NCBI GenBank assembly: GCA_028282685.1
Contig: JANQHK010000026.1
Span: 1-41,187 of the forward strand
DNA: 41,187 bases
Reading direction: 5' to 3'
DNA from: Phycisphaeraceae bacterium
Lineage (GTDB): Bacteria > Planctomycetota > Phycisphaerae > Phycisphaerales > Zrk34
In this document: positions 1 to 41,187 of the stretch, one piece after another
Numbering within the stretch: the stretch's first letter is position 1
Layout of the letters: the number at the start of each line of letters is the position of its first letter
Translations under genes and position numbers: made by a program
The notes under the pieces: generated by a model
The model's input: only the letters and a program-made list of their open reading frames with translations
Told to the model about the DNA's origin: nothing
Database searches by the model: none

Positions 1-1
1 G

Positions 2-2143
2 ATCGCGCTTCAGATCGACGACCAGCGCCAAACGCCCCAACCGATCCGCATCGATCTGCGCAAACTCCGTTACGCTCACAAATTCCACAGCCAACAAAAC
101 CATGCGCTGACCCGGGAGCGCAGCACGCTGATTCGTACGAAAAGTCACCTGGCCAAGTCCACCCTCGCTACCGAGGACGACGCCATCCTGCTGACGCAAC
201 ATTTCACCGAAGACGATTACCAATGCAGCACCGCGGTGGCGATTGCCGTGCAGGGCGGGGAGGCGATTTCCCGGTTCAGCAATCCGGCTACGGTCACGCT
301 GAACGCCGGCCCGGCCGAAGGACCGATCACGGTGCTGATCGCCAGCGCCGCGGGATTCAGCGAACCCAATCCCGTGCGTCAGCGCGCCTTGCAGCAGTTG
401 CGCCAGGCGCGGGCAATGCCGTTCGATATTTTGGCCAAAAACACCGCCGCCTGGTGGCACGATTTCTGGTCGCGATCCTACATTCGGCTTTCCAGCGATG
501 ACGGCAAAGCCGAGTTGGTCGAGCGCCATTTCACGTGGTGGCTGTACCTGATGGGCTCGGCGTCGCGCGGGACCTTTCCCATGAAATACAACGGCATGCT
601 GTGGAACACCAACGGCGATCTGCGCATGTGGGGCGGTCAGCAGTGGTGGCACAACCTGTCGATGTATTACCGCGCACTTCCCGCGGCGAACCATGTCGAA
701 TTGATGCAGCCCCTGTTCAACATGTACCACGGCATGCATGACTCGGCGGCATTGGCGGCGCGCCAGCAATGGGGCAGCAAGGGTATCTTCATCGGAGAAA
801 TCTCCTTCTTCAACGGCTGGGAGCCGCTGCCCGACGACATCGCTTCGGAAATGCGCGATCTCTACCTGTTCCGCAAGCCCTGGAAAGAAGCGTCGCAGCG
901 CTTTCTGGATTACGCCTACACCCGCCACCCCCAGTGCACGCGATGGAACTGGAAAGGCGTCGGCCGGTGGCACAAGGGCCGATGGGCGTACGATACGAAA
1001 GCCAACCCGCCCACCGGCCACGTGGTCCATCTGTTCGGCAGCATGGGACAACTGGCCTGCCAGTATTGGGTGGCCTACCAGCACACCGGCGACCGCGCCT
1101 TTCTCGAAAAACAGGCCTACCCGATGCTCAAGGGCGCTGCCGAGTTTTACCGAAACTATCCCAACCTCAAGCCCGATGAAAACGGCACGCTGCACGTGCA
1201 CCGCGTCAGCCACATGGAAAGCACCTACGGCAGCAAGGACACGATGGGCTTCCTGGCCGCGACGCGCGGCGTGCTGACCCGCGCCATCCGCGCTGCGGAA
1301 ATCCTCGATAGCGATCCCGAACTGCGCACGGCCTGGAAGCAAACGCTGCAGCGCCTGGCCCCCCTGCCCCACAGCGGACTGCCCAACGCCCTGCTTCAAA
1401 GCAAACCCGATGAGCCGGTCTTCTGGATGAACGGCTGTCGGCCTTCGTTGGTGGATCGTGCCTTTCCCTCGTACTATCCGGTTAAGTTTCTCAACCTCTG
1501 CGCACTGGAAACCCAGACCGCCGATCCGGAGATGTTCGAGCGCGCGGTGAACACTTTCGACCGGCGCTTTGCCGATGGAATCGCCGAGGATGTGCAAGTG
1601 AACGTGCTGGGGCTGGAAGCGGTCGCCGCGGCACGACTGGGCAAAGCCGAGGCCGCGCGAAAATTCATCTACAACGGCATCACCAATCCCTACAACAACT
1701 ACTGCGACTGGAAGGGTTCCGGCCCGCCAATGGTCCTGCCGAATCGCATGACGCTGCGCGAGGGACCGGGCACCCCCGGCGCGCAGCGCCTGGGCAACGC
1801 GGCCTACGGTCTGACCGAAGCGCTGCTGCAATCGCTCCCGGCCCGACCGGGCGGCGAACCGGTCATCCGCCTGTTCCCCGCCTGGCCGAAGCAATGGGAC
1901 GCCGCGTTCAAACTGCTCGCGCGCGGCGGGTTCCTTGTCGAAGCGCGAATCGCCAAAGGAAAAATCGGCCCCGTGCGCCTCACCAGCCAGCGCGGCGGAA
2001 CACTCCGCGTGCGCAATCCCTTTACAACAGGACCCCTGCGGCTTGCCCACAACAAGTCATGGGATCGACTGGACAAGGTGGACAAAGATAAACTGCTGAC
2101 CTTTGAAACCAAGCCCGGCGATGTGATCGTCATTCAACCGTAG
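2..2143 (+). CDS. Glycoside hydrolase, (alpha/alpha)6 barrel, GH95/DUF5703-like (5' truncated)
   Basis: The reading frame is open from base 2 to the TAG at 2141-2143, so the true start lies outside the window; the internal ATG at 236 is not needed as a start. About 713 residues are visible. The first part is beta-rich. The second is helical and rich in Trp, Asn and His, with motifs such as GMLWNTNGDLRMWGGQQWW and FMLWN-like elements typical of the catalytic barrel of the GH95/GH65 clan and of DUF5703 proteins. The C-terminus is a small beta domain ending in a PGDVIVIQP-type strand. Known GH95 enzymes remove L-fucose or L-galactose from glycans. A FucP-type transporter at 31726-33102 fits that substrate, but exact family and substrate are inferred, and no catalytic residue could be assigned. 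The signal peptide, if any, is off the window. Confidence 0.55.
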   Translation: MALQIDDQRQTPQPIRIDLRKLRYAHKFHSQQNHALTRERSTLIRTKSHLAKSTLATEDDAILLTQHFTEDDYQCSTAVAIAVQGGEAISRFSNPATVTLNAGPAEGPITVLIASAAGFSEPNPVRQRALQQLRQARAMPFDILAKNTAAWWHDFWSRSYIRLSSDDGKAELVERHFTWWLYLMGSASRGTFPMKYNGMLWNTNGDLRMWGGQQWWHNLSMYYRALPAANHVELMQPLFNMYHGMHDSAALAARQQWGSKGIFIGEISFFNGWEPLPDDIASEMRDLYLFRKPWKEASQRFLDYAYTRHPQCTRWNWKGVGRWHKGRWAYDTKANPPTGHVVHLFGSMGQLACQYWVAYQHTGDRAFLEKQAYPMLKGAAEFYRNYPNLKPDENGTLHVHRVSHMESTYGSKDTMGFLAATRGVLTRAIRAAEILDSDPELRTAWKQTLQRLAPLPHSGLPNALLQSKPDEPVFWMNGCRPSLVDRAFPSYYPVKFLNLCALETQTADPEMFERAVNTFDRRFADGIAEDVQVNVLGLEAVAAARLGKAEAARKFIYNGITNPYNNYCDWKGSGPPMVLPNRMTLREGPGTPGAQRLGNAAYGLTEALLQSLPARPGGEPVIRLFPAWPKQWDAAFKLLARGGFLVEARIAKGKIGPVRLTSQRGGTLRVRNPFTTGPLRLAHNKSWDRLDKVDKDKLLTFETKPGDVIVIQP

Positions 2144-2163
2144 CCCGGGGAGCCATCCCATAG

Positions 2164-2215
2164 AGCCGGTTTTGAAAAAAACCGGAACGATATTCCGGTT
2201 CATTGCGAACCGGCT
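2164..2215. terminator. Nested/overlapping CCGG hairpins between convergent genes
   Basis: Four CCGG units at 2166, 2182, 2195 and 2210 build three consecutive hairpins: 2166-2185 (8-bp stem, GAAA loop), 2182-2198 (6-bp stem) and 2195-2213 (7-bp stem). An outer 8-bp stem (2164-2171 with 2208-2215) can enclose the middle one. The element lies 20 bp after the hydrolase stop and before the convergent DUF5658 gene. There is no U-run, so a role as bidirectional terminator or mRNA 3'-end protector is inference. Confidence 0.4.
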
Positions 2216-2342
2216 ATGCGTTTACGCTTTCGATCCAGCAGGCATCTCTATTGAACCAGAACGAATACACTGCGATATCGAGACGAAACCGTCAATGTGT
2301 GGTACTGGGGAACCCCTTCTGCTTCGTCATTTCGTCGATGTA

Positions 2343-2711
2343 TCAGGTAGCGATTATGAGCAGGAGGCCCGAACTCCAGATGACCGGTGTGAAGTGGATC
2401 ACGATGAGAATTTGGGCCAGCCGACGGGCGGCACTCATACGGGTTCTGGCAACGATCTCGCAGCCGAGAATAACCAGGCCAACGATGAAGTACTTGTACG
2501 CCACCATGCCCGAAAGACCGCAGGTGTAAATAATTGCGGAAGCGATCGGATTGGCTTCCGATCCTCCCAGTGAGAGCACTACCGTGGTTAAAAGTATGTC
2601 GAGGGTTCCGGCGAGAATGATCCATCCGTAATAACTGGGTAGGCGCAACTCAGTGAAAGTCGCTGCCGGCCAGGTCCACTGGGAATTCGCGTTGAGCTTG
2701 GTGTCGCCCAT
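2343..2711 (-). CDS. DUF5658 family small membrane protein
   Basis: A 122-residue protein with about three hydrophobic segments (roughly residues 28-48, 58-80 and 98-120). The motif GGSEANPIASAIIY, preceded by a DILLTTVVL helix and followed by a lysine-containing helix (YKYFIVGLVIL), is the recognisable signature of DUF5658 proteins, whose function is not known. ATG start at 2711. It follows the TPR lipoprotein on the same strand after an 81-bp gap. A TATAAG hexamer in that gap (about 2766-2771) could give it its own promoter, but the -35 is poor. Confidence 0.75.
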   Translation of the reverse strand: MGDTKLNANSQWTWPAATFTELRLPSYYGWIILAGTLDILLTTVVLSLGGSEANPIASAIIYTCGLSGMVAYKYFIVGLVILGCEIVARTRMSAARRLAQILIVIHFTPVIWSSGLLLIIAT

Positions 2712-2792
2712 GCCGATTAGACCCTTTGTACCAATACTAGGGATCTTATCGACTAAATTCTTATACGTTTTAAGAAGACTTGAACAACAAAG

Positions 2793-4226
2793 TTACTCAC
2801 GCACGCGCGGAATCGTGGCGAGTCGGCTTTCCACCTGAGCCAGCTCCAGGCGGAGTGACTGGGAGCGTTCATGATCGCCGGAATGCATCGCGTGGCGAAG
2901 TTCGTTCTGAAGTGTGGTGCGTACCCCTTCCCAGTCTTGTTGTTGCTCAAACGCTTGCCGAGCACCATGGAGCAACTGGAGTCCAAGGTCTGATTCTCCA
3001 GTTGCCAGCAGTGCCAATCCGGCGTCGGCGTGAACCTGAGGGTATTCGGTAGCACGAGTGGTTGTGGCAGCTTCACGAAGAATCGTTAAACCCTGCCGGA
3101 CCTGTCCGCGTTGCATATGCACCAGGCCGAGTGTCGCCAACGCTTCGGCGCGCAGGTCGGTCTGAGCGACACCAATAAGCATTGACGTTGCAGCACCGTA
3201 CTGGCGTAATGCGACCAGTGCCCGGGCCTGCTTAAGACGGAGGCGGTTGACTGAGGGTTTGCTTCCCGGATCGGTCTCCGCTTCGCGCCAGGCGAGCAAT
3301 GCCGCCTGTGGTGCACCGCGGTCGAAGAGAATGTCACCAAGACGATTACGGATCGACCTCATCGAAGGCGTTCCCGGTGCAGCGGTCGTCATCGGATCCA
3401 TCTTGCTGCCGGTGCGGATCGCCAGGCGCAGGGTGGTCGGATGGTTGATCTGATCGATCACCACTCCTTGTAAGGCCTGTTCACGTAACTGCATTGCCGT
3501 GCCGGTGTCGTTCTGCAATTGCGCAGCGAGCGCCGCGAAGAGGCGCATGCGGCGTGCAACGTGTTCATCCCATCCGTCTGCTTTCGCGGCGGCGGCACGA
3601 AAGACCGAACCGGACGCCTGGGGTTGCCCCATCGCCAACGCGGACTTGCCTCGCAAAGCCAGTGCTTCCACGGCCAGCCAGGGTGAAGCCATATCTGAAG
3701 GCGGTTCCAGATTGGCAAGCGCCTCAAACTGACCGCGGCGTGCAGGTGTCCAGGCCGCTTTGCGTTGACGGTCGTATTGTGCAAAGCGACCGGGATCGGT
3801 GCGACGTGCTTCGATCAGCGCCCGCCAACCGCCCCGGCCGGGCTTGGCTGATTGGTCGAGATACATCGCCGCCAGATCGACCGCGGGATCGGGTGCATTC
3901 CCGGCAGCGGTGACGGTCTGCTCGGCCAGGTCTCGGTATGTCGCGCACCATTGCATGGCATCGTACCACTGGCCCTTGGCAGTGAACTCACGGAGCCGCG
4001 ACATGAACGCATCGCGTGTGAGTGTTCGACCGACCGCTTCACCGAGCACGATCGATTCTCCATCGACCTTCAGCAGTCGATCGGTTTGGCCGCGATCGGA
4101 TGCTGCTGCCACATCGCGGGAGGTGTGCGGGGTGGCGCCGCAGCCGATCAGCAGGAACACGACGATCACGCAGAACGCCGCGCTACCGGCTATCTGTTCA
4201 TGGCGTAATGTTCGTGGATTACTCAT
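2793..4226 (-). CDS. TPR lipoprotein, last gene of the pilus/secretion operon
   Basis: Chosen start is the ATG at 4226, which overlaps the secretin stop (4219-4221) by 8 bp. This gives 477 residues beginning MSNPRTLRH with a signal segment ending in the lipobox LIGC, so it should be a lipid-anchored protein. The frame stays open upstream, but that stretch overlaps gspD and has no signal-peptide logic. The body is helical, Ala/Leu/Arg-rich and TPR-like, clearest in the last 200 residues (repeated LGLVHMQRGQ and AGLALLATGESD elements). TPR lipoproteins of the PilF/PilW type act as secretin pilotins. Its translational coupling to the secretin makes that role attractive, but it is longer than known pilotins, so this is inference. 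Confidence 0.75.
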   Translation of the reverse strand: MSNPRTLRHEQIAGSAAFCVIVVFLLIGCGATPHTSRDVAAASDRGQTDRLLKVDGESIVLGEAVGRTLTRDAFMSRLREFTAKGQWYDAMQWCATYRDLAEQTVTAAGNAPDPAVDLAAMYLDQSAKPGRGGWRALIEARRTDPGRFAQYDRQRKAAWTPARRGQFEALANLEPPSDMASPWLAVEALALRGKSALAMGQPQASGSVFRAAAAKADGWDEHVARRMRLFAALAAQLQNDTGTAMQLREQALQGVVIDQINHPTTLRLAIRTGSKMDPMTTAAPGTPSMRSIRNRLGDILFDRGAPQAALLAWREAETDPGSKPSVNRLRLKQARALVALRQYGAATSMLIGVAQTDLRAEALATLGLVHMQRGQVRQGLTILREAATTTRATEYPQVHADAGLALLATGESDLGLQLLHGARQAFEQQQDWEGVRTTLQNELRHAMHSGDHERSQSLRLELAQVESRLATIPRVRE

Positions 4227-6204
4227 TACCGGTATTCCCATGGAGTGAAGGCGCGGTGTGGTAACGGAAGGTGTCGAACAGCGACCGCTCGAAGGACGGG
4301 GCCTCATCCCTGAACACGCCCCAGTCGTCCTTTGTGCCTTCGCTGCCTCCCTCGCCGGGGCGGTAAGGATGGATGCTCAGTGAGTCGAGGAGATTGCGAC
4401 TGATCGCATCGCCCTCGACGGGTGTGTTCATCACGTAGGGGCGAACCAGAACGACCAGTTCGCTGCGTCGTATCTCTGAGGACTCCCGACGAAACAGGAA
4501 TCCGACCAACGGCAGGTCGCCGAGGATCGGTAACTGCTGTCGCGTGTCGGTTTCGGTTTCTTCGATCAAACCGCCGAAGGCGAGCAGCATTCCGTCGCGT
4601 GCGACGATGGTGCCGCTGGCCGACTGGCTGGCGACCGTATCAATGGATTCGTTGATAAACGACGTGCCGGTGGGCACCAGGATGGTCGCTCCGTCTTCGT
4701 TGACGGTGCTGGTTTCCTGAAGCAGTCGCAGCGTGACGGTGCGGTCGGCGTTGATATTCGCGGTGATCAGCAGGTCGGTACCCACGTCGCGCAGCTCGGT
4801 CACCGGCGTCGAAGCCAGCGTGGTGGTCGCTCCTTCACCGGTGATGACTTGCGGCTCGGTGAAACCGACGACGATGGGAATTTGTTCACCGGAGAAGATG
4901 CGGCTGACCTCGTTGTTCGCCGTCAGGAGGATTGGCGTGGCCAGCGAGGTCACGCGACCTTTGGTCTGGAGCAGTTCCAGTCGCGCGGCAAAGTTGCTGG
5001 AGACGACCTGGAATATACCGGCGCTGGCGCTGACCCCGGTACCGCCGGGCAGGAGCGAACCGCCGGACGGAGCGCCGATCTCTCCCTGGCTGAAGGCGCC
5101 GGAGAGATCGCCCGATTGGAAAGCGAAGTCAAAGCCGGTCTCCAGACCGTCGGAAAGATCGACGCGCAGAACACGCACCTCCAGTAGCACCAGCGGCGTG
5201 GGTACGTCGAGACGTCGGATCACGCTGGCAATCTCTTCGAGTATCTTCGGATCACCCGAGCGCACGACAATTTTGTTGAGCCGCTGGATCGCGGTGACGT
5301 AGGTCAATGCATTACGGTTGGCAATCCGCCGGGCTACGTTTTCAGCGTCGCGGTCTCCCCGCATCGCTTCGATCACGCGCTGTGCTTCGTCTGCGGTCAA
5401 CTCGGGGAGATCTTCGTCGGCCTGAAGACGACGCGGACGGGCGATGTTGTTATCGCGGCTGAATCGCTGCCGATCACGCCTGCTGCTTTCGGTGCTGGAT
5501 GAGGTTGACCGAACGTTCGTGCCGCCGATCGATCCGATCAAGCCGCGGCTGCGCTCCTCGATCAAGTCGAACCGTTTGAAGCGGTCTTCCAGGTCGTCCA
5601 GTGTCTCATCGATCGTGTTGTCGTCTTCGGCGACGACCACGCGATCGCCGAAGACCTCGCCGATCGTCCGGACCACATCGGTGGCGTTGGGGTACAGGAG
5701 TGTAAACACTTCAGTGCGATTGGAGCGCAGCGCTGATACATCTCGGCGTACGTCTTCCGGGCTGGCGAGAATGTAGAGTTCGCTATCGCGATCTTTCCGC
5801 GAGACCAGCCCCTGGGAAACGGCGATGGCTTGCAGGGCGTTTTCCAGGTTGATGTTGCGGATGGTCAGGGTGACTGTACGATCCGCGACGACACTGCTGA
5901 CAACGATGTTGGCGTTGAGGTGCTCGCCGATCGCCTCCGCAACACGCACGAGCGGCGCGTTGACAAATTGCGCGCGGCTGATGCGGCCGTTCTCGCCGAC
6001 CTCGATCTCGACCAATCCGCGGGGTGACTTGGACTGGTTCTTGTCCGTATTTGTCATGAACTCGCGCAACGCTTCGGGCGGTACGGTCGGGTCGTTGGGT
6101 GCAGGCGCCTGCGCTGCAGTGATCGATGCGAGGCAAAGCACCACCGCCAGGAACACCGGGCAGTAACGCGTGTAACGGTTTGAGTTAAAAAGTACTGGAA
6201 TCAA
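4219..6204 (-). CDS. gspD: Secretin, GspD/PilQ family outer-membrane channel
   Basis: Forms the multimeric outer-membrane pore of a type II secretion or type IV pilus machine. The start is taken as TTG at 6204, overlapping the gspF stop by 4 bp (TTGA). It gives 661 residues with a signal peptide ending near ITAAQA; no ATG exists at a sensible place. An STN/N-domain repeat (AEAIGEHLNANIVVSS, TVTLTIRNINLENALQ) lies near residues 60-130, further N1-type modules follow, and the C-terminal secretin domain ends with GGLIEETETD then PILGDLPLVGFLFR, the classic secretin signature. A charged low-complexity stretch (about 215-260) separates the N-modules. The downstream TPR lipoprotein may be its pilotin. 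Confidence 0.93.
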   Translation of the reverse strand: MIPVLFNSNRYTRYCPVFLAVVLCLASITAAQAPAPNDPTVPPEALREFMTNTDKNQSKSPRGLVEIEVGENGRISRAQFVNAPLVRVAEAIGEHLNANIVVSSVVADRTVTLTIRNINLENALQAIAVSQGLVSRKDRDSELYILASPEDVRRDVSALRSNRTEVFTLLYPNATDVVRTIGEVFGDRVVVAEDDNTIDETLDDLEDRFKRFDLIEERSRGLIGSIGGTNVRSTSSSTESSRRDRQRFSRDNNIARPRRLQADEDLPELTADEAQRVIEAMRGDRDAENVARRIANRNALTYVTAIQRLNKIVVRSGDPKILEEIASVIRRLDVPTPLVLLEVRVLRVDLSDGLETGFDFAFQSGDLSGAFSQGEIGAPSGGSLLPGGTGVSASAGIFQVVSSNFAARLELLQTKGRVTSLATPILLTANNEVSRIFSGEQIPIVVGFTEPQVITGEGATTTLASTPVTELRDVGTDLLITANINADRTVTLRLLQETSTVNEDGATILVPTGTSFINESIDTVASQSASGTIVARDGMLLAFGGLIEETETDTRQQLPILGDLPLVGFLFRRESSEIRRSELVVLVRPYVMNTPVEGDAISRNLLDSLSIHPYRPGEGGSEGTKDDWGVFRDEAPSFERSLFDTFRYHTAPSLHGNTGNE

Positions 6205-7445
6205 AGTGCAGCTCCATACAGGGCCATCATGAATGCCATGTAGACGTATCCGACAATACCGCCGACGGCGACCACCACGACGATCTCCAGCACACTGGAG
6301 AGCATCCGGATCAGGGCCGAGAGGCGTTGTTCGTGAAAGGTGGCGCATTCGGCAAGGGTTTGCTCGAGTTGACCCGAGCGTTCACCGGCGGCGATCATGC
6401 TGGAGAGCATGGGCATGAAGGCGCCGCGCGACTGAAAGCCCGGTGACAGCGGGTCGCCGGCCATCACCGCTTCACGGCTGCGTGCGATCGCCAGCGCCAG
6501 CCGACGGTTTTTGTGCAGGTCCTGGCAGGTGCGCAAGCCCTCGATCATTGTGATCCCGCTCGATAGCAGAATCGACAGTGACCGACTGAAAGCCGCGGTC
6601 GCGCCGGTGCGAAGGATGTAGCCGATCAGGGGAATGCGCAGCAGAAAGCTGTCAATCGCCAGGCGTCCTATCGGAACCGAATAGGCAACGAAGAACAGGA
6701 TGATAACCAGCAATGAGACGCCGAGGATCATCGGCCACTCGGTGATCAGGAACTGGCTGAGGTCGACCAGTCGCTGGGTCATCGGCGGCAACGGTCTGCC
6801 CAACGCCTTGAGGTAAACCGTCAGCTTCGGGATCGCATACACGAGAATCACGATGGTGACGGCAATGGCGGCTTTGAGCACGATGGTCGGATAGAGCATG
6901 GCGGAGATGATTTGGGATTTGAGCAATCGACGCCGCTCCAATGACTCGGCGGCACGTTCCAGCACCATGTCGAGTTGGCCGGTTTGCTCACCGATCTCGC
7001 TGAGCTGAGTAACGATGCGCGAGAAGCAGTTGGTGGCACGCAACGACTCGGTAAACGATCGGCCGGTGCGGACATCGGAAGCAATCTGATCCATCACGCG
7101 GCGCATGGAATGACTGGTCGTCTGCTCGGCAATGATGCGCAGCGATTCCAGAAGCGTCAGCCCGCTGCGGAGCAACACACTGATCTGACGCAGCCCCAGT
7201 TCGATGGTTGACGAGCGCGGCTTACTGACTGACCGGGATGACTGGCCGCCGATAGTGCGCGATGTACTGCGTGCACCAGCGCGTTTGTCTTGACCGCCCA
7301 AGGCGGGGCCGACCGGTTCGATCTTGAGGATCAACGCGCCGCGTTCACGCAACAGCGCAGCGGCTGCGCTGAGGTCAGACGCTTCGACGGTGCCTTTGGT
7401 CGATCGCCCGCTGCGTTCACGGATGGCGTAGTTAAAGGTCGACAT
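6201..7445 (-). CDS. gspF: Inner-membrane platform protein GspF/PilC
   Basis: Polytopic inner-membrane platform of type II secretion and type IV pilus systems, which couples the cytoplasmic ATPase to pilin assembly. It has 414 residues, the usual length. The N-terminus MSTFNYAIRERSGRSTKGTVEA is the standard GspF opening, followed by two T2SSF domains (about 75-200 and 280-400), each with LLRSGLTLLESLRI or LLSSGITMIEGLRT and a glycine-rich GERSGQLEQTL motif. Three hydrophobic segments lie near 175-200, 225-250 and 380-405. ATG at 7445 lies 17 bp after the gspE stop, and its own stop overlaps the secretin start. A basic Ser/Arg-rich linker at about 50-75 is longer than in most homologues. Confidence 0.95.
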   Translation of the reverse strand: MSTFNYAIRERSGRSTKGTVEASDLSAAAALLRERGALILKIEPVGPALGGQDKRAGARSTSRTIGGQSSRSVSKPRSSTIELGLRQISVLLRSGLTLLESLRIIAEQTTSHSMRRVMDQIASDVRTGRSFTESLRATNCFSRIVTQLSEIGEQTGQLDMVLERAAESLERRRLLKSQIISAMLYPTIVLKAAIAVTIVILVYAIPKLTVYLKALGRPLPPMTQRLVDLSQFLITEWPMILGVSLLVIILFFVAYSVPIGRLAIDSFLLRIPLIGYILRTGATAAFSRSLSILLSSGITMIEGLRTCQDLHKNRRLALAIARSREAVMAGDPLSPGFQSRGAFMPMLSSMIAAGERSGQLEQTLAECATFHEQRLSALIRMLSSVLEIVVVVAVGGIVGYVYMAFMMALYGAAL

Positions 7446-7462
7446 GGGTGGGTGTGTTCGGG

Positions 7463-9319
7463 TCAGCCGGTGTTAATAACGTGTCGGAGGACTTCCTCAA
7501 TGCTGGTGTGACCGGCCAGCATCTTCTGAGCCCCATCGTCGGTCAGACGTGGCAGACCGCGCCGCCGCATGTATTCGATGTAGGTTTGTTCTTCGCTGCC
7601 GCGCGCGATCAGGTCGGCAAGTTCGGCGTCGCAGGGCAACACCTCGAACAAACCCATTCGGCCACTGTAGCCGCGGTTGGCGCAATACATGCAGCCCGTG
7701 GCCTGCTCGATCGGTTTGTTTTCCAAATCCTCTCGGCCCAACGCTTCGGCTTGCGCGAGCGTGCAGGTTGTCGGCCTGGAACACCTGGAACACAGGCGTC
7801 GCACAAGACGCTGGGCCATCACCAGTCGGAGTGTTGCACCGACCAGGTAGAGCGGCACGCCCATATCGCGCAGGCGGGTGATGGCGCCGGGAGCATCGTT
7901 GGTGTGTAAGGTACTGAACACAAGGTGACCGGTGAGCGCCGCCTTGACTGCAATGTCAGCTGTTTCCGCGTCGCGGATCTCACCGACCATCACCACATCC
8001 GGGTCGTGACGCAGCGTACTGCGCAATGCCTTGGCGAACGTGACCTTCTCCTTCTGGTCGACCTCGACTTGCGTGATGCCGTCGATCTGGTATTCGACCG
8101 GGTCTTCGATGGTGATCACGTTCAACGCCGATTCCTGGATCAACTGGCGAATCGCCGCATATAGCGTGGTGGATTTACCGCTGCCGGTGGGGCCTGTAAT
8201 AAGGATCAGACCGTGTGGCTTGCGGATGGCATCGTTAAATGAAGCCAATTGTTGTTCGCTCATACCCAATGCGGGCAGTGTCAGTTGATCGGTCTCGCGA
8301 GCGAGCAGTCGCAGCGTGAGTCGCTCACCCTGCTTGGCGGGTAACGACGCGACACGGATGTCAATGTCGAGGTTACCATGTTCGTGGCGCATGCGGCCGT
8401 CCTGCGGCGCTCTGCGTTCGGCAATGTCCAGCCCGGCGAGTACTTTGACCCGACTGATCAGCGCAGCGCCTTGCTCGGGGGCGACTTCAAGAAACGTTTC
8501 AATCTGTCCGTCGATGCGGAAACGAATGCGGATCTCATTCTCGTAGCTGTTGATGTGAACGTCGCTGGCATTCTGCACGACGGCGGCGGTCAGCACCCGA
8601 TCACAAAGAGAGACCGTATCGTCTCCTGTGGTCACGCCGGCATCCAGATCAATTGACAGGCCGCGGTCGAGCGACATTCCGCGGTCAATTGACATGCCGC
8701 GCCTGCCAGCGAAAGCTGGTGTTTCAGGGGCGCCGGCATAGATACGGTCGACCGCCGCGATCAGGCGACCGGGCTCGGCGAGATGGATTTCGGGCGCCAA
8801 GCCATAGAACCGTTGCAGCGAGGTGAGGACACGCGGCTTCGGCATCGCCGAGGCGGCGACCATAACGCGATGCGCATCGCATGCAAACGGCAAGACCTGC
8901 CAACGTTTTGCCCGTTGCACCTCCAAACGAAGCGCCAGCGGCGCATCGATTTTAACTCGGTCGATATCGATCGCTTCCAATGCCACGCTGGGACCATCGG
9001 TCAGCTCCACGCCGAGCGACGCATCGTGACTGGCACCGTCGAGCCAGACGACGATCCCATCGCGCTGAGGCGCACCCTCGATGCCTTCATGCACCAGCGA
9101 CAGCAGAACCTGTTGACCCTTGGCCAGTTCCTCGGGCGTGTCGCTGAGCTTGAGCCGGGCTCCGGTGTCGCTCACATCGACCAGGCAACACCGGATCACT
9201 TGTCCCGATTCGGTGGTCAGATCGATCTCACCTCGCGCGCGGCGACGCGTCGAGTCACGCCGTTCGGTGTTCGGATCGTCTGGTGTTATCGGATGCAGGG
9301 ACGGGTCAGCCGATGTCAT
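7463..9319 (-). CDS. gspE: Assembly ATPase GspE/PilB with N-terminal PilZ domain
   Basis: A 618-residue hexameric ATPase that powers pilin or pseudopilin assembly. Residues about 18-108 form a PilZ-type domain: an Arg-rich start (RRDSTRRRAR, 20-29) and D48-x-S50-x-x-G53 match the RxxxR...(D/N)xSxxG c-di-GMP site. Residues 125-195 resemble the second half of a GspE/MshE N-domain. The ATPase core has Walker A GPTGSGKST (376-384), Walker B DPDVVMVGEIRDAE (439-452), His box STLHTND (469-475) and the zinc tetracysteine C510, C513, C543, C546. Between domains sits a threefold RG(M/L)S(I/L)D repeat (207-224). ATG at 9319 overlaps the pilT-like stop by 4 bp. The PilZ call is from motifs only. Confidence 0.93.
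   Translation of the reverse strand: MTSADPSLHPITPDDPNTERRDSTRRRARGEIDLTTESGQVIRCCLVDVSDTGARLKLSDTPEELAKGQQVLLSLVHEGIEGAPQRDGIVVWLDGASHDASLGVELTDGPSVALEAIDIDRVKIDAPLALRLEVQRAKRWQVLPFACDAHRVMVAASAMPKPRVLTSLQRFYGLAPEIHLAEPGRLIAAVDRIYAGAPETPAFAGRRGMSIDRGMSLDRGLSIDLDAGVTTGDDTVSLCDRVLTAAVVQNASDVHINSYENEIRIRFRIDGQIETFLEVAPEQGAALISRVKVLAGLDIAERRAPQDGRMRHEHGNLDIDIRVASLPAKQGERLTLRLLARETDQLTLPALGMSEQQLASFNDAIRKPHGLILITGPTGSGKSTTLYAAIRQLIQESALNVITIEDPVEYQIDGITQVEVDQKEKVTFAKALRSTLRHDPDVVMVGEIRDAETADIAVKAALTGHLVFSTLHTNDAPGAITRLRDMGVPLYLVGATLRLVMAQRLVRRLCSRCSRPTTCTLAQAEALGREDLENKPIEQATGCMYCANRGYSGRMGLFEVLPCDAELADLIARGSEEQTYIEYMRRRGLPRLTDDGAQKMLAGHTSIEEVLRHVINTG
8651..8704. repeat. Three 18-bp tandem repeats inside gspE linker
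   Basis: Three imperfect 18-bp units (8651-8668, 8669-8686, 8687-8704) encode three successive RG(M/L)S(I/L)D hexapeptides in the linker between the N-terminal regulatory part and the ATPase core of GspE. The length is a multiple of three, so copy changes would keep frame and alter linker length. Confidence 0.75.
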
Positions 9320-10545
9320 GAGCGTCCCCCCTTCGTTCGCCCCGTCGGCCTCCTGTTACCCGCCTGTGAAGTCGTACCGCCGCCCACCAGGTCGTCGTAT
9401 CGCTCGCGTACAATCTCGCCTCGCTTGGCGGCGGCGATTGCGGTGCGCTCGGAGATCACCCCTTTGGCCCACAGCCGCGCCAGGTCCTGCTCGAGCGTCT
9501 GCATGCCCAGCGACCCGCCGGATTCCATCGCGCTGTAGATTTGTGCGCTGCGGCTGGAGAGGATCAGGTGGCTGACCGCCTGGGTGACCATCACCACTTC
9601 GCTGGCCACCACACGTGTATGCCGTTTCTCTTCGGGGCTGTTCGAGTCATGAGCGATTGCCGCATCACCGTCAGCCACCAGCAGCCGCTGGTTCACCACG
9701 GCACGAAGCACCAGCGCCAGTTGCTGGCGGATCGCGTCCTGCTCGTCGGCAGGGAACACACCCACCATGCGTTCCACCGTACTGACGCAGTCGCTGGCAT
9801 GCACAGTAGTAAACACCAGGTGCCCGGTTTCGGCAGCCGTGATCGCGGTGCGGATCGTGTTGGCATCACGTATTTCGCCCACGAGAATCACATCGGGATC
9901 CTGACGCAAGCTCGCAACCAGCGCCTCGTTGAAGCTGCCGGCGTGGGGGCCGACCTCGCGCTGATTCACCAGCGCCTTGGCCGACTGATGTACGTACTCC
10001 ACAGGATCTTCGATCGTGATGATATGGCAGGGATGCTGCCGGTTGATGCGATCGATCAGCGTGGCCAGCGTGGTGCTCTTGCCGGCGCCGGTTGCACCGC
10101 TGACCACCACCAGGCCGTAGGGAAGATCGCACAGGTTGTACAGTTCCTCGGGCAAGCCCAACTCGGACAGTGAACGGAAGCGATCCTCCAATCGACGCAG
10201 AGCGATCGCCAACCCGCCTGCACGCTGGTAGATGTTGAATCGAAATCGCGTCCCATCGGGCGCGGAGAACGAACCATCGGCACTACCCGCTGTCTCGATA
10301 TCGAATGACGGGCGGAGAAACCGGACGATCTCGAGCATGAGCGCCCGCTCGGTTGGCGGTTGGCAACCGATGCGCTGCAGCGGCCCATGCACGCGCAGGC
10401 ACGGCGTATGCCCCTCGATCAGATGAAGGTCGCTGGCGTCATGACGGACGCAGTCGGCCAACAGGACCGCTAATTCCTTAGGGCATTGGCCATTGGACTG
10501 ACTGCCCGGTTCGATGGTGTGATCGGGTTGCCCGGCCTTGCTCAT
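9316..10545 (-). CDS. pilT: PilT-like retraction ATPase
   Basis: Twitching-motility-type ATPase that depolymerises pili. ATG at 10545 overlaps the PilO-like stop by 4 bp (ATGA), giving 409 residues starting MSKAGQPDH; the open frame further upstream is not needed. It shows the PilT opening DCVRHDASDLHL (31-42), a PAS-like beta module with FRFNIYQRAGG, Walker A GATGAGKST (150-158), TIEDPVEYVH (177-186), Walker B DPDVILVGEIRDA (216-228) and TTVHASD (246-252). The tetracysteine of GspE proteins is absent, as expected for PilT. The C-terminal 40 residues are a basic extension. With a GspE-type partner next door, the operon has both extension and retraction motors. Confidence 0.92.
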   Translation of the reverse strand: MSKAGQPDHTIEPGSQSNGQCPKELAVLLADCVRHDASDLHLIEGHTPCLRVHGPLQRIGCQPPTERALMLEIVRFLRPSFDIETAGSADGSFSAPDGTRFRFNIYQRAGGLAIALRRLEDRFRSLSELGLPEELYNLCDLPYGLVVVSGATGAGKSTTLATLIDRINRQHPCHIITIEDPVEYVHQSAKALVNQREVGPHAGSFNEALVASLRQDPDVILVGEIRDANTIRTAITAAETGHLVFTTVHASDCVSTVERMVGVFPADEQDAIRQQLALVLRAVVNQRLLVADGDAAIAHDSNSPEEKRHTRVVASEVVMVTQAVSHLILSSRSAQIYSAMESGGSLGMQTLEQDLARLWAKGVISERTAIAAAKRGEIVRERYDDLVGGGTTSQAGNRRPTGRTKGGRS

Positions 10546-11141
10546 GAACGCCCACCTTTCAGCGGAGCAGCCGCGGCTGAAACGTTCATCCGCCATCGTC
10601 GCAGTGCGGTACGCTGACTGATGGCTTCCATCGTCAGCGAATCGATCCACAGGCCCGGCGGAACCAGCGAAACATCGCTCAGCGCCGATTCCATCTGCGG
10701 CCAACTGCCCATCAGTGTCAGCGCCCAAACCCGGCGCGCGTTTGTATCACCGGGCGTTGCTTCTTGGACCACTTCCGTGGCGACCAGCGCGATCTTCTGC
10801 TGTTCGAGGTGGTCGATCAGGTGCTTGAACCGCTGAGCAATCGGCGGTGCGGAGTCGCCGGTTGTTCCAGATGGGAAACGAATCTCGGCGATCTCTGCGC
10901 GGGTTTGTGCAAGTGTCTGTTCCATCACTTTTAAGGTCTTGTCCAGTTCAGAGCGTTTACGACTCAGCGTTGCCATCTGTCGATGAACCTCCTCATCGCT
11001 GGGCGCCGCTTTGACCTGTTTCTCGAGTTTGGCCCGTTTGGTCGCACCCATGGGCACGATGAACGAGGCAATCGCGATCAACCCCGCCGGCAACAGGGCG
11101 AGCAACCAACGCTCTCGATTGGTGAGTGGGCGCTTGTTCAT
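10542..11141 (-). CDS. PilO/GspM-like alignment subcomplex protein
   Basis: A 199-residue bitopic protein: short basic cytoplasmic start (MNKRPLTNRERW), one membrane helix at about 13-30, a coiled coil (about 35-90, rich in Lys/Glu/Gln) and a ferredoxin-like C-terminal domain. This is the architecture of PilO and GspM, which link the inner-membrane platform to the secretin through PilP/GspC. Sequence identity to named families is too low to decide between them. It overlaps both neighbours by 4 bp (ATGA at 11138-11141 and at 10542-10545), showing tight coupling. Role assigned by topology and position. Confidence 0.75.
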   Translation of the reverse strand: MNKRPLTNRERWLLALLPAGLIAIASFIVPMGATKRAKLEKQVKAAPSDEEVHRQMATLSRKRSELDKTLKVMEQTLAQTRAEIAEIRFPSGTTGDSAPPIAQRFKHLIDHLEQQKIALVATEVVQEATPGDTNARRVWALTLMGSWPQMESALSDVSLVPPGLWIDSLTMEAISQRTALRRWRMNVSAAAAPLKGGRS

Positions 11142-12664
11142 TTGTCCCTCGTCATTCTTCTGTTCACCCGTGCAGCTTTTGGCTGCGCCCGATGCAACCC
11201 GACGGGCTCAACGAGAATGCTGAACTGCCAGGCCACCGTGTCAAACCCGGCAACGGGTGTGAGTTTCGCCGGATACACGATCCAATGCTTACTCAGTGCC
11301 TCGCTGATCCGTTGGTTAAAACCAACGGCTGCCGCCGGTGATGTGGCAACACCCTCGATCCGGTGTGAAGGGCTTTGAGCTGTCAGCGTGTGCACGACCT
11401 GATGGTCGTCCGATGCATCGGCCAATGCATCAAGCAGTGCCGCGATACGGGGTCGCATGTCAATCGCTCTCGGTTGGCTGGCGAGCCGCTGCTGGCGGGC
11501 CTTCTTCTCTCTTGCCAACTCGTTGGCCAGTTTCTGCTGCTCCTTCTTTACCCGTTGCTGCTCGATCTCCAGCTTCCTCACTTCATCTTTGAGTGCGGAA
11601 ATCGCTTGCATGTCCTTGTTGGTGTGCCCGGTGATTGACTCCAGTTCCGCGATCGTGGATTGGTTCTGCACGTACTGCAATCCGACGACCAATCCGACGA
11701 TTAACGCCGCAGCCACGCCCACCGCAATCTGCGCCCACGGGCCAGTCGGCAGCTTGGGCTTTCGGATGACCGCGACGGTTGGCTCTTCGGCAGCAAGTCG
11801 CTGCACCCAGCAGGTGGCAAATCGTTCCAACGCAGTATCACTGGAAAGATCCAGAGCCGAAGTGACCGGCTCCTTCGAATCGCCTTGCTCAACGGACCAA
11901 CGAGCGCGCGGACTGCCCTGGGTTGGTTCGAGCATCGCTCCGCCGCGCGGTTTCACGCCAGGGCCGACCAGGTATTCAACTCCGGCCGAAGGGTCGTCTG
12001 CGTCCGTCACCGCGATCAACGATTTGACCGTACGACGCCACTCGACCGTCGGGAGCATCCCGGTCGGATGCACCTCGCACCGATCGTGGCTCATGTTGAC
12101 CACGACAACACCGTCCGGCCAGAACTCCACGCGTGACCAGCGTTTCGGTCGCGGCGTCTGGTACTCTGCTGTAGCTTGCCCGGTGTTCGCATCAAGATTG
12201 AGCGGCTCGGGCAATCCGGCAGGATGCAACAATCCCTCGAATGTGCCGCCGCGTTTCTTCACCATCGCAGCAATGGCAATCAGTTCCTCGCGCGGCGCCT
12301 GGGTCGCCAGGAAACGCTCATCGCCATCGGTCCGCATGCGCTTGGCTGAGGTGATGGATTCCAATGCCGGCAGCCCCCCCGCCGCCTCGGCTTCGTAACC
12401 CGCCGCCTCGCTCAGTTCCGCATCCGAAAGGCCAACCGTGGCCCCGGGCGGCATGTCGACCTCGCCAAGCCACAACCGATCGCTCATCACCCAGACGCGT
12501 TTGCCGACCTTACCGGAGATCATCATCGCCGCATCGATCTGTTGATCGAATGTCGCGTCGATCGATTCGCCTTGCTTGATGGAAACGGCAGCATTGCCGT
12601 CAAGATCGGCTTGGATCCAGCGGTCACCGGTGATCAGAATGAGTGTGGTCGACGGTCGGGGCAT
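11138..12664 (-). CDS. PilM-PilN/GspL-like inner-membrane protein
   Basis: A 508-residue protein combining a cytoplasmic domain and a periplasmic PilN-like part, as in GspL. Residues 1-290 resemble the actin-like fold of PilM/GspL (start STTLILITGDRWIQADLDG). A single membrane helix lies at 309-331, a highly charged coiled coil at 335-393 and a ferredoxin-like PilN-type domain at about 400-495. In known systems this protein recruits the GspE/PilB ATPase and dimerises with the PilO/GspM protein encoded immediately downstream. ATG at 12664, 44 bp after the stop of the preceding pseudopilin. The phosphate-binding motifs of true PilM are not evident, which favours GspL. Confidence 0.78.
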   Translation of the reverse strand: MPRPSTTLILITGDRWIQADLDGNAAVSIKQGESIDATFDQQIDAAMMISGKVGKRVWVMSDRLWLGEVDMPPGATVGLSDAELSEAAGYEAEAAGGLPALESITSAKRMRTDGDERFLATQAPREELIAIAAMVKKRGGTFEGLLHPAGLPEPLNLDANTGQATAEYQTPRPKRWSRVEFWPDGVVVVNMSHDRCEVHPTGMLPTVEWRRTVKSLIAVTDADDPSAGVEYLVGPGVKPRGGAMLEPTQGSPRARWSVEQGDSKEPVTSALDLSSDTALERFATCWVQRLAAEEPTVAVIRKPKLPTGPWAQIAVGVAAALIVGLVVGLQYVQNQSTIAELESITGHTNKDMQAISALKDEVRKLEIEQQRVKKEQQKLANELAREKKARQQRLASQPRAIDMRPRIAALLDALADASDDHQVVHTLTAQSPSHRIEGVATSPAAAVGFNQRISEALSKHWIVYPAKLTPVAGFDTVAWQFSILVEPVGLHRAQPKAARVNRRMTRDK

Positions 12665-12708
12665 GGTCAGTCAATTACTCCGTTATCTAATTCTTCCGCT
12701 ACGCATTG

Positions 12709-13644
12709 TTACTGTCCTTCCAAGCTCAGGTCTGGCCAGTTCGTTCCGCCGGTGATGACCGTCACACGTCGCGCTTCACTTTTGGGGTGTGCGGTCAGGT
12801 CATCGGTCAGCAAGGGTGCGGTCGAAGAGTTCCATTGGTACGCCCTGAGCAGTTTGGGGCCGATCGCCACAGCATCCGGCGTAAAATCCACCGTAATGGT
12901 TTGCGTGGCACCCAAGGTTCCCTGGTGGGCTTGGCTCTGAGCCACCACCGCCGCCGTGCCGTTGTCAGGCCCATACACGCGGACAACCACATACTGTCCC
13001 TGGGTCGGCGATGCCGGCAGTTCAAACTGGACCTGCAAACTCAGAACGCCGGTCGTCAGGTCGATTCCTTCACCGTCATCGACAAACACCACGTCGTCCA
13101 GTGTCACGTCAAACGTATCCCCGACACCTGATCCGGCGCTGCTGATCGCACCGATCACATCGCTGGCTTGGTCCACAGTCGTCCCATCACGATGAAACAG
13201 GTCAAAAGGCTGACTCCACCCGTCACGGATTTCATCGGAGCCAATCGGCCAGCGGATGTACGGACCGCGCCACCCACACGCCAACTCCAGATCGTCATCA
13301 AGTCCCGTTAACGGTTGAAGCGCAAAGGTGGCCGGCGGCGTGGCTGTCGCTTCGCGATCCCAAAGTTCAGCCAGGTCGAGGTCCGTTCCCGCTTCAGGCA
13401 AGCGACCGACGTCAGCCACGAATCCCGGCGGCACGGCAGTCGGGTCTTCACCGGGCAGCGTTGATCGACCGACGATGCCGTCGCGTAATGACTCCAGTGA
13501 CAGGGCTGTCGAATCAAATCGCGCCTGGTCGGTCAGCCCGGCGGTCTGGGTAATCACCGCGGTGCCCACCGTGGCGAGAATGATCAGCACCACCACCATT
13601 TCGATCAGCGTCAAGCCCATTTGTCTTCCGGTGCGACTGCTCAT
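12709..13644 (-). CDS. Type II/IV pseudopilin, 311 aa
   Basis: The N-terminus RQMG then LTLIEMVVVLIILATVG is a class III prepilin signal: Gly at -1, Glu at +5, followed by a hydrophobic helix. The leader is only 10 residues. The remainder is a large globular head (about 280 residues) rich in Asp, Thr and Gly, ending WPDLSLEGQ. Size and position as third pseudopilin of the operon suggest a minor pseudopilin (GspK/GspJ-like role), but this cannot be assigned. ATG at 13644 overlaps the upstream pseudopilin stop by 4 bp. It needs a prepilin peptidase, which is not encoded in this window. Confidence 0.88.
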   Translation of the reverse strand: MSSRTGRQMGLTLIEMVVVLIILATVGTAVITQTAGLTDQARFDSTALSLESLRDGIVGRSTLPGEDPTAVPPGFVADVGRLPEAGTDLDLAELWDREATATPPATFALQPLTGLDDDLELACGWRGPYIRWPIGSDEIRDGWSQPFDLFHRDGTTVDQASDVIGAISSAGSGVGDTFDVTLDDVVFVDDGEGIDLTTGVLSLQVQFELPASPTQGQYVVVRVYGPDNGTAAVVAQSQAHQGTLGATQTITVDFTPDAVAIGPKLLRAYQWNSSTAPLLTDDLTAHPKSEARRVTVITGGTNWPDLSLEGQ

Positions 13645-14354
13645 GGAAATGGATCCTCCCGTCGCAGGTAGAGCACGACGTCATCGTTCTTCTGTGCCAC
13701 TGTCGGCGTCAATACGTTTGTGGGCGTATCGAGAATGCCATCGGGGCCAGCACTGACCAGACGAACCGCTTCAACTTCCTCATCCGTGATGGAACCGCTG
13801 ACCGTATTCGGCAACTGAATGACAATGGGATTAAACCACGCATCCAAGGGCGCGCTGTCATCGTCTTCGCCGTAGCTGGTCGTAAAGCCCCGGGTTGCGT
13901 CGACCACGTAACGGCCGGTCGATCCGATGTCGAGCCATGCGGCGCGCCAGCCAACCCGGTAGTGAGGGTCGTAGGGTTCGATACTGCCCGGCGACGTGAA
14001 CAGGAAGTAGAGTTGAGGATGATCCACCCGTCCGCCCAGGATATCTGCGGAGCTGGGCCAGGGCAGGCCGGCGCCGTATCCCACAATCGTCCCGCCGGTG
14101 TTGCGCGCGTGCTTCATCAGTTCCGCGTAACCTCCGCTGCCGGAGATCGCATCGCGCACCCGGTAGAGCGTTTCATCGGTCGTGACGGATCGAGCATCGT
14201 CCGTTGTCTGATCGAACATCGGCACCAGCAATGTACCTAATGCAACCAGCGCGACAAGCACCACAACCAACTCGATCAGCGTCAGCGCGGCGGCACGATG
14301 TCGGTGCGGTCCATTGCACCCGGAGTATCGTGATGGTGTTGATTTGTGGACCAT
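13641..14354 (-). CDS. Type II/IV pseudopilin, 237 aa
   Basis: Contains the prepilin motif LTLIELVVVLVALVALG after a basic leader (HRHRAAA); the residue at -1 is Ala instead of Gly, which prepilin peptidases tolerate but which is uncommon. The start is uncertain: ATG at 14354 gives a 23-residue leader, while a TTG at 14369 is also in frame, and neither has a Shine-Dalgarno sequence. The globular part contains acidic and Gly/Tyr-rich loops. Its stop overlaps the next pseudopilin start (ATGA). Functional position among minor pseudopilins cannot be settled. Confidence 0.85.
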   Translation of the reverse strand: MVHKSTPSRYSGCNGPHRHRAAALTLIELVVVLVALVALGTLLVPMFDQTTDDARSVTTDETLYRVRDAISGSGGYAELMKHARNTGGTIVGYGAGLPWPSSADILGGRVDHPQLYFLFTSPGSIEPYDPHYRVGWRAAWLDIGSTGRYVVDATRGFTTSYGEDDDSAPLDAWFNPIVIQLPNTVSGSITDEEVEAVRLVSAGPDGILDTPTNVLTPTVAQKNDDVVLYLRREDPFP

Positions 14355-14443
14355 GTCGTCGGTTGACAAAAACGGAAAATGCCGCCCCGTGATCCCCTAG
14401 AGCACGGGACGGCTCAGTTGAATAAGGAGTCCAGTCAGTCGGC

Positions 14444-15250
14444 TTAGTTGCCGTGAACTTCCTGCCAGTGGATACCGATGTGATTATCACCGGTCTCGAA
14501 CAAGTCGCCGTCGATGCAGTAGCTGACGCGGCGGAACTTGGCCATGGGGTTGCCGCTCGCATCGGCCACCTGGAAGATCGCGCCGAAGCGGGAGTAGGAC
14601 TGGTGCGGCAGGGCGCCTTCGGTGTCGCCGAAGTGCGACGGCGGCTCGGGAGTCAGTTCGCCCAGCAACGTCCAGGTCTTATCGATACCCAGCCAGATGT
14701 ACTTCTCGCTGCCACCGGTCTGCAGGTAGATCAACTCGGCCTGCGTGTCGGTCAGGACGATCACGTCGGTTGTCGCACTGAGCGTCTCGGCTGTCAGGCC
14801 CGCGTTGAACGTCACATCGTAGTCGGCAGCCGCCGGGTCACCGTGGTTGTAGACGGTGGTGATGCCGAGGTCGTTCAATGCGGTGACTTCATCGGTGGCC
14901 AGGTTGCCGACTGCCAGTGTGCCACCCGTGCCGCCGTTGGCGTAACCGCCACCATCGGTGTTCGCCGACGAATTGTTGACCGGATCATCTGCGCCGGCGC
15001 CAACGCCGAACACGCCGGTCGTCCAGCCATCACCGAACTCGCCGCGGGTCGCCTCGGCGGTGATCAGCATCTTGGTGACTTCCGGGTAGTTGCTGGCGCA
15101 GGTGGCCACGTGGGATCGGGTCAGCGCGTTGCCGATCACGGGCACGAGCAGGCCGCCAATGGCGACCAGGATCGTCAGCACAACGACCAGCTCGATCAGG
15201 GTCAGGCCGGCCTGGCGGGCGCGGCGCGAGGACATAGCGGAATTAGACAT
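14444..15250 (-). CDS. Type II/IV pseudopilin, first gene of the operon
   Basis: A 268-residue protein beginning MSNSAMSSRRARQAG, cleaved before LTLIELVVVLTILVAIGG (Gly -1, Glu +5). The ATG at 15250 is chosen because a perfect GGAGG (15259-15263) lies 8 nt upstream; the frame stays open further upstream (to about 15460) but has no start signal. The head contains a Gly/Asn/Asp-rich stretch (about residues 75-105) and two Cys near the start and end (CASNYP and YCIDGD) that could form a disulfide. The strong ribosome binding site and first position suggest the most abundant subunit, but it is large for a major pseudopilin. 206 bp separate it from dtxR; no clear promoter was seen there. Confidence 0.9.
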   Translation of the reverse strand: MSNSAMSSRRARQAGLTLIELVVVLTILVAIGGLLVPVIGNALTRSHVATCASNYPEVTKMLITAEATRGEFGDGWTTGVFGVGAGADDPVNNSSANTDGGGYANGGTGGTLAVGNLATDEVTALNDLGITTVYNHGDPAAADYDVTFNAGLTAETLSATTDVIVLTDTQAELIYLQTGGSEKYIWLGIDKTWTLLGELTPEPPSHFGDTEGALPHQSYSRFGAIFQVADASGNPMAKFRRVSYCIDGDLFETGDNHIGIHWQEVHGN

Positions 15251-15456
15251 TTGAGAAACCTCCTTGCATCGCCCGTCTGCCACCGTACGACCATTCTTCT
15301 GGCCGCGCGCGTCGGAACACCCGACACGATCCACGGAATGCAACCTTAAGGCGTGCATCAGTTTTTTGACTTGAAGCTGATCCAGGGACGCCAGTCCGCA
15401 GACTTGCCGGCTGCGAAGCGTCGTCGGCCCGGGCTGTAGTGTTAAAACGTAGTTCA

Positions 15457-16290
15457 TCACATGGACTCATTTCGTGTTGCTTCGTCTTTGTTATTGATTT
15501 CGTCGTTGGCCTGGATACGTGCGGCAACAAGTCCCTGGACGGGTTGGACCAATACCTTTCCCGCCTCCTCAATCGCTAACTGTTCGTGGTAACCTTTGAG
15601 TTTGATCTGCATCGTGCGCATGTCGTTATCGATATGCTCGATTTCGATGACGGCCCCGAGTTGCGCACCGATCTGGCGAAACCTTTCTTTCATCGGCGAG
15701 TCATCATCGACTTTGATCAACACCAGCCGATCACCGACGCCATACCGGGCAAGAGAAGGTCGAAGCTGTGCCGCTTCGTTGCCCTGCTCTGTCGTTTGCG
15801 CATCTTTGTCAGCTAAGCACAAGTCACAATCACCAGAACAGGCATCGTTGTCGCAGTGGTAGCCAAAGTCCTTGATCCAGGCCGTACCGCTCTGCGGGCA
15901 GCGCTCGACGAACTCAATGAAGGCAATCAGGCGGTCCAGAATGGTGTCGGTCACCGAGTGTTCCATCGCACCGGCTGCGGCATCGGCTTCCTCGGAATCG
16001 ACCGAGAGCACCCGGACAAAAAAGTCACGGATGACCTCATGCCGACGCACCAATTTCCGGGCCACGGCCAATCCTGCCTCGGTCAGCGTAATCACGTCAT
16101 ACGGGGCGTAATTCACAATTCCTTTTTCTGAAAGGGTTTGCAACGCCGCGGTTACGGAGGACTTACCAACCTCCATCCGCTCGGAGATATCCTTGGCCCG
16201 GGCGGCTTTCTTGGAATTGGAAATCCAGTAAATCGCCTCGACATAATTTTGGAGACTTGCCGTAAGTTCATATTGGAAAATCGCTTGCAT
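15457..16290 (-). CDS. DtxR/MntR family metal-dependent repressor with Cys-rich insert
   Basis: A 277-residue iron/manganese-type regulator. Residues 8-75 are the winged helix (YVEAIYWI, AKDISERMEVGKSSVTAAL), 76-130 the dimerisation/metal domain with E110-H111 matching a conserved metal-ligand pair, and about 180-255 a FeoA/SH3-like C-terminal domain (YGVGDRLVLI, RFRQIGAQLG). Unusual is a cysteine cluster C131, H145, C146, C151, C155, C158, suggesting an extra metal or Fe-S site; similar Cys patterns occur in some DtxR relatives as far as I recall. The ATG at 16290 has its own promoter and a palindrome upstream. It lies directly upstream of the pilus operon on the same strand, so it might control it. 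Confidence 0.9.
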   Translation of the reverse strand: MQAIFQYELTASLQNYVEAIYWISNSKKAARAKDISERMEVGKSSVTAALQTLSEKGIVNYAPYDVITLTEAGLAVARKLVRRHEVIRDFFVRVLSVDSEEADAAAGAMEHSVTDTILDRLIAFIEFVERCPQSGTAWIKDFGYHCDNDACSGDCDLCLADKDAQTTEQGNEAAQLRPSLARYGVGDRLVLIKVDDDSPMKERFRQIGAQLGAVIEIEHIDNDMRTMQIKLKGYHEQLAIEEAGKVLVQPVQGLVAARIQANDEINNKDEATRNESM

Positions 16291-16320
16291 TCGTGATCTC
16301 CAGGTCTTTCACCTGCCAGA

Positions 16321-16340
16321 CCGGTCCAAAACAGGACCGG
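16321..16340. promoter_or_regulatory. Perfect inverted repeat upstream of dtxR-family gene (candidate operator)
   Basis: A 7-bp perfect inverted repeat, CCGGTCC-N6-GGACCGG, lies 31-50 bp before the regulator start and about 10-30 bp downstream of the start site predicted from the promoter. It could be an autoregulatory operator or an RNA hairpin in the leader. It does not look like the usual AT-rich DtxR box. Confidence 0.5.
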
Positions 16341-16356
16341 ATTGTTCTCATTGGTG

Positions 16357-16387
16357 AATATAGTACGCCTCGTCGAACTTTTGTCAA
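16357..16387 (-). promoter_or_regulatory. Sigma-70 type promoter of dtxR-family gene
   Basis: On the minus strand, a perfect -35 TTGACA (16382-16387) and a -10 TATATT (16357-16362) are separated by 19 bp; an overlapping TACTAT gives a 16-bp spacer. Predicted start near 16350, a leader of about 60 nt containing the inverted repeat. Confidence 0.6.
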
Positions 16388-16641
16388 GAGCAATTGCGAC
16401 ACACTTGCAAAAAAATCTCCCGAACGATCTGAGAGTACGAACAGGGCCTACAGAACATCACAAGAGCCGTAGTTTCGGCAATGATGGCAGGACAGGAAAA
16501 ACTTGAACGAATCAGAAGATAACGTGTATTGCGTTGCCGAATTCGTACGATCGAAAAGCATCAGGACGTGAAAAACGCATTGCCCAGCCGAACACGAGGA
16601 CGGTGCCGGTTATCTCAGTACCCAGAGGGAGTAACACACGA
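16388..16641. other. Intergenic region, no feature recognised
   Basis: About 250 bp between the dtxR-family promoter and the end of comM. No convincing gene, RNA or terminator was seen on either strand; the short open frames are not preceded by ribosome binding sites. Confidence 0.5.
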
Positions 16642-18156
16642 TCACACTTTCCGATCCAACAAACGATATTGGATCGCTTCGGCGATGTGGTGTTCGGTGA
16701 CTTGGTCAACCCGTTCGATGTCGGCGATGGTGCGGGCGACGCGGCGGACCTTGTCATACGCCCGGGCGCTCAACCCCATCTCGTGCATCGCACGGCGTAA
16801 CAGTTCCGCGCCCTGCGCGTTTAATTTGGCGAATTGATCGAGCCGGCGGCCGCTGAGTGTCGCGTTGGTGTGCGTGGGCCCGCCGTTGCGCCCGGTTTGG
16901 ATGCGACGGGCCTCGACGACGGAGCTGCGCATCGTGGCCGAATCCATGCCGTCCCCGCTGCCGGTCAACTGTTTGTACGGCACGCGCGGCACCTCGACGT
17001 GAATATCAATGCGATCGACCAGCGGCCCGCTGATGCGCGACAGGTATTTATCCATCTCGCGCTGCGACACTTCGTCGGTGGCGAAGTCGCCCCTGGGCGT
17101 GGGGTTCATCGCGGCGACGAGCATGAACCGTGCGGGGAAGCGGATCGACGAGTGGGCGCGGGCGATGGTGACCACGCCGTCTTCGAGCGGTTGGCGCAGT
17201 GTTTCGAGCACGATGCGGTTGAACTCGGGCAACTCGTCGAGAAAGAGCACGCCGTGGTGGGCGAGGGAAACTTCACCGGGGCGCGGGATGGCGCCGCCGC
17301 CGATCAGCGCCGGGGCGCTGGCGGTGTGGTGCGGGCTGCGCACGGGGCGCTGGGTCATGAGGGCTTGGCCCTTGGTCAGCAGTCCCGCCGCGGAATAGAT
17401 ACAGGTGGTCTGCAATGCTTCATCGCGCGCCAGCGGGGGGAGGATGCCGGGCAGGGCTTTGGCGCACATCGTTTTCCCCGTGCCGGCCGGTCCGATCATC
17501 ATGACGTTGTGCCCGCCCGCCGCCGCGATCACCAGCGCGCGTTTGACGGCCTGCTGGCCCTTGATGTCGGCGAAGTCGATCAGCGGCCGGGCGTCGCCCA
17601 GCGTCTGCTCGGCGTCGAGTTCCGGGGCCGGCTCGATGGGCTGTTGTTCGTTGAGGAAAGCGACCACGCCGGCCAGCGAGTCGGCCGGGTAGACGGTGAT
17701 CCCCCCCACCGCCGCGGCTTCCGAGGCGTTGTCGATCGGCAGCACGATGCCTTCGTAATTCATCCGGCGCGCCAGCATCGCCATGCTGATCGCCCCGCGG
17801 ATCGGCCGCAGCCGACCGTCCAGCGCCAGTTCACCGGCGAATAGCAGCTTGCGATGGCGCGTCGTGCCGATCGACTGACCGGCCAGCAGCAGGCCGACCG
17901 CAATCGGCAGATCGTAGACCGGCCCTTCTTTTTTGAGATCCGCCGGCGCCAGGTTGATCAGCAACCGCGAGACGGGGAACGGGTAGCCGGAGTTGATCAG
18001 CGCGCTGCGCACGCGCTCGATCGATTCTTTGACTGAGGCATCGGGCAGGCCGACGATGGTTGTTTTTGTTAAACCGCGGTCGGCGACATCGACCTCGATC
18101 TCGCACGCATGAGCATCGATGCCCTGCAACACGAAGCTGTGAACCTGCGAAAGCAT
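16642..18156 (-). CDS. comM: YifB/ComM family AAA+ (Mg-chelatase-like) protein
   Basis: A 504-residue protein, the normal length for YifB/ComM, starting MLSQVHSFVLQGIDA at the ATG 18156 with AGGGGA upstream. Residues 1-170 are the ChlI-type N-domain (VGLPDASVKESIERVRSA, INLAPADLKKEG). The AAA+ core follows, with Walker A GPAGTGKT (222-229) and Walker B GVLFLDELPEF (302-312), then the C-terminal Mg_chelatase_C helix bundle. ComM is a hexameric helicase that helps integrate DNA during natural transformation in species studied. Its place beyond the pilus operon and dtxR gene is compatible with DNA uptake, but YifB is very widespread, so the link is weak. Confidence 0.95.
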   Translation of the reverse strand: MLSQVHSFVLQGIDAHACEIEVDVADRGLTKTTIVGLPDASVKESIERVRSALINSGYPFPVSRLLINLAPADLKKEGPVYDLPIAVGLLLAGQSIGTTRHRKLLFAGELALDGRLRPIRGAISMAMLARRMNYEGIVLPIDNASEAAAVGGITVYPADSLAGVVAFLNEQQPIEPAPELDAEQTLGDARPLIDFADIKGQQAVKRALVIAAAGGHNVMMIGPAGTGKTMCAKALPGILPPLARDEALQTTCIYSAAGLLTKGQALMTQRPVRSPHHTASAPALIGGGAIPRPGEVSLAHHGVLFLDELPEFNRIVLETLRQPLEDGVVTIARAHSSIRFPARFMLVAAMNPTPRGDFATDEVSQREMDKYLSRISGPLVDRIDIHVEVPRVPYKQLTGSGDGMDSATMRSSVVEARRIQTGRNGGPTHTNATLSGRRLDQFAKLNAQGAELLRRAMHEMGLSARAYDKVRRVARTIADIERVDQVTEHHIAEAIQYRLLDRKV

Positions 18157-18275
18157 GCGTCCCCTTGCAGAATTGTCTCCGAACGTCCGGACAGGCACAC
18201 ATGATAAGGCGAATCGCGGGAAGGGACAAAGGGAATGGGGAAGGCACGAAGGGGCGAGAGCGGAGGGCTGGGCAA

Positions 18276-18989
18276 TCACTCTGCGGGTTCGGCGAGAGGT
18301 TGATGCGCTGCGCTGTGCACCACGTGGCGGACCACCTGGCGAATCCGCTGCCGGTCATACCAGCGGTTGAGATGAATGATGCGCCGGCCTTCGATGCCGT
18401 CCGGCGGCGGGCCATACCCGATCGCGCCGGCGCGCTGCATCGCATCGAGCAACACGGGATCGCGCGCATGCAGGATCATCTCGCATTCAAACTGTTCTCC
18501 CGTCGGCCCCGATACCTGGAAGAGGGTTGACGGGGAAGGCGCGTGCAGTCTCAGGTCACTGGCCCAGAATATCCGGCTGCTCTTTTTCGGTTCGAGGGGA
18601 TAGTATTGCGGTTCACCGACATTGCGGAGGTTTTTCTGTTTGACCCGTTGTCCAAGGACACCGGTGTACGAGCGGTCCTCGACCACGTATTCCTGAACCA
18701 CGAGCGTTTTCTCAATGCTGTGCCGCAGTCCCTGTTGCGAGCCGGTCATGCGCCCGTAATCGATTTCGAGGGTCAGCGGCGTTTGTCCGATCGGCTCGCC
18801 GTACCGGTAGACGGTCCACCCGGCCGGGTCGCTGGTCAGCGTCACCTGCTCGCGGTAATCGAAGCCCAACAGGCGTTCGTGCAGATTCTCAAACTCGACA
18901 TCCCGAACCGAGCGCGACACGTTCCGGCAACCGACCGTCGCAACCAAGATGAGCAAAAGTCCCATGCCGCTGATGACTGCACCACGCAT
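18276..18989 (-). CDS. PEGA-domain-like lipoprotein
   Basis: A 237-residue predicted lipoprotein: signal segment with lipobox VATVGC at about residues 16-21. Near residues 48-78 the sequence VTLTSDPAGWTVYRYGEPIG then QTPLTLEIDY has the PEGA pattern (short surface beta repeat). The rest is a beta/charged region of unknown function. ATG at 18989. It is divergently placed to the GNAT gene, with only 48 bp between the starts and a shared AT-rich hexamer that could act as the -10 of both. A 119-bp gap separates its stop from comM upstream on the map; that gap is purine-rich. Confidence 0.72.
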   Translation of the reverse strand: MRGAVISGMGLLLILVATVGCRNVSRSVRDVEFENLHERLLGFDYREQVTLTSDPAGWTVYRYGEPIGQTPLTLEIDYGRMTGSQQGLRHSIEKTLVVQEYVVEDRSYTGVLGQRVKQKNLRNVGEPQYYPLEPKKSSRIFWASDLRLHAPSPSTLFQVSGPTGEQFECEMILHARDPVLLDAMQRAGAIGYGPPPDGIEGRRIIHLNRWYDRQRIRQVVRHVVHSAAHQPLAEPAE

Positions 18990-19023
18990 AACGTGCCCTT
19001 TATGCGATCCTGCGTTGTGCGAC

Positions 19024-19030
19024 TATTATA
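19024..19030. promoter_or_regulatory. Candidate bidirectional -10 element
   Basis: The near-symmetric heptamer TATTATA reads TATTAT on the plus strand (19024-19029) and TATAAT on the minus strand (19025-19030). It is 8 bp from the GNAT ATG at 19038 and 35 bp from the lipoprotein ATG at 18989. No good -35 was found on either side. Confidence 0.4.
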
Positions 19031-19037
19031 CCAACAC

Positions 19038-19529
19038 ATGGGCGAAGCGATCATCATTGACGGTGCGGCGGTGATCTGCCGGCGGGCGAAGTTGGCGGAG
19101 ATTTTCGAGCTGCGCTGGACGCTGCTGCGCGAGAACATGTCCCGCTCGGCTGCGGAATTCAACGGCGACGATGCACCATCCACACGTCACTACGGAGCAT
19201 TTCTCGATGGCCGCAACGTCGGCTGCGTTTCCTTCATGCTGAATGAGTGGGAAGGCGAACCGGCTTACCAACTGCGCGGCATGGCGACGGTGGACGACCT
19301 GCAGGGCCGGGGGATCGGCCGGACGCTGCTTGATGCCGCTCTGAACGACCTGAAAAAATCGGGGGAAACCGCCCGGCTGTGGTGCAACGCGCGCGTCCCG
19401 GCCATTGGCTTCTACGACAAGATGGGCTGGCAACGCATCGGACACCCGTTCGACATCCCCACCGCCGGCCCGCATTACAAGATGGCGTACGAACTGGAAG
19501 GGGCGAAGGAATCAAGGGACGGAAGGTGA
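19038..19529 (+). CDS. GNAT family N-acetyltransferase
   Basis: A 163-residue acetyl-CoA-dependent transferase. Motif A is clear at about 80-100: RGMATVDDLQGRGIGRTLLD, with QGRGIG as the acetyl-CoA pyrophosphate loop. The C-terminal part has the RLWCNARVPAIGFYDKMGW motif typical of GNAT motif B. The start is the ATG at 19038; no Shine-Dalgarno sequence precedes it and a -10-like hexamer ends 8 nt before, so the transcript may be leaderless. The upstream frame is open but overlaps the divergent lipoprotein. The last ten codons (EGAKESRDGR) fall in a purine-rich tract like those seen in nearby intergenic regions. Substrate unknown. Confidence 0.88.
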   Translation: MGEAIIIDGAAVICRRAKLAEIFELRWTLLRENMSRSAAEFNGDDAPSTRHYGAFLDGRNVGCVSFMLNEWEGEPAYQLRGMATVDDLQGRGIGRTLLDAALNDLKKSGETARLWCNARVPAIGFYDKMGWQRIGHPFDIPTAGPHYKMAYELEGAKESRDGR

Positions 19530-19537
19530 CCCGGATC

Positions 19538-19569
19538 AAAAAAAAACAACCCCGCCCTGAAGGGCGGGG
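19538..19569 (-). terminator. Intrinsic terminator of the DUF1080 gene
   Basis: Read on the minus strand: a perfect 9-bp GC-rich stem (19561-19569 with 19550-19558) and 2-nt spacer, then TTG and a run of nine T (19546-19538). It sits 42 bp after the DUF1080 stop. The stem may also stall plus-strand transcription from the GNAT gene, though no T-run follows on that side. Confidence 0.8.
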
Positions 19570-19611
19570 CGTGGTTGGCCGGATCGCGCGTGCACGGGCA
19601 GAGCGGTCGTC

Positions 19612-20325
19612 TCAGGACTCAGCGCTCAGATCAATGATCACCAGATTGCGGAACCAGACCTCGTCGCCGTGGTCCTGAATCATGATTTTTCCGGTGGGGC
19701 TGGTCCCCCACGCAGCATTCTTGCGATACTTGCTCTTGGCTTTGAGATCTTTCCATTCCCGGCTGGCGGTATCGACTTCCAGGACCTTCACGCCGTTGAT
19801 CCAGTGTTCGTAGCGTGTGCCGATGGCGACGATCTTTCCGCGGTTCCATTGGCCGGGCTTCATGACGGGCTTGTCGGGCGCGGGGGCTTTGACATCGTAA
19901 ATCGCGCAGACGCAGGTCTTGGGGTTTTTGCCGTTGCGGTGGTTGGCATCGTCGAGCAGTTGGTATTCCGGCCCGATCATGGATTTCGCATCGCAGCGGT
20001 ATTTGATGCCGGAGTTACCGCCGTGTGACATTTTCCAATCGAACAGGAAGATGAAATCGCCGTATTCTTTTTCGGTATAGATATTGCCGCCGCGACTTTT
20101 GTGGTGGATGCAGCCGTCCTGCACAACCCAGCCCTCGGTGACCGGTTCGCCGGCTTTGGTGGTCCAGCCGTCGAACGTCTTGCCGTCGAACAGGGATTGC
20201 GGTGCGGGGATTTTTCCGGCGATGCCGGTGGGATCGTTCGCTTGGTTGTGCGAATCGGCGACGAGCAGGGACGCAGCCAGCAGGGCCGCCGCGGGAATCA
20301 TCAACCCGGTCATTCGAGCGGTCAT
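19612..20325 (-). CDS. DUF1080 (3-keto-disaccharide hydrolase) family secreted protein
   Basis: A 237-residue protein with an N-terminal signal peptide (about 1-24, ending LLVADS) and one DUF1080 domain, a concanavalin-like jelly roll. Family hallmarks are SLFDGKTFDGWT (44-55), GDFIFLFDWKM, GNSGIKYRCD, EYQLLDDANH and a final IMIQDHGDEVWFRNLVI. Related proteins are called 3-keto-glycoside hydrolases; many planctomycete members are uncharacterised. The ATG at 20325 has a strong ribosome binding site (GGAGGTGAT, 5 nt upstream). It is a single gene ended by the terminator at 19538-19569. Secretion implies action on extracellular or periplasmic sugars. Confidence 0.92.
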   Translation of the reverse strand: MTARMTGLMIPAAALLAASLLVADSHNQANDPTGIAGKIPAPQSLFDGKTFDGWTTKAGEPVTEGWVVQDGCIHHKSRGGNIYTEKEYGDFIFLFDWKMSHGGNSGIKYRCDAKSMIGPEYQLLDDANHRNGKNPKTCVCAIYDVKAPAPDKPVMKPGQWNRGKIVAIGTRYEHWINGVKVLEVDTASREWKDLKAKSKYRKNAAWGTSPTGKIMIQDHGDEVWFRNLVIIDLSAES

Positions 20326-20418
20326 AAATCACCTCCGATGCAGTGGCAGTGTAGTCCGATGTAAAGACGCACGTCGCGGGCCTGTCGGTTCAAAACGGCC
20401 CGATACGGATATGTTACG

Positions 20419-20457
20419 AAAAAAATCCCCCGCAGGCCGGAAATCGACCTACGGGGG
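20419..20457 (-). terminator. Intrinsic terminator of amt-glnK
   Basis: Read on the minus strand: a 10-bp stem CCCCCGTAGG/CCTGCGGGGG with one G-T wobble (20448-20457 with 20427-20436), an 11-nt loop and a downstream A then seven T (20425-20419). It lies 78 bp after the glnK stop. Confidence 0.85.
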
Positions 20458-20534
20458 AACAAGTGAGACGGACAGTGGCATGGTTTCAGGGGCTCGCCGC
20501 GGTCCGCCGGCTCCGGGAGCCCCACCGTTTTTTC

Positions 20535-20876
20535 TCAGCCGACGGCCACCGCGCCTTCCTCGCCGGTGCGGATGCGAATGCACTGCTCCATCGGCATGAC
20601 GAAAATCTTGCCGTCGCCGATGGCGCCCGTGCGCGCGCCCTCGGTAATCGCCTCGATGGTGCGCTCGGTAAATTCCTCGTTGACGGCGATCTCGATGCGC
20701 ACTTTCTTGAGCAGGTTCACTTCGATGTCCACGCCGCGATACATTTCGTGGTAGCCCTTCTGCTGGCCGCAGCCCACGGCGTTGGTGACGGACATGCGGT
20801 GCACGTCGGCCTTGTAGAGCGCCTGCTTGACGTCGTTGAGTTTCTCCGGCTGAATGTATGCGACGATGAGTTTCAT
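20535..20876 (-). CDS. glnK: PII nitrogen regulator (GlnK type) lacking Tyr51
   Basis: A 113-residue trimeric signal protein that blocks the Amt channel depending on ATP/ADP and 2-oxoglutarate. The start is the ATG at 20876 ([13 protein letters not shown]), with AAGGAA 8 nt upstream; the frame extends a few codons further without need. B-loop [11 protein letters not shown] (about 83-93) and C-loop RIRTGE (101-106) are intact. The T-loop reads [16 protein letters not shown]: Tyr46, Arg47 and Gly48 are kept, but position 51, the uridylylated Tyr of proteobacterial PII, is Ile, and position 49 is Val rather than Ser. Covalent control by the known routes therefore looks absent. It is the second gene after amt, 54 bp downstream. 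Confidence 0.95.
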
Positions 20877-20930
20877 GGTTGAGGTTCCTTGTGAAAGCAT
20901 GGGGTTCTGTCCATCCCGTCGGGGCAGCGG

Positions 20931-22310
20931 TTACTGGGTGACGAAAATCTGGAAACCGGAGTAGGCCTCCATGCCGTGCTCGCCGACGTCCAGACCGGCC
21001 AGTTCTTCTTCCTTGCTGACGCGCAGTCCGAAGACGAGCTTGATCAGGTAAAACATGGTCAGGCCGCCGCCGAAGGCCCAAACGAAACCGGCCCCGACGC
21101 CCAGCGCCTGCACGCCGAGCTGACTGATGCCGCCGCCGTAGAGCAGGCCCGCTTCGGTGTTGAACAGGCCGCACGCCAGCGTGCCCCACGCCCCGCAGAC
21201 ACCGTGAACGGACACGGCGCCGACGGGATCATCGACTTTCAGAATGCGATCGATGAAGAGGACGGAGTAGACGCAGACCACGCCGCCGATCAGGCCGATG
21301 AGGATCGCGCCGAAGGGACTGACGCCGTCGCACCCGGCGGTGATGGCGACCAGACCGGCCAAAGCGCCGTTCAACGACATCGAAGCGTCGGCCTTCTTGA
21401 ACATGATCCAACTGGTGATCATCGCCCCGATGGCGCCGGCGGCCGCGGCGAGGTTGGTCGTGACGGCGATGTAGCCCATCGCGGCGTTGCCGGTGGTCGT
21501 CGAGCCGGGGTTGAAGCCGAACCAGCCGAACCACAGGATGAACACACCCAGCGCGGCCAGCGGCATGTTGTGGCCCATGATGGCGCGCGGCTTGCCGTCC
21601 GGACCGTACTTGCCGATGCGCGGTCCCAGTACGATCGCTCCGGCCAGCGCCAGCCAGCCGCCGACCGAGTGCACGACCGTGGAACCGGCGAAGTCGAGGA
21701 ACCCGAAGCCCTCCAGCCAGCCGGCGCCGGAGCCGTCAAACAGCGAACCCCACGCCCACCCGCCGAAGACCGGATAGATCAGTGCGGTGATGAAGACCGA
21801 GTAGACCATGTAGCTTTTGAATCGGGTGCGCTCGGCCATGGCGCCGGAAACAATCGTGGCGGCGGTGGCGGCGAAGACCGTCTGGAAGATCAGGAACGTC
21901 CAGTTCCAACCCCCGCTCAGTTCATCGCTCATGCCGAACAGCGACGTGCCGATCCAGCCGCCGGTGTCCAGCTTGCTGCCGAACATCAATCCGAAGCCCA
22001 GCAGGAAAAACGCCAACGAACCGAGGGAAAAGTCCATCAGGTTCTTCATGAGAATGTTGACCGCGTTCTTGGCGCGCGTGAAACCGGACTCCACCATCGC
22101 AAAGCCCGCCTGCATCAGAAACACCAGAAACGCGGCAACGCAGGTCCAGACAATGTTGATGTTGGTCTGCAACGCCTCCTGGGCGGCGGCGATCGATTCG
22201 AGCGTGGGGCTCTCGGCTTCGGCTTCCTGCGCCAGCGCCGGTGCAGCGCACAGCGCGACCAGCGCAAAAACGCAAATCAACCCGAACCACTTGTAACGAA
22301 AGTTTGACAT
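20931..22310 (-). CDS. amt: Ammonium transporter Amt
   Basis: A 459-residue ammonium channel with a cleavable signal peptide (residues 1-27, ending ALA before QEAEA) and about 11 membrane helices. The pore twin histidines are H214 (TVVHSVGGW) and H369 (SVHGVCGAWG). Family motifs FAATAATIVSGAMAER, FGWFGFNPGS and SLNGALAGLVAITAGCD are all present. ATG at 22310 with GGAG about 10 nt upstream. The short C-terminal tail (from about 430) contains GLDVGEHGMEAY, the conserved region that contacts PII. It is co-transcribed with glnK, and a sigma-54 type promoter lies 77-92 bp upstream. Confidence 0.97.
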   Translation of the reverse strand: MSNFRYKWFGLICVFALVALCAAPALAQEAEAESPTLESIAAAQEALQTNINIVWTCVAAFLVFLMQAGFAMVESGFTRAKNAVNILMKNLMDFSLGSLAFFLLGFGLMFGSKLDTGGWIGTSLFGMSDELSGGWNWTFLIFQTVFAATAATIVSGAMAERTRFKSYMVYSVFITALIYPVFGGWAWGSLFDGSGAGWLEGFGFLDFAGSTVVHSVGGWLALAGAIVLGPRIGKYGPDGKPRAIMGHNMPLAALGVFILWFGWFGFNPGSTTTGNAAMGYIAVTTNLAAAAGAIGAMITSWIMFKKADASMSLNGALAGLVAITAGCDGVSPFGAILIGLIGGVVCVYSVLFIDRILKVDDPVGAVSVHGVCGAWGTLACGLFNTEAGLLYGGGISQLGVQALGVGAGFVWAFGGGLTMFYLIKLVFGLRVSKEEELAGLDVGEHGMEAYSGFQIFVTQ

Positions 22311-22386
22311 GTCGCGTCGTCTCCGAATGCGAGAATACGGTGAACGTCCGACGGGCCGATTCCCGACGGTGGTTCACCGCAGCGGA

Positions 22387-22402
22387 TGCACGATCCATGC
22401 CA
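22387..22402 (-). promoter_or_regulatory. Candidate sigma-54 promoter of amt-glnK
   Basis: On the minus strand TGGCATGGATCGTGCA matches the -24/-12 consensus TGGCACG-N4-TTGCA at 10 of 12 defined positions, with GG and GC exactly 10 nt apart. Predicted transcription start is near 22376, a leader of about 66 nt. Nitrogen control through an NtrC-like activator is the usual partner; no clear activator site was found. Confidence 0.55.
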
Positions 22403-22633
22403 AACGAAAAATTGACGCGTAAATTATTTGTATAAAACGACATAGAGGGAACTCCCCATGCACGCGATCACTGCTTGGAAAACGGGCAACCGCCGAATGA
22501 CACCGGTATTGCTGCGCGCTCGTGGTGCAACGGGCAGACGCAGATGCGAAGGGACGGAGGGGCCGAGGGACGAAGGGGAAAGAAGAAGTAAGAAGAATGA
22601 AGGATGAACAATGAAGTGGGAAGACAAACCAAG
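22403..22633. other. Intergenic region with purine-rich tract
   Basis: Between the amt promoter and the rplS end there is no gene I can support. Positions about 22550-22625 are almost pure A/G on the plus strand, built from GAAGGA/GAGGGA-like words, similar to tracts near 18215-18275 and 19497-19530. Confidence 0.5.
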
Positions 22634-22659
22634 CCGGACCTGAGTCCGCGAAGGTCCGG
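22634..22659 (-). terminator. Hairpin after rplS, weak terminator candidate
   Basis: A 7-bp perfect stem (CCGGACC, 22634-22640, with GGTCCGG, 22653-22659) and a 12-nt loop, 27 bp beyond the rplS stop. Downstream on the minus strand only a T-rich CTTGGTTTGTCTT follows, so termination is uncertain. Confidence 0.35.
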
Positions 22660-22685
22660 ATCAACCGATCAACTGATTCACCGAT

Positions 22686-23159
22686 TCACGCCTTCGCTTC
22701 GCCGTTGGCTTCGGCGGTCTGCTCTTGCGTCTCTGCCGATTGAGCGACCATCGGCTCGGGCGGTTCGACGTGATCGGCCTCGCCGGGCACTTCGATGTCG
22801 TGCTTGAGGCCGCGCTGGCGGTCACGCAGTCGGCGGGCCTTGCCCACGCGGTCGCGCAGGTAGTGCAGTCGGGCGCGACGGACGTGGCCGCGACGCTTGA
22901 TCTCGATTTTGCTCAGGCGCGGGCTGTGCAGCGGAAGCACGCGCTCGACGCCCTCGTTGGCCACGATGCGGCGCACGGTGACCATGCGGTTGACGCCCTT
23001 GCCGGTGACCTTGATCACCACGCCGCTGAACACCTGCACGCGTTCCTTGTCGCCTTCGACGATGCGCAGGTGCATGTCGACGGTGTCGCCGACCTGGATG
23101 TCGGGCAGGTCGGTCTTGAGGTGCTTGGCTTCGATTTGGTCGATGATCGCGTCGCTCAT
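22686..23159 (-). CDS. rplS: 50S ribosomal protein L19 with C-terminal extension
   Basis: Ribosomal protein L19 at the 30S-50S interface. Residues 1-118 match the family (PDIQVGDTVDMHLRIVEGDK, RVQVFSGVVI, RRIVANEGVERVLPLHSP). The last 40 residues are an extra Glu/Ala/Gln-rich tail, making 157 residues against about 115-120 usually. ATG at 23159 with AAGGA upstream. It is the last gene of the rpsP-trmD-rplS cluster, 39 bp after trmD. Confidence 0.97.
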   Translation of the reverse strand: MSDAIIDQIEAKHLKTDLPDIQVGDTVDMHLRIVEGDKERVQVFSGVVIKVTGKGVNRMVTVRRIVANEGVERVLPLHSPRLSKIEIKRRGHVRRARLHYLRDRVGKARRLRDRQRGLKHDIEVPGEADHVEPPEPMVAQSAETQEQTAEANGEAKA

Positions 23160-23198
23160 GGTTCTGTCCTTGCAATCACGCGGGGCGCTGCACCACCG

Positions 23199-23900
23199 CT
23201 AAACACTGTCGCTTTCGTTCAGCAGGTCCGGGCGTCGGCGGCGTGTGGCCTGCTCGGCCTGCTGTTTCCTCCACTGTTCGATGGCGGTGTGGTCGCCGCT
23301 CATCAGCACGTCCGGCACTTCCAGGCCTTCCCAGACGCGCGGCCGGGTGTAGTGCGGGTGATCGAAAATCCGATCGGCCCCGGCACTGAACGAATCCCGA
23401 TGGGCCGATTCATCGTGGCCCAGGACGCCGGGGATCAGTCGCACCACCGCATCGATCAGCACCATGGCGGGCAACTCCCCGCCGCTGAGAACGTAATCAC
23501 CGATGCTGATCGGCTCGGGATCCAGCCGGTCGATCACGCGCTGGTCGATCCCTTCGTAACGTCCGGCGATGATCAGCAGCCGCTCGCATTCGGCCAGCCG
23601 TTCGCAGGTCGGCTGGGTCAGCGGGGCGCCGGTGGGCGTCATCAACACCCGGTGCGCCGGTGTCTTGTCCTGTTTTTCCACGGCCGCCACCGCATCCCAG
23701 AGCGGCTGACAGGCCATCACCATTCCCGGTCCCCCGCCAAACGGCCGGTCGTCGACCTTGCCGTGCTTGTTCGTGGTGTACCGGCGGATGTCGGTCAGTT
23801 GGTAACGGACCTGACCCATCTCCTCGGCCCGCTTGAGAATGCTCGATCCCAGCACGCCGGGGAACATCTCCGCAAACAGCGTCAGCACGTCGATGCGCAT
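23199..23900 (-). CDS. trmD: tRNA (guanine-N1-)-methyltransferase TrmD
   Basis: Methylates G37 of tRNAs next to the anticodon, using S-adenosylmethionine. It has 233 residues from the ATG at 23900 (MRIDVLTLFAEMF); a TTG one codon earlier is also in frame. The trefoil-knot SAM site is evident: DDRPFGGGPGMVM, GRYEGIDQRV and SIGDYVLSGGELPAMVLIDA then RLIPGVLG. The C-terminal domain ends GDHTAIEQWRKQQ, as is standard, followed by a short basic tail. It lies 25 bp after rpsP; rimM, normally between the two, is absent here. Confidence 0.97.
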   Translation of the reverse strand: MRIDVLTLFAEMFPGVLGSSILKRAEEMGQVRYQLTDIRRYTTNKHGKVDDRPFGGGPGMVMACQPLWDAVAAVEKQDKTPAHRVLMTPTGAPLTQPTCERLAECERLLIIAGRYEGIDQRVIDRLDPEPISIGDYVLSGGELPAMVLIDAVVRLIPGVLGHDESAHRDSFSAGADRIFDHPHYTRPRVWEGLEVPDVLMSGDHTAIEQWRKQQAEQATRRRRPDLLNESDSV

Positions 23901-23925
23901 CAACGGCCCGCCCTTCTCATCCCAT

Positions 23926-24360
23926 TCAGGCCGACTCGCTCGCCTGCGGCTCGGTCGGAGCAGGTTCCGGTGCGGCAGCAGCTTGCTCGGGTTCGACCTT
24001 CACCGGCTGGGGTTCGGCTTTCGCCTTCGCCGGCTCGGCCTTGACCGGTTTGGGTTTGGGCTTGGGGACCAGCAACTCGGCCGGCTGGTCATCCAGCTTC
24101 GTGCCCGGCTGGGACTTCAGCCCGGCCCTGGCGATCAGGTTGCCGACGGTTTCGCTGGGCTGCGCGCCGACGCTGATCCAGTAGGCCACGCGGTCGAGCT
24201 TGAAGTTGGCCTGCTTGGCTTCGTCCTTGAGTAGCGGATCGAAGGTGCCCAGTTCCTCGATGACACGGCCATCACGCTTGTCCCGCTGGTCCACCGCGGT
24301 CAGACGGTAGAAGGGACGATGCGTGTTGCCCATTCGCTTAAATCGCAGTCGCACAGACAC
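23926..24360 (-). CDS. rpsP: 30S ribosomal protein S16 with long C-terminal tail
   Basis: Ribosomal protein S16. The start is GTG at 24360 (SVRLRFKRMGNTHRPFYRL) with AGGAG 9-10 nt upstream. Residues 1-88 are the normal protein (RDGRVIEELGTFDPLLKDE, VAYWISVGAQPSETVGNLI). Residues 89-144 are a tail of Lys-Pro-Ala-Glu repeats, low in complexity and first basic then acidic. Usual length is about 80-90, so this one is 1.6 times longer. It heads the rpsP-trmD-rplS cluster and has a good promoter upstream. Confidence 0.97.
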   Translation of the reverse strand: MSVRLRFKRMGNTHRPFYRLTAVDQRDKRDGRVIEELGTFDPLLKDEAKQANFKLDRVAYWISVGAQPSETVGNLIARAGLKSQPGTKLDDQPAELLVPKPKPKPVKAEPAKAKAEPQPVKVEPEQAAAAPEPAPTEPQASESA

Positions 24361-24438
24361 TTGCCTGATCTCCTGGGGGGATCGCTGTACACTCGCCCAT
24401 CCGCCAAAGCCGAAACCGGCCCCGGCGGGGAATCGGGT

Positions 24439-24467
24439 ACTATAACGATAAGTGATGATTCGGACAA
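24439..24467 (-). promoter_or_regulatory. Promoter of rpsP-trmD-rplS
   Basis: On the minus strand TTGTCC (24462-24467) and TATAGT (24439-24444) are 17 bp apart, 4/6 and 5/6 matches to sigma-70 consensus. Predicted start about 24432, a leader near 72 nt. Confidence 0.55.
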
Positions 24468-24488
24468 GACCTTACCCGACCCGCAGGG

Positions 24489-24516
24489 TCACACAATCCC
24501 CTTCTCGCCCAGCCAG
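24489..24516. repeat. 28-bp direct repeat, left copy (3' end of vapC)
   Basis: Exactly identical to 25240-25267. It begins at the vapC stop codon and covers the last eight vapC codons (WLGEKGIV plus stop). The same 28 bp form the 3' end of trxB. Together the copies flank the vapBC unit. Confidence 0.95.
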
Positions 24517-24917
24517 GAAATATGCCCCTCCAACGGGCCGGAGGTGAGGGCATTGACCAGCCGCTTGTCGGCAGTCACAAGAACCTCCCCGCTTCGTACG
24601 GCCAACGCCAGGTACAAGCAGTCATAGACGGTCCGGGCAGTCCGCATGGCAATTTCCAGTGCCGCGGCGGCCAGTTCATTCGACGGTGTGATCCGCCACG
24701 GCATCATCAACACATCTTCGATCAATTGGCCGGCTTCATCGGAATCGATTTCCCGCCGCTGTTGACGCTTCCAGATCACGTTGGCCATTTCCGCAAAGAG
24801 CAGATCCGGCACGAGCAATTCCTGCGTGCCCCGGAGAACAGCACGTGCGGCGGCGGAATGTTTTTCAGGAAAAAAAGCGGCGGCCACCACGCTGGCGTCG
24901 ATCACACGCGCGGTCAC
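24489..24917 (-). CDS. vapC: PIN-domain toxin, VapC/FitB type, with trxB-derived tail
   Basis: A PIN-domain ribonuclease toxin of a type II toxin-antitoxin pair, 142 residues. The start is GTG at 24917, overlapping the antitoxin stop by 4 bp (GTGA); no ATG fits better. Acidic active-site residues are all visible: D7 (RVIDASVV), E43 (LFAEMANVIW), D99 (TVYDCLYLALA) and D117 (LVTADKRL). The last eight residues WLGEKGIV and the stop are encoded by the same 28 bp that end trxB, in the same frame, so the C-terminus seems to have been taken from an old trxB end. VapC enzymes usually cut tRNA or rRNA; the target here is unknown. Confidence 0.9.
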   Translation of the reverse strand: MTARVIDASVVAAAFFPEKHSAAARAVLRGTQELLVPDLLFAEMANVIWKRQQRREIDSDEAGQLIEDVLMMPWRITPSNELAAAALEIAMRTARTVYDCLYLALAVRSGEVLVTADKRLVNALTSGPLEGHISWLGEKGIV

Positions 24918-25144
24918 CGTTGGCGATCCTTGCGGATCATCGTGGCGCTGCCGGTGAATTTGCGCCCGGCGAAACGCTGCTTCCATTCATCGAGCATCGC
25001 GGCGATCTGCTCGGCATCGGCACCGGCACCGCGCGCCAACACGAGTTTCGCTTCACTTTGCAGCGATCGGCCGTGTCGCTTGGCGCGGGCCTTGAGTTTG
25101 GCCATCACTTTCGCGTCCAGACCTCGGACCAGGATATCGGGCAT
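24914..25144 (-). CDS. vapB: Ribbon-helix-helix antitoxin, VapB/FitA type
   Basis: A 76-residue antitoxin starting MPDILVRGLDAKVMAKLKAR at ATG 25144, with GGAGG 7 nt upstream. Residues 1-40 are the ribbon-helix-helix DNA-binding part (ILVRGLD strand, KARAKRHGRSLQSEAKLVL helices), as in FitA. The C-terminal half (WKQRFAGRKFTGSATMIRKDRQ) is basic and would wrap the toxin. It overlaps vapC by 4 bp. Two TGATATCA palindromes upstream are the likely binding site for autoregulation. Confidence 0.9.
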   Translation of the reverse strand: MPDILVRGLDAKVMAKLKARAKRHGRSLQSEAKLVLARGAGADAEQIAAMLDEWKQRFAGRKFTGSATMIRKDRQR

Positions 25145-25169
25145 GACGCAACCTCCACGCGAAGCCACT

Positions 25170-25208
25170 TGATATCATATTGATATCATTTTGGGGCGGC
25201 CTTGTCAA
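25170..25208 (-). promoter_or_regulatory. vapBC promoter with twin TGATATCA operator
   Basis: TTGACA (25203-25208) and TATCAA (25180-25185) are 17 bp apart on the minus strand. Two perfect 8-bp palindromes TGATATCA (25170-25177 and 25181-25188) have centres 11 bp apart, one helical turn, and cover the -10. This suits cooperative binding of a ribbon-helix-helix antitoxin and repression of its own promoter. Confidence 0.65.
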
Positions 25209-25239
25209 GGCGATCGCAACGGTTTTCGCTTGCCGCCGA

Positions 25240-25267
25240 TCACACAATCCCCTTCTCGCCCAGCCAG
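25240..25267. repeat. 28-bp direct repeat, right copy (3' end of trxB)
   Basis: Identical to 24489-24516, starting at the trxB stop codon. The distance between copies is 751 bp and the interval contains only vapBC with its promoter. This has the look of an insertion that regenerated the target gene end. Confidence 0.95.
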
Positions 25268-26271
25268 CGTTCGGCGTCGATGGCAGCCCGGCAACCCATG
25301 CCCGCCGCCGTGATCGCCTGGCGGTACACGTGGTCGGCCACGTCTCCTGCCGCGAACACGCCTTCCACGTTGGTCATCGATCGGCCGGGGGCCGGAAGCT
25401 GGATATACCCGGTCTCGTCGGTATCGATCTGGCCGTCCAGGAACCCGGTGATCGGGATGTGCCCCAGCGCCATGAACAGTCCGCCGAGTTCCAGCTCCTC
25501 TTCTTCCTGGGTGTCGGAATGGAAGAGGGTGAGGCCGGTGATTTTTTCGTCGCCGTGGATTTCCTTGATCTGCTTTTTCCAAAGGATTTCGATCTTGGGA
25601 TTGTCGAAAGCGCGCTGCTGCATGATCTTGCTGGCGCGCAACGCATCGCGTCGGACGATCATGTAGACCTTCGAGGCGAACTTGGTGAGGTAGACCGCTT
25701 CTTCGACGGCCGAATCTCCCCCGCCGACCACGCCCACCGGCACATCGCGGAACATCGGCAGGGCTCCATCGCAGACCGCACAGGCGCTGACGCCCCCGCC
25801 GGTGGTCGCCAGACGGTGCTCGCTTTCCAGTCCCAGCCAGCGCGCCTTGGCGCCGGTGGCGATGATCAGCGCGTGGGTATCGCATTCGAAGTTGTTATCG
25901 CCGACGACACGGAACGGCCGCTTGGACAGATCGAGCGAGGCGACGTTCTGGAACGGCGAGAACAGGCCGCCGGAGACGTCTTCGCCGCCGAGGATTTCCT
26001 TATCGCCGACAACGCGGGTATCGAATCGCATGGCCTGTTGGAAGAAGGTCTGCATCATCTCCGGCCCCCGGATGCCCTGGGGGAAACCGGGGTAATTTTC
26101 GACGTCGGTGGTGAGCATGAGCTGCCCACCGGGCATGAGATCCTTTCCGGCAGCGCGACCGGGGAAGACCAGCGGCCGCAGGTTGGCCCGGGCTGCGTAA
26201 ATGGCGGCGGTCCAGCCGGCCGGTCCCGATCCGATGATCACCACATTTTCCACGCCGTTCGATTCACTCAT
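25240..26271 (-). CDS. trxB: Thioredoxin reductase
   Basis: A 343-residue flavoprotein that reduces thioredoxin with NADPH. FAD site GSGPAGWTAAIYAARA (14-29), redox pair C164-x-x-C167 (SACAVCDGA), NADPH-binding GVVGGGDSAVEEA, and the C-terminal FAD motif GVFAAGDVADHVYRQAITAA are all in order. It is slightly longer than usual (about 310-320) because of short insertions. ATG at 26271 with GGAG 8 nt upstream. Its last 28 bp are duplicated beyond vapBC. Divergent from the gene at 26390; a 118-bp gap must hold both promoters. Confidence 0.97.
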   Translation of the reverse strand: MSESNGVENVVIIGSGPAGWTAAIYAARANLRPLVFPGRAAGKDLMPGGQLMLTTDVENYPGFPQGIRGPEMMQTFFQQAMRFDTRVVGDKEILGGEDVSGGLFSPFQNVASLDLSKRPFRVVGDNNFECDTHALIIATGAKARWLGLESEHRLATTGGGVSACAVCDGALPMFRDVPVGVVGGGDSAVEEAVYLTKFASKVYMIVRRDALRASKIMQQRAFDNPKIEILWKKQIKEIHGDEKITGLTLFHSDTQEEEELELGGLFMALGHIPITGFLDGQIDTDETGYIQLPAPGRSMTNVEGVFAAGDVADHVYRQAITAAGMGCRAAIDAERWLGEKGIV

Positions 26272-26389
26272 TGAAAGTTCTCCATGGGAAAAGCCATGTT
26301 AGCAGCGTCACGGGCCGATGTCTCGGCGTCTGTGATTTGCCGCTACAATGCTTCGCATAGGTCATTGCAATCCATAACGGCGAATCACC

Positions 26390-26959
26390 ATGAGTCAATT
26401 GTCCGGTTCCGGCTACGACGTTTCCAAACCCAGCGGTGTCTGCGCGCTGACCGGCGCGGCGCTGAATCCCGGCGACCGATATTACGCCACGCTCTGCGAA
26501 GCCGGCGAGGGCTTCGAGCGCCGGGACGTTCTGGCGTCGGCCTGGGAAGACGGCCAACGCCCGGAAAATCTGTTCAGCTACTGGAAAGCCGTCATCCCCC
26601 AGCCCGATGAGAAGAAAAAGCTGTTCATGGACGATACGGTGTTGCTGAGTCTGCTGCGTCGGCTGGAAGATGCCGAACAGCCGATCCGCATCGCGTTCCG
26701 GTTCGTGCTGATGCTGATCCTGATGCGCAAGAAGATGCTGCGTTACGACCGCACGGAACGGCGGCTCCTGAACAACGAGGCCGGCCAAAACGTCGAACAG
26801 GACTGGTGGTTCCTCACCCCCAAGCTGGATCCGACCAAAGGCCCGCTGGGCAAATGGAACGAGGACGAAACCATCGAGGTAATCGATCCGCATCTCGACG
26901 AGCAAGGCATACGCGACGTGACCGATCAACTGAGCGAAATACTCCAGGCGGAACTATGA
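26390..26959 (+). CDS. Conserved hypothetical protein with Cys-containing N-terminus
   Basis: A 189-residue soluble protein that I do not recognise by name. The N-terminus SGVCALTGAALNPGDRYYAT resembles a small zinc-ribbon-like or treble-clef start with few Cys. The middle contains a helical segment (LLSLLRRLEDAEQPIRIAFRFVLMLILMRKKML), and the end has a WWFLTPKLDPTKGPLGKW motif followed by an acidic tail. It overlaps the next gene by 4 bp (ATGA, 26956-26959), so the two are coupled. A TACAAT hexamer (26344-26349) may be its -10. Similar proteins occur in planctomycetes as far as I recall, without known function. Confidence 0.75.
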   Translation: MSQLSGSGYDVSKPSGVCALTGAALNPGDRYYATLCEAGEGFERRDVLASAWEDGQRPENLFSYWKAVIPQPDEKKKLFMDDTVLLSLLRRLEDAEQPIRIAFRFVLMLILMRKKMLRYDRTERRLLNNEAGQNVEQDWWFLTPKLDPTKGPLGKWNEDETIEVIDPHLDEQGIRDVTDQLSEILQAEL

Positions 26960-27930
26960 TTTTGCGAATTACGGATTTTCAATCGCGGGTTGGAATCGGA
27001 CTGTGGGCCGTGACCGCTGTGCTGCTGGTCGGCTGCCCGGCTCCCAACGATCGCGATCTGCACAAGGGGCTCCAGGAAGCCGAGGCGCGCTTGAGTTACC
27101 CCGAGTTCGCCCGGGCGTACAACCGGCGCGTGGCGAAGATCGAACGGCTGTGGTCGCGCGTGACCATGGAAGTCCGCTGGACCGACGAAGACGGCAGGAA
27201 ACAATTCGAGCAGGGCGACGGGCAACTGATCGTTCGCAAACCCAACGAACTGGCGCTGGCGATCGGTCGGCTGGGCAACACGATGTACTGGCTGGGCTGC
27301 GATGCCGAGCGTTACTGGATGTTTGATCTGAATCCGCCGGAGGATCAGCCGAAGACGGCCTACATCGGCTCGCGCGCCTTGGCGCATACGCATCGCCTGC
27401 CCCTGCCGATCAATCCCAATCACCTGCTGGGCATGCTGGGCATCCAGGCGCTGCCCACGGATGCGCACGAAGGGCACATGCACTGGCACAACAACGGCAC
27501 GGAGGGCATGCTGCATACGCATTTCGTGCAGATCAACGACACGCAGCAAGGCGCGATCGATCCCGCGCAGCTGGTGCAATCGCGCGTGGTATTCGATGTG
27601 CCCGGCCGACGCCTGCGCGAGCGCGTCGCCGTGCGCGGCGAAGATGACCTGCTGCTCCGCAGCACGTTGTCGAAGTACAAGCCGTTGAAACGGGTCAACC
27701 AACCGCCGGGCGCATTTCCCGATGTGGCCACGCGCTTCGAGATGGAACTGCCGCCCCAGAAGGCGCGCCTCTCGCTGACGCTGAGCGAACTGACCGACGA
27801 CCCGAAGAAGATCAAGGATGTGCAATTCGATCCGGCCAAGTTGATCCGGATGCTCAAGGTCGCACGTGTAATCGATCTCGATCGCGCCGATCGGCCCGGC
27901 GATGCCCCCGCCAATTCGGCCGCACCCTGA
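26956..27930 (+). CDS. Hypothetical lipoprotein
   Basis: A 324-residue predicted lipoprotein. The start is ATG at 26956, overlapping the preceding stop. The signal segment ends in the lipobox LLVGC at about residues 24-28. The mature part has features of LolA/LolB-like lipoprotein carriers: paired beta strands such as LWSRVTMEVRWTDEDG, GDGQLIVRKPNELALAIG and a YWMFDL strand; that comparison is by pattern only. Later strands include RVVFDVPGRRLRERVAVRG, and the C-terminus is Asp/Ala/Pro-rich. Coupling to the hypothetical protein upstream suggests a shared envelope task. It is followed after 35 bp by the RDD-domain gene. Confidence 0.75.
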   Translation: MILRITDFQSRVGIGLWAVTAVLLVGCPAPNDRDLHKGLQEAEARLSYPEFARAYNRRVAKIERLWSRVTMEVRWTDEDGRKQFEQGDGQLIVRKPNELALAIGRLGNTMYWLGCDAERYWMFDLNPPEDQPKTAYIGSRALAHTHRLPLPINPNHLLGMLGIQALPTDAHEGHMHWHNNGTEGMLHTHFVQINDTQQGAIDPAQLVQSRVVFDVPGRRLRERVAVRGEDDLLLRSTLSKYKPLKRVNQPPGAFPDVATRFEMELPPQKARLSLTLSELTDDPKKIKDVQFDPAKLIRMLKVARVIDLDRADRPGDAPANSAAP

Positions 27931-27965
27931 TGCAACGAATCGTTTGATCCGGTATCCTTGACCGA

Positions 27966-29570
27966 ATGAACGGTGTTCCCGGACATTCTTCCTTCCCACG
28001 TCGCATCCTCAGCATGATGGCGGGACTGGCCTTCGGTGCATGTCTGGCACTGGGCTTGGCCGCGCTGGCGCAGGACGATGCGCCCCCGCCTCCACCGGAG
28101 CCGAACGAGGCGGCGACGATCAAGCCGGCCCTGATGGTCACGGGCACGGAAGAACATCTCTGGCTGGTGCACCGAGTCGACGGCGACCCCGCGTTGTTGC
28201 ATCGGCATCGCCGCTTCGATCCGAACACGCTCTACGAAGTGTGCAAACTCGACCGGATGCCCGCAGCCATCGCGGCGCAGGAAAATGACCTGTACCTGGT
28301 CGATCCCGATGGCAGCATGTTCGGCATCGGCTACGTGCACGATCCCCCGCAAGGCACGTCGCCGTACGCGCCTACGACCCATCCGCGCCTGCCCCTGGCC
28401 CAGGGCGAACGGTTGATCGATCTGGCCGCCGGGCGTCGCCAGGTCCATGCCCTGATCGCCGGGCCGACCACCGACGAAGCGCCCCACGGATCGCTGCGCC
28501 TGCTGGCCAAAGCCGGGCTGGATTGGCAGCCGGTCGAACTGCCGCCGTCGTTGAATGCCGCCGATGCGCCCGCGATGCAGATCATTCCCCGGCGTGAAGA
28601 TGTCCTGACATTGGCTTACCGGGCGCCGGAGCAGGGCAAACTGATGCTCGACTCACAACAACCCGAGGGATGGCGGAGCAAATCGTACCGCTTGGCCGCC
28701 CCCCCGCAATTTCAGTTGGTGGTCGCGATCCAGCATGCCGTGGCGATCTTTCGGGACGGGGACGTCTGGCAGGTCCACGCGTTGCGCGAAGGCAAGGCGG
28801 TGCCGCTGGCCTGCCCGCCGTCGCAGCAGATCGGCAACCGCACGCTGCGCGCAACCGGGCGCGGAGAATGGGTGGACCTGATCCTGATGAACGGCGAAGG
28901 CGAATTGGCGCATGCCCGGATCGACCCGCGCGCCCCGGCCGGCGCCGCGCCGCCGATCCACCCGCTGACCGCCAAACCGAGACCGGCGCAGGAGCTGGAG
29001 TTCGGCCAGGCGGTGATGATCGCGGCGCTGATGGCGATGACGTTTCTCATGCTTTACAACTGGAAACGTGACCCGAAGACCGGCATCGTGCGGCTGCCCG
29101 CTCAATGGCAGGCATGCGATTTACCCCGGCGCGTGCTCGCGGCATGGATTGATATGGCCCCGGCCCTGCTGGTCGGCTGGCTGATCAGCGGACTGGAGCA
29201 CCCGCTCGCCGTGACCGAGAATTGGCCGGTCTTCGGCGGAGATTGGGAGCAATGGCGGCCCGCGGTCTTCACCCTCGGAACCTTTCTGGTGCACACCACG
29301 ATCGGCGAAATGTTTTCCGGTACTTCCCTCGGCAAGGCCTGCATGCGCTGTCGCATCGTGACCAACCACGGCCGGCCGCCGGACCTCTGGCAGGTCCTGA
29401 TGCGCAACGCGCTCAAACTGCTTGAGGTGATCCTCCTGTTTCCGTTGGTCCTGATCGTGCTCACCCCATTCAAGCAGCGGTTGGGAGATTTGATCGCGCG
29501 CACCGTCGTCGTGTGCAAGGCCGAGCCCCGGGCCGAACAGAAAGACGAACAAGACCATTCAGAAATTTGA
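27966..29570 (+). CDS. RDD-domain membrane protein with large N-terminal extracytoplasmic domain
   Basis: A 534-residue protein. It has a signal peptide or anchor (about 14-36, LAFGACLALGLAALAQ), a Pro/Glu-rich spacer, then about 300 residues of beta-rich sequence with WxxxR and LxLxHR strands suggestive of a propeller-like domain. A membrane helix follows near 343-362 (AVMIAALMAMTFLMLYN), then a C-terminal RDD domain (about 385-520) with PRRVLAAWIDMAPALLVGW, GTSLGKACMRCRIV and QRLGDLIARTVVV. RDD proteins are membrane proteins of mostly unknown, sometimes transport-linked, function. The start is the ATG at 27966; a TATCCT hexamer 7 nt before it may be a -10. Fusion to a large sensor-like domain is the notable part. 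Confidence 0.8.
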   Translation: MNGVPGHSSFPRRILSMMAGLAFGACLALGLAALAQDDAPPPPPEPNEAATIKPALMVTGTEEHLWLVHRVDGDPALLHRHRRFDPNTLYEVCKLDRMPAAIAAQENDLYLVDPDGSMFGIGYVHDPPQGTSPYAPTTHPRLPLAQGERLIDLAAGRRQVHALIAGPTTDEAPHGSLRLLAKAGLDWQPVELPPSLNAADAPAMQIIPRREDVLTLAYRAPEQGKLMLDSQQPEGWRSKSYRLAAPPQFQLVVAIQHAVAIFRDGDVWQVHALREGKAVPLACPPSQQIGNRTLRATGRGEWVDLILMNGEGELAHARIDPRAPAGAAPPIHPLTAKPRPAQELEFGQAVMIAALMAMTFLMLYNWKRDPKTGIVRLPAQWQACDLPRRVLAAWIDMAPALLVGWLISGLEHPLAVTENWPVFGGDWEQWRPAVFTLGTFLVHTTIGEMFSGTSLGKACMRCRIVTNHGRPPDLWQVLMRNALKLLEVILLFPLVLIVLTPFKQRLGDLIARTVVVCKAEPRAEQKDEQDHSEI

Positions 29571-29637
29571 CCGGATGACATGAATCGTTATGTCATCCGT
29601 ATCTTTCAGCGTGTCCTGTTCATCCCGCCGACAAAAA

Positions 29638-29805
29638 TCAACTTTCAAGCTCGGCCTGTTCGTTGAGGTATTGCTGGAACTCGCCCACCTTGTAGGAAAT
29701 GAAACAGAAGGCGTGGTGCAGAGCCAGCCACTCGATATCTTCCGGATCGCCTTCGGCATCCTTGCGGAGGCGGTTCATCTCGGCCAACAACGGTTCGGCT
29801 TTCAT
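29638..29805 (-). CDS. Small unrecognised protein, 55 aa
   Basis: Below usual length cutoffs but convincing: ATG at 29805 with GGAG 6 nt upstream (a second ATG two codons earlier is also possible) and a TGA at 29638-29640. The protein is acidic and helical: MKAEPLLAEMNRLRKD at the start, then EDIEWLALHHAFCFIS, YKVGEFQQYLNEQ and a final AELES. Codon use matches its neighbours. It lies downstream of the ThuA/DUF6807 gene on the same strand, beyond the hairpin at 29821-29843. No function can be assigned. Confidence 0.6.
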   Translation of the reverse strand: MKAEPLLAEMNRLRKDAEGDPEDIEWLALHHAFCFISYKVGEFQQYLNEQAELES

Positions 29806-29820
29806 GGTCATCTCCAGCAG

Positions 29821-29850
29821 AAAAAGGTGTCAGGAACCTTTTTTCTTTTT
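29821..29850. repeat. REP-like palindrome acting as terminator
   Basis: AAAAAGGT (29821-29828), a 7-nt loop, and ACCTTTTT (29836-29843), with more T up to 29850. The core GGTGTCAGGAACC resembles a palindrome that I recall as scattered through many bacterial genomes, often near REP-associated (RAYT) transposases; none is present here. The A- and T-runs make it a plausible intrinsic terminator on both strands, ending the ThuA/DUF6807 mRNA 2 bp after its stop. Confidence 0.6.
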
Positions 29851-29852
29851 TG

Positions 29853-31604
29853 TCACTTCTTAACGTACTCGGCATGCGCTTTTTTCAGTTGCGCCGCATC
29901 CCAGCGGCCGGGGTGGACGATCACGCGGTAGCGCAACGTCATGCTTTCGCCGGCGGGAAGTACGTGGGGCTTGAGGCAGACCACCGCCGGGCTGAAGAAG
30001 TTCATCGACTTGCCGCGGGTGGCGTACACGGGCGTGGGGTGATTGAGGTTTTCCGGGTGATCGCAGATGGCGACGCCGTACGGCTTTCCGGCGACCACGG
30101 CGTTGAAATCCATCGCGGCGGCGCGGCCCTGGTAATTGCCCGGGCCCTCGAACTTGGCCGGGCCTTCGGTGGTGGTCACCTGCGGTTCGACCAGTCCATC
30201 GATCAACCGCAAGGTCAAGCCCCCGTAACCGCCCCACGTCTTTCCGCCCGGCTCATCGGGCAGCGGCGTGCGGCTCAGTTCCACATCCTTCTCACCCGCG
30301 GTAAACGTGCAGTTCCAGTCCATGTAGTAAACGCCGTCGGCATCCGGGGGCGCCACTTCGATGATGCGCTTTTCGGTCATCACCGTCTTCTTGTCGTGCG
30401 GATGGTAGGCCAGGTCGATTTCAAACGTTGCCGCACCGCCGTCGCGCGTCTGCATTTTCAGCTCGACCACGTCGGTGCGGCCCTTGCTGACGTGCCGGCG
30501 ATCTTCCTCCCAGTAGTTCACGCCGTTGATCTTCTTCCAGTTGAACCACAGCCCGTAATGCCAGATGTGATCGGGCGGATTGAGCCACGTCAGCGTCGGC
30601 CCGCCCGGCACGGCGAGCGGATGGAAGAAGGGCTTGCCGATTTTCCGGTTTGGATTGAACTGCCAGACGGTTTGCCCCTCATGCTTCAAGGTGATGATTT
30701 CGTTCCTCACCTTCCACGTGTATTTGGCATCGGTCGTTGATATCGCCGAGGAATCGAACTTGAAGTTCGGCGGGATTGAGACGCCGCCGTTCTTCGGCAT
30801 GAGCTTGGCTTCTTTCAGTTGCTCGGCGGTGGTGGGCAGGTTCTTCGGCGCCGGCAGGGTCACTTCGCCCGTGGCCGCCCATTGGACGCAGCGGCGCATC
30901 AAGGCCTTGAACGCCGGATGCTTCATCTTCGCCGCATCGTGTCCGAGCACGTTGTACACGCACCGCCCCTTGCCGAACCGGTCGACCATCAAACTCGGCT
31001 CCCAACGGTCGGTGCCTTTGAACTCGCTTGACGAATAACTGCTCATCAGCACGGTCGCATTGTCCTGCATGTCAATCTTGTGCCACAGTTCTTCGAAAAT
31101 GAGAAACGGCGTCAGGCCGCGCGTGATCGGATGCTCTTGGTCGACGCGCATCGTGAAGGCGTGATGTTTGCCGTGGCCGGTGCCGCCCCGCCACGTGCCC
31201 AGACAGATTTTCTGGTACTCCGGCCATTTGTAGAAGCTGCTGGAGCCGGCGTGCACCACGACGTGCCCCCCGCCGCGCTTCACGAAATCGACATAGGCCC
31301 GCCGCGCTTCGGCGGACCACCGCTCCTTGCCTTTTTCGCCCTTGGCCCTGAACGTGTTGTAATTGCTGACAATCGCGTGGTACGGCTTGAGCTGCGCCGC
31401 GGTGAGCTGCTCCGGCTGCTCGGTGACTTGCACTTCACACAAGCCATCGGCTTCAAGAACGGCCTTGATCTCCGGCGTGGTTTGCCGCCAATTGTGGTTG
31501 TTGTCGCCGGAGATGATCAACACGCGGATCGGCTTGGCCTGCGCTGCGGCCGAAAACACAACGAGCAGAAGGGTAAGAAAAACGCAATGGGCGATACGGT
31601 TCAT
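29853..31604 (-). CDS. Secreted ThuA-like and DUF6807 (PmoA) two-domain protein
   Basis: A 583-residue protein from ATG 31604 (MNRIAHCVFL), signal peptide 1-23 ending AQAKP. Residues 25-250 are a ThuA-like class I glutamine-amidotransferase fold (IRVLIISGDNNHNW, YHAIVSNYNTF, GGGHVVVHAGSSSFY, GKGRCVYNVLGHD). Residues about 275-575 match the DUF6807/PmoA family (HPLAVPGGPTLTWLNPPDHIWHYGLWF, MDWNCTFTAG, YGVAICDHPENLNHP). Both families occur in bacteria that break down complex sugars, and PmoA-like proteins are of unproven enzymatic role. The fused order is common in planctomycetes to my knowledge. The next gene upstream (31726) has its own terminator, so this is a separate transcript. Confidence 0.9.
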   Translation of the reverse strand: MNRIAHCVFLTLLLVVFSAAAQAKPIRVLIISGDNNHNWRQTTPEIKAVLEADGLCEVQVTEQPEQLTAAQLKPYHAIVSNYNTFRAKGEKGKERWSAEARRAYVDFVKRGGGHVVVHAGSSSFYKWPEYQKICLGTWRGGTGHGKHHAFTMRVDQEHPITRGLTPFLIFEELWHKIDMQDNATVLMSSYSSSEFKGTDRWEPSLMVDRFGKGRCVYNVLGHDAAKMKHPAFKALMRRCVQWAATGEVTLPAPKNLPTTAEQLKEAKLMPKNGGVSIPPNFKFDSSAISTTDAKYTWKVRNEIITLKHEGQTVWQFNPNRKIGKPFFHPLAVPGGPTLTWLNPPDHIWHYGLWFNWKKINGVNYWEEDRRHVSKGRTDVVELKMQTRDGGAATFEIDLAYHPHDKKTVMTEKRIIEVAPPDADGVYYMDWNCTFTAGEKDVELSRTPLPDEPGGKTWGGYGGLTLRLIDGLVEPQVTTTEGPAKFEGPGNYQGRAAAMDFNAVVAGKPYGVAICDHPENLNHPTPVYATRGKSMNFFSPAVVCLKPHVLPAGESMTLRYRVIVHPGRWDAAQLKKAHAEYVKK

Positions 31605-31663
31605 GGTAGACCTCGCTTGCAGGGATTGGCCGGGCACAGGTCCTCATCATAACACCAACAAAG

Positions 31664-31697
31664 AAAAACGGGACGAGATAAAGACGCCTCGCCCCGT
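31664..31697 (-). terminator. Intrinsic terminator of the FucP-like gene
   Basis: Minus strand: ACGGGGCGAG (31688-31697) pairs with CTCGTCCCGT (31668-31677) with one wobble, 10-nt loop, followed by five T (31668-31664). It lies 28 bp after the transporter stop. Confidence 0.75.
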
Positions 31698-31725
31698 GGG
31701 ATTCTGTCATGGCATGCCGCTGCCG

Positions 31726-33102
31726 CTACTGTTCAGCGGCTGCCTCGGCGGACAGGTCCTTGCGGCATGCCTTGAGGCCGTAGTAGGCGATCACGACGAA
31801 GCAGAACGCCGGGACGAAGTAGGCCACGTTGATCCCGTAGCTGTCCGAGACCTGGCCTTGAACGAAGGTGATCACCGCGCCACCTGCAATCGCGGCGATG
31901 ACACCGGCGCCACCCAGTTTGGTGTCCTTACCCAAGCCGCGCACCGCCAGACCGAAGATCGTCGGGAACATCAGCGACATGCAGGCCGAGATGCCCACCA
32001 GCGCCACACAACCAATCACGCCACCGGCCAGGGCGACGATCGCGCTGAAGACAATGGCCAGGATCGAAAGGTAACCGAGCAGGTGACCGGGAGTGATGAA
32101 CTTCATTAACCACGTGCATACAAACCGCGAAGAGACGAACACGATAATGCCCGCAAGGTACCAGGAGTTGCCCAGACTTTCCGCGGTCACACCGGCACCG
32201 GCGGCTTCGGCCTTGGCCTGCAGATCCAACTCCTGCATGCAGTAGCGAATGGTGTATGACCACACGCCGATCTGTGCACCCACATAGAAGAACTGGGCCA
32301 CCACGCCCCACACATAGTGACGGTTTCGGAGCAGGCGGCCGATGGTCGGGAAGAAATCCACACGCTTGTCTTCTTCCTGTGCCTTGGGCATCTTCGTGAC
32401 GGCAATGGCAATCCACGTTAATAACAGAACAAAGCCCACCGCCACATAGGTCATTGTAACCGCGTTGAGTTCTTTGCCCTGAAGTATTTCCAGCTGGGCC
32501 GGGTCCATGGCCTTGCGCTGCTCTTCGGTGGCTTTACCCAGATGCTGGAGGATAAAAAATTTGCTGACGATGATCCCCGCGATCGAACCGATCGGGTTGA
32601 ACGATTGAGCCAGATTCAACCGCCTCGTGCCGGTTTCCTCCGGGCCCATGGCCACGATGTACGGATTGGCCGCCGTTTCCAGGAAAGACAGCCCGGCGAA
32701 CAGAACCCAGATCGCCAGCAGGAAAAAGTAGTAAGTGAGCTGGGGTGAGGATTCGTGGCTGAGCATCGCCGGATAGAAGCTCAAAGCGCCGATGACGTAG
32801 AGTCCCAGCCCCACCAGCACACCCGTCTTGTAGTTGAACTTCTTGATGAAGATCGCGGCGGGAAAGGCGATGATGCCATACCCGCCCAGGTAGCACACGA
32901 CCTGAATCCACGAGGTCTTCGCGTCCGTCATGCTCATGATGCGCTTGAACGCGGCGAGCAGGGTGTCGGTCATGTTGTTGGCCAAACCCCACCAGGCGAA
33001 CAAACTGGTCAACAGGATGAAAGGGATGAGAATGCCGGCAGGCAAAGTCTTGGCATGAGACGGCTTGCCGAGCAGTTCGGCGGCGGTGTCGGAATCGTTC
33101 AT
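31726..33102 (-). CDS. MFS sugar:proton symporter, FucP family
   Basis: A 458-residue major facilitator protein with about 12 membrane helices. The FucP/glucose-galactose permease signature is present: FAWWGLANNMTDTLL near residue 35, and FLETAANPYIVAMGPEETGT then RRLNLAQSFNPIGSI around 140-172. Residues about 190-220 and the central loop (KMPKAQEEDKRVDFF) are typical. The substrate could be L-fucose or another monosaccharide. ATG at 33102 with AGGAG upstream. It is a single-gene unit with a strong terminator. Together with the hydrolase at the left edge and the ThuA/DUF6807 protein it suggests sugar uptake from a degraded polysaccharide. Confidence 0.9.
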   Translation of the reverse strand: MNDSDTAAELLGKPSHAKTLPAGILIPFILLTSLFAWWGLANNMTDTLLAAFKRIMSMTDAKTSWIQVVCYLGGYGIIAFPAAIFIKKFNYKTGVLVGLGLYVIGALSFYPAMLSHESSPQLTYYFFLLAIWVLFAGLSFLETAANPYIVAMGPEETGTRRLNLAQSFNPIGSIAGIIVSKFFILQHLGKATEEQRKAMDPAQLEILQGKELNAVTMTYVAVGFVLLLTWIAIAVTKMPKAQEEDKRVDFFPTIGRLLRNRHYVWGVVAQFFYVGAQIGVWSYTIRYCMQELDLQAKAEAAGAGVTAESLGNSWYLAGIIVFVSSRFVCTWLMKFITPGHLLGYLSILAIVFSAIVALAGGVIGCVALVGISACMSLMFPTIFGLAVRGLGKDTKLGGAGVIAAIAGGAVITFVQGQVSDSYGINVAYFVPAFCFVVIAYYGLKACRKDLSAEAAAEQ

Positions 33103-33208
33103 GGACGCGCTCCTGTCGTGAAGGGCTCGGCGGCTGTGACCGTGAGGGCCGAGGGTGGCCTATTAGGATACGGTGAAATCGCGCAAACGCAATCTCAATC
33201 TACACATC

Positions 33209-34174
33209 TCAAGCGTCGTCCAGATCGACGGTCAGGCCAATATGGTTTTGCTCGGCCTGTCGGTAGACGTAGCCCGCCGCCGCCGCATCCTGCGCCGCCA
33301 CACCCACCGATTTGAAGAGCGTGACCTGGGCATCGCCGGTCCGGCCGGGTTTGTCGCCGTTGACAATCTCACCCAACTCCGCGTCGGGCTGCACACCAGG
33401 GATCACCAGGTCGCCGGCTTCGGTTCGGGCCGATTCGTAGCTGTCCACCGCGACGTAGGCCATGCGGACGGTGGGCTCGTCCACCTCGCGCTTGTCCGGC
33501 GTGTAGGCGCCGATGGCGTTGATGTGTGTGCCGGGGCGCACGGCCGAGCCGCTGAACGTCGGCACGGGACTGTTCGTGGCGGTCAGCACGATGTCGGCTT
33601 GCGCCACGCCTTCATCCGAAGTCCCGACCCGCTCCACTCCGATGCCGGGGTGCGATGCGCTCAGATCGGACGCGAGTTTTTCCGCGGCGGCGGTGTTGGG
33701 ATCGAACAGGTACACGCGCTCGATGGGGCGGACCTCTATCGCCGCCAGCAGTTGCGTGCGCGATTGCACTCCCGCACCGATCAGCGCCACGGAGCGACTG
33801 TCGGCCCGGGCCAGCAGATCGACCGCCAGCCCCCCGCCGGCACCGGTGCGGATCGCCGTCAACTCCGCCGCATCCATCACCGCCAGCGGTCGGCCGGTCT
33901 CAATATCGAACACCATCATCAGCCCCTGCACGCTGGGCAGGCCCCGTTGCGGGTTGGCGTTGAACGTGCAGGCGAGTTTGACGTACAGGCCGTCGCCCTC
34001 GATCGCCGCCGGTTTGAGCAGCATGTTTCCCTGCTCGACATCAATGCGCCCCCGGTGCGGCATCACCACCCGCCCCGCCGACAGATCGCCGAACGCCGAA
34101 CGCATCAGTGCGATCGCCTTGTCCATCGGCAGAAGTTCGACGACTTGTTTCTTGTTGAGAATACGCAACGGCAT
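33209..34174 (-). CDS. Ornithine cyclodeaminase/mu-crystallin family protein
   Basis: A 321-residue NAD(P)-dependent enzyme from ATG 34174 (MPLRILNKKQVVELL), with GGAGG 5 nt upstream. Substrate domain features include VVMPHRGRIDV, LYVKLACTFNANPQRGLPSVQGLM and AELTAIRTGAGGGLA. The Rossmann motif is ALIGAGVQSRTQLLAA (about 130-145), with VYLFDPN at the strand 2 end. The C-terminus has TLFKSVGVAAQDAAAAGYVY, the standard ending. Family members include ornithine cyclodeaminase, alanine dehydrogenase and ketimine reductase, so the true reaction cannot be read from sequence alone. The frame is open upstream to 34309 but the ribosome binding site decides the start. Confidence 0.92.
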   Translation of the reverse strand: MPLRILNKKQVVELLPMDKAIALMRSAFGDLSAGRVVMPHRGRIDVEQGNMLLKPAAIEGDGLYVKLACTFNANPQRGLPSVQGLMMVFDIETGRPLAVMDAAELTAIRTGAGGGLAVDLLARADSRSVALIGAGVQSRTQLLAAIEVRPIERVYLFDPNTAAAEKLASDLSASHPGIGVERVGTSDEGVAQADIVLTATNSPVPTFSGSAVRPGTHINAIGAYTPDKREVDEPTVRMAYVAVDSYESARTEAGDLVIPGVQPDAELGEIVNGDKPGRTGDAQVTLFKSVGVAAQDAAAAGYVYRQAEQNHIGLTVDLDDA

Positions 34175-34311
34175 GGCGGCCTCCGGCCTCAATGGGATCA
34201 ACGACTGAAGAACAAGACAACAATAGAAATTCAATGTGCCCGCCGCAAATCCGCACCGCGGCTCACTGCGGCCCGCGCCGGGACATCGCCAACCGTTCCC
34301 CGGGACCAAAC

Positions 34312-34335
34312 AAAAAAGGCGGCCTTTCGGCCGCC
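34312..34335 (-). terminator. Intrinsic terminator of the PDZ/DUF6288 gene
   Basis: Minus strand: GGCGGCC (34329-34335), a 4-nt loop, GGCCGCC (34318-34324), then six T (34317-34312). It lies 35 bp after the stop of the gene at 34370. Confidence 0.85.
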
Positions 34336-34369
34336 GGGTCGGTTCGATCCGGATTGATGGAGATGGGTC

Positions 34370-36898
34370 CTAGTTGATCTTCACCTCGCCGTACCTGGCC
34401 TCCCATTGCTTGATGGTGTTTTCCAGGGTTTCCTGGGCTCTGGCCAAGTGCTTGCCCTGCTTGGTTTTCTTGTTCCGACCGGCAAGGTTGGGGTAGATCC
34501 GCTTCATTGTCACGATGAACGGCCTGCCGTCTTCCTTGAGCATCATCGCTGCCTTGGCCAGGCCGATGTTGCCCCATTTCGCACCCGTGATCGTCCACGT
34601 GGCGTGCAACGGCTCCAGGGCGGGATAGGCCCGCTCGATCGCCGGCAGCACCGGGATCGCGTGCTCCGGGTGCTTCTTCATGTTGATGTAGCGGAGCGTC
34701 TCGAAGATGTTGTTCCCGTCGATCGGCTGCTGGAAGCCATCGCGGATTTTCATGCGGTTGACACTCGCGGCCATCGCGGCCACCAGTTCGTCCTTGATTT
34801 CCGGGTTCTTGGCGATCGCCGCTCTGAACACGCTGGTTGAGCCCCACCGACGGGAAGGTAAACGCGTGTCCTGATCGTAACTGGCGATCATCGCCGGGAT
34901 CAGCCGGCGGAACGCCGCGGTATCGGTCATCAACGGCTCCACCGCCTTGAAGGCCGCCACGCGCAGCCACCATTCCTTTTCGTAGAAGTACGGTTTGATC
35001 ACGGCGAGATTCGCCTTGATCGATTCGTTGTCGGCGCAGCTCATGGCCATCAATGCGTGTCGCCGTTCCCACATCGGCAGCGACTTGTTCCTGAGCGTCT
35101 TGACGATGGCGGGCAGGAAATGCGCCTTGATCATATCCGGCGTGATTTTGGATGTGGTCTTATTCGTCCCCCAACCCGTGGTGCAACTGATCGCATTAAA
35201 CCCCGCCGCGCGCAGGCGACTGTCCCTGCTGTTCAATGCCTTGGTGATGTAGGGAATCGCCTCGGAGCCGAGGTAGCCCAGGCCGTTGGCCCCCCAGACG
35301 CGCGCCTGCGGGGAATAGTGGTGCATGATCTTGAAATACCACTCGGCCGGCATTTTCTTTTTACCGGGGTTGTTTCGTGTCGCTCTCGCGCCGCGGGTCG
35401 ACCGCGTGCCGTCGGCGTTATAAACCGCCGTGAAGGTCTCGTGGATTTCGTGCGGGGCAATGTCCACTTCCACACCCTCGACCCAGTCGGTCCGCTGGAA
35501 GTCGTTGTCCGCCACCGCTCGTTCGCCGGCGGTGGGCCTGTACGGCACGGAATACTGGGTGCGCGGCTTACCGGTGATACGCAGATTCTTTTTGTGCGCG
35601 GTAAACGACATCCCCAGCAGGCCGGTCTGATGAAGCGGCGCTCTGCCTTGGGCCTGGGAGAAGCCGGGATTCGGTATGCGGAATCCACCGCCGGGCATGC
35701 GGCTCAACTCGTAGTGCCAGATTAACTGGTCCTTTTGGCGACGCCAGGATCCTGCGGGATGATCCTGCACCAAAGCATCGACGATGTTTCGCCAGGCAAT
35801 GTTGGCGAAGCATGAACCGTGTCCGCCTTCGTTGCTCCAGTACGAATCCGTTTCGCTGAGAGCCAGCAGTTTAGCGCGGCCCTGGAACTTTGGCTGAGGC
35901 AGCAGTGTCAGGGCGGAAGCCAATCCGCCGTTCTTACCGTTCGAGGTCCACCACAGTTCGGGGTGGTGATCGCCGTAGGGCACACCGCCGCGACCGGCGA
36001 ATCGACTGAATTGCACGATCGCCTTGTTGTAGGTTTCCATGTCGATATCGATGCCGCATTCGCGGGCGAGAATCAGCGTGGTCAGCGCCTGGTCGCCGGC
36101 TGCGTTGAGCGTTCCGCCGGTCACATAGCCCGGATTGCAATTGTTCGTACCGTGGCCCCAGCCACCAAACCATTGACCGGCCGCCAGTTTATCGCATCGC
36201 TCCTTGAGCGCCGGCAGCACGCGCTTGTCGCCGGTGGCCAGGTAATACTCGCCAAGGAAAATCCCGCTATAGCCGATCATCCACGTGCTCGTTCCACAAC
36301 CTTTGCCCGCGAGTTTGACGGCGTACTCCTCAACGACGGGCATGAACTTCGGATCTCCGGTCGACATCAGGAACAGTGCATTGAGGTGGCCGGTAATGCC
36401 ACCCTCCGGACCGCCATGCTCCAGAATAAACGCCGTCGTCTGGTCGATGATCTTTTGGCTCTTGGCGCAGTTGAGCGGGAAGGTTTTGGAGTAGCTGCCG
36501 ATCGGGTCCAACTGGATCGTGACGGTCTGTACCCTTCCAGCGCGGCGGACGGTGAAAATCATTCTGCCGTCACGGCCCTCGGAGACGTTGATCTGCTGGC
36601 CGAGGATGTGACGCGGATCAACCACCTTCAGCGATATGCCGTTGACCGATTCGAGGATGTCGCCGGTCTGCAACTGCCCGTCGGCGGGGGTGTCCGCCAT
36701 GATCTCCACCACCGTCACCACGTGCGGGGTATCGAACTTGGCTTGCTTGGGATTATCCGCGCCGCTGGTCAGCTTCACGATCATGCCGGTGACGCCAACG
36801 CTGATGGGCGGGGTTTCTTTCGAACTGGCCAAGGTGTCCGCCGACGCACCCGGCGCCATCGCCGCCAGCAACAACATGATGATTGGGATTCGTTTCAA
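34370..36898 (-). CDS. Secreted PDZ and DUF6288-like protein with HEAT-type repeats
   Basis: A large secreted protein, 842 residues from the TTG at 36898 (read as M, KRIPIIMLLLAAMAPGASA). AGGAG lies 7 nt upstream, and this start begins directly with a signal peptide; an ATG at 36943 would add 15 non-signal residues. Residues about 30-135 are a PDZ domain (GVTGMIVKL, DTPADGQLQTGDILESVNG). Residues 150-480 are a helical, Trp/His/Gly-rich domain (WFGGWGHGTNNC, GHGSCFANIAWRNIVDAL) like DUF6288, and the end carries HEAT-like helical pairs (about 540-800). Function unknown; the toroid-like domain resembles enzymes acting on cyclic or polymeric substrates only in a general way. It forms a single transcript. 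Confidence 0.8.
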   Translation of the reverse strand: MKRIPIIMLLLAAMAPGASADTLASSKETPPISVGVTGMIVKLTSGADNPKQAKFDTPHVVTVVEIMADTPADGQLQTGDILESVNGISLKVVDPRHILGQQINVSEGRDGRMIFTVRRAGRVQTVTIQLDPIGSYSKTFPLNCAKSQKIIDQTTAFILEHGGPEGGITGHLNALFLMSTGDPKFMPVVEEYAVKLAGKGCGTSTWMIGYSGIFLGEYYLATGDKRVLPALKERCDKLAAGQWFGGWGHGTNNCNPGYVTGGTLNAAGDQALTTLILARECGIDIDMETYNKAIVQFSRFAGRGGVPYGDHHPELWWTSNGKNGGLASALTLLPQPKFQGRAKLLALSETDSYWSNEGGHGSCFANIAWRNIVDALVQDHPAGSWRRQKDQLIWHYELSRMPGGGFRIPNPGFSQAQGRAPLHQTGLLGMSFTAHKKNLRITGKPRTQYSVPYRPTAGERAVADNDFQRTDWVEGVEVDIAPHEIHETFTAVYNADGTRSTRGARATRNNPGKKKMPAEWYFKIMHHYSPQARVWGANGLGYLGSEAIPYITKALNSRDSRLRAAGFNAISCTTGWGTNKTTSKITPDMIKAHFLPAIVKTLRNKSLPMWERRHALMAMSCADNESIKANLAVIKPYFYEKEWWLRVAAFKAVEPLMTDTAAFRRLIPAMIASYDQDTRLPSRRWGSTSVFRAAIAKNPEIKDELVAAMAASVNRMKIRDGFQQPIDGNNIFETLRYINMKKHPEHAIPVLPAIERAYPALEPLHATWTITGAKWGNIGLAKAAMMLKEDGRPFIVTMKRIYPNLAGRNKKTKQGKHLARAQETLENTIKQWEARYGEVKIN

Positions 36899-37153
36899 CG
36901 GAGTACTCCTGAAAAATTCGGTTCGTTCAAAGGCCGGCCGCAATACACCGCATGCCCAATCCCGGACATGCCATTAACAACAAAGGACGACTTAAAACGG
37001 GAAAACCTGACGTTTTCTTTGGCTCGATCTACGGGGTATCTGGCGGGAGGCCCGCTCCGACGACCAAGGATGAACCGGGTCAGACAGTGCATGGTCTGAA
37101 TGATCCGAGTCCGCCCCGCCGAAGCCGGCCATATATCCAGCATTTACAGAAAA
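36899..37153. other. Upstream region of PDZ/DUF6288 gene, no feature recognised
   Basis: About 255 bp between the PDZ/DUF6288 start and the sulfatase relic. Contains the AGGAG ribosome binding site (just above 36898) and a GGCATG direct repeat near 36950-36970 but no convincing promoter or gene. Confidence 0.4.
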
Positions 37154-37489
37154 TTACAAGCACCACGGCAACAGCATTCTTCTCCGGACGCCCCGGCCCC
37201 TGCCACAGTATATGGCGCATTGGGAAAAATCGACAGAGAGGCCGACCAGACCGGCGCCAGGTTCCATGGATTCGCCGCCCACCGCCGGGGCATCGATATT
37301 CGGGGCCTGGATGTCCTGAGCGCCGTAACAACTGATCCACTCCTTTCCCGGATCATCCACCATAATGAACAGGATATTCGGTGGTTTGGAATCCTCGACT
37401 TGTGCTGACAGCTCCCCGGGCAATGACAGAGACACGATAAATATCGCGATCGCAACCAGAAATTGTCTTGTGTTGACCCCATGCCCTCT
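37154..37489 (-). pseudogene. Sulfatase N-terminal remnant
   Basis: The open stretch between in-frame stops encodes a signal-peptide-like start (FLVAIAIFIVSLSLPGELSA), then the conserved sulfatase opening PPNILFIMVDDPGKEWISCY and GAQDIQAPNIDA. The double Asp of IMVDD is a metal ligand of type I sulfatases. After about residue 75 the sequence loses all similarity and stops after another 35 codons; the catalytic Cys/Ser-x-Pro-x-Arg is not found in any frame nearby. No ATG start exists in frame. At about 110 codons against 450 or more for a full sulfatase, this is a relic. Confidence 0.75.
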
Positions 37490-37677
37490 TTATGACCCAA
37501 TCCTATGTCTTCCAGAAAATATATCGGCTCCACAACATGTGCAGAGATCCCACGTCAGGGCGATGATGAAAGCCCCCCGCCCCTTCCCAGAATTGCACCT
37601 TCACCGCCATGTAGCTTATCCCTCCCTGCTCCGCTGTTTCCCATTGTCTGCCCTCCACAACCGTCGACCGTCGGGGC

Positions 37678-37713
37678 TTGACATAGAAGACCTAGAACTG
37701 TAAGGTATATGAT
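37678..37713 (+). promoter_or_regulatory. Candidate promoter of the padR gene
   Basis: A perfect TTGACA (37678-37683) is followed by TATATG (37706-37711) and TATGAT (37708-37713), a 22-24 bp spacing that is too long for an ordinary sigma-70 promoter. The rest of 37490-37751 holds no recognisable feature. The PadR protein may bind the AT-rich part. Confidence 0.35.
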
Positions 37714-37751
37714 AGTAACAGGTATCGGAGAAGCCCTCCAACGGACGAACC

Positions 37752-38120
37752 ATGGCAAAACTGAAAAAAAGCACGCTGGACGGCAACGTTGAAACCATGC
37801 TCATGGCCGTCCTAAGAACAGGACCCAGCTATGGTTATGAAATCGTCCGAGAACTGAACGAGCGAGCCGCGGGCCTGCTCGCCCTGGGCGAAGGGACGGT
37901 CTACCCGACGTTGCATCGACTGGAAGAGCGCGGGTGGATCAGTTCGCGCTGGGACACGACAACCGGCAAGCGACCCCGCAAGTATTACCGACTCACCGCC
38001 AAAGGACGCTCTGCCATGACCGCCCAGCGCCAGCAGTGGCAAGGTCTGGTCGCCGTGATGGAGCGGGTACTGGGCGAAGACGATTCGACACAATCACCCA
38101 TCGTCAGCGAAGGGGTTTGA
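37752..38120 (+). CDS. PadR family transcriptional regulator
   Basis: A 122-residue regulator. The winged helix covers about residues 8-90: DGNVETMLMAVLRTGPSYGY (helix 1), EIVRELNER (helix 2), LGEGTVYPTLHRLEERGWIS (recognition helix and wing) and RPRKYYRLTAKGR (beta wing). It belongs to the short PadR-s2 type without a large C-terminal domain. ATG at 37752. It ends one base before the next gene, so the two are certainly co-transcribed. PadR genes are commonly followed by genes of HAAS-type membrane proteins, whose expression they control. Confidence 0.95.
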   Translation: MAKLKKSTLDGNVETMLMAVLRTGPSYGYEIVRELNERAAGLLALGEGTVYPTLHRLEERGWISSRWDTTTGKRPRKYYRLTAKGRSAMTAQRQQWQGLVAVMERVLGEDDSTQSPIVSEGV

Positions 38121-38121
38121 C

Positions 38122-38844
38122 ATGAGCCAAGCTGTGGAAACGTATCTCGATCGAGTCATGGTCTACGCCAACGATCCGGCGCGTGAAGATCAAATCCGAG
38201 CCGAGTTGCGCGATCATCTGGAACTGAAGATTGGCGAACTCGAAGAACGGGGTCTGGCTCGGGAGGACGCGGTGTTCAAAGCGCTCGAATCGCACGGCCA
38301 CCCGCGCGTGGTGGGGTACGGGCTGCGGCGGTGGCGGTGGTTTGATGTGCGCAGTCATGGCACGGCGCGCGGCTTCATCGCCATCGGACCGCGCGCCGTA
38401 GGGGTATTCGCTTTCGGCGGCGCAACCTTGGGTATATTCAGCTGCGGCGGCTTGAGTGCGGGATTATTTAGTCTTGGCGGCTTGGCGTTATCACTGCTGG
38501 TTGCCTGGGGCGGTTTCGCGGCGTCGCTAGGTCTGGCCTACGGCGGCGGCGCGCTGGGTCTGATTGCAATAGGCGGAATGACATGCGGGGTGGTGGCATA
38601 CGGCGGCTCGGCTGTCGGTTTATTGGCGATGGGCGAGGGGATCAAATATACGCTATACACCACTGAAAATGCACCAGAAGCTCTGCGTAACCTCGCTGAA
38701 ATAGTCAAGATCGATCGCACGGATTGGTTCATCATCAATATATGTCTGCTCTGTATTCTGATGACGGTCCTGGCTGTGGGAACATGGATGCAACAACGCG
38801 AATTGCTACGCCTCCGGCGTGCCGATCCGGGATTGGCCGAATAA
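38122..38844 (+). CDS. HAAS-type membrane protein with glycine-rich repeats
   Basis: A 240-residue partner of PadR. Residues 1-75 are a helical HAAS-like/permease-prefix domain (YLDRVMVYANDPAREDQIRA, ELRDHLELKIGELEERG). Residues about 85-180 consist of at least eight short repeats of the form G-G-x-x-x-G-hydrophobic (FAFGGATLGIFSCGG, LFSLGGLALSLL, GLIAIGGMTCGVVAYGG), likely a membrane-embedded or beta-solenoid-like segment. A final membrane helix (FIINICLLCILMTVLAVG) and a short basic tail close the protein. ATG at 38122, one base after the padR stop. Function unknown. Confidence 0.8.
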   Translation: MSQAVETYLDRVMVYANDPAREDQIRAELRDHLELKIGELEERGLAREDAVFKALESHGHPRVVGYGLRRWRWFDVRSHGTARGFIAIGPRAVGVFAFGGATLGIFSCGGLSAGLFSLGGLALSLLVAWGGFAASLGLAYGGGALGLIAIGGMTCGVVAYGGSAVGLLAMGEGIKYTLYTTENAPEALRNLAEIVKIDRTDWFIINICLLCILMTVLAVGTWMQQRELLRLRRADPGLAE

Positions 38845-38870
38845 TACATCCATACCGCCGTTGCGAAAAT

Positions 38871-38879
38871 CGCTACAAT
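38871..38879 (+). promoter_or_regulatory. Candidate -10 for leaderless HAD gene
   Basis: CGCTACAAT contains the -10-like TACAAT (38874-38879), 7 nt before the HAD ATG. The same nonamer occurs at 26341-26349 before the divergent 26390 gene. No -35 is evident and no ribosome binding site lies between it and the ATG. Confidence 0.35.
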
Positions 38880-38886
38880 CGGCGGC

Positions 38887-39657
38887 ATGAACGATGAAAC
38901 ACCCCCTCACTCACCGCTTGGTCCGAACCGTCTGAAAGCGGTGATCTTCGACTACGGTAATACGCTGGTTCAGTTCGCCGCCCCGCAGATCGAGCACTGC
39001 GACAACGCCCTGGCGGCCTGCCTGGAGCGATTGTTCGGACCGGTCGACCGCGATCGCCTGCGGGAGCTGGGTCATGCCGACCGCCGCGCCCCCTACTGCG
39101 GCGAATACCACGAAATCGACGTGGCGACGATCACGACCAACCTGATCCGGCAGTTGTTTAGCCGTGAGCCCGATCCGGAACACGTGGAGCAGGTGGTCAA
39201 CGAGCGGATGCGATCGTTCATCGAAGCGATCGAGATCGATGCGCAGTTGACGAACCTGCTGCTGCGTCTGAAGCAGCGTTATAAGTTGGGTCTGTTATCG
39301 AACTTCCCGTGCGCGCAATCGATTCGGGCGTCGCTGGAGAAGATCGCGTTGACCGGTTTGTTTGATGCGGTGGTGGTGTCGGTGGAGGTCGGTCACGTCA
39401 AGCCGCATCCCCTGCCGTTTGCGACGATTCTGGATCGGCTGGGCGTGGAGGCGGCAGAAGCGGTGTACATCGGCGACAACTGGCTGGGGGACATCCAAGG
39501 CGCCAAGCGGATCGGCCTGCGGGCGGTGCATACGCAGCAATGGGATACACCGGAGAAGTTCGATCGACAGGCAGGCGATCACGATCCCGACCTGGTGATC
39601 GAGCATCTTTGCGACCTGGGCGACCATCTTCTGCCCGAATCCGGCGGATGCCGATAA
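38887..39657 (+). CDS. HAD family hydrolase
   Basis: A 256-residue haloacid-dehalogenase-type phosphatase. Motif I is VIFDYGNTLVQF with nucleophile D22; the second Asp of the usual DxDGT is Gly, as in the YihX-like DxGN subgroup. The cap lies at about 45-125. Motif II is LGLLSNFP, motif III the lysine of VGHVKPHPLPF, and motif IV YIGDNWLGDIQGAKRIGL. The substrate is unknown. The ATG at 38887 has no ribosome binding site. It lies 42 bp after the HAAS-type gene but has its own promoter-like hexamer. Confidence 0.92.
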   Translation: MNDETPPHSPLGPNRLKAVIFDYGNTLVQFAAPQIEHCDNALAACLERLFGPVDRDRLRELGHADRRAPYCGEYHEIDVATITTNLIRQLFSREPDPEHVEQVVNERMRSFIEAIEIDAQLTNLLLRLKQRYKLGLLSNFPCAQSIRASLEKIALTGLFDAVVVSVEVGHVKPHPLPFATILDRLGVEAAEAVYIGDNWLGDIQGAKRIGLRAVHTQQWDTPEKFDRQAGDHDPDLVIEHLCDLGDHLLPESGGCR

Positions 39658-39839
39658 GCCCTTATTTCAAAAAGAACTATCGCGCTAGATGGTGCGACTG
39701 TAGTACGCAGGGGCACTTTTTTGGGGGTCGGCGAGCTTGATGCCTGCCAAGTCGCATTCTTAGGATACGATTAGATGCGGCGAGTATATCGCCCGAATTC
39801 ATGATTATCGGGGCATTGTAGTCGCAATTCGGTTAGTAT

Positions 39840-40880
39840 ATGAGATTAACTTGGATGAATGAGCAGGCCACACGACGATCCCTGCGACGGTTCGCCGGGC
39901 GTTATTTGGCGCGGCAGTTGAAACAACTGCGGCGTGAAATGGCCGGAGTTCGCGCCAACGCCGACATCGAACCGGTCCATCAGTGCCGCGTCGCCACACG
40001 CCGTTTGCGCGCCGCGCTGGCGCTGTTTGACCGCACCTTCCCGCAAAAACGATTGCAGCGCTGGAACAAGCCCGTCAAGCGGCTGACCGGCGGCCTGGGG
40101 CAGGCCCGCGATCTCGATGTCCAGATCCAACACCTGCGGGGGCGGCACGATTCGGTCGACGATCCCCAAGTCGCTCACGGTATCGATCAACTTATCGACG
40201 ATCTGGTAGAACAGCGCCATGCGGTTCAGCCGCAGGTCATTGAGCAGATCGATCGCTTCAGCACCAGCAAGCGCATCGCGGGGATGCGCCGCTACCTGAA
40301 CAAGCTGCAAGCGGACGGGAAGGCCAAGCCGCCGAAAAGACACCGTCAATCGCTGCGGCAATGGATCCAGGATTGCCTGCGGCAGCGCCTGGAGGATCTG
40401 TACGGATACGAAAGCTGCCTGTCGGACCCGGCGGACATGGAAAACCACCACCGCATGCGCGTGGCGGCGAAAAAATTACGGTACACGCTGGAAATCGGAC
40501 GGCCCCTGCTGGCCGACGGAGCCGAGCACCTCGATGCGATCAAGCGGCTTCAGTCGATGCTGGGCGATATTCACGATCACGATGTGTGGGTGGATCGACT
40601 GAGCCAGCGGCGTCAGGCCACACCGGCCGACGATGCCCGGACCGACCTCCGCGCCGCGCTGGATCACCTGGTCGCCGAGCATCGCACCGAGCGCGGGGCG
40701 CTGTTCGTCGAACTGGTGGCGAGCTGGTCGAAGCTGGATCATGCCGCGATGTGCAGCGCCCTGACCGGCGACTGCCGCCCCCTCGAGACGGTCGGCATGG
40801 ACAGGCAATCGCCGCGGGTTCAGATTCGCACCGGCCTGCGGCTGCATCGTCCGCCCGACGCCACCGCTCAAATCGGTTAA
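39840..40880 (+). CDS. CHAD domain protein
   Basis: A 346-residue helical protein filled by a CHAD domain (two four-helix bundles), which binds inorganic polyphosphate through conserved basic residues. Hallmarks are HQCRVATRRLRAALALFD (about 43-60), GGLGQARDLDVQIQHL, and the second-half repeat HHRMRVAAKKLRYTLEIG followed by LQSMLGDIHDHDVW. The ATG at 39840 gives MRLTWMNEQ; a second ATG five codons later (39855) is equally good and closer to the usual start. 182 bp separate it from the HAD gene, without a clear terminator. A Ppx/GppA gene follows, which strengthens a polyphosphate role. Confidence 0.93.
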   Translation: MRLTWMNEQATRRSLRRFAGRYLARQLKQLRREMAGVRANADIEPVHQCRVATRRLRAALALFDRTFPQKRLQRWNKPVKRLTGGLGQARDLDVQIQHLRGRHDSVDDPQVAHGIDQLIDDLVEQRHAVQPQVIEQIDRFSTSKRIAGMRRYLNKLQADGKAKPPKRHRQSLRQWIQDCLRQRLEDLYGYESCLSDPADMENHHRMRVAAKKLRYTLEIGRPLLADGAEHLDAIKRLQSMLGDIHDHDVWVDRLSQRRQATPADDARTDLRAALDHLVAEHRTERGALFVELVASWSKLDHAAMCSALTGDCRPLETVGMDRQSPRVQIRTGLRLHRPPDATAQIG

Positions 40881-40981
40881 AATATTTCCCCCGCACGCCG
40901 CAACGGTGAATCGATCAGGGCGACATTCCCCCGGCGGGCGCGCATCCCGCGATGTGGTTGAATCGTGCAAGCAGTGAACCC

Positions 40982-41187
40982 ATGACCAAACAGCCGGCCG
41001 ACATCGTGGAAAAGATGGTTCGCACGGTTGCGGCGATCGATATCGGCGCCAACTCGTTGCGGATGATCGTGGCGCAGGTGTTTCCCGACGGCGCCGCCGA
41101 GCCGGTGGAGCATTTGCGACGGGCGCTGCGTCTGGGGCAGGACGTGTTTCGCCGCGGGCGGATCAGCCGGGAGACGATGACCTCGGC
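40982..41187 (+). CDS. Ppx/GppA family phosphatase (3' truncated)
   Basis: Only the first 68 codons are inside the window. The start MTKQPADIVEKMVR leads into VAAIDIGANSLRMIVAQVF, the phosphate-1 motif (DIGxNS) of the Ppx/GppA exopolyphosphatase/guanosine pentaphosphatase family, and LRRALRLGQDVFRRG, also typical. It starts 101 bp after the CHAD gene in the same direction. Whether it degrades polyphosphate or pppGpp cannot be told from this part. Confidence 0.88.
   Translation, partial: MTKQPADIVEKMVRTVAAIDIGANSLRMIVAQVFPDGAAEPVEHLRRALRLGQDVFRRGRISRETMTS

What the first reader, a model, noticed from the sequence alone, without database searches (positions are those of the whole stretch)
7463..9319. 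PilZ domain fused to the GspE/PilB assembly ATPase
Seen: an Arg-rich start and DxSxxG (D48, S50, G53) before a truncated MshEN-like half-domain and a full ATPase. Known: PilZ and the MshEN domain both bind c-di-GMP in other proteins, usually on separate chains or as a tandem MshEN. Here a PilZ domain seems to take the place of the first MshEN half, giving a direct c-di-GMP input into the motor.
Basis: partly seen in the sequence, partly recalled or inferred. Interest (0 to 1): 0.62.

Follow-up and report, generated by a model that had tools for sequence, protein, structure and literature searches.

The report
PilZ sensor fused to pilus/secretion motor
In this bacterium, one protein joins a sensor domain for the signalling molecule c-di-GMP directly to the motor that builds pilus or secretion filaments; two distant relatives share the design and every expected signal-binding residue, so one chain probably both senses the signal and drives the machine.

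Summary
The 618-aa protein at 7463-9319 (-) carries a complete PilZ domain (Pfam 36.0 bits, cut-off 22.5, residues 19-113), the C-terminal MshEN subdomain (114-198) and an intact GspE/PilB ATPase. AlphaFold predicts a six-stranded barrel whose best solved matches are c-di-GMP-binding PilZ domains. R21xxxR25 and D48xS50xxG53 are present. One correction: the c-di-GMP-binding half, MshEN_N, is missing altogether; what remains is the other half, which in relatives docks to the stator.

The fusion is not an accident of this contig. Two relatives, one in another order and one in another class of the phylum, carry the same PilZ-MshEN_C-ATPase chain and keep R20, R21, R25, D48, S50 and G53, although the PilZ part is only 31% identical between the closest pair. 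Eight further members of the 11-protein orthologue clade lack PilZ and also lack MshEN_N, so stepwise replacement is not shown. I found no report of this architecture in the open-licence papers searched.

Most likely it is a c-di-GMP-responsive assembly motor: a cis version of the PilZ-PilB pair of Xanthomonas, but with a PilZ that should bind the ligand. Binding and its effect on the motor are untested.

The parts
7463..9319 (-). PilZ-MshEN_C-T2SSE fusion protein, 618 aa (assembly ATPase of GspE/PilB type)
8981..9265 (-). PilZ domain, residues 19-113
   Evidence: Pfam 36.0 bits; own-genome PilZ scan gives the same coordinates; six-stranded barrel, pLDDT about 85-95 over residues 21-110; Foldseek and VIA-align top matches are PilZ domains
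9245..9259 (-). RxxxR motif R21-D-S-T-R25
   Evidence: invariant in 48 PilZ domains and in three fused proteins
9161..9178 (-). DxSxxG motif D48-V-S50-D-T-G53
8726..8980 (-). MshEN_C (ND1) subdomain, residues 114-198; MshEN_N (ND0) is absent
   Evidence: Pfam MshEN 35.2 bits; no 24-residue c-di-GMP motif; confident helix/strand fold with three strands in the full-length model
7484..8611 (-). T2SSE ATPase (N2 domain and motor), residues 237-612, with Walker A 376-384 and zinc Cys 510/513/543/546
   Evidence: invariant columns in 45 homologues; Foldseek best GspE/PilB/PilF
9316..10728 (-). PilT-like ATPase gene upstream, overlapping the fusion gene by 4 bp (ATGA)
   Evidence: T2SSE 150.8 bits; same overlap in G495, G223, G081; synteny
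6201..7445 (-). GspF/PilC platform protein
   Evidence: Pfam T2SSF 168.9 bits; conserved neighbour
4219..6348 (-). secretin
   Evidence: Pfam Secretin 117 bits; conserved neighbour
10542..11141 (-). GspM-like protein
   Evidence: weak T2SSM_b; the G005 gene in the same position hits T2SSM weakly; synteny
11138..12664 (-). putative GspL/PilM-like stator protein
   Evidence: position and synteny; Pfam only gives a weak PilN hit, so the name is inference
12709..15460 (-). three genes of (pseudo)pilin type
   Evidence: N-terminal methylation motif in two, one over and one just under its cut-off; all three have syntenic homologues

Best explanation
It is the assembly ATPase of a T2SS/type IV pilus-like machine whose N-terminal c-di-GMP sensor is a canonical PilZ domain instead of MshEN_N. 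Shown by sequence and predicted fold: a PilZ barrel with both binding motifs, MshEN_C directly after it, a complete motor, a machine operon, and the same architecture in two other genomes. Inferred: c-di-GMP binds RxxxR and DxSxxG, the N-terminal Arg loop closes over it, and PilZ shifts against MshEN_C. MshEN_C is the subdomain that in relatives docks to the stator (GspL/PilM) and in Xanthomonas citri is the face that a separate PilZ grips. Ligand would thus change how the hexamer docks or fires. By analogy with MshE of V. cholerae I expect c-di-GMP to favour assembly, but the direction is a guess.
For: PilZ, MshEN and T2SSE each pass their Pfam cut-offs in one ORF, and again in the fused homologues of G495 (31.0, 33.5, 385 bits) and G885 (37.4, 49.2, 413 bits). 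The AF2 model of residues 1-118 has six strands (31-36, 41-49, 53-58, 70-76, 85-94, 101-106), mean pLDDT 83. Its 29 Foldseek matches with E <= 1e-3 are PilZ-domain proteins or complexes holding one, including 8u0i (PA0012 with c-di-GMP, TMt 0.85); VIA-align Z reaches 12-14. Across the three fusions R20, R21, R25, D48, S50 and G53 are kept, while the PilZ part is only 31% identical between the two closest, against 66% in the ATPase. The genome has 11 GGDEF and 3 EAL domains, so c-di-GMP can be made and degraded. X. citri PilZ makes extensive contacts with ND1 of PilB (PMC8389850). The operon is conserved around the orthologues as far as their contigs reach.
Against: No binding or activity data. 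The spread of the PilZ fusion is patchy: 3 of 11 orthologues. The relative placement of PilZ and MshEN_C was not predicted, because the full-length alignment had no PilZ depth and most of its PilZ part came out under pLDDT 50. In one published case c-di-GMP binding to a PilB (C. perfringens PilB2) did not change ATP hydrolysis (PMC11656802).
Confidence: 0.72

Rival explanations
1. The PilZ domain is a structural clamp only. It folds against MshEN_C and stabilises the hexamer, as the non-binding PilZ of Xanthomonas does for PilB in trans, and c-di-GMP plays no part.
For: X. citri PilZ binds PilB ND0/ND1, does not bind c-di-GMP itself and stabilises a partly disordered domain. MshEN_N, a possible packing partner of MshEN_C, is missing here.
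Against: The residues kept across the three fusions include exactly the ligand residues, and the nearest folds are ligand-binding PilZ domains. Orthologues with neither PilZ nor MshEN_N exist, so a clamp is not needed for the motor.
Confidence: 0.17
2. PilZ senses c-di-GMP but acts by bringing the motor to a partner (diguanylate cyclase, stator or pole) and does not change ATPase activity.
For: In X. citri the PilB, PilZ and FimX proteins co-localise at leading poles, and PilB polar localisation falls without FimX.
Against: No partner is visible in the operon: no GGDEF, EAL or FimX-like gene among the window ORFs scanned.
Confidence: 0.08
3. Assembly or gene-boundary artefact: a separate PilZ gene and a GspE gene read as one, or the real start lies at an internal GTG/TTG (codons 104-114), so the motor is made without PilZ.
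For: Internal GTG/TTG codons lie at the junction, and eight orthologues start at or close to MshEN_C.
Against: The same fused frame recurs in two other genomes with the same junction. The ATG has a strong purine stretch upstream and the conserved 4-bp overlap with the upstream gene; the internal codons have neither.
Confidence: 0.03

Closest known systems
MshE of Vibrio cholerae (MshEN-type c-di-GMP-binding assembly ATPase, Wang 2016, PMC5013675)
   Same: One chain with an N-terminal c-di-GMP receptor, MshEN_C and the T2SSE motor.
   Different: The receptor is MshEN_N (two 24-residue motifs, helical bundle) in MshE and a PilZ beta-barrel here; MshEN_N is absent here.
PilB-PilZ-FimX complex of Xanthomonas citri (PMC8389850)
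   Same: A PilZ domain works with the ND1/MshEN_C part of the assembly ATPase.
   Different: There PilZ is a separate chain that does not bind c-di-GMP and FimX carries the ligand; here PilZ is fused and has both binding motifs. X. citri PilB also keeps ND0.
EpsE/GspE of Vibrio T2SS (1p9r, 4pht)
   Same: N terminus without ND0, ATPase about 45% identical, Foldseek top match.
   Different: No PilZ domain; no c-di-GMP input of its own that I know of.
BcsA cellulose synthase and other enzyme-PilZ fusions
   Same: PilZ on the same chain as the machine it controls; best structural match to the PilZ model.
   Different: PilZ is C-terminal in BcsA and the effector is a glycosyltransferase.

Membership tests
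PilZ domain (c-di-GMP-binding, canonical) | Pfam PF07238 above the gathering score | tested here: met
   36.0 bits against 22.5
PilZ domain (c-di-GMP-binding, canonical) | RxxxR and (D/N)xSxxG motifs | tested here: met
   R21xxxR25, D48xS50xxG53
PilZ domain (c-di-GMP-binding, canonical) | six-stranded beta-barrel | tested here: met
   six strands in the model, PilZ structures as best matches
PilZ domain (c-di-GMP-binding, canonical) | binds c-di-GMP | not testable with these tools
   needs ITC or DRaCALA
GspE/PilB assembly ATPase | T2SSE motor with Walker A/B, His boxes and the zinc Cys motif | tested here: met
   423.9 bits; motif residues invariant with 44 homologues
GspE/PilB assembly ATPase | lies with GspF and secretin genes | tested here: met
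MshE-type c-di-GMP-binding ATPase | MshEN_N with two 24-residue motifs | tested here: not met
   relaxed motif of Wang 2016 absent; MshEN_C only
Stand-alone PilZ adaptor of Xanthomonas/Pseudomonas type IV pili | separate chain that does not bind c-di-GMP | tested here: not met
   fused, and both ligand motifs present; binding itself not tested

The most novel reading that the evidence does not exclude
A lineage of PilT-paired T2SS/T4P-like machines has, in some members, a canonical PilZ domain at the head of its assembly ATPase in place of MshEN_N. c-di-GMP then controls the motor directly through PilZ-ND1 contact: a previously undescribed input into the GspE/PilB family, and a natural cis version of the PilZ-PilB complex.
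Probability: 0.55. Interest if true: 0.6.

Novelty: new variant of a known kind. Interest (0 to 1): 0.52.

Why it matters
How c-di-GMP binding at the N terminus of GspE/PilB motors is passed to the ATPase, and what PilZ does for PilB, are described as poorly understood in the cited review (PMC11656802). A protein where a canonical PilZ sits next to the stator-docking subdomain on one chain, with natural orthologues that lack it, removes the need to rebuild a three-protein complex and gives a ready with/without comparison. It also suggests that different c-di-GMP receptors can occupy the same place on the same motor.

Tried and rejected
Long ORFs with PilZ hits in the order were read as possible further fusions; they look like HD-GYP-PilZ proteins, antisense or extended frames, or other PilZ proteins, not ATPases. 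A combined PilZ plus MshEN alignment was misaligned by MAFFT and was not used for folding. The single-sequence N-terminal query over 301 genomes found only MshEN_C parts, and the genome-contig scan returned 80 ordinary PilB/GspE loci matching from residue 69 or later; fusions appeared only with profiles. phmmer of residues 1-236 finds no PDB chain above noise, so the PilZ claim rests on profile and fold. Plasmids gave no fusion among the ten best rows listed (places start at residue 114 or later), and viral contigs none. One origin of the three fusions is not rejected (p-AU 0.154); the tree puts G000 with G495 (100/99) and leaves G885 unresolved, so neither one gain plus losses nor two gains is shown. 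The literature library holds open-licence papers only; the PilZ review of Galperin and Chou (2020) was not held under the DOI tried, so a listing of this architecture there or in Pfam/InterPro cannot be excluded.

Full report
Observation. The ORF at 7463-9319 on the minus strand encodes 618 residues. Pfam gives three domains above their cut-offs: PilZ at 19-113 (36.0 bits), MshEN at 114-198 (35.2 bits) and T2SSE at 237-612 (423.9 bits). A genome-wide PilZ scan finds the same segment, window 8981-9265, among five PilZ domains of this genome.

Fold test. Residues 1-118 aligned with 47 PilZ domains from this and related genomes were folded by AlphaFold2: mean pLDDT 83, six strands between 31 and 106. 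All 29 Foldseek matches at E <= 1e-3 are PilZ proteins or complexes holding one, among them PA0012 with c-di-GMP (8u0i, TM 0.85 by target), VCA0042, YcgR, Alg44, MapZ and BcsA. VIA-align gives Z 12-14 for BcsA, VCA0042 and 8u0i, well above the unrelated rows at about 7.

What is missing. Wang et al. 2016 (PMC5013675) place both 24-residue c-di-GMP motifs in MshEN_N (VcMshE 1-62). Their relaxed motif is absent here, and the full-length model shows only the MshEN_C fold, residues about 111-200, at high confidence. The PilZ part of that model is unreliable, because its alignment held no PilZ domains. The layout is PilZ - MshEN_C - N2 - motor. The residues invariant among 45 PilB/GspE homologues, which include the catalytic motifs, are kept.

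Homologues. A profile of the MshEN_C plus ATPase part separates a sharp orthologue group (695-950 bits, next best 468); a profile that includes PilZ extends it through the phylum. In all, 1,791 genome scans were made, with repeats. Eleven members were collected and form a clade at 100/100. Three carry PilZ: the window, G495 (same class, another order) and G885 (another class of the phylum). The two homologues also pass the Pfam cut-offs for all three domains. G005, G223, G081, G400, G895, G970, G769 and G870 have no PilZ and start at or close to MshEN_C. No member of the group shows MshEN_N, so the sequence data do not show PilZ displacing MshEN_N step by step.

Conservation of the site. Between the window and G495 the PilZ part is 31% identical, MshEN_C 56% and the ATPase 66%, yet R20, R21, R25, D48, S50 and G53 are identical in all three fused proteins. 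The junction lies at the same place in all three, ahead of the D-[IL]-D-x-V-x-I-D segment.

Gene context. The operon is (pseudo)pilins - GspL-like - GspM-like - PilT-like - PilZ-GspE - GspF - secretin - TPR protein, conserved around the orthologues as far as their contigs reach; G005 lacks the PilT-like gene. The window gene starts with ATG overlapping the stop of the PilT-like gene by 4 bp; the same overlap occurs in G495, G223 and G081, and a GGGGGG stretch lies just upstream. This supports the long start. The genome has 11 GGDEF and 3 EAL domains.

Mechanism (inference). In X. citri a separate PilZ binds the ND0/ND1 region of PilB, with extensive contacts to ND1 (PMC8389850), and in the T2SS the N-terminal domain of GspE docks on GspL (review PMC11656802; PMC8389850). 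Here a PilZ with intact ligand motifs is tethered to ND1. I infer that c-di-GMP closes the N-terminal arginine loop and alters PilZ-ND1 or ND1-stator contact, and so motor docking or activity. The sign of the effect is unknown.

Literature. Searches for PilZ with GspE, T2SSE, MshEN, fused or fusion found no report of this architecture. The library is open-licence only, so I claim 'not found', not 'unreported'.

Taxon.

Noticed in passing
window 9316-10728 (-): A PilT-like (retraction-type) ATPase gene overlaps the assembly ATPase gene by 4 bp, inside an otherwise T2SS-like operon with GspL/GspM-like proteins and secretin. The pairing is conserved over much of the clade; G005 has no PilT-like gene between GspM and GspE.
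   Followed up: partly
window 15457-16290 (-): DtxR/MntR-type metal-dependent repressor with a C-terminal FeoA domain directly upstream of the pilin genes; a weaker homologue lies near the G495 operon on the opposite strand.
   Followed up: no
G000 contigs C108, C92, C131, C126, C80, C120: The genome has at least eight GspE/PilB-type ATPases in 2.9 Mb, two of them with at least one match to the relaxed 24-residue c-di-GMP motif, so MshEN and PilZ receptors may serve parallel machines.
   Followed up: partly
window 2793-4307 (-): TPR-containing protein that follows the secretin gene and keeps this place in G495, G081, G223 and G769; possibly an assembly factor.
   Followed up: no
L134, L135, L136, L139: Proteins that read as HD-GYP with a C-terminal PilZ recur in family f2 of the same order (HD-GYP assigned by eye, not by profile).
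   Followed up: no
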